Part shown: piece by piece, positions 1 to 39,906 of the stretch
How the letters are laid out: the number at the start of each line of letters is the position of its first letter
Numbering within the stretch: the first letter of the stretch is position 1
NCBI GenBank assembly: GCA_030837625.1
Contig: JAUPKF010000009.1
Coordinates: 1 to 39,906, forward strand
Direction: 5' to 3'
Length of the DNA: 39,906 nucleotides
Source: Patescibacteria group bacterium
GTDB taxonomy: Bacteria; Patescibacteriota; Minisyncoccia; Moranbacterales; UBA2206
Notes under the pieces: generated by a model
The model's input: the letters and a program-made list of their open reading frames with translations, nothing else
Told to the model about the DNA's origin: nothing
The model's database searches: none
Made by a program: the position numbers and the translations under genes

Positions 1-515
1 TTATTTGGAATTTGTAATTTTGAATTTGTAATTTTATTAGAAATTAGGTAATTAGGTGAATTAGAAATTTGACTCAACTCTGTTCCCCGCAAAATCACCC
101 ATCTCGGAAAATCCTCTTTAGTAAGAAGTACGTACGAAAATGACCTATCATCTTTCCCATCGACATTATATTTCGGCTGTAGTTTTTTAATCAAAGACTG
201 CTCTAAAATATACGCTTCCAAAACCGTATCCGTTTTTCTTATTTCAATATCCGCCACCTCGCCAATCATCACCTCAATCGGCCGGTTGCCATATATTTTA
301 GGATTTGTAGGGGTTTGATTTATCAAACCCTGTTTACTCCCGGGTTCAATAAATTGAACCCCTACAAAATACGAATTCACCCTGTCTTTCAAACTCCCCG
401 CCTTCCCAACGTAAATAATCCCGCCGTTTTTATCCTTAAAAATATACACGCCGGGAGAAGACGGGAGGGATTTGAGTTTTTGATTGACTTTTCTTGAATT
501 ATGTAGTATTTTCAT
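1..515 (-). CDS. uvrC: UvrC, excinuclease ABC subunit C (N-terminal part, runs off left edge)
   Basis: UvrC makes the two incisions around a lesion after UvrA and UvrB have recognised it. The visible 171 residues start with the GIY-YIG nuclease domain: GVYIFKDKNGGIIYVGKAG at about residues 27-45, then the family's conserved ADIE...T..VLEAYILEQSLIKK segment and KYNVDGKDDRSFSY near residues 115-130. The ATG at 515-513 fits the usual UvrC start. The frame is open to base 1, so the gene continues outside the window. Residues of about 49-70 are encoded by a palindromic repeat, and the last visible 25 or so codons are spacer-type AT-rich repeat; both are in frame. Either the protein tolerates these insertions or the gene is decaying. 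It reads away from the 661-1314 gene. Confidence 0.9.
   Translation of the reverse strand, partial: MKILHNSRKVNQKLKSLPSSPGVYIFKDKNGGIIYVGKAGSLKDRVNSYFVGVQFIEPGSKQGLINQTPTNPKIYGNRPIEVMIGEVADIEIRKTDTVLEAYILEQSLIKKLQPKYNVDGKDDRSFSYVLLTKEDFPRWVILRGTELSQISNSPNYLISNKITNSKLQIPN
304..368. repeat. Palindromic repeat inside uvrC, in frame
   Basis: The ends are an inverted repeat, TTTGTAGGGG and CCCCTACAAA. Two internal palindromes, GGTTTGATTTATCAAACC and GGTTCAATAAATTGAACC, make a nested hairpin. The element is read through in frame by uvrC. Confidence 0.8.
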
Positions 516-523
516 AGAATTCT

Positions 524-551
524 TTGACAATTTACGAATCCTTGCTAACAA
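524..551 (+). promoter_or_regulatory. Candidate sigma-70 promoter for the 661-1314 gene
   Basis: TTGACA at 524-529 and TAACAA at 546-551 are 16 bp apart, with TGC just before the -10. The 5' leader would be about 100 bases. It holds a small hairpin (CTGTT/AACAG near 562-578), and a later ACTGTT lies just before the Shine-Dalgarno sequence. Confidence 0.5.
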
Positions 552-660
552 TGCCCCTGTTTTTGACGAACAGTCAGAAAGATGGACAAAATATATAGTA
601 ATCAGGACAACATTTTATGAGAGCCATATTCAAACTGAACTGTTTTATAAGGAGAACATC

Positions 661-1314
661 ATGGAAAAGTGGCAAGGCTACACAGGACCATTTGACAACC
701 TCAAAGAAGAAATAATCAGAATATTTGAGGAACGGGCTGGCTTATCGCCAAAAATGAGCTACATGCCAAAAATTGCCAACGTCTCGCCCTATTTTTACAA
801 TGGACAGGAGTTTTTCTCGTGCGATATGTACCGAATGCACGGAATTGGTGGCGAGATAGAGGGTATCAAATTCAAAATCGATTTCGGGAGTGCTTGGGGA
901 CGCGGTTTCGTTTTTACTCAAGATCCCGGAAGGCCTCCGCATTTTCACTTCCACTCAATTTCCCGCATCCAGATTCCCGGAAAAATACTTGACCTATTTC
1001 TGGGCTATCCAAAGTATTATGTCTACACGGGCGAAGGTTCTATTGAACCTCATGAATTTCTTAACTTAATGATTCATCATCAAAGAAAATCCCCTCTCGT
1101 CCTTGCCTATGAGCCCAGAACCAGCGACATCCGTTATTATTCTAAAGTTCTTCATGTACAAACAAAGTTGGTACTAGTGCGTCAGTCAAACTTGGAAAGC
1201 TTTCCCAAGGAATTACCCTTCGAAAAGCTCTATCGCGAATGGGAATTTTTTTTCCGCCATCTTATCGATGTGCTGAAATCCGGCCCCGTCATGACCAAGC
1301 ATATCGTCAAATGA
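661..1314 (+). CDS. Uncharacterised soluble protein, 217 residues
   Basis: I do not recognise this family. The start at 661 is chosen because AAGGAG lies 6 bases before the ATG, a strong Shine-Dalgarno site that few genes in this window have. The frame is also open upstream to 484, but that would overlap uvrC. The protein has no signal peptide or membrane segment. It is rich in aromatic residues and His (a PHFHFHS stretch near residue 95) and mixed in charge. It stands alone, divergent from uvrC and convergent with uvrA, with its own promoter and a clear terminator. This autonomous layout resembles the orphan genes at 35.3-36.7 kb. Function unknown; that the ORF is a real gene is likely from its signals. 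Confidence 0.7.
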   Translation: MEKWQGYTGPFDNLKEEIIRIFEERAGLSPKMSYMPKIANVSPYFYNGQEFFSCDMYRMHGIGGEIEGIKFKIDFGSAWGRGFVFTQDPGRPPHFHFHSISRIQIPGKILDLFLGYPKYYVYTGEGSIEPHEFLNLMIHHQRKSPLVLAYEPRTSDIRYYSKVLHVQTKLVLVRQSNLESFPKELPFEKLYREWEFFFRHLIDVLKSGPVMTKHIVK

Positions 1315-1367
1315 CAAATCCCTCTTTGGTTACAGCATTGAGACGCCCAGTCCTCACCCCGCCCCCT

Positions 1368-1399
1368 ACCGAGTTCGTCCACGACGAGCTCGGTTTTTT
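1368..1399 (+). terminator. Rho-independent terminator of the 661-1314 gene
   Basis: ACCGAG-TTCGTC pairs with GACGA-GCTCGGT around a 3-base loop, followed by six T. Confidence 0.9.
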
Positions 1400-1418
1400 G
1401 TTTCTCCCTACGAATTAC

Positions 1419-1570
1419 CTGCCTACCGGCAGGCAGGCAAATCTGTACAAATATACGAATTATTTTTTATATCCCTTATTATTTTGCATTTTGAATTGTC
1501 ATTTTGATTTTTGAGATTTGCATTTTGATTTTTTCTCGCTTTATACTTTATACTTTCTACTTAATACTTT
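1419..1570. repeat. Spacer repeats between two convergent genes
   Basis: A perfect GC-rich palindrome (CCTGCCTACCGGCAGGCAGG, 1419-1438) is followed by AT-rich near-repeats of TTTTGCATTTTGA type and then TATACTTTCTACTTAA type. No coding sequence is apparent. The same word families recur at 21301-21410. Confidence 0.7.
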
Positions 1571-4552
1571 CTACTTTCTATTTAATGCTTCCCGAAGATA
1601 CCGTCCCGTCCAACTCTCCTTATAATATTTGCTGACTTCTTCCGGCGTGCCGCTGACAATCAGCTTTCCGCCGCCCGCCCCGCCCTCGGGACCAAGGTCA
1701 ATTATCCAGTCGGCGGTTTTGATGACATCCATATTATGTTCGATAACAACTACGGTGTTGCCCGCATCAACCAGCCGGTTCAATACTCCCAAAAGTTTTT
1801 TAATGTCATCGAAATGCAAACCGGTGGTCGGTTCGTCAAGAATATACAAAGTGTCGCCCGTGGCGCGGCGAGAAAGTTCTGTGGCTAGTTTTATTCTCTG
1901 AGCTTCCCCGCCGGAAAGAGTGGTGGCGGCTTGGCCGAGCTGGATATAGCCCAAGCCCACATCTTCCAAAACCGCCAATTTGTCATGGATTTGCGGAAAA
2001 TTTTTAAAGAATTCCCGTCCCTCACTGACGGTCATCTCCAGCACTTCGGAAATATTTTTGTTTTTGTATTTCACTTTTAGCGTTTCACTATTATAGCGCT
2101 TCCCGCTGCACACGTCGCAGGGCAAATAGACATCCGGCATAAATTGCATCTCGATCTTGAGCTGGCCGTCGCCCTGGCAATTGTCGCATCTCCCGCCTTT
2201 AACATTGAAAGAAAATCTTCCTGGGCCGTATCCCCGTGTCTTGGCGTCACGAGTTTGGGCAAAAAGATCCCGAATCGACGTAAACAGACCGGTATAAGTG
2301 GCGGGGTTGGAGCGCGGAGTGCGGCCAATGGGTGACTGGTCGATCATTATAACCTTGTTGATATGGTGCGCGCCGACAATTTCCGAGTGTTTTCCTGGAC
2401 GGTCAAGTGAGCGCATGATTTTTGATGCCAGGGATTTGTATAATATTTCTTCTACCAAAGTGGATTTTCCCGAACCGGAAACTCCCGTCACGCAAGTAAG
2501 CACTTTGAGTGGAAACTCGACAGTAACATTTTTCAAATTATGCTCCCGCGCGCCACGAACAACGATACTTTTTTTATTTTTCATGGGTCGGCGAAATTTT
2601 GGAATTTCTATTTCCAAGTCGCCTCTAAGATAACTTGCTGTCAATGACTTTTTATTTTTAATCACCTCTTCCGGCGCTCCTTGGGCCACAATCTCTCCGC
2701 CCAGCTTTCCCGCTCCCGGACCGATGTCCACCAAATAGTCCGCCGCGCGCATCGTTTCTTCGTCATGCTCCACTACGATCAAGGTGTTGCCGATGTCTCG
2801 GAGTTCCAAAAGTGTTTCCAGGAGCTTGGCGTTGTCTCGGGCATGCAGACCGATAGAGGGCTCGTCCATTATGTAGAGTACGCCGACTAGTTGCGAGCCG
2901 ATCTGGGACGCCAGGCGGATCCGTTGTGATTCTCCGCCGGCCAGGGTATTGGCGGCCCGACCCAAAGAGAGATACCCGAGTCCCACGTTTTCCAAAAAAC
3001 CCAAACGGCTGATTATTTCTTTCAAAATTCGTCCGGCAATAATTTTTTCATTTTTATTCAACTCCAGTTTCTTGAAAAAATCCAGCGACTCATTCACGAA
3101 AATACCAGAAATCTCGCTGATATTCCTACTGCCTACCGTAACCAGCAAAACTTCTTTTTTATAGCGCGTCCCGCGGCAAACCGAACAGGGATTTTGGGAC
3201 ATATATTTTTCAATATCAGAGCGTACCGCGTCCGAATCGGTCTTATAATACCGATCCTGAAGATAACCAACCGCTCCGCGCCAACTCATATTATATTTCC
3301 AGCTAGAACCGGTTTTCGAGCGCAAAGTAACGGGTATTTCTTCGGCATCTTCTTCACTCACCATATCATTAACGTTTGGCGCGCCAAACATCAAGATATT
3401 GAGATCATCTTCCGGCAAGTCCCGCAGGCGTACGTTATCTTTAATATGAAAATGATTGGTCACCGCCCTAAGAATCGTTCCCTGCCAATTATTTTTCTTG
3501 TAACTCCAGGGCATAATCGCCCCTTCGGCGATAGTTTTGTTTTTATCCGGCGCCACCAACTCCGGATCAATTTCCTTTTTCACGCCCAGCCCTTCGCAAG
3601 CCGGACATGCGCCAAACGGACTATTAAACGAAAATAACCGCGGCTCAAGATCAGGAAAGGAAATATCATGAATCGGACAAGAAAGTTTTTGATTAAAGAT
3701 TAGTTCCTTAAAGGCGGTTTTGGATTTTGTATTTTGAGATTTTGCATTTATTTGGAATTTGTGATTTGTGATTTGTGATTTTATCTTGACAAGTCCTTCC
3801 GACAGTTTTAAAGATTTTTCGACACTCTCGAATATCCGCGAAATATTATCGCTTGAAATCTCTACCGCATCGACTAAAATGTCAATCGTGTGTTTTTTGT
3901 AGCGTTCCAATTTCACCCGCTCACCGATTTTGGAATCGAGTTCATATTTTTTTCCATTGATATACGCCGCCGAAAAACCGCGCCGAAACATTTCCGAGAG
4001 CATTGTTGAATATTCCCCTTTCCGATCTCGTACCACCGGAGACAAAATCTCAACACTTGGACATTTGATGTCCTTTGCATTCTTGGACATCAAATGTCCA
4101 AGCGGTCCGCACGAATCAATTATTCGATCTACAATTTCATCCGTTGACAACTTGGCAATCTCTCGCCCGCACTCCGAGCAATGCGGCCGGCCGATTTTAG
4201 CGTACAATAATCTTAAATAATCATGGATCTCCGTTACAGTTCCAACCGTTGAACGAGGATTATGCGAAGCGGCTTTTTGGTCGATAGAAATAGCCGGCGA
4301 CAACCCTTCGATATAGTCTACATCCGGTTTATCCATCTGCCCCAAAAACTGCCTGGCGTAAGAAGACAAACTTTCCAAATAACGGCGCTGCCCCTCGGCG
4401 AAAATGGTATCAAAAGCCAGCGTGGACTTCCCCGAACCGGAAATCCCCGTAAAAACTATAACCTTGTCGCGAGGCAATTCTAAATCAATATTCTTTAGAT
4501 TATGCTCGCGTGCACCCTTTATAATAATCTTATCCATAAAATCATTTACCAC
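1571..4552 (-). CDS. uvrA: UvrA, excinuclease ABC subunit A
   Basis: UvrA is the ATP-dependent damage sensor of nucleotide excision repair and loads UvrB. Two ABC ATPase modules are present: Walker [10 protein letters not shown] at residues 36-44 and GVSGSGKST in the second half. The signatures are [12 protein letters not shown] and [12 protein letters not shown], with Walker B regions [11 protein letters not shown] and [11 protein letters not shown]. Zinc-binding Cys pairs are seen (CSECG, CPACEG, CSVCRG, CDNCQG, CDVCSG). The length of 993 is slightly above the usual 940 or so, partly because about 25 residues near 255-279 are translated spacer-type repeat. The start is either GTG at 4552, with AGGGGAAG about 9 bases upstream, or ATG at 4537, which begins the family's usual MDKIIIKGA; the second matches homologues better. 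It is close to uvrC but not in an operon with it. Confidence 0.97.
3718..3790. repeat. Spacer-type AT-rich repeat inserted in frame in uvrA
   Basis: Repeated words of TTTGTGATTTGTGATTTG type, the same as those in the spacers at 7590-7723. They encode residues of about 255-279, a Lys/Asn/Gln/Ser-rich stretch just before the conserved [20 protein letters not shown]. Confidence 0.8.
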
Positions 4553-4643
4553 GCCGAAAGACTTCCCCTTTCGAGTACTCTGCTATTAGTTTTCCTTATT
4601 ACATTTATAATACGTTTATGGCTAAAGTATATTCTCTAAAAAT

Positions 4644-5144
4644 CTACTTCATCCTCACCACGTAAGTCACTCTGGTTTTTCTTTTGTATCCCCGGCGCCT
4701 TTTTTCCACTTGAGGCGACCGGCGCACCTCTTTTTTCTGAACACGCGTCCGATGGTCGACTCGGGCGTATTTCTCAAACATTCTTTTTTCCGCTTTCAGC
4801 GCCCCGGCCTCGTCCGAACCGAAGTGATGGGAAATTTCATGCCAAATAGTTTTATATACCCGCCGACGGATTGTTTCGACAGTTTTCGCCCCTTCCATTA
4901 TAGCATTCCGAAAAAGAGAAACTTTGTCCGGCACCGCGGCATGAAGCCGATTGGTCTGTTCAAAGCCCTGATATAGCCCCAAAAGCGCGTACCCTCGCGT
5001 AAGCCGGCATTCCTTGACTTGCGAGCGAGTCGGCCGGTCATCAATTACAAAAACCAGATTATGCATCCTTTTTAACAGCCTTTTAGGCGCCATTTGTACG
5101 GCTTCAATCGCCCACTGGTCAATTTTTTTTCTGGAAATTTTCAT
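4644..5144 (-). CDS. Putative zincin-type metallopeptidase (PF06262-like)
   Basis: The signature HEISHHFGSDE at about residues 101-111 is the HExxHxxG...E motif of the small 'possible zincin' metallopeptidase family, in which two His and a downstream acidic residue would bind zinc. Family members are normally about 115-130 residues; this one is 166, with a very basic Lys/Arg-rich tail of about 40 residues after the active site that might bind nucleic acid. The start at 5144 (MKISRKKIDQW) matches the family's N-terminus; an ATG 18 codons upstream is possible but has no better ribosome site. There is no signal peptide, so it is probably cytoplasmic. It is divergent from the DUF4446-infB operon. 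The substrate is unknown. Confidence 0.75.
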   Translation of the reverse strand: MKISRKKIDQWAIEAVQMAPKRLLKRMHNLVFVIDDRPTRSQVKECRLTRGYALLGLYQGFEQTNRLHAAVPDKVSLFRNAIMEGAKTVETIRRRVYKTIWHEISHHFGSDEAGALKAEKRMFEKYARVDHRTRVQKKEVRRSPQVEKRRRGYKRKTRVTYVVRMK

Positions 5145-5229
5145 TCTATTATAACCTTTAAGCTTATCGAAAATACAGCTTAACATATATTTTTTCAAAG
5201 CGCAATTTTTCCGTTTTTTTCGTATTTTC

Positions 5230-5258
5230 TTTACATAATGCGATTTAGATGCTAGCCT
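5230..5258 (+). promoter_or_regulatory. Candidate promoter of the DUF4446-infB-rbfA operon
   Basis: TTTACA (5230-5235), a 17-bp spacer ending in ATGC, then TAGCCT (5253-5258). The start codon of the first gene is 33 bases downstream. Confidence 0.6.
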
Positions 5259-5291
5259 TAAACAAATGAACAGCGTTTATTTCCCTTATTT

Positions 5292-5804
5292 ATGAACGTC
5301 CTCGAAAATTTAGCGCGAAATAACTTGACATTTATTATGCTGGTACTGTCCGGACTGATCGGCCTGCTTCTTTTTTGGATAATATTTTTGCATTTTCGAC
5401 TAAAAACAATCCAAAAAAGAAACATCCGACTTTTTTCCGGCGAGAAAACTGAAAATTTGGAAGATGTGCTGGTTAAACAAGCGGAAAACATCAAATCGTT
5501 AGATAAAGACATCCAAGAGCTGTATAATATTTCTAATCAAATAAACACTTTGTCTTTTAGAGGATTCCATAAGATAGGCTTAATACGCTTCAATCCGTTC
5601 AAAGAAGTCGGGGGCGATCAAAGCTTTTCTCTGGCTCTTCTCAATGGAAAGAATAACGGCCTAACCATCAGCTCTCTCTTTACCCGAGAAGGCGCCAGGA
5701 TATACGCCAAATCAATAACTGCGGGAAAAGCTGAAAAATACCCCCTCACCAAGGAAGAAGAGGAGGCGATTAGAACAGCTATGAAGCCAGAATCTAAAAA
5801 ATAA
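5292..5804 (+). CDS. DUF4446 family membrane-anchored protein
   Basis: 170 residues. One transmembrane segment lies at about residues 12-33 ([19 protein letters not shown]), then a coiled-coil-like region (about 45-80), then the DUF4446 core: [31 protein letters not shown]...[20 protein letters not shown]. In this family the cytoplasmic domain follows a single N-terminal anchor; its biochemical role is unknown. It opens an operon with infB, whose start is 9 bases after its stop. The family assignment is confident; nothing in the sequence suggests enzymatic residues. Confidence 0.88.
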
Positions 5805-5813
5805 TTTATCAAT

Positions 5814-7592
5814 ATGCCGGAAGAAAATTCCAAAAGGATCAACTTGCCACCGCTTATCACTGTCAAGAAGTTCAGTGAGGTTTTGAATTTGCCGGTAGGC
5901 ACAGTGATAACGGAGCTGATGAAAAACGGAATTTTGGCGACTATCAACGAAAAGATAGACTTTGAAACAGCCTCCATTATCGCCCAAGACCTTGGATACG
6001 AAGTCGGAGAAGAGGCGACCGAGACAAAAGACGGGATGACATTGGAAAAACTTCTGGATATCTTGAAACAGGAAAAGGAATCTGGCGAAAACCTTCGAAA
6101 ACGCCCGCCAATCGTAACCATTTTGGGGCACGTCGACCACGGAAAGACCACTCTTTTGGATACCATCCGGAAAACCAGCGTGGTGGAAAAAGAATCGGGA
6201 GGAATCACCCAACATATCAATGCCTACCAGGTCAAGAAAAAAGGACGATTGATTACTTTTGTGGACACGCCGGGACACGAAGCTTTCAGCGCCATGCGTG
6301 AACGCGGAGTCAGTTTGGCTGATATCGCAGTCTTGGTAGTGGCGGCTGATGACGGAGTCCGTCCGCAAACCAGAGAGGTTATTGAATATCTCTTGTCCAA
6401 AAAAATTCCCACTGTTGTAGCGATAAACAAAATCGACAAACCGGAAGCCAACCCACAAAGAGTCAAACAAGAGCTGGCCGATAACGGAATTCTTCTGGAA
6501 GAATGGGGCGGAGAGGTTTTGAGCGCCAAGATAAGCGCCAAACAAAATATTGGCATTGATGATCTTTTGGATAATATATTACTCCTTGATGAAGTCGATA
6601 ATTTCAAGTCCGATTGGAAGCGTGACGCGCTGGGAATCGTTTTGGAATCCCATCTGGATCCGCAAAAGGGGCCAGTAGCCACGGCACTCATAAAAACCGG
6701 CACACTCAAGGAAGGCCAGGACATCATCGCCGGAAAAACCTTCGGGCGGGTGCGCCGCATTGAAAACTTCTTAGGAAAAAGAATTCTGGAGGCTGGACCG
6801 GGAACTCCGATAAGCGTCATCGGCCTGAACGAAGCTCCGGCTTCCAACGAAGTTATCCAAGTTGTCACCAAATCCACCGCCAAGGCCATGTCGCATGAAG
6901 CCAGAAGAGGACGCTACGGGGAGGTGTCGGAAAACCTGAGCGCGCAAAAGATAATGAAAACCATCGCTGACGAAAAAATCAAGCGGCTTAATATAATCCT
7001 AAAATCGGACGTTCAGGGCTCACTGGAAGCCATTGAACAAATTCTGGGCGAGATTAAGTCGGAAGAAGTCGCCATTGACTATGTCAGCACCGGTGTCGGA
7101 AACATCACTGAAACCGACATCCGCCTGGCGGAAAGTTCGAACGCGGCCATATTCGGCTTCAACGTGGACGCCACGCCGGTTGCCAAAAGAATGGCTCAAA
7201 ACACCAAAGTAGAAATTAAGAGCTACAAAATAATTTACGAGCTGGTGGAAGATATTAAAAACCGCCTGATTGAAATGCTTCCGCCGGAGATAGAACGGAC
7301 AGACTTCGGAAAAATGAAAGTGCTGGCGGTTTTCAAAACAGGCAAGAAAGATATGATTGTTGGGGGACGAATAATCTCCGGGAAGATAGTCCGGGGCTCT
7401 CTCGCGGAGGTTCTGCGGGAAGAAAATGTTGTTGGTAAAGGAGCCTTGGACAATCTCCAAGAAAATAAAATCAACGTGGATGAATGCGTGTCCGGCAAAG
7501 AATGCGGCATCACTTTTCTTGGAGAAACTAAGATAAAAGAAGGTGATGTGATTGTTAATTACAAAGAGGAAGTCAAAAAGAAGACCTTATAG
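5814..7592 (+). CDS. infB: Translation initiation factor IF-2
   Basis: The GTPase that brings initiator tRNA to the ribosome. Residues of about 15-65 form the IF2N helical domain. The G motifs are GHVDHGKT (105-112), DTPGH (151-155) and NKID (205-208), followed by the beta-barrel domains II to IV, ending in [20 protein letters not shown]. At 592 residues it is a short bacterial IF-2 lacking the long disordered N-terminal extension of E. coli (890), as is common in reduced genomes. It lies 9 bases after the DUF4446 gene and upstream of rbfA, the usual infB-rbfA order. Confidence 0.98.
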
Positions 7593-7723
7593 AAATTACA
7601 AATTCAAAATCACAAATCACAAATAAATTACAATATCAAAATCTAAATATCAAAACTGCTCTTGAATTTTGGATATTGTGATTTTGGATTTATTTGGAAA
7701 TTGGGATTTTGGATTTTGGATTT
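7590..7723. repeat. Long AT-rich inverted repeat between infB and rbfA
   Basis: The left arm words (AAATCACAAATCACAAATAA, CAATATCAAAAT) are mirrored by the right arm (TTTTGGATATTGTGATTTT, GGATTTATTTGG), giving a long imperfect hairpin that ends exactly at the rbfA ATG. The frame is open through the repeat and could add 21 residues to RbfA, but these do not resemble the family. Confidence 0.7.
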
Positions 7724-7724
7724 A

Positions 7725-8054
7725 ATGGCAGGAAGAGTACAAAGGATAAACGAGCTGATCAAAGTCCACATTAACGATATCATCCTCAAAGACCTCTCTC
7801 TCAAAGAGGGTGTTTTTGTTACGATTTCCAAAGTTGACACTACGCCTGATCTTCGCTATACTCGAGTGTTCGTAAGCATTTTTCCGGAACGCGAGATTGG
7901 ATACGCCGTAAAAACACTGAAACGGGAATTGTACAAGATACAAGGAGCGCTGAACCAAAAACTGCATATGAAGCCCCTGCCCAGAATCGAGTTCAGAGTT
8001 GATATGACCGAGTCAAGGGCGGATGAAATTGAGAAGCTTTTAAAAGAACTATAG
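7725..8054 (+). CDS. rbfA: Ribosome-binding factor A
   Basis: RbfA helps the late maturation of 16S rRNA in the 30S subunit. The 109 residues show the KH-like fold pattern: MAGRVQRINELIKVHINDII, then DLRYTRVFVSIFPE, then LKRELYKIQGALNQKLHMKPLPRIEFRVD. The start at 7725 is taken because the homologous N-terminus begins there and the upstream open frame is only translated repeat. It follows infB with a repeat-filled gap, probably the same transcript. Confidence 0.95.
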   Translation: MAGRVQRINELIKVHINDIILKDLSLKEGVFVTISKVDTTPDLRYTRVFVSIFPEREIGYAVKTLKRELYKIQGALNQKLHMKPLPRIEFRVDMTESRADEIEKLLKEL

Positions 8055-8141
8055 GCCGATTCGAATCTACGAATGAATCCGAATTCACGAATTTATTCGT
8101 AGATTCGCAGATTCGCGCGCATTTGTAGATTCGAATCGGTT
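8055..8141. repeat. Imperfect hairpin of TTCGTAGATTCG-type repeats
   Basis: CCGATTCGAATCTACGAAT and its mirror ATTTGTAGATTCGAATCGG enclose more copies of the same word. A TTTTATTTT run follows, so it could end the infB-rbfA transcript. It directly precedes nrnA. Confidence 0.7.
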
Positions 8142-8148
8142 TTATTTT

Positions 8149-9108
8149 ATGCAAAATTTCGCCCAAGAATTTCATACTCTTAATTATGTCATCAAAGAAA
8201 CTGATAGTATATTGCTATTCGCACATTCGCGTCCGGACGGCGACACTGTCGGGTCAGTTCTGGCTCTGAAAAATTATATCCGATCCCTTGGGAAAAAAGT
8301 CGACATCGCTTGCTTCGACCCCTTCCCTTCCTATTTGCTTCCTCTTATTAAAGAAAGTTTTGAGTTTCCCGAGCACCTAAACATTTTTGATTATAAATTA
8401 ATAATTGCCGCTGACAGCGTGGAACGGGGGTTTCAAAAAATATTGCCTCTTCTTGACAGTTCCCAAGTCACGGCGCTTATCGACCATCATCCCGATATCA
8501 CTATTCAAGGAGACATCAATATCATTGATCCGAATTATTCCTCAGTTTGCGAAATCATCTACAACTTTTTTACCAAAAACGAAATCGAGATTAACCGCGA
8601 AACGGCCACTTATCTGCTCTTGGGAATCCTTTCTGACACCGGAACTTTCCAGCACTCCAACACCACCCCGCGCGTAATGGAAATCGCTTCACAGTTGATG
8701 AAAAAAGGAGCGCCAATGTCCAAAATTGTCGACACCACCTTTGCCAACAAAAAAATTTCCACTCTGAAATTGTGGGGGAAAGCTTTTGAGAAAGCCAAAA
8801 TAAACTCTGCTAACGGAATGATTGCTTCAGTCTTAACCAAGGAAGAATTAGAAGAATGCGATGCCAGCACGGAAGACATCGCCCAAGTGGCCGGCATTCT
8901 TAACACCGTACCTGGCACAAAATTTTCCTTGATCTTATCCGAACGCGAAGGCGGAATCGTGAAAGGCTCTCTTCGCAGCGAAGAATACAAGGGCGTGGAT
9001 GTATCAAAAGTTGCCGCGTCTTTCGGCGGCGGCGGACACCGCCTCGCCAGCGGCTTTGAAATGAAAGGAAAAATAGTCGAAACGGAAGAAGGATGGAGAA
9101 TTGTTTAA
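8149..9108 (+). CDS. nrnA: DHH/DHHA1 phosphoesterase, NrnA-like oligoribonuclease
   Basis: NrnA-type enzymes degrade very short RNAs and dephosphorylate pAp using Mn2+. The 319 residues contain HSRPDGDTVGS (26-36), the AADS acidic motif (87-90) and DHHPD (112-116), all metal ligands of the DHH domain. The DHHA1 domain ends with FGGGGHRLASGF (GGGGH at 293-297), which binds the substrate's RNA. All key residues are present and the length is typical of NrnA (about 315). Location downstream of rbfA is common (infB-rbfA-nrnA). A RecJ-type role is less likely because RecJ is much longer. Confidence 0.93.
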   Translation: MQNFAQEFHTLNYVIKETDSILLFAHSRPDGDTVGSVLALKNYIRSLGKKVDIACFDPFPSYLLPLIKESFEFPEHLNIFDYKLIIAADSVERGFQKILPLLDSSQVTALIDHHPDITIQGDINIIDPNYSSVCEIIYNFFTKNEIEINRETATYLLLGILSDTGTFQHSNTTPRVMEIASQLMKKGAPMSKIVDTTFANKKISTLKLWGKAFEKAKINSANGMIASVLTKEELEECDASTEDIAQVAGILNTVPGTKFSLILSEREGGIVKGSLRSEEYKGVDVSKVAASFGGGGHRLASGFEMKGKIVETEEGWRIV

Positions 9109-9109
9109 A

Positions 9110-9168
9110 TTGCTAAATTGTTATATTGTTAAATTGTTATAGCCATTAAGCAATTTAACCATTTAACA
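9110..9168. repeat. ATTGTTAAATTG-type spacer repeat
   Basis: AAATTGTTATATTGTTAAATTG is mirrored by AATTTAACCATTTAACAA, making an AT-only hairpin that ends at the nfo start codon. Confidence 0.65.
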
Positions 9169-10050
9169 ATGAACATAGGCGCTCATGTTTCCATTGCCGG
9201 AGGAATTTTCAATGCTCCCGAACGAGCGGCGGATTTAGGCGCGGAAGTGATGCAAATTTTCACCCGCTCTCCTCAAGGAGGCAAAGCCCCAGAACTCACG
9301 CCGGAGATCATAAAAGAATTTGCGTTACGCGTTTCACGTTACGCGATACGCGACACCTACATTCACACGCCCTATTACATTAATTTCGCTTCAAGCAATA
9401 ACAGGATACGCTACGGATCAGTCAGCGTTGTGCGCGACGAACTGGAACGCGGATCACTTATCGGCGCGAAATACGTTATGACGCATCTTGGAACAGCCAA
9501 AGACTTGGGCGAAAAGGAGGCCACGGCGAAAACGATTGAGATGCTCAAAAAATGTTTGGAAGGATATGTTGGCGCGACAAAACTATTATTGGAGAATAGC
9601 GCCGGCGCGGGAGCCATTATTGGCGACGACTTATCCGAGCTAGCGGAAATAATAAAAGGCGTGAATTCTCCCGCCTCGACTCGCGGAGACGCTACGTCGA
9701 TGCGAGGCGGGCCCGCCATCGCCGGAATATGCCTCGACACCCAACATTCCTTCGCTTCCGGTTATGACTGGCGTGATTTTGGAAAAACTCTTGCCAGAAT
9801 CGACAAAGAACTGGGACTGAATAAAATAAAATTAATCCACGCCAACGACAGCCAGGCTGATTTCGCCTCCAATCGCGATCGGCATGAACACATCGGTGAG
9901 GGAAAAATCGGTCTCGAAGCTTTCACTCAGATCGTCGCCTTTGCCGAGAAGAATGCTATTGATATGATTTTGGAAACAGAGCATGACAAAGTTAAAGAAG
10001 ATATTGAGATACTCAAAAACATTAGAGTGAATTCAATTTTTAATTTTTAA
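9169..10050 (+). CDS. nfo: Endonuclease IV, AP endonuclease
   Basis: It cleaves 5' of abasic sites in base excision repair, acting after the uracil-DNA glycosylase also found here. All nine zinc ligands of the E. coli enzyme have counterparts: His66, His106, Glu142, Asp190, His193, His224, Asp237, His239 and Glu269, in motifs such as CLDTQH, IHANDS and RDRHEH. It is 293 residues; the family usually has 280-285. The spacing between Glu142 and Asp190 is 48 against 34 in E. coli, which matches an in-frame repeat at residues of about 166-182. The last codons (SIFNF) come from the downstream AT repeat. No ribosome site is visible. Confidence 0.96.
   Translation: MNIGAHVSIAGGIFNAPERAADLGAEVMQIFTRSPQGGKAPELTPEIIKEFALRVSRYAIRDTYIHTPYYINFASSNNRIRYGSVSVVRDELERGSLIGAKYVMTHLGTAKDLGEKEATAKTIEMLKKCLEGYVGATKLLLENSAGAGAIIGDDLSELAEIIKGVNSPASTRGDATSMRGGPAIAGICLDTQHSFASGYDWRDFGKTLARIDKELGLNKIKLIHANDSQADFASNRDRHEHIGEGKIGLEAFTQIVAFAEKNAIDMILETEHDKVKEDIEILKNIRVNSIFNF
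9666..9717. repeat. In-frame palindromic insertion in nfo
   Basis: CCGCCTCGACTCGCGGAG and CGATGCGAGGCGGG form a GC-rich inverted repeat. It codes for Ser-Pro-Ala-Ser-Thr-Arg-Gly-Asp-Ala and on to Gly-Gly-Pro-Ala, between two metal-ligand motifs. The 14-residue length excess over E. coli Nfo at this point fits an insertion. Confidence 0.75.
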
Positions 10051-10133
10051 TTTGAAATTTTTAATGAATTTTTAATTTAAAAATTTCTAAATTTCAAATT
10101 CAATAAAAATTAAAAATTTCAAATTAAAAATTT
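10036..10133. repeat. AT-rich inverted repeat between nfo and the phosphodiesterase gene
   Basis: Words of TTTTTAATTTGAAATTTTTAA type are mirrored by AAAAATTTCAAATTAAAAAT. It supplies the stop region of nfo and ends at the next ATG. Confidence 0.7.
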
Positions 10134-10643
10134 ATGCCAGTAGCCATCATCTCCGACATTCACAACAACGAAGTCAACTTGCAAAAAGTTTTGAACTATT
10201 GCAAAGACAATGAGGTCAAAACAATAATCTGCTGCGGCGATTTGGCGTCGCTTGAAACGCTGGATTTTTTGAACGACAACTTTTCCGGCAACATCCTTTA
10301 CACTTTCGGCAATGCCGATTATGACGACCTGCGAGACTTGGAAGAACAAAAAAAATATAAAAATACCTACCTGTTCAAGGATTTTGGCGAAGCCGTTATT
10401 GAAAAGAAAAATGTCGCCTTCACGCATTTTCCCGACATTGCCAAAAGCCTGGCAAGAACGGGAAAATATGATTTCGTTTTCTATGGCCACACCCACAAAC
10501 CCTGGGAAGCGATGTCAGGCAAATGCAAACTGCTCAATCCCGGCACCGTCGCCGGAGAAATTTACCTGCCGACATTCGCGGTGTGGGAAACAGAAACTGC
10601 TAAGTTTGAGTTATTGAGAATACACAGCTTAAAGAATTCCTAA
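10134..10643 (+). CDS. YfcE/MJ0936-type metallophosphoesterase
   Basis: A calcineurin-like phosphoesterase of the short (169-residue) YfcE/MJ0936 class, which hydrolyses phosphodiesters in vitro; natural substrates are mostly unknown. Dinuclear metal motifs in order: SDIHNNEVNL (7-16), CGDLAS (34-39), GNAD (about 62-65), FTHFPD (about 99-104) and GHTHKPWE (about 121-128), followed by LLNPGTVAGE, the family's closing motif. GNAD replaces the more usual GNCD/GNHD, still seen in the family. It lies after nfo and before the uracil-DNA glycosylase gene, so it may share their transcript. Confidence 0.9.
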   Translation: MPVAIISDIHNNEVNLQKVLNYCKDNEVKTIICCGDLASLETLDFLNDNFSGNILYTFGNADYDDLRDLEEQKKYKNTYLFKDFGEAVIEKKNVAFTHFPDIAKSLARTGKYDFVFYGHTHKPWEAMSGKCKLLNPGTVAGEIYLPTFAVWETETAKFELLRIHSLKNS

Positions 10644-10656
10644 TTCACCTTGTAAG

Positions 10657-10834
10657 AATTCACCTAATTGTCTAATTACCTAATTCACCTAATAAAAATT
10701 AAAATAATCAAAGGTCAAATAAAATTTCTAATGCCAAATTCCAAAATTATCATTTAGCATTTGACCTTTTATTCCGCTATTTGAAATTGTTGAATTTTAT
10801 TAGGTGAATTAGAAATTAGGTGAATTAGAAATTT
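10657..10834. repeat. 178-bp repeat, copy A
   Basis: It matches 38818-38995 in inverted orientation with about seven mismatches by eye and no gap. Its ends carry repeated TTCACCTAAT and ATTAGGTGAA words facing each other. A middle hairpin is formed by AAAGGTCAAAT and ATTTGACCTTT. It fills the spacer before the uracil-DNA glycosylase gene. It encodes no protein. Confidence 0.9.
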
Positions 10835-10840
10835 AACGAG

Positions 10841-11431
10841 ATGCCATCCAAAGCAGAACAACTAAACAAACTCAATACTCAAATGTCCGCTTGTTCCCAA
10901 TGCGCTCTTCGCTCCGGCTGCAAAAACGTCGTTCCCGGCGAGGGCTCGGCCGAGGCCGAGATTATGTTTATCGGCGAAGGTCCGGGAGCCAAAGAAGACG
11001 AACTCGGCCGCCCTTTTGTCGGCGCGGCGGGAAAGTTTCTGGACGAAATGCTCTCAATAATCAGTCTTAAACGGGAAAACGTGTACATTGCCAACGTCGT
11101 CAAATGCCGCCCGCCGCAAAACCGCGACCCCAGCCCCGAAGAAGCCGCCGCTTGCTGGCCGTGGCTTTTGGAACAAATAAGAATCATCCAACCGAAACTG
11201 ATCGTCACATTGGGACGGCATTCTATGGAAAGATTTCTGCCGAATCAAAAAATTTCCACCGTCCACGGCAAAGCGATGCGGCGCGAAATCGACGGCATCG
11301 GGAAGCAAGTTTTCTATACTTTATACCACCCCGCCGCCGCCCTCTACAATGGCTCCATGCGCGAAACGCTTATCAAAGACTTCAAAAGAATTCCGAAGAT
11401 AATTGAAAAAATAAAATCCGAAGAAAACTAA
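10841..11431 (+). CDS. Family 4 uracil-DNA glycosylase (4Fe-4S)
   Basis: It removes uracil from DNA to start base excision repair. Of the 196 residues, Cys18-x2-Cys21 together with the Cys in VVKCRPP and the Cys in EEAAACWPWL form the iron-sulphur cluster pattern of family 4. The motif GEGPGAKEDELGRPFVGAAG (about 45-64) is the uracil-binding and water-activating region, and YHPAAAL holds the second active-site motif's His. The similar domain of SPO1 DNA polymerase has the same motifs, but length and Cys pattern favour a free-standing glycosylase. Nfo, two genes upstream, would process the abasic site produced. Confidence 0.94.
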   Translation: MPSKAEQLNKLNTQMSACSQCALRSGCKNVVPGEGSAEAEIMFIGEGPGAKEDELGRPFVGAAGKFLDEMLSIISLKRENVYIANVVKCRPPQNRDPSPEEAAACWPWLLEQIRIIQPKLIVTLGRHSMERFLPNQKISTVHGKAMRREIDGIGKQVFYTLYHPAAALYNGSMRETLIKDFKRIPKIIEKIKSEEN

Positions 11432-11455
11432 AATCGCCGCAAGGCGATTTTGCTT
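11431..11455. terminator. Terminator between the glycosylase gene and tRNA-Leu, probably bidirectional
   Basis: AAATCGCC-GCAA-GGCGATTT with a T-rich tail on one side and an A-rich one on the other. It lies between convergent units. Confidence 0.8.
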
Positions 11456-11467
11456 TATGCCCGCCTG

Positions 11468-11551
11468 TGGTCCGAGTGGGAGTCGAACCCACATGCCCTT
11501 ACGGACGCGACATTTTAAGTGTCGTGCGTATACCAATTCCGCCATCGGACC
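11468..11551 (-). tRNA. tRNA-Leu(UAA)
   Basis: The acceptor stem GGTCCGA/TCGGACC pairs fully. The anticodon arm CGACA-CTTAAAA-TGTCG gives anticodon UAA. A variable arm is present as expected for class II, and the T-arm is GTGGG-TTCGACT-CCCAC. Discriminator A; CCA is not encoded. It starts 5 bases after the HNH gene on the same strand. Confidence 0.96.
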
Positions 11552-11556
11552 AATAG

Positions 11557-12030
11557 TTATTTCTTTTTTATATTTCTACCTCTATGTGTCGGCTGTAAGC
11601 TGTGGCAATTTGGGCAAAGTATTCTTAAATTAACCAAACGGTTGTCCTTACTATCTCCATTTATATGATCTAACTCCAGTGGCAACCTTCCGTCTTTCGA
11701 TTTTTTACACCATCCGCAAAGTTCACAATGTTTGAATTTTAAATTGGCCACGAATAATCTTTTCTTCAATTTAAAACTCTGATAATAACTACTTTTTACT
11801 AATATTTCGTCAAGCTGTAATCGGGGCTTACCGATCCCCCTCATTCCTTTATTCCAACCTCTTCCAGTAAAATGTTTGGTGTCAACTTGATATATTTTTA
11901 AAAATTTTTTTATTTGAGAATAGTTTCCTCCTGCTTCCCTCAAATTTAGCCTCGCTAAAACCTGCCTGACACTTGTAGACAGTTTAACCGCCCGCCTTAG
12001 TTCACTTTTTGTCCAGCTCTTCTTTTTCAT
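11557..12030 (-). CDS. HNH endonuclease, free-standing, between two tRNA genes
   Basis: 157 residues. The C-terminal HNH module has HCELCGW, then LELDHINGDSKDNRLVNLRILCPNCHSL, that is Cys-x2-Cys...DH...N...Cys-x2-Cys-H, a zinc-stabilised beta-beta-alpha metal nuclease. The N-terminal half, SWTKSELRRAVKLSTSVRQV, looks like a helix-turn-helix-type DNA-binding segment. Such proteins resemble phage and homing endonucleases. The ATG at 12030 is preferred to one 7 codons upstream, since MKKKSWTKSEL fits the domain start; neither has a clear ribosome site. tRNA-Cys lies upstream and tRNA-Leu 5 bases downstream, all in one direction, so it probably sits within a tRNA transcript. Confidence 0.9.
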   Translation of the reverse strand: MKKKSWTKSELRRAVKLSTSVRQVLARLNLREAGGNYSQIKKFLKIYQVDTKHFTGRGWNKGMRGIGKPRLQLDEILVKSSYYQSFKLKKRLFVANLKFKHCELCGWCKKSKDGRLPLELDHINGDSKDNRLVNLRILCPNCHSLQPTHRGRNIKKK

Positions 12031-12101
12031 AATGGTATACCAGTACGTCATTTGTCACATTGCTAGTATACCATAAAAACCGACGAAAATACAGATATTT
12101 G

Positions 12102-12172
12102 AGGTCGCGCCCGGACTTGAACCGGGGTAAAGGGTTTTGCAGACCCTCGCCTAACCGCTCGGCCACACGACC
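12102..12172 (-). tRNA. tRNA-Cys(GCA)
   Basis: The acceptor stem is GGTCGTG/CGCGACC with one G-T pair, and the anticodon arm AGGGT-CTGCAAA-ACCCT gives GCA. The discriminator is U, a Cys identity element. CCA is not encoded. Confidence 0.96.
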
Positions 12173-12181
12173 ATATAATAA

Positions 12182-12210
12182 ACCTTATCAAATCTATCTC
12201 AACTGGTCAA
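12182..12210 (-). promoter_or_regulatory. Candidate promoter of the tRNA-Cys, HNH, tRNA-Leu unit
   Basis: On the minus strand TTGACC (12210-12205), a 17-bp spacer and TAAGGT (12187-12182) put the start just before the tRNA-Cys 5' end. Confidence 0.5.
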
Positions 12211-12212
12211 AC

Positions 12213-12238
12213 AAAAAACCTCCGACAAAACGGAGGTT
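12213..12238 (-). terminator. Terminator of the 3D-domain protein gene
   Basis: Minus strand AACCTCCG-TTTTGT-CGGAGGTT followed by T-rich sequence. Confidence 0.85.
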
Positions 12239-12286
12239 TCTTGCTTTTGTTTTATGTTGCGTGTTATGTGTTACGTGTTATGTGAC

Positions 12287-12853
12287 CTACATAACCACTT
12301 CCGCTAAAAGATTTTTCCTCCCGAAAGCGAAAGCTTCTTTTTTGGTTTCCATATAGATGTCTATATGATTGCCTTTGATCGCGCCTCCGCGGTCCTGACA
12401 AATGTAAGTTCCCATTCCCTCTATATTCAGCTTGGTTCCGAAAGGAAACTGGGGAGGACAGGCAATCGTTTCTTTTTCCATAACCATAAGACCGGAAGCG
12501 GTAATCCCATCGGACTTTCCACATTCGTCCGCCGCCGCGGTATACGCGGAAGCGTTGATGGAGAATTTACCCTTAGGATAGCTGGCATTTTTGCGTTTTT
12601 CGGAAAAACGCGCCAAAGCTTTTTCTACTTCCAGCTCACGCTTGGTTTTCTCCGGCACGAATCCTTCCGAGCCGTACTGCGCCAAGGCCAATCTCTTTTC
12701 TTTGATAACTCCGTTTTCAATTATCAAATTGCTGTCTATTTTGAAATTTATTTTTGTTTCATTAGACTGCGCGGCTTCCTGAGCGAAAGCCAGTTGCGGA
12801 GCGATTATCGCGAAAAGGATAATCAGCGCCACGGCGATTCTAATGATACGCAT
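12287..12853 (-). CDS. Secreted 3D-domain protein, probable peptidoglycan-acting enzyme
   Basis: 188 residues. A signal peptide is clear (MRIIRIAVALIILFAIIAPQ, cleavage likely after LAFA). The C-terminal domain has the 3D pattern, in which three conserved Asp surround a double-psi beta-barrel: SAYTAAADECGKSDGITASG, FPFGTKLNIEG, CQDRGGAIKGNHIDIY. Related domains occur in Rpf/YocH-type cell-wall hydrolases and MltA lytic transglycosylases. The linker (about 35-95) is charged. The start at 12853 is chosen because the signal peptide begins there; an in-frame ATG 14 codons earlier would spoil it. Its mRNA has a long structured leader (12854-13015) with a terminator-like hairpin. Confidence 0.88.
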   Translation of the reverse strand: MRIIRIAVALIILFAIIAPQLAFAQEAAQSNETKINFKIDSNLIIENGVIKEKRLALAQYGSEGFVPEKTKRELEVEKALARFSEKRKNASYPKGKFSINASAYTAAADECGKSDGITASGLMVMEKETIACPPQFPFGTKLNIEGMGTYICQDRGGAIKGNHIDIYMETKKEAFAFGRKNLLAEVVM

Positions 12854-13015
12854 TAAATAAATTTTAGGCGGTGTAATAAACAATTTAGCCGGCAATTACC
12901 GCATAAATATTCAGTTGCAACAAAAAGGCAAATTGCCTCTTGAGGTTGTTATATTACATTGCCTTAATTGTTAAAAATCCCGGTGGATCTGCTGTTAGAA
13001 ACTATTCTAACAACC
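12854..13015 (-). promoter_or_regulatory. Candidate attenuator leader RNA of the 3D-domain gene
   Basis: The predicted RNA begins near 13015 with GGTTGTTAGAA. This 5' end can pair with TTCTAACA (12993-13000; hairpin 12993-13012) or with TAACAACC (12951-12944). A terminator-like hairpin, AAGAGGCA-ATT-TGCCTTTT, lies at 12922-12941. An upstream AAGGCAA (12965-12959) could instead pair with TTGCCTT and block it. It does not look like the ydaO (c-di-AMP) consensus. The switching is inferred from pairing by eye only. Confidence 0.45.
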
Positions 13016-13019
13016 TGCC

Positions 13020-13048
13020 ATTGTAGCAAAAAATGGCCAAAAAGTCAA
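13020..13048 (-). promoter_or_regulatory. Promoter of the 3D-domain gene
   Basis: Minus strand TTGACT (13048-13043), a 17-bp spacer ending in TTGC, then TACAAT (13025-13020). The predicted start is the G at about 13014-13015. Confidence 0.7.
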
Positions 13049-13123
13049 ACCATCCTGTCGTTTTTTGGCTCATAAAAGCCATTTCAATTTTGGAGAATGT
13101 CCGCTTTCGGCTCAAATAAGACA

Positions 13124-13159
13124 CAAAAAAGCAAAAAACTTTCACTCAGTTTTTTGCTT
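13124..13159 (-). terminator. Terminator of the 413-residue membrane protein gene
   Basis: Minus strand AAGCAAAAAACT-GAGTGAA-AGTTTTTTGCTT followed by T's. A 12-bp stem. Confidence 0.9.
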
Positions 13160-13185
13160 GAAATAAGGCTCGATACACCCTGCTT

Positions 13186-14427
13186 TTATTTCCCGGCGGT
13201 TTCCAAAATAGCGTTTATCTCGTGCTCGTCCTGGCATCGGTATTCCTCGCTGGCGCTGTAAAAACGCTTTTTCGGACCATAACATCCCCCGTTTTCTTTG
13301 TTTATCGTCGCCATCAGAGGCATCAGAAATCCCATATCGCGGGAAGTGAAATAACCATAGAGATTCTTTATCGTTTCCACTCTTTTTTTCTTTTCCATCC
13401 GCGCGAACACGCTCATATCGTCAAATTTAAGCCCGCTCCAGTCCAGATGCAAAAAAACATCGTTGGCCTTTTGGCTGTATTTTTCATGCCAAAGCAACGC
13501 CCAACAACTTTCCAGATGACTCCAGCACGGCCCGTCTTCGATCTTCCCATCGTCCCCAATCCCCACTCCGCCTTCGATATAGTCAAATTGACGCAAATAT
13601 TTTTCATCGATTATGTCGCCCGTCTGCGCTCCGATGGCAATTTGCATATTTTTCTCCCGGGCATAACCGCGCATATCGTCAAGAATCTCCGCCAAATCCT
13701 CATTGTCTTTTCGGGATTCATCTTGATAATAGATTTGGCCGAAAAGAAAGCTCTGTATTCCCAAGTCCATCGCTTGCCGGGTAATTTGCTTCAAATATCG
13801 GCGGTATTCCTTTTTAGCAAAAGTGGGCTTGCAAGTATGCTCTCCCCAAACGTTGTCCGAACCGGAACGGCACATCCTGGCAAATTCAAAATCCCGCTCG
13901 CCCTCTTCATATCTGAATTCGGCCTTTTTGTCGATGGCTTCGGCGATGAACATTCCGTACATAATTTCCGGCTTTTCGATTTTTCGCATAATCTCCCGGG
14001 CTTTTCCAAAATCCGGCGGGCTTTTCCATGTTTCCAGCGCCCGATGCAAATAAACGCAGCTGGAACGGTTGACCATCGCTACCGCGTTTTCCGTGTCTTC
14101 CCCGTACTCAGAAAGAATCCCATCCGCCACGCACCCCTTGGTTTTCATTTTTTCCACCGAAAGCGGACCGGGAACAAAAACCCATTCCGCGACGCTTTCG
14201 TTATGTTCCCCTGAGGGAATATTGAGACTAACGGGAGCGATATCGTCATCAGGATAATTTTTCCAAATCAGAAAAAGCAAAAAAACACTTGCAACAATCA
14301 GAAACGCCAACCCTCTTTTAATATCAATATGAATATCTTTTGACCAAATAAAAAAACGTCTGAAGAAAAAAATAATTTTCCTCGCAAACTTTACTAAAAA
14401 ATTTTCCGGCCTTTGATATAGATTCAA
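13186..14427 (-). CDS. Membrane-anchored extracytoplasmic protein, 413 residues, unknown
   Basis: Not recognised as a named family. The basic N-terminus (about 1-38) and one transmembrane segment at about 39-56 (GLAFLIVASVFLLFLIW) put the rest outside the membrane. The large domain has alternating strand/helix stretches (SFLFGQIYY, MQIAIGAQTGD, YIEGGVGIG, VFLHLDWSGL, MGFLMPLMA), suggestive of a TIM-barrel like those of glycoside hydrolases; that is inference only. At least eight Cys lie in the outer part, possibly disulphide-bonded. The start codon is TTG at 14427; no in-frame ATG precedes the membrane segment. It is a single-gene unit with its own promoter and terminator. Confidence 0.8.
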   Translation of the reverse strand: MNLYQRPENFLVKFARKIIFFFRRFFIWSKDIHIDIKRGLAFLIVASVFLLFLIWKNYPDDDIAPVSLNIPSGEHNESVAEWVFVPGPLSVEKMKTKGCVADGILSEYGEDTENAVAMVNRSSCVYLHRALETWKSPPDFGKAREIMRKIEKPEIMYGMFIAEAIDKKAEFRYEEGERDFEFARMCRSGSDNVWGEHTCKPTFAKKEYRRYLKQITRQAMDLGIQSFLFGQIYYQDESRKDNEDLAEILDDMRGYAREKNMQIAIGAQTGDIIDEKYLRQFDYIEGGVGIGDDGKIEDGPCWSHLESCWALLWHEKYSQKANDVFLHLDWSGLKFDDMSVFARMEKKKRVETIKNLYGYFTSRDMGFLMPLMATINKENGGCYGPKKRFYSASEEYRCQDEHEINAILETAGK

Positions 14428-14460
14428 TCGTTTTGATAATTTATGCCTTATGGGTTTTAT

Positions 14461-14488
14461 ATTATACTATTGATTCCAGTACTGTCCA
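14461..14488 (-). promoter_or_regulatory. Promoter of the 413-residue membrane protein gene
   Basis: Minus strand TGGACA (14488-14483), a 16-bp spacer, TATAAT (14466-14461). It supports the TTG start about 34 bases downstream. Confidence 0.65.
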
Positions 14489-14507
14489 CCAGCCCGAAAA
14501 ATTGCAA

Positions 14508-14532
14508 CAAAAAAGCAGCCCTCCTGGGCCGC
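14508..14532 (-). terminator. Terminator after tRNA-Ser
   Basis: Minus strand GCGGCCC-AGGA-GGGCTGC (one G-U pair), then TTTTTT. It ends the pyk-tRNA-Ser unit. Confidence 0.85.
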
Positions 14533-14573
14533 CTTGTCTTATATAAATCTTCTCAAAAAAATAATTTATCGCT

Positions 14574-14663
14574 TGGCGGAGGCGGAGAGATTCGAACTCT
14601 CGGTGCCGGTTAAGACACACTTGCTTTCCAAGCAAGCTCACTAGACCGCTATGAGACGCCTCC
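14574..14663 (-). tRNA. tRNA-Ser(GGA)
   Basis: The acceptor stem is GGAGGCG/CGCCTCC, with discriminator G and an encoded CCA. The anticodon arm (TTGC-TTGGAAA-GCAA) gives GGA, and there is a long variable arm. It begins 3 bases after the pyk stop. It is the only one of the four tRNAs here with CCA in the DNA. Confidence 0.96.
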
Positions 14664-14666
14664 AAA

Positions 14667-16196
14667 TCACGTGATTTCTTTTATCCCCACCAATCTCATT
14701 TTTTCTCCGCCGGGCATTCTGCCCAAGACTTCCACAACCTTATCCCCTAATTGAAGTTTTCCGTTTTCCTTGGCTCGTTCTATCAGCAAATCTAAGTATC
14801 TATCCAAATCATCAACTTTGTCAAACGAATAAGCCTCCACGCCCCAGACCATAGAAAGTTGATGGTAAATTTTTTGGCCGCAAGCCGCCACGATTATTTG
14901 GAAAGACGGCCGGAAATTGGAAAGCGCTCGGGCGGTAAAGCCGAATTGGGTTATCGCCAAAACCGCCCGGGCTTCGGAAGTTTTGGCCAGTTTTATGCCA
15001 CTAGTGATAATTGAAGCGTAATCCGAAGAAAGATGGTCTTCTATTTCGATGTGAGCGGGAACGCAGTCATCAAAGCGCGATTCTTCCACGTCACTAATAA
15101 TTTTTGCCATTGTTTCCACGGCTTTCAAAGGAAACTTTCCATTGGCTGATTCGCCCGAAAGCATGACCGCGTCGGTATGATCAATCACGGCATTAGACAC
15201 GTCCGACACTTCCGCCCTGGTCGGGAGAGGGTTTTCAATCATTGACTCGAGCATTTGCGTCGCCACAATCACCGGCCGAGCCGCGCGCAGGCACTTTCCG
15301 ATTATTTCTTTTTGATAAATCACCACCTTACTTTCATCCATTTCAATGCCCAGATCTCCTCTGGCTACCATGATCACGTCCGTTTCCGCGATTATCTCGT
15401 CGATGTTTTTAATAGCTTCTTTTCTTTCTATCTTCGCCACAATCCCCGGCAAATCATCCTCGCGCCCCAGCATTTTTTTTATCTTTTCCCGGGTTTCCTT
15501 GATTTCTTCAGCCGTACTCACAAAAGACAGCGCCACAAAATCAACGTCCTTTTCCAGCGCGAATTTCAGATCATCCATATCCTTCTCCGTCACCGCCGGG
15601 ATTTTCAGCTTGGCATCCGGAATGTTCACGCCTTTATGGTTTTTTATCACCCCGCCTTCGATAACCTCCGCTAAAAGATATTCTTCATACTTTTCCACGA
15701 CCTTAACTTTCATCAGACCGTCCTGAATCAAAATATCATTGCCGATTTCAATATCTTCAATAATACCGGCGACATCCAGACCCACAATCTTACTCCCCGT
15801 TTTGAATTTTGGATTTTGAGTTTTTTCAGCCATAGGCTGATCCGCCTTTGGCGGAGGATTTATTTGGGATTTGGGATTTTGAAATTTGGATTTAAGCGCT
15901 AACGCAGAATCAACAATCTTAATTATTTCCCCTTTTCCAATTTCAATATCGCTCTCAACCATCGTCCTTATACGCGGCCCTTGCAAATCCGCCATAATAC
16001 CCAACGACATATCCAACTCCACTCTCAATTCTTTGAGAGTATCGATAACTTTCCCATTGGACTTATGCGTCCCGTGAGAAAAATTGATCCGCGCCACATT
16101 CATCCCCGCTTCCATCATTTTTTTCAACGTTTCTCTCGATTCCGACGCCGGTCCGATTGTGGCCACAATTTTAGTTCTTTTATCCATATTCATCAT
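14667..16196 (-). CDS. pyk: Pyruvate kinase
   Basis: Last step of glycolysis, phosphoenolpyruvate + ADP to pyruvate + ATP. Motifs: KIVATIGPAS, RINFSHG, MADLQGPRIR, the active-site block IVAKIERKEAIKNIDEII, MVARGDLGIEM, VIVATQMLESMI, PTRAEVSDVSNAV and DAVMLSGESANGKFP. The ATG at 16196 (MMNMDKRTK) or the one at 16187 is the start; in-frame codons further upstream lie in the preceding gene's terminator. In the B (lid) domain about 35 residues (near 99-134) are translated spacer repeat with a palindrome, where homologues continue directly from IIKIVDSA to KIVGLDVAGIIED. The stop is TGA, 3 bases before tRNA-Ser. Confidence 0.97.
   Translation of the reverse strand: MMNMDKRTKIVATIGPASESRETLKKMMEAGMNVARINFSHGTHKSNGKVIDTLKELRVELDMSLGIMADLQGPRIRTMVESDIEIGKGEIIKIVDSALALKSKFQNPKSQINPPPKADQPMAEKTQNPKFKTGSKIVGLDVAGIIEDIEIGNDILIQDGLMKVKVVEKYEEYLLAEVIEGGVIKNHKGVNIPDAKLKIPAVTEKDMDDLKFALEKDVDFVALSFVSTAEEIKETREKIKKMLGREDDLPGIVAKIERKEAIKNIDEIIAETDVIMVARGDLGIEMDESKVVIYQKEIIGKCLRAARPVIVATQMLESMIENPLPTRAEVSDVSNAVIDHTDAVMLSGESANGKFPLKAVETMAKIISDVEESRFDDCVPAHIEIEDHLSSDYASIITSGIKLAKTSEARAVLAITQFGFTARALSNFRPSFQIIVAACGQKIYHQLSMVWGVEAYSFDKVDDLDRYLDLLIERAKENGKLQLGDKVVEVLGRMPGGEKMRLVGIKEIT
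15795..15902. repeat. Composite repeat inserted in frame in pyk
   Basis: TTTTGAATTTTGGATTTTGA and TTTGGGATTTGGGATTTTG words flank the palindrome-containing GATCCGCCTTTGGCGGA. The same GATCCGCCTTTGG word occurs in htpX at about 17240. It codes for a Lys/Pro/Gln/Asn-rich loop. Confidence 0.8.
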
Positions 16197-16221
16197 TATA
16201 TTCGTAATTCGTAAAAAAATC

Positions 16222-16251
16222 AAAACAGGCAACCCGAAAGCCGCCTGTTTT
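16222..16251 (-). terminator. Terminator of the DUF4870 gene
   Basis: Minus strand AAAACAGGC, loop, GCCTGTTTT, then GATTTTTT. Confidence 0.85.
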
Positions 16252-16265
16252 TCTTCATTCGTAAA

Positions 16266-16640
16266 CTATATATTTATTTTCTCGGCCAGGTCCCCAATTA
16301 TAGGCAACTTTTGCATCTTACCCTGAAAAACGCTGATTACGCCCATAATCCAGAAAATGAAAAGCGCGACAGCCAAAAGCCAACCAAAAATCGGCACCCA
16401 AGAGAAAAACCAGCCGATCAGCATAACCAGACCTTGCTTAGCGTGAAATTGCGCAAACTTGGAGTCTTTTTTGGCCAAAAGAGGAATGAGGCACAAAATT
16501 CCCAAGTATCCCAGAAGCGCCCACAACTTGTTCTCCTGCGCGTCTTTGTCTCCAGCATTCTCGTTTTGCCCGACCGGCTGCTGCGGAGCCGCGTTCTGAT
16601 TGTTGTCCATATTTTGATTTTGATTCATTTGTTCTTCCAT
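16266..16640 (-). CDS. DUF4870 (Tic20-like) membrane protein
   Basis: 124 residues. A polar Asn/Gln-rich tail of about 38 residues precedes the conserved block NKLWALLGYLGILCLIPLLA, then FAQFHAKQGLVMLIGWFF, a short hydrophobic hairpin and FWIMGVISVFQGKMQKLPIIGDL. This is the DUF4870 pattern, with three to four membrane segments. Molecular role unknown. The start at 16640 has AAAGGCGGGTG upstream as a ribosome site. It is followed by its own terminator. Confidence 0.88.
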   Translation of the reverse strand: MEEQMNQNQNMDNNQNAAPQQPVGQNENAGDKDAQENKLWALLGYLGILCLIPLLAKKDSKFAQFHAKQGLVMLIGWFFSWVPIFGWLLAVALFIFWIMGVISVFQGKMQKLPIIGDLAEKINI

Positions 16641-16725
16641 ATTACACCCGCCTTTCTATTTTTAAGACTTTTAATTTCTTTACTTTATAATAGCACACTC
16701 GTAAAATATGCCAACTGCGCCACCA

Positions 16726-17112
16726 CTATTCAATATTACCCAATTCCTCAAGAATCTCTTCCGGGATTGGATTTTTCTTCGGGCTCACCCCCGGATACCT
16801 CCACGCGCTGATAATCTTGTACTTAGCATAAAGTCTTCCTTTCGCTTCACGTTGCGCGTTACGCGTTCCACGCTTTTGGTACATCACCCACACCTCCTGC
16901 TTCCAAACTTCTTCGCCGTTTATCATTTTCGCCGAAACCGGCTGCATCACCGCAGCCGTGTTTTTCGCCACTCCCTCTTCTTTGCGTTTCGGTTTTTTTA
17001 TAACATTCTTCACTCTCTGCTCGGAAAGACCATATTGCCGCATCTTAAAGGACGCATGCCGCGTCCAAAAATATTCGGAAGTGTTCTTGGGGAGATTGTT
17101 TTGCATAGCCAT
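16726..17112 (-). CDS. DUF4258-like small protein
   Basis: 128 residues. TRHASFKMRQYGLSEQRVKNVI (about 17-38) and the closing KYKIISAWRYPG resemble the RNase/toxin-like DUF4258 fold, where an RHA...RM..R.I motif opens the domain. The function is not established for this family. Between WVMYQKRG and YAKYKIISAW about 13 residues (near 77-89) are translated GTTACGCGTT-type spacer repeat. No partner antitoxin gene is visible. The start is uncertain between Met1 and Met3. Confidence 0.7.
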   Translation of the reverse strand: MAMQNNLPKNTSEYFWTRHASFKMRQYGLSEQRVKNVIKKPKRKEEGVAKNTAAVMQPVSAKMINGEEVWKQEVWVMYQKRGTRNAQREAKGRLYAKYKIISAWRYPGVSPKKNPIPEEILEELGNIE

Positions 17113-17114
17113 TT

Positions 17115-17138
17115 CAAAAACCCCGCTTTAGCGGGGTA
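17115..17138 (-). terminator. Terminator of htpX
   Basis: Minus strand ACCCCGC-TAAA-GCGGGGT followed by TTTT. It overlaps the start of the next gene's region. Confidence 0.85.
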
Positions 17139-17142
17139 ATTT

Positions 17143-18066
17143 TTACACTTCCATTCCTCTTAGCAATTTCACTCTCTCCTCTATTGGCGGATGGGTCATA
17201 AAAAGTTTCATCATCTTTTTTCCTTTTCCGCCCGAGGCGGATCCGCCTTTGGTGGAGAAGGGATTGGCGATGTAGAGATGCGCCGTGGCGCGATTGGCAG
17301 CTTCGAGCGGTTCGGTATCGCGGGAAATTTTTTCAAGAGCCGAAGCTAGTCCTTCGGGATATCGAGTAAGCAAAGCGCCATCGGCATCCGCCAGAAATTC
17401 GCGCTTCCGGGAGATAGCCAGTTGCATAAGAACTGCCGCGATCGGAGCAAGAATGGAAAGAATAATGGCCGCTATCATAAGAATCAATCGCAACTGTCCT
17501 CCGCCTTCGTTGTCGCGGGAACGTCCGCCAAACCACGCCCAGTGGCGAAACCAGTCTGCCAAAAGCGTCACGAATCCCACCAAAACTACCACCACAGTGG
17601 AAAGCAAAATGTCCCGGTTGCCGATATGCGAAAGCTCGTGAGCAATCACGCCTTCCAGTTCCGTTTTTTCCAGTTTGTCGATAATTCCAGTCGTGAGGCA
17701 AATCACGCCGTGCGCCGGGTCGCGGCCGGTCGCAAAAGCGTTGGGCGCGGAGTCTTGGATGATATATATTTTAGGAACCGGCAGTCCGGCGGTAATACAA
17801 AGATTCTCCACAATGTGATATATCTCGCGATTGGAATCATGGTCAATAAGTTTCGCTCCGCTCATAGCGAGAACAATTTTGTCGCTCCACCAATAGGACG
17901 CAAAACTCATCGCGACGGAAAAAATCACCGCGCCGTATAGAATGGCGCTATTCCCCATCGCTCCCGCAAAAACATAACCGACGCCGATAACAAAGACCAG
18001 AAAACCGGTGATATAGATCCAGGTCAATCTTACGTTTTTGTCAGACTGAGTATATAAGGTGGGCAT
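17143..18066 (-). CDS. htpX: HtpX-type membrane zinc metalloprotease
   Basis: An M48 membrane protease for quality control of membrane proteins. Two transmembrane segments lie near residues 15-55 and two more follow the active site. The zinc motif HELSHIGNRD is at about 142-151, with the third ligand in REFLADADGA. SAPNAFATGRDP and THPPIEERVKLL are further family motifs. The start at 18066 (MPTLYTQ) avoids overlap with the upstream gene, whose stop is 4 bases away. The stretch GGSASGGKGKK near residue 285 is encoded by a GATCCGCC palindrome region and looks inserted. It is followed by its own terminator and preceded by a small membrane protein gene and lemA, a frequent htpX partner. Confidence 0.95.
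   Translation of the reverse strand: MPTLYTQSDKNVRLTWIYITGFLVFVIGVGYVFAGAMGNSAILYGAVIFSVAMSFASYWWSDKIVLAMSGAKLIDHDSNREIYHIVENLCITAGLPVPKIYIIQDSAPNAFATGRDPAHGVICLTTGIIDKLEKTELEGVIAHELSHIGNRDILLSTVVVVLVGFVTLLADWFRHWAWFGGRSRDNEGGGQLRLILMIAAIILSILAPIAAVLMQLAISRKREFLADADGALLTRYPEGLASALEKISRDTEPLEAANRATAHLYIANPFSTKGGSASGGKGKKMMKLFMTHPPIEERVKLLRGMEV
17224..17258. repeat. GC-rich palindromic word inside htpX
   Basis: GAGGCGGATCCGCCTTTGG, the same word as in pyk (about 15841-15857). It encodes the Gly/Ser/Lys-rich stretch. Confidence 0.6.
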
Positions 18067-18070
18067 ACTT

Positions 18071-18277
18071 TTATTTTCTAGCTCTATATGCTCCAATTGC
18101 CAAACCCCCAGCTAATCCTAATAAGGGGAACCCGTAATAATACGCCATTCCAAATACATCAGATCTTGAATTGACTCTAAATAAATTTAACAAAAAAGAA
18201 GTAACAAATGGCGTACCCATAAGAAAGCCTAGAGCAGCACACAAAAAAATCCCTACGACTTTTTTTAATGTTTCCAT
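18071..18277 (-). CDS. Small membrane protein, 68 residues
   Basis: Not recognised. Two transmembrane helices: about residues 7-31 (VVGIFLCAALGFLMGTPFV) and 43-63 (FGMAYYYGFPLLGLAGGLAIG), ending in a basic RARK tail. It lies between lemA and htpX, with 4 bases to htpX, so it is probably cotranscribed and may act with the protease. Function unknown. Confidence 0.65.
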   Translation of the reverse strand: METLKKVVGIFLCAALGFLMGTPFVTSFLLNLFRVNSRSDVFGMAYYYGFPLLGLAGGLAIGAYRARK

Positions 18278-18338
18278 AAAGACAACTTTGATTTTAAGAC
18301 TTCAGTGAAATCAGAACAATCACGTGATAATCTGTGGT

Positions 18339-18890
18339 TCAGAACTCAACCTTTACGTTTTCTTTTTCCGATTCTCCCGCTTCAAAAAATTCCCTCTTCG
18401 CAAACCCAAGCATTCCGGCCATCATATTGGTCGGAAACACTTCCAGTTTAGTGTTGAAGTCGCGAACATTGCCATTGTAGAATCGGCGGGAGGCCATAAT
18501 TTTGTCTTCCGTGTCGGTCAACTCCCGTTGAAGTTCCAAAAAGTTTTGATTGGCTTTGAGATCGGGATAAGCTTCCGCCACCGCAAAAAGGCTTTTCAGC
18601 GTATTGGACAGCATATTTTCCGCCTCGGCTTTGTCAGCTGTCGTTCCGGCTCCCATCGCTCTTGAGCGCGCTTCAGTCACTTTTTCAAACAATTCCTTCT
18701 CATGCGCCGCGTAACCCTTCACTGTGTTCACCAGATTAGGAATAAGGTCATACCGGCGTTTCAATTGCACGTCAATATCGCTCCAGGCTTCATCCACCCG
18801 GTTTTTAAGGCGGATTAAACCATTGTACATCGCGATTATCCCGATAACTACGACCACCAAGATAATCACAAGAATCAGTCCGATTCCCAT
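18339..18890 (-). CDS. lemA: LemA family membrane protein
   Basis: 183 residues. The N-terminal membrane segment at about 3-24 (GLILVIILVVVVIGIIAMYN) is followed by the family signature LIRLKNRVDEAWSDIDVQLKRRYDLIPNLV and NQNFLELQRELTDTEDKIMASRRFYNGNVRDFN. The long helical domain is periplasmic or extracytoplasmic in the known structure. The precise function is unknown; lemA often sits with htpX, as here. The last residues (SEKENVKVEF) are charged. Confidence 0.95.
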   Translation of the reverse strand: MGIGLILVIILVVVVIGIIAMYNGLIRLKNRVDEAWSDIDVQLKRRYDLIPNLVNTVKGYAAHEKELFEKVTEARSRAMGAGTTADKAEAENMLSNTLKSLFAVAEAYPDLKANQNFLELQRELTDTEDKIMASRRFYNGNVRDFNTKLEVFPTNMMAGMLGFAKREFFEAGESEKENVKVEF

Positions 18891-18917
18891 ATTTTTGCTT
18901 TTAATGATTACAGCTTA

Positions 18918-18946
18918 ATCTTAGCAACTTTTCGGCAGTATGTAAA
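18918..18946 (-). promoter_or_regulatory. Promoter of the lemA-htpX operon
   Basis: Minus strand TTTACA (18946-18941), a 17-bp spacer ending in TTGC, TAAGAT (18923-18918). Confidence 0.65.
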
Positions 18947-18958
18947 ATGAGAATAATA

Positions 18959-18967
18959 TGTTATAAT
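18959..18967 (+). promoter_or_regulatory. Extended -10 promoter element for the YuiD-like gene
   Basis: TGT followed by TATAAT (18962-18967). No good -35 is seen, and the element is back to back with the lemA promoter. Confidence 0.45.
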
Positions 18968-19001
18968 TCAGCCAAGCTCCTAACGAATAATACAAAAAGC
19001 T

Positions 19002-19442
19002 ATGTTTGATATATCAAGATATTATATTTTCCTCATTCCGGTATCCGTTGGCTTTATTGTTCAATTCACCAAGTTTGTTGTTTTCTGTTTGAAAAACGGC
19101 TGGGATATCCGTTATGCCATGACCCACGGACATATGCCCTCGGCTCACACCGGCTTTATCGTTTCCTTGGTCACCTCCGTCGGCTACTATGACGGAATAA
19201 CTTCCGGCGCGTTCACCGTGGCGGTCGCCCTGGCTATCATCGTCATCGACGACGCGGCGCGTCTGCGGGTTTATATGGGCGACCAAGGCAGATACTTGAA
19301 TATGCTCATCCGCCAGCTAAACATAAACGAAGAACAATTTCCTCGACTCAAAGAAAGAATGGGACACCGGGTCAGTGAAGTTATCATTGGAGGAATTATG
19401 GGATTTTTACTAACCATACTTCTGGCGAAAATTCTTGGATAA
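19002..19442 (+). CDS. Divergent PAP2 family membrane protein (YuiD/DUF212)
   Basis: 146 residues with four hydrophobic segments. The conserved GHMPSAHTGFIVSLVTSVG holds the PSxHT pattern of the divergent acid-phosphatase/vanadium-haloperoxidase family, and IIVIDDAARLRVYMGDQ and MGHRVSEVIIGGIMGFLL complete the DUF212 domain. It may dephosphorylate a lipid phosphate such as undecaprenyl diphosphate, but that is not shown for this branch. It is 17 bases upstream of the pilin gene. Confidence 0.9.
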   Translation: MFDISRYYIFLIPVSVGFIVQFTKFVVFCLKNGWDIRYAMTHGHMPSAHTGFIVSLVTSVGYYDGITSGAFTVAVALAIIVIDDAARLRVYMGDQGRYLNMLIRQLNINEEQFPRLKERMGHRVSEVIIGGIMGFLLTILLAKILG

Positions 19443-19459
19443 ACTTTAACAAGAAAAAA

Positions 19460-20020
19460 ATGCAAAAACAAAAAGCTTTTACTCTGATCGAGATACTCAT
19501 CGTCATCGCTATAATCGGCATTCTGGCCGCCGTAGTGTTAGTGAGTTTGAATAGTAGCCGCGACAAGTCCAAATACGCCAAAGCCGAGCAAGAAATGGCT
19601 CAGTTCGCCAAAGCTATGGAGATGGCCCAGATTATGACGAGAAAACCTCTTCGAGAAATTACCGGAAGCAACCACAGCGCCGGACCGTGCTTTGCATCTT
19701 CTGGGAAATATTTGAAGGATATTCCCGATACAGACCCATGCTACACAAGTTGGGTGAGTGCAATAACCAAGCTCGGAGTTGCTGCCGGCACGGATTTATC
19801 TGATTTAAAAAGAGATCCCTGGGGATCGCCCTACATGTTAGACGAGAACGAAGGCGAGTTCAGTACCAACCCTTGTCGTCTGGATAAAGTCTTCACCGCC
19901 GGACCCGACGGATGGGTAAGCTCTCTCTCAACTGACATCGAAAATTATGAGTTAACCAAACATTATAACAGTGATAACAAGGCTATGACCATAACCGGAG
20001 TAAGCGCCGAATGTAATTAA
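19460..20020 (+). CDS. Type IV pilin-like protein
   Basis: 186 residues with a class III leader: KQKA/FTLIEILIVIAIIG, cut by prepilin peptidase after Ala6 (the usual Gly is Ala here), and Glu at +5 of the mature protein. The hydrophobic helix runs to about residue 33, followed by a polar pilin domain. Four Cys in the C-terminal half could form two disulphides. It resembles GspG/PilA-type major pseudopilins and could be a major or minor pilin. No assembly genes (pilB, pilC, pilD) are in the window. Its stop is 5 bases from the convergent murE stop, with no terminator between them. Confidence 0.9.
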   Translation: MQKQKAFTLIEILIVIAIIGILAAVVLVSLNSSRDKSKYAKAEQEMAQFAKAMEMAQIMTRKPLREITGSNHSAGPCFASSGKYLKDIPDTDPCYTSWVSAITKLGVAAGTDLSDLKRDPWGSPYMLDENEGEFSTNPCRLDKVFTAGPDGWVSSLSTDIENYELTKHYNSDNKAMTITGVSAECN

Positions 20021-20025
20021 AGCTT

Positions 20026-21300
20026 TCAAATATTTCCCAACTCTTCCAAAATAACTTTCTCATCGTTCCAAGGAATCCTCTTTTCGCCAACAGCCATAAT
20101 TTCTTCCGCCCCTTTTCCAGTCACGACAACAATATCTCCCGGCCTTGCTAATTGCAAAGCCTTTTTTATCGCCTCTCTCCTGTCCAAAATCCTCCAACAA
20201 TTTTCCCCTTCAATTTTGCCGACTACCCCGCTAAAAACTTCGTTTATAATTTGCTCCGGGTCTTCTCCGTAAGGATCTTCATTCGTTACGACAACATAGT
20301 CCGCGTGCTCGGAAACAATCTTTCCCATCATCGGCCGCTTGCCGCGGTCGCGTTCCCCGCAAGAACCGAACACCGCGATAACTTTGGCGCCTTGGCGCTT
20401 GTTTTTTATTTGGTCGATAAGAAAATAAAGTTTTTCCAAAGAATCCGGCGTCAAAGCGTAATCGATAATAACATTGAAGCCTTTGTCGTTTTTCACAAAG
20501 TACATTCTCCCCGGAATATAATCGATTTTAGCCAAAGCTTTTTTTACAACTTCCGGACTAATACCCTGCGAAAACGCCACTGCGGTCGCCCCCAGAGCGT
20601 TCTCTACGTTGAATTCTCCGGGGAGCTTCAATTCATATTCCTCACCGTTTACAGTATAGCCCGAGTGATCGATTTCCAATTTGATATTCTCCGCCCGCAC
20701 CAAGTTTATTTTCCCGCAATCAAGCTTTTGGCAATCGACTTCTCTTTTACTAAAGCCGTATTTATTCTTCGCCTCCCAAAGAAAATAGTCCCGCGGTTTT
20801 TCCATATCCAAATTCACCACAATCGTCGGAACGCCCCGAAACAGCCGCAGTTTGGCAATCCGGTATTCGTCCATATTTTTGTGATAATCCAAATGCTCGC
20901 GCGTCACATTGGTTATCACCGCCACGGCGTATCGGATTCCCCAAACGCGATGCTGGTCCAACGAATGGGAAGATGTTTCCAAAACCAGATAATCGCATCC
21001 GGCATCTACGGCTTTCTTTATGAAATTTTGCACGGAAAAGGCTGAGAGCGTGGTAAACTTAGTTTTGTTCACCCATTCTTTCTCGGCAATTTTAAAATTG
21101 ATAGTCGATGCCATGGCTACGCGCGCTCCGGATTCTTCCAAAATTTTCGCAATCATCTGCGTCGTCGTCGTCTTGCCGTTAGTGCCAGTAATGCCGATGA
21201 CTTTTATTTTTTTGGACGGAAAACCATAAATAAAATTAGCCAGGACTGCCTGAAAAAAATGGTAATAGTTTTTGATGTTTTGGGGAATGAATTTTTTCAT
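20026..21300 (-). CDS. murE: MurE-like Mur ligase (UDP-MurNAc-peptide synthetase), lacking the N-terminal domain
   Basis: Mur ligases add amino acids to UDP-MurNAc in peptidoglycan synthesis. The ATP loop GITGTNGKTTT is at residues 37-47, and the central domain has TTLSAFSVQNFI, LVLETSSHSLDQHR and NVTREHLDYH, typical of MurE. The C-terminal domain has FGSCGERDRGKRPMMGKI and DIVVVTGKGAEEIM. The length of 424 is short of the usual 490 or so because the UDP-binding domain is replaced by about 35 residues. The position of the DNPR motif of meso-diaminopimelate enzymes reads NEDPYGEDP, so the amino acid added may differ. It is followed upstream on the same strand by a FemAB-type gene, another peptide-modifying enzyme. 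Confidence 0.9.
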   Translation of the reverse strand: MKKFIPQNIKNYYHFFQAVLANFIYGFPSKKIKVIGITGTNGKTTTTQMIAKILEESGARVAMASTINFKIAEKEWVNKTKFTTLSAFSVQNFIKKAVDAGCDYLVLETSSHSLDQHRVWGIRYAVAVITNVTREHLDYHKNMDEYRIAKLRLFRGVPTIVVNLDMEKPRDYFLWEAKNKYGFSKREVDCQKLDCGKINLVRAENIKLEIDHSGYTVNGEEYELKLPGEFNVENALGATAVAFSQGISPEVVKKALAKIDYIPGRMYFVKNDKGFNVIIDYALTPDSLEKLYFLIDQIKNKRQGAKVIAVFGSCGERDRGKRPMMGKIVSEHADYVVVTNEDPYGEDPEQIINEVFSGVVGKIEGENCWRILDRREAIKKALQLARPGDIVVVTGKGAEEIMAVGEKRIPWNDEKVILEELGNI

Positions 21301-21410
21301 AAATCAAAAATTAAATCTCAAAAATCAAAATGACAATGCAAAATGCAAAAATATAACATTTTCAATTTTAATTTGTCATTTTGATTTTTGATTTTTGCAT
21401 CTTGCATTAA
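21301..21410. repeat. Inverted AT-rich repeat between murE and the FemAB gene
   Basis: AAAATCAAAATGACAATGCA and its mirror (TTTGTCATTTTGATTTTTG, TTGCATCTTGCATT). The right part overlaps the 3' end of the FemAB gene and supplies its last codons (KNQKSK). Confidence 0.7.
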
Positions 21411-22410
21411 GATACCGCCTGGACTTCACCTCTATTTCTCTTATTCCTTGAATCACTCTATACGCCCAGTACTTCCTTTGGTTTATTATTATATCATAAC
21501 TTCCCGGAAACGTGACTGGCCGGGTTTCCGGCGAAAAGCCCAGTTTAAATTTAGTAATGCCCGCTCCTGTCTTTGTATTTATCCCGCCAAAGTCATACCT
21601 CGCGCAACCAGCCGCTTTAGCGTCTTTTGCCTGTTGCCACTGAAGCAAATACGGCGCCATCACATTTCTATGCTCATCATCGGACGCGCCATGCAAATAC
21701 GTACAAGTACTGCCGTAAAAAACTGCCAAATTAGCCGCGATAATTTTGTTTTCATACTCCGCCACATACAATTTCAAAATATTCTCCGGAATCGTTTCAA
21801 TCATCTTTCTATAATAATCCTCCGGATGAGAGGTAATCCCATCCCTCTTCGCCGTAACCTTTATTAAGCGCAGGAATTCTTCAACTTCCCTACTGTTCGT
21901 ATTTTCGTATTTCGTTAATTTCGTAGTTCGTAAAACAACGCCTTTTTTTCCCGCTAACCTAATATTATACCTCGTCTTCGCTTTCATCTCCGCCAACAAT
22001 TGCTCTTCCGGCTTGGTTATATCAATTATAAATAATTCCCTTGGCTGAACATCATGCGGCGCCTTGGTTATTTTGTGTTTTGTATTATCTTTTACGAAAC
22101 TTAATATGTCTTCACCATTCGGCTCAATCCTAATCCACCCGACATTATTTTCTTTCGCCAGATTAACTAGCTCCCCGATGTTACATGTTACGTGTTCCGT
22201 GCTACGTGATATGACCGGTCCCCGCGGTACGTAAAAATATTTCCCAACTAGCGGTAATTCATGTTCTATAATGGATGCGTTAAAATTTTCCTCGACAATG
22301 CTGTACGTCTTTCTCCCCGTACTTTCCTGAAACTTCCGCCACTCCTCCGATTGCAAAAAACCGCCATCCGGCGAATTAGATTGAATAAAATTTACAAGAT
22401 TATTTTCCAT
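21376..22410 (-). CDS. FemAB family aminoacyltransferase
   Basis: FemA/B/X enzymes move an amino acid from tRNA to the peptidoglycan stem peptide to make interpeptide bridges. The 344 residues show the two GNAT-like halves: FLQSEEWRKFQESTGRKTYSI, then YFYVPRGPVI; and in the second half KRDGITSHPEDYYRKMIE, AEYENKIIAANLAVFYGSTCTYLHGASDDEHRNVMAPYLLQWQ and YDFGGINTKTGAGITKFKLGF, all family hallmarks. Two stretches look like in-frame spacer repeats: about 66-78 (TTACGTGTTCCGTG type) and about 158-171 (TTCGTATTTCGTTAATTTCG type). The gene with murE suggests a cell wall with a bridged stem peptide. Confidence 0.92.
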   Translation of the reverse strand: MENNLVNFIQSNSPDGGFLQSEEWRKFQESTGRKTYSIVEENFNASIIEHELPLVGKYFYVPRGPVISRSTEHVTCNIGELVNLAKENNVGWIRIEPNGEDILSFVKDNTKHKITKAPHDVQPRELFIIDITKPEEQLLAEMKAKTRYNIRLAGKKGVVLRTTKLTKYENTNSREVEEFLRLIKVTAKRDGITSHPEDYYRKMIETIPENILKLYVAEYENKIIAANLAVFYGSTCTYLHGASDDEHRNVMAPYLLQWQQAKDAKAAGCARYDFGGINTKTGAGITKFKLGFSPETRPVTFPGSYDIIINQRKYWAYRVIQGIREIEVKSRRYLNARCKNQKSK

Positions 22411-22501
22411 GGAGCTGGCTAGTTAATACGGTTAGAACTGGATTTATGAATAAAAGCTTTGTTTAAGTGATTTTTATTTCCCTTAACCAGATATGTCGTT
22501 T

Positions 22502-23599
22502 TTATTTTCCAGATTTAGTGCGATTATCTTGCTTGCACAACATTTTGCAGTTTGTAGCTATCGTTTTTCCTCCTTCATGCCAAGGTGTTATATGGTCTGC
22601 TTCCATCTCTTCTATTTCAAAATGTGCATTGCCACAGACTGCATTTTTCGCCATACAAATACCTTTTTGTCTTTCGTACGCTTCTCTTTTTTGTTTATCT
22701 GTAAAAGCACGAATGTTTAATGCTTTTTCATTCCTAGTTAAAACATACTCGTAAATACCAGATTTTTTAGTCACATCTTCATCTTGCATCAATTTTGTTA
22801 TCTCTTTTTCTAATTTTTTGGAATCAAATTCTTTGTTTTTTAATTTATTGTATAAAGTTCCGAAAGATACACCTTTCATTTCTTTACGATAATTAGGAAA
22901 AACCACTTTTATCCAACTTATAACATTTTGGAAATATAGCCACAATTCATTTGCATTAGGTTTGTGCTGATGATCTGCCATGTATTGTTCAATTTTTTCA
23001 TCACTAATCCAATTAATTGCAGTTTCTAAATAATCTTGGCGAATCGGTGAACCATTTAGATAATCACTTGCTATATTGTAAGCTGGACAATTTGTTTTAC
23101 TGAAATGCTTTTTTGCATCAGTCAGCCAAGTGCCAGTGTAAATAGCATTTTTCAATTCTTGGTCGTATAGTTTTTCTCCAGCGATATTTATAGTTTTAAA
23201 CCAGTCTAATTTTTCTTTGTCGTTTCCCTCACAGAAATAAACCATCATTTTATAATCAAGAATCTGCTCTTTCTCGATATTCTCAAGATTATGAAAATAC
23301 TGAAAATTTAAAGAAAATTTACCCGAAACATATTCGCAGACGCTTATAGTTCTTTGTTGTCCGTCCATTACTTCATAAGTATCATCTGCATTTTTGACCC
23401 AATATAATACATTTAGGGGGAAATTCTTTCTTACAGTTTCAATTACGGCATCTCTTTGCTTATCTTTATAAACAAATTCGCGTTGGTATTTCGGGCGAAT
23501 GTTCAATTTTCCGCCATATCCGACAACGCCCTCTTCATTGTCATTTATATATCCATTTGAAACTTCTCTAATTGAGATTTCTTTCAGTTCAATTTTCAT
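22502..23599 (-). CDS. DUF262-HNH nuclease, probable restriction or defence effector
   Basis: 365 residues. The N-terminal DUF262 (ParB/Srx-like) domain has RPKYQREFVYKDKQRDAVIE and YEVMDGQQRTISV, where DGQQR (79-83) is the nucleotide-binding/hydrolysis signature. The C-terminal HNH module (about 315-362) reads KGICMAKNAVCG, MEADHITPWHEGGKTIATNC, KMLCKQDNRTKSG. DUF262-HNH fusions occur in modification-dependent systems such as GmrSD and SspE. Here the gene follows an EcoRI-type methyltransferase by 22 bases, so it could be the cognate nuclease of a restriction-modification pair. It is last in a four-gene operon. Confidence 0.88.
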   Translation of the reverse strand: MKIELKEISIREVSNGYINDNEEGVVGYGGKLNIRPKYQREFVYKDKQRDAVIETVRKNFPLNVLYWVKNADDTYEVMDGQQRTISVCEYVSGKFSLNFQYFHNLENIEKEQILDYKMMVYFCEGNDKEKLDWFKTINIAGEKLYDQELKNAIYTGTWLTDAKKHFSKTNCPAYNIASDYLNGSPIRQDYLETAINWISDEKIEQYMADHQHKPNANELWLYFQNVISWIKVVFPNYRKEMKGVSFGTLYNKLKNKEFDSKKLEKEITKLMQDEDVTKKSGIYEYVLTRNEKALNIRAFTDKQKREAYERQKGICMAKNAVCGNAHFEIEEMEADHITPWHEGGKTIATNCKMLCKQDNRTKSGK

Positions 23600-23621
23600 A
23601 AGTTAGTATTTATTATTAATG

Positions 23622-24623
23622 TTAAATTTTCTTATTTTTGATAACAACTCTAACATAGCATGGCTTGCCCTTAACTTGTGCTAAAAATTTACCTCTAGTT
23701 TCTTCAGTTGGTCCAGATAAAATGCTATATCGATTGAGCCCGTCCAAGATATCAAATTGGTCAGGACTATATTTATCTAAAAAAGTTATCGGAACACCTA
23801 TAGCACCCTTATAATCTATAGGAATGTCTTTTGTCTTGTCAACATTAATAGCATCATAATGGTCATATTTAGGATATTCATTTTCATGTCCAGAATAGGT
23901 TCTATAAAGAATTAAGTCTTCATGGCGTTCTTTATAATCCAAATTAGTAAACCAGCGAACACCATTAACTCTTACATATTGATTACCATCATCATCTATT
24001 CTATGACTGGCAGAATGTACATCATAATGTGCCGGAACCCTAAACTCTCTATCGCCACTATGTATGCTTTTTCCGAGCCATATTTTATTTTCTGTAATTA
24101 GTTTGAAAATTTCTTTGTAGGTAATTGCATTCTGATTTCCAATTATGATGAATTTTTTATTATACTCAATCAACTGAGTCACATATTGTCTAAACAAGGA
24201 AAAGGGTGGGTTAGTCACAACAACATCCGCTTCTTTTAAAATTTCAATGCATTCAGGACTTCTAAAATCACCATTTTGCTTTAGGGGTGTTTTAATCGTA
24301 TCTAATTTGTTTATTTTCCCGTCTTTATTTATATCTTTTACAATTTCCAATTTGTATGAAGGTTTTTCTTTCTCAAAATGAGTAGCAACCAATTTCCTTA
24401 ATTCAAGAAATTCAAAATTCAATGCAAAATAGTTCCAAAAATTGCTTTCTTCTGGGTCATCGCAATTACAAAACACCACTTTATCTTTCAGGTGATTTTT
24501 ATAATTCCCTAATTCTTTTTCAATGTCAGGTAATTGTGTGTAAAACTCATCATTCTTTGCTGCGCCTGCTTTACGCAAGTTTTTATTTGAAGATTTCTTT
24601 TCCATGTATTTTTTAATATCCAC
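23622..24623 (-). CDS. EcoRI-family adenine-specific DNA methyltransferase
   Basis: 333 residues. It matches the EcoRI methylase family: KNDEFYTQLPDIEKEL near residue 24, VVFCNCDDPEESNFWNYF (50-67) and the catalytic VVVTNPPFSLFRQY (NPPF at 138-141), then GNQNAITYKEIF and VNGVRWFTNLDY. These enzymes methylate N6 of adenine in DNA. The target site is not predictable. The start is GTG at 24623 (overlapping an AAGGTGG ribosome-site-like run) or ATG at 24605. It lies between the ImmA/IrrE gene (9 bases) and the DUF262-HNH gene (22 bases). Confidence 0.92.
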   Translation of the reverse strand: MDIKKYMEKKSSNKNLRKAGAAKNDEFYTQLPDIEKELGNYKNHLKDKVVFCNCDDPEESNFWNYFALNFEFLELRKLVATHFEKEKPSYKLEIVKDINKDGKINKLDTIKTPLKQNGDFRSPECIEILKEADVVVTNPPFSLFRQYVTQLIEYNKKFIIIGNQNAITYKEIFKLITENKIWLGKSIHSGDREFRVPAHYDVHSASHRIDDDGNQYVRVNGVRWFTNLDYKERHEDLILYRTYSGHENEYPKYDHYDAINVDKTKDIPIDYKGAIGVPITFLDKYSPDQFDILDGLNRYSILSGPTEETRGKFLAQVKGKPCYVRVVIKNKKI

Positions 24624-24632
24624 CTTAAGATT

Positions 24633-25154
24633 CTAATAGATAAATTTAGATATTCTTATCGCCATTGACTGCTGACTTACTTGATATTTCTCTGCTAATT
24701 TTTCAATCAGTCTGCTGGGGTCATCGCCATTTATTAGTTTTGAATTTTCAAAATAATCTTTCTTGAGAGAATTGACTGGCATTAGTATTTCTGCTGCAAA
24801 TTGATTTGCTTCTATCTCTTGCTTGTTAACTCCTTGGGATGAACTATCATCCCTATGAAATATAAACGCCCCTCTGTCGATAAACAATGCATTCTTTGAA
24901 TGAAGAATATAATGTCCCAATTCATGAGCAATCGTAAATCTTTGTCTCTCTGACGAATGTTTTTTGTTAACAATAATCACAGGATTACCTTCTTTACTTT
25001 TTCCCTTTAAAGCTCCGGATATGTCCTCGCTCTCAAATTCTTCGTATTTAATTTGGATACCATTTTTTTGAGCAATATCCTCTATGGGGATAGGTAATGT
25101 AATTTCTTTTAATTCCGATAACATTCTTCTAGCTATAGGTCCTGCTTTATTCAT
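24633..25154 (-). CDS. ImmA/IrrE family metallopeptidase
   Basis: 173 residues. The zinc motif RFTIAHELGHYILH has HELGH at 77-81, and the downstream EIEANQFAAEILMP supplies the third ligand. This COG2856/M78 family cleaves or inactivates XRE repressors, as ImmA does for ImmR in ICEBs1 and IrrE for DdrO in Deinococcus. The XRE gene is 8 bases upstream, so a repressor/anti-repressor pair controlling the operon is the simplest reading. Here the pair leads a methyltransferase-nuclease cassette. Confidence 0.93.
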   Translation of the reverse strand: MNKAGPIARRMLSELKEITLPIPIEDIAQKNGIQIKYEEFESEDISGALKGKSKEGNPVIIVNKKHSSERQRFTIAHELGHYILHSKNALFIDRGAFIFHRDDSSSQGVNKQEIEANQFAAEILMPVNSLKKDYFENSKLINGDDPSRLIEKLAEKYQVSQQSMAIRISKFIY

Positions 25155-25162
25155 ATATTTTT

Positions 25163-25438
25163 TTAAATATTCTTTATTTTTTCAAAATCTTTTTCTTCTT
25201 CTTTTAGTTTTATTTTTTCAAAAAAACTGTCCACAGGAACATTAAAACCTTTTCCCAGACAGTAGAGTTGATACGCTGATATCTGTTGTTTTCCATTCTC
25301 AATAGCCGAAAGTGAAGCTTTGGATAATTTTAAACCAGACTTTTTCGTTAAGTCCTCTAGCTTGAGATTGGAATTTTTCCTTAAATGCCTAATTTTTTCC
25401 CCAATTAATTCATAGAATTGGGTCTGAGATTTTTTCAT
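25163..25438 (-). CDS. XRE-family regulator, candidate controller of the restriction operon
   Basis: 91 residues from the ATG at 25438 (MKKSQTQFYEL); an upstream in-frame start 13 codons earlier would overlap the promoter. The helix-turn-helix is at about 12-66: IGEKIRHLRKNSNLKLEDLT, SKASLSAIENGKQQISAYQL, typical Cro/CI. The charged tail (KLKEEEKDFEKIKN) follows and could be the protease target. It heads the operon and sits next to two C-box-like sites. It could act as a restriction-modification controller (C) protein, as an ImmR-type repressor, or as both. Confidence 0.9.
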   Translation of the reverse strand: MKKSQTQFYELIGEKIRHLRKNSNLKLEDLTKKSGLKLSKASLSAIENGKQQISAYQLYCLGKGFNVPVDSFFEKIKLKEEEKDFEKIKNI

Positions 25439-25467
25439 AAATATTGATACTAGTATTTTATCATAAT

Positions 25468-25496
25468 ATCCTAGCATTTAATACACATGTTGTCCA
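25468..25496 (-). promoter_or_regulatory. Promoter of the XRE-ImmA-methyltransferase-nuclease operon
   Basis: Minus strand TGGACA (25496-25491), a 17-bp spacer ending in ATGC, TAGGAT (25473-25468). Confidence 0.65.
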
Positions 25497-25504
25497 CAGA
25501 TTGA

Positions 25505-25536
25505 GAACTTTAGTCAATCAATACCGAACTATAGTC
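25505..25536. promoter_or_regulatory. Tandem C-box-like operators
   Basis: GAACTTTAGTC (25505-25515) and GAACTATAGTC (25526-25536) are 21 bp apart, two helical turns. Each has an ACTNNAGT near-palindrome core like the GACT...AGTC boxes bound by restriction-modification C proteins. They lie just upstream of the -35, an activator-type position. Confidence 0.55.
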
Positions 25537-25652
25537 TATTGACTCCGAAGTAATTATCTGCTAATCTTCTATATGATAGCATCTTTAACTAACTAAATTG
25601 TACCATATAGTTTCATTCCTAACAATGAAACTGCGGGACATTACACAAAAGT

Positions 25653-25883
25653 ATGGGGAAAAACATCCATATTGTACCAAGTGGCAACCGATGGGCCGTA
25701 AAAAAGGAGGGCATAAGTCATCCTATCTCAACACATCGAACTAAATCACTCGCTGATCATTATGCCAGAGCCAAGGCCGAGCTGACACATACCGAATTAG
25801 TAATTCATGGTCGGGACGGCAGAATCCAAGACAAGGACAGTTTTGGGAATGATCCGTTTCCGCCAAGAGACAAGAAACATTAG
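25653..25883 (+). CDS. DUF2188 domain small protein
   Basis: 76 residues. IHIVPSGNRWAVKKEGISHPISTHRTKSLADHYARAKAELTHTELVIHGRDGRIQDKDSFGNDPFPPRD is the whole DUF2188 fold pattern (a small alpha/beta domain related to hygromycin-B-type double-stranded RNA-binding-like folds; role unknown). It is divergent from the restriction operon and upstream of a 52-residue protein. No good ribosome site is seen. Confidence 0.85.
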   Translation: MGKNIHIVPSGNRWAVKKEGISHPISTHRTKSLADHYARAKAELTHTELVIHGRDGRIQDKDSFGNDPFPPRDKKH

Positions 25884-25960
25884 CAATGTTCCTAAAAGGA
25901 AATTATGGTCGAAATTCCCTTTTTTGATATTAATTTAATAAGCACTCTGAAATTACAACT

Positions 25961-26119
25961 ATGAAACGATCACCATGGCACTCAGTGAAACAACCCGTAC
26001 ACCACGACAATACGGAATGCAACACTGGCAACAACATCGAAAGGGAAAACCTGCGCCAAGGCACGGGTGGAAAACCTCTTTGCAAGGAATGCAAAGACCT
26101 CGATAATAAAAGGAGATAG
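25961..26119 (+). CDS. 52-residue Cys-containing small protein
   Basis: It runs from ATG at 25961 to TAG at 26117-26119. The sequence starts MKRSPWHSVKQPVHHDNTEC and goes on TGNNIERENLRQGTGGKP, LCKECKDL. Cys at about 20 plus Cys41-x2-Cys44, with His16-17, could bind zinc. The TGNNI...R.GTGG.PLC..C pattern is one I have seen in conserved short bacterial proteins, but I cannot name the family. It lies 77 bases after the DUF2188 gene and directly before a terminator, which supports its being real. The opposite-strand reading frame here is less likely. Confidence 0.75.
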   Translation: MKRSPWHSVKQPVHHDNTECNTGNNIERENLRQGTGGKPLCKECKDLDNKRR

Positions 26120-26134
26120 CCAATCAATCCGCCA

Positions 26135-26158
26135 AGCCACCCAAAAAGGTGGTTTTTG
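26135..26158 (+). terminator. Terminator of the DUF2188 / small-protein unit
   Basis: GCCACC-CAAAAA-GGTGG followed by TTTTT. Confidence 0.8.
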
Positions 26159-26506
26159 GTTATTTTTTTAAACTTCCAAGGTTGATTATTAATCAGATTA
26201 ATCAATTTTTATCAATTGTACAAAGCATTAAAAGTGTTTTGTGATATATACTTTTGTACTCCCAAAGTTGATTATTAATCAAAGATATCAAAGATTAACT
26301 AAAAACCGAGGAAGCCAAAGTTGTTCTCAAGGTCAATTCTAGGAATTTTTCAATTCTAGGATATAAAGACATATAACCTTGCCTTTTCTAAGCCTCAAGG
26401 GTCATCCTGGGTGTCCCAGGGTATAAAAGAAAACAGACTCTTATGGAATCTGCTAAACTTATCCCAACTTGATTGTTTTTCAAGTTTATCAAGATAAAAA
26501 CTAATT
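26159..26506. other. Gene-free stretch with repeated TTGATTATTAATCA
   Basis: No gene seen. The 14-base word TTGATTATTAATCA occurs at 26182-26195 and again at 26268-26281 in the same direction, each preceded by CCAA. An inverted repeat CCTGGG-TGT-CCCAGG lies at about 26408-26422. These may be protein-binding sites, an origin or an attachment region. Confidence 0.5.
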
Positions 26507-26848
26507 TCACTCAATATACGCTGGAATTATCCTAAAACTGGGCTCGGCTTCATATTTATATTCTCCAAGACTTGGATTGCAAAGTCTTTCAAGTTCTTCC
26601 CCTTTATAAAAAAGCTTACTTTCAATTAGCTGAAAATTTAAACCCCTACCTATCAAATCTTTTCCTAGATATTGCTCTTTGTTTTTACACTCAACAATAG
26701 TTTTCTCAATATCCATTATTTTCTTATTTTCCTTGCCTTGAGAAGCACCGCTATTTTCATTCTCTGCATTTCCCCTCCAGTATAGGAAGCCAAACAATAC
26801 CGAAAAGACTAAGAGGATTAAAGTTATAAAAAGTGAATATTTTTTCAT
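26507..26848 (-). CDS. Small membrane-anchored protein, 113 residues
   Basis: Not recognised. An N-terminal membrane anchor/signal segment (YSLFITLILLVFSVLFGFLY, about 4-23) is followed by a polar linker and a soluble part of about 75 residues with two Cys (VECKNKE, RLCNPS). It lacks a lipobox, so it is probably anchored by the helix and faces outward. Its ATG overlaps the stop of the receiver-like gene by 4 bases, so translation is coupled. It is the last gene of the three-gene operon. Confidence 0.7.
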   Translation of the reverse strand: MKKYSLFITLILLVFSVLFGFLYWRGNAENENSGASQGKENKKIMDIEKTIVECKNKEQYLGKDLIGRGLNFQLIESKLFYKGEELERLCNPSLGEYKYEAEPSFRIIPAYIE

Positions 26849-27222
26849 AGTAATGATTTTATTTTATTAACAAAATTTTCTGGGCTAATATCTGAATGTT
26901 GAAAGTAATCTTCCATACCTGCGCTAATTGCTTTTCTCTTGCTTTCCTCATCAGAAAGATTATCAAATCCAACAACTTTAATTTCTTTTGTTCTTTCGTC
27001 TTTTTTTAACATCTCTGTCATCTGATAGCCATCAACATTTGGTAAAATAATACCTACCACAATAATACTTGGCTGAAAATTAACCACATCGTCAATGAAC
27101 TTACTATCGGGTGTGTTGATAATTTTCACTTCGAATCCTTGAGACGAAAACTTATTTTTATAAATATCAGTCAAAAATTTATCATCCTCTACTATTAAAA
27201 TTTTAGGCTTAACCTCATTCAT
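26845..27222 (-). CDS. Degenerate (pseudo) receiver domain protein
   Basis: 125 residues with the fold of a response-regulator receiver: ILIVEDDKFLTDIY (E12, D13, D14 acidic pocket), PSIIVVGIILPNVDGY, then KVVGFDNLSDEE and AGMEDYFQHSDISPENF. The phosphoacceptor Asp is Gly57, the switch Thr is Asp87 and the conserved Lys is His109, so it cannot be phosphorylated in the usual way. There is no output domain and no histidine kinase nearby. It overlaps both neighbours by 4 bases, so it is made with them. It may be a constitutive protein-interaction domain. Confidence 0.9.
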   Translation of the reverse strand: MNEVKPKILIVEDDKFLTDIYKNKFSSQGFEVKIINTPDSKFIDDVVNFQPSIIVVGIILPNVDGYQMTEMLKKDERTKEIKVVGFDNLSDEESKRKAISAGMEDYFQHSDISPENFVNKIKSLL

Positions 27223-27638
27223 TTTTTTGGTTGAAAATAATTCAATTGATTAAAGCAACTCTCTGCTTCGCTTATTATATGATAAATGCTTGAAGGTGCT
27301 GTTGAAGTTCCGTTCATGCTATAAAGAAATTTGATTGCTTTTAAATATGCATAAAAGTTTTTTCTTATCATAAACTGTCTTTTGTAATCATTTTTGAATT
27401 GGTCGATTAAAAGTATATATTTTCGCTCCATTTCCAGTCTCCTTGAAATAACTTCCATGTATTCCTCTGTCCTTTTTGTTCCCTCTGAATGAACGAGCGT
27501 GGAAATCATATCTTTGCTTATTATTTTTTTGCAAGTTTCTCCTTGCTCTTTTAAATCTTGATTTAAAAGATTTTTCACGATAGGTCTCAACTCATCAATC
27601 CTTTTATCAAGAAAGTAATTTAATATTTTATAAATCAT
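27219..27638 (-). CDS. Uncharacterised helical protein, 139 residues
   Basis: Not recognised. It is mostly helical and charged, with a long central helix (RTEEYMEVISRRLEMERKYI) and no membrane segment. The ATG at 27638 (MIYKILNYF) is preferred over an upstream TTG at 27650, since the terminator's T run is right before it. It opens the operon whose second gene is the pseudo-receiver (4-base overlap); the two products may interact. A structured leader with a terminator hairpin lies immediately upstream. Confidence 0.65.
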   Translation of the reverse strand: MIYKILNYFLDKRIDELRPIVKNLLNQDLKEQGETCKKIISKDMISTLVHSEGTKRTEEYMEVISRRLEMERKYILLIDQFKNDYKRQFMIRKNFYAYLKAIKFLYSMNGTSTAPSSIYHIISEAESCFNQLNYFQPKK

Positions 27639-27644
27639 ATTCCA

Positions 27645-27823
27645 AAACAAAAACGACTTAATTATTAAGTCGTCGAGAAGTTCTCAATGTTAACATGTTC
27701 ACTTGAGTGGACGACCCGACGGGTACAACACTCAAAAGACACCGAAATGTCCTATCATGTTCATCGAGCCGCCCGCTAAAGGGCGTGATAGGACAAATAA
27801 CCGAGATCATCTCAGTATCTGTA
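27645..27823 (-). ncRNA. Candidate structured leader RNA or small RNA ending in an intrinsic terminator
   Basis: The predicted transcript starts near 27823 and runs to the hairpin ACGACTTAAT-T-ATTAAGTCGT (27654-27674), followed by TTTTTGTTTT. Elements in order: ACTGAGA-TGA-TCTCGGT; a 10-bp stem TGTCCTATCA/TGATAGGACA enclosing CGCCC-TTTAGC-GGGCG; and GAGTG...CACTC enclosing a CCCG/CGGG stem. GTCGTC (27715-27710) could pair with GACGAC (27674-27669) at the terminator base and prevent it forming. The next gene starts 7 bases after the T run, so it is either a leader attenuator or an independent RNA. No known family is recognised. Confidence 0.55.
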
Positions 27824-27828
27824 TGAGT

Positions 27829-27837
27829 ATTGTACCA
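27829..27837 (-). promoter_or_regulatory. Extended -10 promoter for the leader RNA
   Basis: Minus strand TGG followed by TACAAT (27834-27829). A weak TTGTAT lies further upstream. Confidence 0.5.
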
Positions 27838-27928
27838 TTTATAAAGTAATACAATTTAGAGAAAAAGTAAACTGTTCTTGATTTATAAGGCTTTTTGACC
27901 TAAGCTAAGAATTATTAGGTTTAGACTT

Positions 27929-28705
27929 ATGAAATATCCAAGAATTGATGAGGAAAGGTGGGCAACTATCATTTTACTTGAAAAAATCAGGTCTATTTTT
28001 GAATTTCCTGATAAAACTGTCCACTACGAAAAAAATACAAAGAAAATGTACTCTCATTTAAGCGAATTTATCACAATTAATGGAACTACTTATAAGATAG
28101 AGCATAGCCTTTTTAAGAAACTTTTATCAGATTTTGACTTAGAAGGATTGATAAAAAAAGGAAACTACTTACCAATTGCAATAAACGAAGCAATCAAAGA
28201 CCCGCTTGTTTTTGGGTCTGAAGAAATAGAACGAAACCGATTTTTTTCATATGACAAACTGGACGAGGATAGTATTTTCGAATATGAAATAGTATTAAAA
28301 AATCTGGAAAAAATTAAAGAGAAGATATCCTTTTTAAATTCACTAAATATTTCTTTGCACACGCTTCCTTTTGGAGCTGACACTGCCAAAATAAACCTAT
28401 CAATCAACGCGTCTCATGGTATAAAAATTACAAAAGAAGGCGTTGAATATTTTTATCCGATAAAGGGCAACCGATTTAAAATTATTGAATTTCTGAAAGA
28501 CGGAAAAAAACCAGGTGAATTTTTAGCAAAGATGCAAGGGCGACCGCTAAGTTTAATAATAAAAGAAATTTCAGCCATCAATGAATTATTCAAAAAATTA
28601 TTCAAAAAAATTTATATTAAAGACAATCTCATAGTACACGTTAAGACTGGCGGTTATGAGCTTAATCGCCAAAAATTCGATATAACATTTACGGACAACC
28701 TTTAG
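27929..28705 (+). CDS. Uncharacterised 258-residue island protein
   Basis: Not recognised. The first third (MKYPRIDEERWATIILLEKI) is mixed helical, the middle has KKISFL-type helical repeats, and the last 85 residues (KGNRFKIIEFLKDGKKPGEF, then NELFKKLFKKIYIKDNLIVH, GGYELN) look like a winged helix-turn-helix: helix, helix, helix, then beta wing. A DNA-binding regulator or replication role is possible, but no motif fixes it. There is no signal or membrane segment. It has its own terminator and lies before the ATPase gene. Confidence 0.7.
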   Translation: MKYPRIDEERWATIILLEKIRSIFEFPDKTVHYEKNTKKMYSHLSEFITINGTTYKIEHSLFKKLLSDFDLEGLIKKGNYLPIAINEAIKDPLVFGSEEIERNRFFSYDKLDEDSIFEYEIVLKNLEKIKEKISFLNSLNISLHTLPFGADTAKINLSINASHGIKITKEGVEYFYPIKGNRFKIIEFLKDGKKPGEFLAKMQGRPLSLIIKEISAINELFKKLFKKIYIKDNLIVHVKTGGYELNRQKFDITFTDNL

Positions 28706-28738
28706 ATTACCTTTGGGTCATGTTAATAAACTTTCCGT

Positions 28739-28764
28739 AAACAGCTTTGATAGGCTGTTTTTTT
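28739..28764 (+). terminator. Terminator of the 258-residue protein gene
   Basis: AAACAGC-TTTGATAG-GCTGTTT followed by more T. Confidence 0.85.
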
Positions 28765-28847
28765 GTTGTCTAAGTATTTCAAAAGTTATCTAAAAGTATT
28801 TCCTAATTCCTTTATCATAGACTTACTTTCTTAAATAACTAACTAAC

Positions 28848-28897
28848 GCTTAGTCAGCAATTCAAAAATTAGTACTACTTTGGTTTGCTGGCTAAGC
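28848..28897. promoter_or_regulatory. 13-bp inverted repeat just before the ATPase gene
   Basis: GCTTAGTCAGCAA (28848-28860) and TTGCTGGCTAAGC (28885-28897) are mirror images with one G-U-compatible mismatch. The loop is 24 bases. It may be an operator, an origin element or a leader hairpin; the ATG is 10 bases downstream. Confidence 0.6.
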
Positions 28898-28907
28898 ATT
28901 CAAAAAA

Positions 28908-30278
28908 ATGAACAAGGACAACGAAGAAGAATCTAAAAAAGATACCTCCAAAGAAATTTCATCTGCAATCTTGGGAGATGGAACACTGATTGAAATGCTT
29001 TATAACAAACAAACCAACACCACCAGCCTTGCCGTCTATAAAAACGGTGAGATTGAAATCAAAAAGAAACTTATATCAGAGGGCATATGCCTAAAGCCAC
29101 ATTCACCCAACAAGGATTTAATCAAAGCCAGAGTGATATCCTTTCCGTCAGAGCCAAGGGAATATGAATCTCAAAAGGAATTAGTTGCTGATATACAGAA
29201 ATTTATTCATAAATATCTTGCCGTATCACCCTTTTTTGAAAAGATAGCCAGCTACTACGCTCTTTTTACTTGGATTCACGATGATTTCAATGAACTCCCC
29301 TATCTGCGAGGACTTGGAGATTACGGAACGGGTAAATCAAGACTACTACAAGTAGTTGGCTCGGTTTGCTATAAGCCTATCTTTGCTAGTGGAGCAACTA
29401 CTGTTTCCCCTATCTTCCGTTTGCTCAACGACTTCAAAGGTACGCTCATCATGGATGAAGCGGATTTTATATTTTCCGATACTACCGCAGAAATAGTAAA
29501 AATCCTCAACAGCGGATTCATGAAAGGAATGCCTGTTTTGAGAAGCGAAAGCAACAATAAAAAAAGTTTTGATGTGAAAGCATACAGCGTTTTTGGTCCC
29601 AAGATTATAGCTACAAGACAGCTTTACAAGGATACTGCCCTAGAAAGTCGGATGATAACCGAAGATATGAATTTAAACTTTCCAAGAGAAGATGTTCCCT
29701 ACAACATCCCCGACATTTTTTGGGATGAAGCATTGGATATCAGAAACAAGCTGCTAATGTTTCGCTTCAAAAACAAGGGCAAAAGCAAACTTAGGCCAGA
29801 ATTAGAAAATCGTGAAATCGAGCCGAGACTCAATCAAATCGCAATTCCTTTAATGAGTATCATTGATGACCCCGAATTAATCTCAGAAATTCAAAACCAA
29901 ATTAAAGAATACAACGAAAAAATCAAAACTGACAGAACACTCGGATATAGTTATCAGATTTTGGATGCTATCTGTTCACTTCTAGACGAGGGATTTATCA
30001 AGCCTACTGTTCAACAAGTTGCGGCAAGATTTAACAAAGATTTAAGTCTTTCAGAACAAACAACCCCGAAGAAAATGGGTTATCTGATTAGAAAAACGTT
30101 GGACATAAAAACGGAGCGAACACGAGAGGGCTATGTTATTTCTCAAGACAATGAGAAAAAAATTGAAATCCTACGAAAAAGATACAATATCCAGAAAGAC
30201 AGTGAGGATGTGAACAATGTTAACAATGTTAACTTACTAGGCGAAGGATATGAAAATATACCCATAATACACGAGTAA
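28908..30278 (+). CDS. P-loop ATPase of the island, possible replication/helicase-like protein
   Basis: 456 residues. Walker A is GDYGTGKS (137-144) and Walker B TLIMDEAD (179-186), followed by KSFDVKAYSVFGPKIIATRQ and DTALESRMI, with an R-containing end that may be an arginine finger. The domain order resembles primase-polymerase-associated or DUF927/DUF3631-like ATPases of plasmids and phages. A C-terminal region (about 345-425) looks like a winged helix (KPTVQQVAARFNKDLSLSEQ, MGYLIRKTLDIKTERTREG). It ends in VNNVNNVN, encoded by GTTAAC repeats. It probably works in replication or excision of the element. No membrane segments. It could be a viral-type helicase; motif C is not obvious. Confidence 0.75.
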   Translation: MNKDNEEESKKDTSKEISSAILGDGTLIEMLYNKQTNTTSLAVYKNGEIEIKKKLISEGICLKPHSPNKDLIKARVISFPSEPREYESQKELVADIQKFIHKYLAVSPFFEKIASYYALFTWIHDDFNELPYLRGLGDYGTGKSRLLQVVGSVCYKPIFASGATTVSPIFRLLNDFKGTLIMDEADFIFSDTTAEIVKILNSGFMKGMPVLRSESNNKKSFDVKAYSVFGPKIIATRQLYKDTALESRMITEDMNLNFPREDVPYNIPDIFWDEALDIRNKLLMFRFKNKGKSKLRPELENREIEPRLNQIAIPLMSIIDDPELISEIQNQIKEYNEKIKTDRTLGYSYQILDAICSLLDEGFIKPTVQQVAARFNKDLSLSEQTTPKKMGYLIRKTLDIKTERTREGYVISQDNEKKIEILRKRYNIQKDSEDVNNVNNVNLLGEGYENIPIIHE

Positions 30279-30322
30279 ATGATACTTATATAAATTAAAG
30301 TTAACAATGTTAACAAGTTAAC
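30210..30322. repeat. Clustered GTTAAC iterons at the end of the ATPase gene
   Basis: GTGAAC, GTTAAC and GTTAAC begin at 30210, 30219 and 30228 (9-bp spacing). A second set begins at 30300, 30309 and 30317. A related pair (27689 and 27697, GTTAAC and GTTCAC) lies in the leader RNA region. Possible binding sites of an element-encoded protein or a replication origin. Confidence 0.6.
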
Positions 30323-30342
30323 CAAAAAAATAATTAACCTAA

Positions 30343-30528
30343 ATGATAACCGAATCAGACGCTAGAACATTTCAAATACTTTATGAAAAAGAAACGGGCG
30401 AGAAAATTTCGCTCGAGGAAGCTTTTGAAATTGCGGAAAGCACTGTCGAGATGGTTCGATTTATTTTCAAACCGATAAAACGCAAGGATTCTGACCAGTG
30501 TACAAGAGGGGCGAGCGATATAAAATAA
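30343..30528 (+). CDS. Small 61-residue protein upstream of the recombinase
   Basis: Acidic-helical protein: SDARTFQILYEKETGEKISL, EEAFEIAESTVEMVRFIFKP. No catalytic motif. I have seen proteins with this TFQ.LY...G..IS.EEA....VE..R.I.KP pattern directly before serine recombinase genes in Patescibacteria elements, so it is a likely element gene, perhaps a regulator or recombination factor. It ends 31 bases before the recombinase ATG. Function unknown. Confidence 0.65.
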   Translation: MITESDARTFQILYEKETGEKISLEEAFEIAESTVEMVRFIFKPIKRKDSDQCTRGASDIK

Positions 30529-30559
30529 AAACATATTTCATATTTAAAAATTTGAAGCA

Positions 30560-32167
30560 ATGGAAGTTAAGACGAAGTATTTGATATATCTCCGAAAATC
30601 AACAGATTCAGAAGATAGGCAAATACAATCAATTGAAGATCAGAAAAAAGAACTGCAAAAAATTGCCAGTCAATTTAAACTTGAAATAAAAGGAACTTAT
30701 CAAGAAAGTCATTCAGCAAAAAAACCGGGACGCCCCGAGTTTAACAAGATGATAGCTGATATAAAAAGAGGGAGAGCGAACGGAATCCTATGTTGGAAGA
30801 TTAACCGTCTAACGAGAAATCCTACCGATAGCGGTACACTCCAACAACTGCTTCAAGACGGAATAATCCAATCTATACAAACCGCTGGGAGGGAATACAA
30901 GACCGATGACAATGTTCTGATTATGAGTGTCGAGACGGGAATGGCAAATCAATACATACAAGATTTGAGGAGAGATGTTAAGCGAGGGATGTTATCTAAG
31001 GCTGAGAAAGGTTGGAGACCTGGATTAGCACCAATCGGTTATAAAAATGATAGAGGCGGTAAACAAGGAAGTAAAATAATTCATGTCGATGAAGAAAAGT
31101 TTCCAATAGTCCGAAAAATGTGGGATTTAATGCTAACTGGCGAATATTCAGTTCCAAAAATAATCGATATTGCAAACAATGAATGGGGTTTGAGAAAATC
31201 CTCTGCAAAAGGAGACACAAAATTGCACGAAAGTCACGGTTATAAAATTTTTAACAACCCTTTCTATTATGGGAAATATGATTGGGTTGGTAAGACCTAC
31301 CAAGGACATCATACACCAATGATAACTCCAGCCGAGTTCGATTATGTCCAGAAGCTTTTAGGAATTAAAAGCAAACCTCAAACTAGACACAAAGACCTTC
31401 CCTACCGAGGGACTATCCGTTGCGGTGAGTGTGGCTGTCATATTACGACGGAACAAAAAATTAAAAGAATAAAATCTGATAATACAATTAAGACATACCT
31501 CTACCACCACTGCACCAATAAGAAAATCGACATCGATTGCCAACAAAAATCCATAACCTTTGAAGAAATAAACAGACAAGTTATGGAAAAACTGGACAAG
31601 ATTACTTTACCAGCGAACTTTTTGGACTTCGCCCTAAAAATATTGAAGCGAGACAACGAACTTGAAATCAACGATAGGAATACCTTAATCAAAAGTCAAC
31701 AAAGAGCTTTTAACGACTGTCAAAAGAGATTGGATAATCTTTACGCCCTCTATATATCACGAGGCAATACCAACAAAGAGCTTTTGAATGATGATGAACT
31801 TAAGACTCAAAAATCATACCTCTTAAAAGAAAAGGCTGAAATCGAGCAACAATTGGACAATTTGAGTCAACGAGCTGACGAATGGTTAGAACTAACTGAA
31901 AAAACTTTCAAATTCGCCATCTACGCCAAGCATAATTTCAATGAAGGAGACTACGAAACTAAAACCAGCATACTCCGAGCGTTAGGTTCGAACTTTGTGC
32001 TAAAGGACGGAAAGGTCGATATTACCTTGAGAAAACAATATCAACTGATAGAAAATGCACTAGAATCAATAAGTGTTAAAACCCCTAGGTTAGAACTAAC
32101 AGATTTTGCTTTATCTGAAACAAAAACAGCCCATTCTAAGGCCGTTTTTGAAACTATGAGCGGGTAA
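30560..32167 (+). CDS. Large serine recombinase (integrase)
   Basis: 535 residues. The catalytic Ser14 is in YLRKSTDSEDRQIQSIEDQ, with conserved GRPEFNKMIADI and WKINRLTRN; the recombinase domain follows (APIGYKNDRG, then FYYGKYDWVGKTYQGHH). A zinc ribbon is seen at about 287-330 (CGECGCHITTEQ, HHCTNKKID). Near 380-460 is a coiled coil (LDNLYALYISRGNTNKELLN to EIEQQLDNLSQ). Such enzymes integrate and excise phage or conjugative elements at attP/attB. Its last codons overlap the 3' end of tRNA-Gly and its terminator, so the present C-terminus may be partly host sequence. Confidence 0.95.
   Translation: MEVKTKYLIYLRKSTDSEDRQIQSIEDQKKELQKIASQFKLEIKGTYQESHSAKKPGRPEFNKMIADIKRGRANGILCWKINRLTRNPTDSGTLQQLLQDGIIQSIQTAGREYKTDDNVLIMSVETGMANQYIQDLRRDVKRGMLSKAEKGWRPGLAPIGYKNDRGGKQGSKIIHVDEEKFPIVRKMWDLMLTGEYSVPKIIDIANNEWGLRKSSAKGDTKLHESHGYKIFNNPFYYGKYDWVGKTYQGHHTPMITPAEFDYVQKLLGIKSKPQTRHKDLPYRGTIRCGECGCHITTEQKIKRIKSDNTIKTYLYHHCTNKKIDIDCQQKSITFEEINRQVMEKLDKITLPANFLDFALKILKRDNELEINDRNTLIKSQQRAFNDCQKRLDNLYALYISRGNTNKELLNDDELKTQKSYLLKEKAEIEQQLDNLSQRADEWLELTEKTFKFAIYAKHNFNEGDYETKTSILRALGSNFVLKDGKVDITLRKQYQLIENALESISVKTPRLELTDFALSETKTAHSKAVFETMSG
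32121..32152 (-). terminator. Terminator of tRNA-Gly, inside the recombinase 3' end
   Basis: Minus strand AAAACGGCC, loop, GGCTGTTTTTG (one G-U pair). It overlaps the last codons of the recombinase. Confidence 0.6.
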
Positions 32168-32229
32168 CGAGAATCGAACTCGTGTCTCAACCTTGGGAAG
32201 GTCGCGTTCTGCCACTGAACCATACCCGC
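32159..32229 (-). tRNA. tRNA-Gly(CCC), probable attachment site
   Basis: The acceptor stem is GCGGGTA/TACCCGC, the anticodon arm CGACC-TTCCCAA-GGTTG gives CCC, the T-loop is TTCGATT and the discriminator is U. CCA is not encoded. The recombinase stop codon (32165-32167) is inside its acceptor stem. Confidence 0.95.
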
Positions 32230-32370
32230 CCGCCGCATTTCCTTTTGATATTAAATCCATAATACTCTATCGGTAGATAATCCATAATCGGAGAGTACTA
32301 ACTTTATATATCATTAGGAAATGCCACGGGCACGCCTGCTAGACTATAGAAAATGTCGCAGGCACGCCAC
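32230..32370. other. Spacer between tRNA-Gly and ruvA
   Basis: No gene. Two similar words, GAAATGCCACGGGCACGCC (from 32319) and GAAAATGTCGCAGGCACGCC (from 32349), are in direct repeat about 30 bp apart. Their role is not clear. Confidence 0.5.
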
Positions 32371-32943
32371 TTATTTTTTCCCTAAATTCCTCAGCGCCAT
32401 CTTCACCCTCGCCCCCACGTCTTTCACGTCCGCCGGAACCGATTTCAGCGCGTCCCGAGCTTCGGAATTAGTGTAGCCCATCGTCATCAAAGCTTCAATA
32501 GCGTCCACATCCAGCGTGGCTTCTTCCTTATCACCAGTCGAAATATCCGCCACTTTGTTTTTGAGCTCCAAAATAACCCGATCGGCGGTTTTCTTGCCAA
32601 TACCCGAAACTTTCGTGAGAATAGACGGGTCTTCGTTCAGTATGGCAGTCTTGATGGTTTTGGGAGTGGCAATAGAAAGAATCCCCATCGCCGCCTTCGG
32701 ACCAATGCCGGAAATGGAGATCAGTTGCTCAAACATCTCCAGCTCGTCCAGCGTCAAAAACCCATAGAGCGCCAGGGTGTCTTCGCGAACATAAGTATGA
32801 ATGAACAAATTCACTTCCGCCATCCCCGCCACTTTTCCGAAAGTATAGACGCTAAGATATACCTTATATCCAATATCCCGCACCGTCACCACGGCGTAGT
32901 TGTCTTTCAAATATTCTATTTTCCCTTTGAGTTTGGCGATCAT
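32371..32943 (-). CDS. ruvA: RuvA, Holliday junction-binding protein
   Basis: RuvA binds four-way junctions and loads RuvB for branch migration. The 190 residues show the OB fold (MIAKLKGKIEYLKDNYAVVT), then two helix-hairpin-helix motifs (LISISGIGPKAAMGILS and LTKVSGIGKKTADRVILEL) and the C-terminal domain that contacts RuvB (AIEALMTMGYTNSEARDAL). The length is typical. ruvB and ruvC are not in the window. Confidence 0.98.
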   Translation of the reverse strand: MIAKLKGKIEYLKDNYAVVTVRDIGYKVYLSVYTFGKVAGMAEVNLFIHTYVREDTLALYGFLTLDELEMFEQLISISGIGPKAAMGILSIATPKTIKTAILNEDPSILTKVSGIGKKTADRVILELKNKVADISTGDKEEATLDVDAIEALMTMGYTNSEARDALKSVPADVKDVGARVKMALRNLGKK

Positions 32944-33085
32944 AAATTACTCACGAAAGCAGAGCAAATTCCAGCGAATAAGAGCAAAAGGCTATTTTAC
33001 TCTTGGATTAACTACCCGCTTTATCTGCAGTCTGTTTAGTTTGAAATTTATTATTATTCCCAGTTTCAATCCTGTGGCATCCAAA

Positions 33086-35227
33086 TCATTGTCGATTCAG
33101 TGTCTCCAGACCTGTTGGTTCTTTTCGCGCTACTCGCGACTCATATTCCACGCCGCTTTCCACCCAAGTCGGATGGCTTTTGTCGACGACCAATCCTATT
33201 CTATCATAACTTTCCCCGGCCGGATGCCCCGCCCGCACTTTCCCGCGAATGCCCTTAATTTTGTACTCATTAAACTCACGCTCAAATATCATCTTCAAAA
33301 ACTCGATCCCCATCGCGCCTTGTTGCGTATCCGGATGGACAATTGTTGATTCCGACATTACCTCGCCTTCTTCCAGTCCTTTTCCATTTGGATCGATCAC
33401 CGAAAACGCCACCACTTCGCCCTGAAACATCAAAACATACACTCGATATTTTTCCAAATTCTCAAATCTTTCCCTGAAATTATTCTCCACTTTCGCTCGC
33501 GCGTCCGGATTTTCGGCAAATATCTTCGCATAGCTTTTACGCATCATCTCCATCACTGGCTTTTCGTATTTCTCCCGAAACTTCGCTTTCTCCTCGCCAG
33601 AAAGTTCCCCAACTTCCAACATTTCCATTTTCATATCACGGATATTTTCCGGAGTAAGCTTTATACTATTCTCTTTGGCGGTTTTCAGAAGCGCGGAAAG
33701 GATTTCAATCTGGATTTTGCTATTTTCGAGATCTTCCAATAATTTCTCTATGTTTTTATTATCCGACTCGGAAAATTTAAGAATAGTTTTATGAGCTTTT
33801 TCTAGAAGTTTCAATTGAATTCCAGATAGATCTATACCCTTGTCTCCAGTTAAAAGTTTTTGAAACCCCCGTTCTTCTTCATTAGCCAGATCAGCGAGCT
33901 CCGCGACTTTTCCAAAAACCAATTGCGCTTGCCAAGTTTCCAATTTTTGACCTAAACTCATTATTTTTTCTCCAACATCTTCTCCAAATTCCAAGGATAA
34001 AAACGATTTTAGACCATCTTCTCTATATTTTTTAGCAAAGTCAAGCAAATTTTGCCTGTTCTCCGGATCAGCATGTTTATAATACATTAAGAACCACCCT
34101 TGTTCCCGAAAATTCAGATTGTTGAACCTAACTTTAGTTTTTTTGAAAAAATCATCATTATAAAATCCGAAATAGTTGGTTTTAAATTCTTCTAAATATT
34201 TTTCGCGTTGTACTTTTTCTTCTTCTGTTTCATTTTCTTTTGGGAAAAACAGTGTTGCATAAGTAAAATCCATAACTTCCGGCTTCACCAGCTGATCTTC
34301 GCCGGACAAATTTCCTAAATTAAAATATTTCGTAAGAATTCTATGATTGTCAAAAATGCCAATATCTCCTTTTGCCGTGAGTCTTTGCGCAAAATAATCA
34401 AGATTATTCAATTTTCCTAAATCGTACATTTTATTCAAGTATCTAATACCATTTTCAGAAATGCCCACATTCCCAAATTCAAGACGATAAAGCAACTCCC
34501 CTGCTAGTGTTTCCAGGTTTGGGTTTTCATCTTTCAAAAGAGGCAGCAGCTTTGAGGAGGCATAGGCCGCATCTCTGTTTAAAACATCTACTAAGCTATG
34601 ATAGACATCTCTAAACAAATACCCTTTGATATTGGAAATGAAGGAGATGATAATATCAATAGCACTCCTCTCATCAAGTTCCCGCCCCAAAACATGAAGG
34701 GAGCGACTAATAAAAGTATTCAATGAACCAAACCTATAATTTTCGAAATGTTCACCATTTCTAGAAATAACATCCAGCGTTTCTACCGCTGATTCAAGAG
34801 AAATTGGTTCGGTTTTATATGGCTCCTTAGATGTACCTACTTCCAAATTATATTTTTCTAGCAATTTGGGACCCAGGAGTAAACTTAGATTTTTATTAGC
34901 CATTGTCTGACGATCAAAAATCACTTTGGGATATTTCCATTCCAACTCCATAAGCATAAGCGAGCGCTTTTCATATTCCTTTCCGGTACGCTTATTCTTC
35001 GGTTCAGGATGATAATTTAAAATTTCATTTAACAGCTCCGCTGAGTAATTTTCATCTTTAACTCTTCTTTCTAAATTATCTAAAGATTCATTATCAAAAT
35101 TATCATAATCAGAGTTCAAATTTTCTCCTTTTCTGCCTAATATCCTATCGGCTAATTTTCTTTTTTTTGATCGCTCACTCTCATTTTTATCGGCCACTGG
35201 TAAATTGTAACTGTTTCCTTCTGGCAT
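33086..35227 (-). CDS. Large helical protein with C-terminal GNAT-like acetyltransferase domain
   Basis: 713 residues from the ATG at 35227; a TTG 5 codons upstream is also in frame. Residues 1-500 or so are helical, with repeats of LL...L..P-like helices and a mixed charge pattern, reminiscent of HEAT/ARM-type scaffolds. The last 180 residues have a GNAT shape: YRVYVLMFQGEVVAFSVIDP, STIVHPDTQQGAMGIEFLKM (a V/I-beta4 strand and the acetyl-CoA pyrophosphate loop helix), KIKGIRGKV. Q-x-x-x-x-G/A is weakly conserved. Similar large proteins are typical of Patescibacteria. No signal peptide. Substrate unknown. Confidence 0.75.
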   Translation of the reverse strand: MPEGNSYNLPVADKNESERSKKRKLADRILGRKGENLNSDYDNFDNESLDNLERRVKDENYSAELLNEILNYHPEPKNKRTGKEYEKRSLMLMELEWKYPKVIFDRQTMANKNLSLLLGPKLLEKYNLEVGTSKEPYKTEPISLESAVETLDVISRNGEHFENYRFGSLNTFISRSLHVLGRELDERSAIDIIISFISNIKGYLFRDVYHSLVDVLNRDAAYASSKLLPLLKDENPNLETLAGELLYRLEFGNVGISENGIRYLNKMYDLGKLNNLDYFAQRLTAKGDIGIFDNHRILTKYFNLGNLSGEDQLVKPEVMDFTYATLFFPKENETEEEKVQREKYLEEFKTNYFGFYNDDFFKKTKVRFNNLNFREQGWFLMYYKHADPENRQNLLDFAKKYREDGLKSFLSLEFGEDVGEKIMSLGQKLETWQAQLVFGKVAELADLANEEERGFQKLLTGDKGIDLSGIQLKLLEKAHKTILKFSESDNKNIEKLLEDLENSKIQIEILSALLKTAKENSIKLTPENIRDMKMEMLEVGELSGEEKAKFREKYEKPVMEMMRKSYAKIFAENPDARAKVENNFRERFENLEKYRVYVLMFQGEVVAFSVIDPNGKGLEEGEVMSESTIVHPDTQQGAMGIEFLKMIFEREFNEYKIKGIRGKVRAGHPAGESYDRIGLVVDKSHPTWVESGVEYESRVARKEPTGLETLNRQ

Positions 35228-35290
35228 AAATTTTTGAAGCAATTATTATCTTAATTTGATTATATCAAAATTAAATTTATTTTAACAATT

Positions 35291-35316
35291 AAAAAAGAGT
35301 GCAACGTTGTGCACTC
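35291..35316 (-). terminator. Terminator after the 190-residue orphan gene
   Basis: Minus strand GAGTGCA-CAACGT-TGCACTC followed by TTTTTT. Confidence 0.85.
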
Positions 35317-35359
35317 ATATAAACCCTATCACCCCCTTTCAATCGAAAAGTTTCACAAC

Positions 35360-35932
35360 CTAGGCACCTTCGTGAATCTTGCGCCGCACGGTTTCCATAA
35401 TTCCCATTTCGCGCATGCGCCAGTCTTCCCGATCCACGTCCTCGCATTCCAACGTTTTACCGACATATGGAGCAAGATGATCAGGAGGTTCTTCGCCACA
35501 GCCGCTACTTTGGTAAATATGAAAGAGCTCTCGCGCCCGCTCCACCCACTCATCGGAAATCTGCCAATTGGGTATAATCTCGACTGCCCGACCCAATTCT
35601 GCAAAATCCGATTCATGAATAAAAACGGTATTCCACGCTTCCAGTAGCGTATGCGGATAACCGTCGACATCCTTCAAATACAAGTCAAACGGTCCGCAAT
35701 AGCAGCTGTCAGCCCGCGCACTGAGCTTGGCACACAACCATAACCCGTTTTCCTGAGCCTCGATCACCACGACCTCCGGCGAGTGATCTTCAGCATCCAG
35801 TTCATCCATTTCGACAATTTTTTCAAGCGGCGCCAACAGGATTTGGTACGTCCTGCCCAGCTCCGGCCGATAAACTGCCTCGGGATCTTTTTCGATTTGT
35901 TGAATCATTTCCGGAAGGCGAGCGTTGATCAT
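35360..35932 (-). CDS. Uncharacterised acidic protein, 190 residues
   Basis: Not recognised. Soluble, acidic, with RPELGRTYQILLAPLEKIVE near residue 23, then a mixed alpha/beta part. Just upstream in the same frame (to about 36005) lies plausible coding sequence (TTTNSKQQRRQKLAEQIAMI) without a start codon. One base out of frame, an ATG at 35994 has AAAGGGG directly before it, and a 20-codon frame from it runs to a TGA overlapping this gene's ATG. So either a short leader peptide couples translation or a one-base error hides the true start. It ends with a clear terminator. Confidence 0.7.
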   Translation of the reverse strand: MINARLPEMIQQIEKDPEAVYRPELGRTYQILLAPLEKIVEMDELDAEDHSPEVVVIEAQENGLWLCAKLSARADSCYCGPFDLYLKDVDGYPHTLLEAWNTVFIHESDFAELGRAVEIIPNWQISDEWVERARELFHIYQSSGCGEEPPDHLAPYVGKTLECEDVDREDWRMREMGIMETVRRKIHEGA

Positions 35933-36029
35933 GGCGATCTGCTCAGCCAGCTTCTGCCGACGTTGTTGTTTGGAGTTGGTGGTCGTGGCATTCCCCTTTG
36001 TATTGATTGTTGATAAAAAGAACTACACC

Positions 36030-36066
36030 CTCTAAAAAATTAAAATAAAATTTTAATCTTTTAGAG
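36030..36066 (-). promoter_or_regulatory. AT-rich inverted repeat between two orphan genes
   Basis: CTCTAAAA and TTTTAGAG flank ATTAAAAT/ATTTTAAT arms, about 16 bp of pairing. It may be an mRNA processing, attenuating or binding site. It lies about 65 bases after the 51-residue gene. Confidence 0.5.
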
Positions 36067-36131
36067 AGCGCGAAGTTTTAGAAAACCCTATGCAAAGAAC
36101 TAATTGCATGCGCACTCTCCCTAAGAAAGAT

Positions 36132-36287
36132 CTAGTCTTCTTGCCAGTCTTCCTCGAATTCGGGAGACTCATAATAATCCTCCCGTGGCAGATCGGCTCC
36201 ATAGAGCTTTTCTACCATTTTTTTGAACTCACGCTCATACTGTTCTTGCGCGAGTTCTTCTGGAGTTTTTTGCAGCCAGATTCCCAT
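36132..36287 (-). CDS. Small acidic orphan protein, 51 residues
   Basis: The start at 36287 is set by AAGGAGGTG 5 bases upstream, the strongest Shine-Dalgarno site in the window. The sequence MGIWLQKTPEELAQEQYERE, FKKMVEKLYGADLPRED, YYESPEFEEDWQED is amphipathic-helical then acidic. An upstream in-frame ATG at 36347 is poorer. It is in the same orientation as its two orphan neighbours. Function unknown. Confidence 0.7.
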   Translation of the reverse strand: MGIWLQKTPEELAQEQYEREFKKMVEKLYGADLPREDYYESPEFEEDWQED

Positions 36288-36392
36288 ATGGCACCTCCTT
36301 TTTCGGAAGCATAGATATCTTAACCAGCCAGTGTAGCTCCCAACCAATCGCCAAAGAGGCGACCCGGGCCATAGCTGATTTTATTTCTGAGA

Positions 36393-36713
36393 TTAGACAA
36401 CCGCAACTTCAATGTGACTCATTCGCTCTTTCTTGTTCCAAAATCCAGCGAATGTACAACAGGAAATGTTACGATTGAGAAAACCCGGTTCCAATCCAGA
36501 TGCCAACACTCGGCCAGCGATAAAGAAAACTTCTTCGAACCGATCATCGTCATCTCTGACTTTGACCGAGTCGATAAGCACCGACCAGTGTTCATAGGAG
36601 GTATCCCCAAAACACTTTTGGACGGATATGGAAATTTCCTTACCCTTGAAAAGAGATTCGTTCAGTTCAATAGGATCCGGACCCTCAACAATAAGATATT
36701 CATAAGTCTGCAT
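36393..36713 (-). CDS. Uncharacterised small soluble protein, 106 residues
   Basis: The start at 36713 has AGGAG about 6 bases before it. MQTYEYLIVEGPDPIELNES to YEHWSVLIDSVKVRDDDDRF and FWNKKERMSHIEVAVV suggest a compact mixed alpha/beta domain; two Cys occur in SCCTF. No known family. It is the first of three same-strand orphan genes and may share their transcript. Confidence 0.7.
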   Translation of the reverse strand: MQTYEYLIVEGPDPIELNESLFKGKEISISVQKCFGDTSYEHWSVLIDSVKVRDDDDRFEEVFFIAGRVLASGLEPGFLNRNISCCTFAGFWNKKERMSHIEVAVV

Positions 36714-36957
36714 AGAGAACTCCTAAATATTAGAGAGTGTTTATTGATAAGCCGGATAAAACTTCGCAGAAAATCCGACTCAAAATATTCAAAGAACTTG
36801 CTACGACTTTTTACTATTCCATCGTAACGGTGCATTGTAGCACATACGCTCCAAACTGTCTATAGTTTCTATACCATTTTTCGCCTTTTGTCACTAAAAT
36901 CCATAACATAAACCACAATTTTGGCTTGCTATCATCAACATAGTGTCATTTTAAATA
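36714..36957. other. Divergent spacer without gene
   Basis: No coding sequence seen. It holds the 5' side of the orphan-gene operon (CTCTCTAATATTTAGGAG on the minus strand) and leads into the ORF6N promoter. Confidence 0.5.
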
Positions 36958-36986
36958 TTGACAAATGCCTAACAAGATGCTAGAAT
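36958..36986 (+). promoter_or_regulatory. Near-consensus promoter of the ORF6N gene
   Basis: TTGACA (36958-36963), a 17-bp spacer ending in ATGC, TAGAAT (36981-36986). The ATG is 34 bases downstream. Confidence 0.8.
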
Positions 36987-37019
36987 TAGGTCATAACACG
37001 CCCATAAATTGACAACGCT

Positions 37020-37538
37020 ATGTCTAAAAACAAAAGTTTGTCCGTTCTTCCGGACGAAAGAATAATCAACCAAATTTACATGATCCGCGGGAAGAAAGTC
37101 ATGTTTGACCGTGATTTGGCAGAACTTTACGGCGTTGAGTCAAGAACGCTAAACCAAGCAGTAAAAAGAAATGCGGAACGCTTCCCTGAAGATTTTATGT
37201 TCAAACTTTCAAAAGAAGAGATGGAAATTTGGAAATCACAAATTGTGATTTCCAAAAGAGATATAAAAGGCCTAAGAAAGCCATTTTCGGTTTTCACCGA
37301 ACAAGGCGTTGCAATGCTCTCGTCTGTCCTCAAAAGCAAGCGCGCCATCGCCGTCAATATCCAAATAATGCGGACTTTCACAAAAATCCGCGAGATGCTC
37401 TTGACACATAAAAATCTGCAGGAAAAAATTGAAAAATTAGAAAAGAAATATGACGCAAACTTCAAAGTCGTTTTTCAGGCCATTGCCCGGCTTATAAAGG
37501 AAGATGCTGTGCCAAAAGATAAAATTGGATTCAGGTAA
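37020..37538 (+). CDS. ORF6N domain DNA-binding protein
   Basis: 172 residues. The ORF6N signature is MIRGKKVMFDRDLAELYGVE, SRTLNQAVKRNAERFPEDFM, KPFSVFTEQGVAMLSSVLKS, followed by an alpha-helical tail (VNIQIMRTFTKIREML to coiled coil ENLQEKIEKLEKKY-like). ORF6N is a phage-derived DNA-binding domain also found in many bacterial chromosomes; targets are unknown. It has the best promoter in the window, so it may be strongly or constitutively expressed. It could be phage-derived or a resident regulator. Confidence 0.92.
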   Translation: MSKNKSLSVLPDERIINQIYMIRGKKVMFDRDLAELYGVESRTLNQAVKRNAERFPEDFMFKLSKEEMEIWKSQIVISKRDIKGLRKPFSVFTEQGVAMLSSVLKSKRAIAVNIQIMRTFTKIREMLLTHKNLQEKIEKLEKKYDANFKVVFQAIARLIKEDAVPKDKIGFR

Positions 37539-37542
37539 TATT

Positions 37543-37620
37543 TGTCATTCCCGCACAGACGGAAATCCGGTGAATTAAATTTAATTAAAGGACTAGATTC
37601 CCGCTTCCGCGGGAATGACA
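37543..37620. repeat. REP/MITE-like repeat with 12-bp ends
   Basis: The ends TGTCATTCCCGC and GCGGGAATGACA are perfect inverted repeats. The interior has GGAAATCCGG and a second GATTCCCGC. It overlaps a spurious upstream ATG of the TrmB-like gene (37615). Confidence 0.8.
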
Positions 37621-37629
37621 TCAAAAACT

Positions 37630-38397
37630 ATGTTCTCCAAAGAACTCCAAAACCTCGGTCTCACTAAAACCCAATCCGCCGTGCTGGATCATCTTTTTGA
37701 GCATGGCGAATCCAAAGCGTGCGATATTGCGAAAGATGTAAAACATCCGCGCGGAGTGGTGTATAAAGCTATAGATGAGCTTATCGCACTCGAGTTGGTG
37801 GAAAAGCAGGAAAAAGCCAAGCAGATCGCCCGTTTTCGCGCTGTTCATCCAAGAAATTTGGAGAAAGTTTTGGAAGCCAAAGAAAGAGAACTATCAAAGA
37901 ATAAAAAGATTTTTGATGACCTTTTGCCGCAACTGGCTTCGAGCTATAATCTGACGCTCAACAAACCCGGCGTGAAATTTTATGAAGGAGAGGAGGGATT
38001 GGAAAAAGTTTTGTATGATACGCTGAATTCCAAAACCGAAGTCTATCTGATGTTTAACCGCGAAGCGATGAGCCAGGAGCCGGCTTTCGAAGAAATCAAT
38101 GACGAATACAAAAGGCGGCGGATCCGCTCAGGCATCAAAAAGAAAATCATACGCATCGGCAAAAAGCCCGAACTGACTTTTGGAACTGCCGACGCTAAAT
38201 ATGATGCTGTTACGGAAATAAAGTACTTGGAAAATACCTCCTTTCCCTTCAAAACCAATATCCATATTTACGATGGTAAAATATCGTTTTTAATCATGGA
38301 AAAAGGCAAAATCATCGCCATCCTCATTGAAGACAAAAATATCTACGAGCTGAATAAATTTTGGTTCGAAACGCTTTGGAAACTTGCCAAAAACTGA
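37630..38397 (+). CDS. TrmB-family transcriptional regulator
   Basis: 255 residues. The N-terminal winged helix (about 5-75) reads LGLTKTQSAVLDHLFEHGES, CDIAKDVKHPRGVVYKAIDE, LVEKQEKAKQIARFRAVHPR, the TrmB pattern; a coiled linker (about 80-110) and a C-terminal ligand/PLD-like domain (VKFYEGEEGLEKVLYDTLNS onwards) follow. The start at 37630 is preferred because the ATG at 37615 is part of a repeat. TrmB regulators are best known for sugar-responsive control in archaea; here the ligand is unknown. Confidence 0.9.
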   Translation: MFSKELQNLGLTKTQSAVLDHLFEHGESKACDIAKDVKHPRGVVYKAIDELIALELVEKQEKAKQIARFRAVHPRNLEKVLEAKERELSKNKKIFDDLLPQLASSYNLTLNKPGVKFYEGEEGLEKVLYDTLNSKTEVYLMFNREAMSQEPAFEEINDEYKRRRIRSGIKKKIIRIGKKPELTFGTADAKYDAVTEIKYLENTSFPFKTNIHIYDGKISFLIMEKGKIIAILIEDKNIYELNKFWFETLWKLAKN

Positions 38398-38502
38398 ATC
38401 GTATGCTAAAAATACTTAAGTAACGCCTAACGTAAATCGCGTAACGCGTAACGTAAAGCGCATTTAGCGTTCCACGTTCCACGTTCCACGTTCCACGAAA
38501 AA
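38398..38502. repeat. GTAACGCGTAACG and CGTTCCA spacer repeats
   Basis: The run contains GCGTAACGCGTAACGTAA, then four tandem CGTTCCA copies (from 38468). The same words are inside nfo, the FemAB gene and the DUF4258-like gene. It ends next to the rpsT start. Confidence 0.75.
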
Positions 38503-38772
38503 ATGCCTATCAAGAAATCCGCCAAGAAGTACATGCGGGTCACCGAACACAAAACCGAAAAGAACCGCAAAATTAAGGGTCAATTTCGATCTGCCATAAA
38601 AGCCACCACTGAAGCAGTCGCTAAAAATGACATCGAAAAAGCCAAAGAATCGTTGAAAAAAGCGCAAATCGCGCTGGACAAGGCGGCTCAGAAAAAAGTC
38701 CTCCACAAAAACACCGTCGCGAGGAAAAAATCGAGACTGAATAAGCTGGTGAAAGCGATAGCCAAGAAATAG
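38503..38772 (+). CDS. rpsT: 30S ribosomal protein S20
   Basis: 89 residues, Lys-rich, three-helix S20 pattern: MPIKKSAKKYMRVTEHKTEK, NRKIKGQFRSAIKATTEAVA, KAQIALDKAAQKKVLHKNTV, ARKKSRLNKLVKAI. The length is typical of S20. It binds 16S rRNA in the 30S body. It is convergent with holA, a frequent neighbour, and ends with a strong terminator. Confidence 0.96.
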   Translation: MPIKKSAKKYMRVTEHKTEKNRKIKGQFRSAIKATTEAVAKNDIEKAKESLKKAQIALDKAAQKKVLHKNTVARKKSRLNKLVKAIAKK

Positions 38773-38788
38773 ATTTTCTGTAAATATA

Positions 38789-38817
38789 AAGCGCTCCTGT
38801 TAAAGAGAGCGCTTTTA
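38789..38817 (+). terminator. Terminator of rpsT
   Basis: AAGCGCTC, loop CTGTTAAAGA, GAGCGCTT followed by TT. Confidence 0.9.
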
Positions 38818-38995
38818 AAATTTCTAATTCACCTAATTTCTAATTCACCTAATAAAATTCAACAATTTCAAATAGCAAAATGAAATGTCAAATGCTAAAT
38901 AATAATTTTGGAATTTGGCGTTAGAAATTTTATTTGACCTTTGGTTATTTTAATTTTTATTAGGTGAATTAGGTAATTAGACAATTAGGTGAATT
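38818..38995. repeat. 178-bp repeat, copy B (inverted relative to copy A)
   Basis: The reverse complement of 10657-10834, with about seven differences, mostly near the middle hairpin. Here it fills the spacer between rpsT and holA. Confidence 0.9.
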
Positions 38996-38996
38996 T

Positions 38997-39906
38997 TCAC
39001 AACTCTGCCACAAATTTATCCAGCGCCAACTTCATATCCAGTTTTCCCGTCTTCACCTTGACATCGATTTCCAAGAGCGTATCATATACTTTCTTTAGTT
39101 CTTCGAAGCTGAAATTGCGCAATTGCGCCAGGCTTTTTTTGACCACGAACGGGTGAATCTTGGAAACGCGGGAAATTTCATATTCACTGGACATTCCCCG
39201 ATCTTTGAAATCGGCAACTTTCAAAAGGTTTCTGAATTGATAGATAAACATCGAAAAAATATAGAACGGATCGTCGCCTTTTTCCAGATGATTGTGAAGA
39301 AGTTTCAAGGCTTCTTTTTTGTTGTTCGCTCCCAACGCGTCCACTGTCGCGAAGATGTTGGCGTCAACGCTAGCTCGAACCAAAATTTCCACGTCTTTTT
39401 CAGAAATCATATCTTTTTCGGCATAATTCGCCAGTTTTTGAATCTCCGCGTCCAGAACTTGCGTATCGCTCCCGACGAAAGCAACCAGCTTGTCCAGGGC
39501 GTTTTTGGAAATACTGGCTTTTTCATCAAGTTCTTTTATTCTTTTTAAAATCCAGGCGTTGAGGCGCGCGCCGGATAACTTTTCAAAATTTTGTTTTTTA
39601 CCGGTCTTTTCCAGGAGTTTATACAGCGCGTTATTTTTTTTAGGCGTTTCTTTTTCCCAAAAAACCGCCACCGCATCTTTGTCGTCTTCAAACTTTTTTA
39701 TGTCTTTTTTTAGAAATTCCAAAACATTCTTTTGTTCTTCCTCGGATCCGTCCGAAATCAAGTTTCTTATGATAAGCAATCTTTTGGAAGAAAACAGATT
39801 AGCTGTTCCAAAGACATCCCTGATTTTTTGGACGGCATTTTTTTCTTCCGCGCAGTCAAAAGAAGACAAGCCCGAACCGGACTTGTCGCTATCTAAATAT
39901 TTTTGT
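38997..39906 (-). CDS. holA: DNA polymerase III subunit delta (runs off right edge)
   Basis: HolA opens the sliding clamp in the clamp loader. The visible 303 residues keep the delta AAA+-like order: DVFGTANLFSSKRLLIIRNL, then KKFEDDKDAVAVFWEKE, LSGARLNAWILKRIKELD, LDKLVAFVGSDTQVLDAEIQ, then FATVDALGANNKKEALKLLH and FSMFIYQFRNLLKVADF. The frame is open to base 39906, and the upstream codons (LDSDKSGSGLSSF) match the family, so only about 20-30 N-terminal residues are missing. It is convergent with rpsT, with repeat copy B between them. Confidence 0.93.
   Translation of the reverse strand, partial: QKYLDSDKSGSGLSSFDCAEEKNAVQKIRDVFGTANLFSSKRLLIIRNLISDGSEEEQKNVLEFLKKDIKKFEDDKDAVAVFWEKETPKKNNALYKLLEKTGKKQNFEKLSGARLNAWILKRIKELDEKASISKNALDKLVAFVGSDTQVLDAEIQKLANYAEKDMISEKDVEILVRASVDANIFATVDALGANNKKEALKLLHNHLEKGDDPFYIFSMFIYQFRNLLKVADFKDRGMSSEYEISRVSKIHPFVVKKSLAQLRNFSFEELKKVYDTLLEIDVKVKTGKLDMKLALDKFVAEL

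Follow-up and report, generated by a model that had tools for sequence, protein, structure and literature searches.

The window, that is, the whole stretch of 39,906 nucleotides of Patescibacteria DNA that was analysed, contains an island in which a structured RNA on the minus strand precedes a three-gene operon, while backbone genes and a recombinase lie on the plus strand. The genes and sites around the RNA are the following:

27219-27639, minus strand: first gene behind the RNA, 139 aa from the ATG at 27639 (143 aa from the TTG at 27650); no Pfam match
26845-27222, minus strand: pseudo-receiver protein, in which Gly occupies the place expected for the phospho-Asp (PSIIVVGIILPNVDG); Pfam Response_reg, 3e-12
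26507-26848, minus strand: third operon gene, 113 aa, with an N-terminal hydrophobic segment seen in its sequence
26432-26454, minus strand: terminator-like site past the three-gene operon
27929-28705, plus strand: divergent backbone gene, 258 aa; no Pfam match
28908-30278, plus strand: backbone protein of the island, 456 aa; three other islands with the RNA have it at 71-75% identity
30560-32167, plus strand: island serine recombinase, ending at tRNA-Gly; Pfam Resolvase, Recombinase and Zn_ribbon_recom, with the tRNA

The pseudo-receiver (26845-27222) has no output domain attached to it. Among 16 contexts, the 258-aa divergent protein has a significant blastp match only to a protein of locus L059, and its structure prediction (pLDDT 35) is uninformative. 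No integration repeats of the tRNA-Gly end of at least 14 nt were found within the window. At 22502-25477, genes for an HTH protein and an M78 peptidase (capH/capP-like according to PADLOC), an EcoRI-type type II methyltransferase and a GmrSD/HNH nuclease stand in a row; judging from these assignments, this is a restriction or defence module in the island cargo. Two GTTAACAATGTTAAC-type repeats (30210-30235 and 30299-30320) adjoin a 61-aa ORF before the recombinase and have CAATGTTAACA in common with the P5 loop of the RNA (27685-27695). This motif has five matches with at most one mismatch against 0.87 expected, and is possibly the operator of an island regulator.

The RNA is about 185 nt long, and together with its promoter it comprises the following elements, given in the direction of transcription:

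27866-27871, minus strand: -35 element TTTACT; a TT-type hexamer lies 17 nt from the -10 in 13 of the 14 full-length homologues
27843-27848, minus strand: -10 element TACTTT; TAnnnT at a fixed distance from P1 in 14/14 full-length homologues
27645-27838, minus strand: the structured RNA as a whole, P1 through terminator T tract, recognised by its fold, a covariance-model family and covariation
27824-27836, minus strand: P1, 5' strand, GGTACAATACTCA; both sides changed in 10 of 14 P1 pairs, 97% of cells paired
27811-27820, minus strand: P2, 5' strand; both sides changed in 9 of 10 P2 pairs
27748-27795, minus strand: P3 (27795-27786 with 27757-27748) and apical P4 (GCCC/GGGC); both sides changed in 7 of 11 P3 pairs
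27738-27751, minus strand: local hairpin H3', GACAT-TTCG-GTGTC, which excludes P2 and vice versa
27737-27746, minus strand: P2, 3' strand, from covariation
27722-27734, minus strand: P1, 3' strand, TGAGTGTTGTACC, from inverted-repeat analysis and covariation
27672-27720, minus strand: P5 hairpin domain (GTCGGG at 27720-27715 with CTCGAC at 27677-27672); 98% of cells paired
27710-27717, minus strand: candidate anti-terminator strand GGGTCGTC, pairing with GACGACTT at 27674-27667
27652-27674, minus strand: intrinsic terminator, a 10-bp stem and T tract, kept in all copies

The minus-strand fold of positions 27640-27840 has a predicted energy of -72.0 kcal/mol, compared with a mean of -47.4 for 200 dinucleotide shuffles, none of which reaches this value (z -6.25). 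This bears out the original prediction that a structured RNA lies here, the coordinates of which were within a base or two, and the stems that it described are present as well: the 10-bp stem closing a GC-rich hairpin (27748-27757/27786-27795, around GCCC/GGGC) and the perfect 10-bp stem of the terminator (27653-27662/27664-27673). The P1 closing stem (27722-27734/27824-27836; 12 of 13 bp) had not been singled out. The plus strand folds well too, as a complement should, and was rejected as the functional strand; the promoter, the T tract and the G-U pairs favour the minus strand, the last because such pairs, e.g. the U-G cells in P1, become A-C on the complement.

A BLAST search within the family of the window's genome gave two full-length relatives and one 3' half. 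A covariance model built from three sequences (R1) then found 16 strong copies, 14 of them full length, in 14 of the 131 genomes of the order (E values from 1e-50 to 1e-11), so that the check first suggested, a search for homologous RNA in other Patescibacteria islands, does give copies. A second model, built from 14 sequences (R2), returned the same 16 copies and five weak matches. One of the latter, in G100, shows a T-rich -35 box, the RNA, a terminator and the ATG of a small membrane protein in the same order, and may be a divergent copy. Among 384 genomes of the class and 380 of the phylum, samples that overlap the order, every match outside the order was weaker than E 1e-3 and was taken as chance. 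Seven records came from a pattern scan of GTDB contigs; the model confirmed six of them, two of which are named Candidatus Moraniibacteriota. A Prosthecobacter pattern match was not confirmed by the covariance model. Blastn searches of phage and plasmid collections gave no copy, and in viral contigs three further patterns and one strict pattern gave 11 exact matches to the loosest of them, none confirmed by the model.

At the gathering cut-off, Rfam 15 recognises only four tRNAs in the window and nothing in eight homologous loci, and the RNA matches none of its families; permissive Rfam matches near the RNA are far below the cut-off and lie outside it. There is no Rfam match to a T-box, no short ORF that could be a leader peptide is shared by the aligned copies as judged by eye, and a search of the literature gave no earlier description of the RNA.

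The compensatory changes, whose absence from homologues had been named beforehand as evidence against such an RNA, are present in abundance. Over the 14 full-length sequences, 94.3% of the cells pair and 32 of the 53 pairs change on both sides (109 cells), figures that are favoured by the fitting of the 14-sequence alignment to the model structure. In the unfitted alignment of the first three sequences, all 13 P1 positions are already paired through changes. The covariation score of the 14 sequences is 0.513, against 0.239 for shuffled alignments (0 of 500 shuffles as high), and in a control in which the partner was slid by 1-3 columns, pairing falls to 34-46%. Covariation thus supports P1, P2, P3, P5 and the terminator as conserved structure, P5 with two pairs changed on both sides and a conserved loop box, GTCCWCTCAAG. 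The P3/P4 region contains a conserved asymmetric loop, GGGCGRYTCGRYGCAC. The pairing of P4 is broken in at least two homologues, and neither P4 nor the small helices inside the P5 loop are present in every copy. We consider it virtually certain that the RNA represents a real conserved family.

The layout around the RNA is common to all full-length copies: the -10 element at a fixed place, the RNA and a weak terminator, the hairpin of which is predicted at about -6 to -8 kcal/mol in most copies. The -35 hexamers of homologues are TTGTAT, TTTACT, TTGCAT and similar, the promoter hexamers having been read by eye in a frame shifted by a few bases, and the predicted transcription start lies on or close to the first P1 base (~27836). 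In 14 of the 16 copies the T tract is followed, after 0-10 nt, by the ATG of an ORF that is at least 63 aa long. As background, 3.1% of random positions in these loci have the start of an ORF of 60 aa or more at so short a distance, which for 13 of the 16 copies gives P ~1e-17 if the copies are treated as independent. In the window, the ATG of the operon (27639-27637) lies about 5 nt past the last T of the T-rich tract; the terminator shortly before the first ATG was predicted correctly. An in-frame TTG (27650) inside the T tract would give a longer ORF, 27219-27650.

In a comparison covering the window and 16 context loci, 4-mers resembling Shine-Dalgarno sequences are less frequent just ahead of ORFs than in a control stretch that lies farther upstream (3/42 against 6/42, and 4/95 against 11/95), and these counts give no sign that the lineage uses Shine-Dalgarno sites. 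An ATG can therefore abut the terminator, no ribosome site being needed. Taken as a whole, this arrangement leaves hardly any way for the promoter to serve the cargo other than transcription past the terminator.

The same elements, a promoter at the first base of P1 and a terminator at the end, also make up a complete small-RNA gene, and a trans-acting RNA of the island that works elsewhere by base pairing or protein binding, the cargo being expressed only by leak, is a rival explanation. The weak terminator hairpin would suit it, and the conserved unpaired boxes GTCCWCTCAAG and GGGCGRYTCGRYGCAC could be recognition sites. IsrK of a Salmonella prophage, where a single promoter yields both a short RNA and an mRNA made by read-through, provides a precedent (PMC4825925). 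However, a trans-acting RNA leaves unexplained why the ATG lies within 0-10 nt in 14 of 16 copies, and a search of the RNA's own genome with one 14-nt loop box found its complement (at most one mismatch) nowhere else, and hence no obvious target. We regard this explanation as unlikely.

The genes on either side of the RNA suggest that it travels with mobile islands. Its neighbourhoods contain serine recombinases at seven loci and a tyrosine recombinase at one. CHC2 zinc-finger and AAA_25 proteins are encoded on the divergent side, and the genes that follow the RNA vary. Four RNA-bearing genomes, from three families, share the backbone protein at 71-75% identity. Of the 131 genomes, 6 have this protein, 4 of them together with the RNA (Fisher p 0.001); two genomes lack the RNA and have the protein at 42-43% identity. 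Compared with the window copy, one copy of family f5 is 84% identical and the other two full-length copies of family f1 are 63-71% identical. RNA similarity thus cuts across families, which means that the islands move.

In the four islands that share the backbone protein, the first genes behind the RNA are unrelated, and the first genes are in general mostly non-homologous and without a recognisable common function. In an exploratory count with criteria that were not identical for the two groups, a hydrophobic membrane or signal segment was present in 11 of 15 first ORFs and in 21 of 105 other island ORFs. One copy (G002) adjoins clpP; the gene behind the clpP-adjoining copy (L022, 5128-5673) resembles by eye a membrane glycosyltransferase with its middle missing, in frame, and has no Pfam match. 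Some copies, among which the G002 copy is listed, are remnants. That of G005 consists of the 3' half only, behind a GIY-YIG gene, and that of G114 lacks the 5' part and adjoins the 3' end of a tRNA. At locus L024 (5001-5379), a GIY-YIG gene leads directly into the RNA 3' half, in place of the P1-P3 arm.

A conserved backbone on one side and unrelated cargo on the other could also mean that the RNA gene marks a recombination boundary, the conserved stretch serving as a homology block for cargo exchange and the terminator blocking transcription from the host or the backbone, in the way that a Tn916 terminator acts as an insulator (PMC11658703). Neither homology nor insulation, however, requires compensatory changes in P1-P3 or a conserved promoter, and some pairs of copies have drifted to 53-60% identity, which makes a poor homology block. 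This explanation is, in our view, highly improbable.

Alternative pairings within the RNA bear on how its terminator might be controlled. The H3' hairpin is a local fold of the right-hand P2 half and frequently has TTCG as its loop; its inner cells are paired in 70 of 70 cases over 14 sequences, against a mean of 54.9 and a maximum of 64 for shuffled sequences, in a test that leans upward because each hairpin was picked by folding. The left half of P2 forms a local hairpin too in several copies (in the window, the P2 5' strand with 27800-27806, H5'), and P2 and the local hairpins are mutually exclusive. P2 and H3' have no obvious mechanical link to the terminator. The P5 loop box could also pair with the 3' strand of P1 (88.5% paired), but this alternative is only weakly above shuffles and was rejected.

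The internal GTCGTC segment that had been proposed to compete with the base of the terminator does pair with GACGAC: the GGGTCGTC/GACGACTT pairing holds in 94.5% of cells over 8 bp in the 14 homologues, against 20-47% in slid controls. Its conservation is one of sequence identity alone, with no compensatory change, and its probability in the thermodynamic ensemble is near zero in all 14 homologues, so that we do not retain it as a proven anti-terminator. In contrast to P1-P3, the GAC/GTC base of the terminator is invariant, a pattern compatible with a second pairing partner. Almost all predicted ensembles contain the terminator; given also the near-zero anti-terminator without compensatory changes, a classical two-state attenuator is not demonstrated. 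Of the two roles first suggested, an attenuating leader or a small RNA, it is that of a leader which the fixed order of promoter, RNA, terminator and ATG before unrelated genes supports; attenuation itself is a candidate mechanism.

The position at the start of a mobile-element operon, the complex fold and the terminator directly behind it could likewise indicate a cis-acting processive antiterminator of the put or canT type, in which the folded RNA binds the polymerase and enables it to pass the adjoining terminator and later ones in the cargo. More terminator-like sites do lie downstream, e.g. at 26432-26454, and there are precedents in phage HK022 (PMC9378689) and Tn916 (PMC11658703). The RNA has no Rfam match, however, and its terminator belongs to the conserved RNA itself instead of standing apart further on. 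We therefore judge an antiterminator of this type to be quite unlikely.

Own promoter, structured RNA and a terminator directly before the coding region together give the layout of a leader, and as the best explanation of the observations we favour, with moderate confidence, a mobile leader that acts in cis and gates read-through into the exchangeable cargo of the islands. An action in cis on the cargo operon is likely; that this action works via regulated read-through of the terminator is somewhat less so, although still probable. Transcription would start at the conserved sigma70-type promoter at the foot of P1, and the RNA, as covariation shows, folds into a long arm made up of P1, P2 and P3, then the P5 hairpin, and last a weak terminator right before the ATG of the cargo. 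Because no ribosome-binding site is used in the lineage and only 0-10 nt separate terminator and ATG, the cargo would need read-through and be expressed from this promoter in no other way. Whether the polymerase stops, producing a short RNA, or reads through would probably be set by the state of the RNA, for which P2 against the conserved local hairpin, and P5 plus terminator against the GGGTCGTC/GACGACTT pairing, are candidate switches; the trigger could be a metabolite, a protein of the island or of the host, or a further RNA. The island would thus carry one constant regulated start to which different cargo genes are joined.

A stronger version is doubtful: a ligand- or protein-responsive switch, with P2 set against the local hairpins and P5 plus terminator against the anti-terminator, that Patescibacteria islands carry along as a gate for cargo of any kind. 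If true, any ORF joined directly behind the terminator would be controlled without a ribosome-binding site. On the favoured view, too, the RNA would be a mobile regulatory RNA of the Patescibacteria, a group whose gene control is little known. It gives a way into the question of how these islands turn on cargo as varied as membrane proteins and restriction- or defence-like genes, and how an RNA leader can serve unrelated genes in a lineage without Shine-Dalgarno sites.

Terminating riboswitches and attenuators have a structured 5' leader, possibly with alternative pairings, followed by an intrinsic terminator before the coding region. The RNA described here differs in that the ATG directly follows the T tract and the downstream genes have no obvious shared function. 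IsrK of the Gifsy-1 prophage, from which a short RNA and a read-through mRNA are made from one promoter (PMC4825925), is likewise island-borne, with its own promoter and a leaky terminator; however, IsrK is tied to orf45/anrP/antQ, whereas the downstream genes of the new RNA differ by island and its structure is kept by extensive covariation. With canT of Tn916, an active stretch of 341-452 nt that governs conjugation genes (PMC11658703), it has in common that an RNA of an integrative element, probably acting in cis, governs whether the genes of the element are reached by read-through; by description, the new RNA is set apart by its length of ~185 nt, its own included terminator and its place before exchangeable cargo. 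HK022 putRNA (PMC9378689) is similar as a nascent RNA at the start of a mobile-element operon with terminators downstream, and, again compared by description, the new RNA differs in having a terminator built into it.
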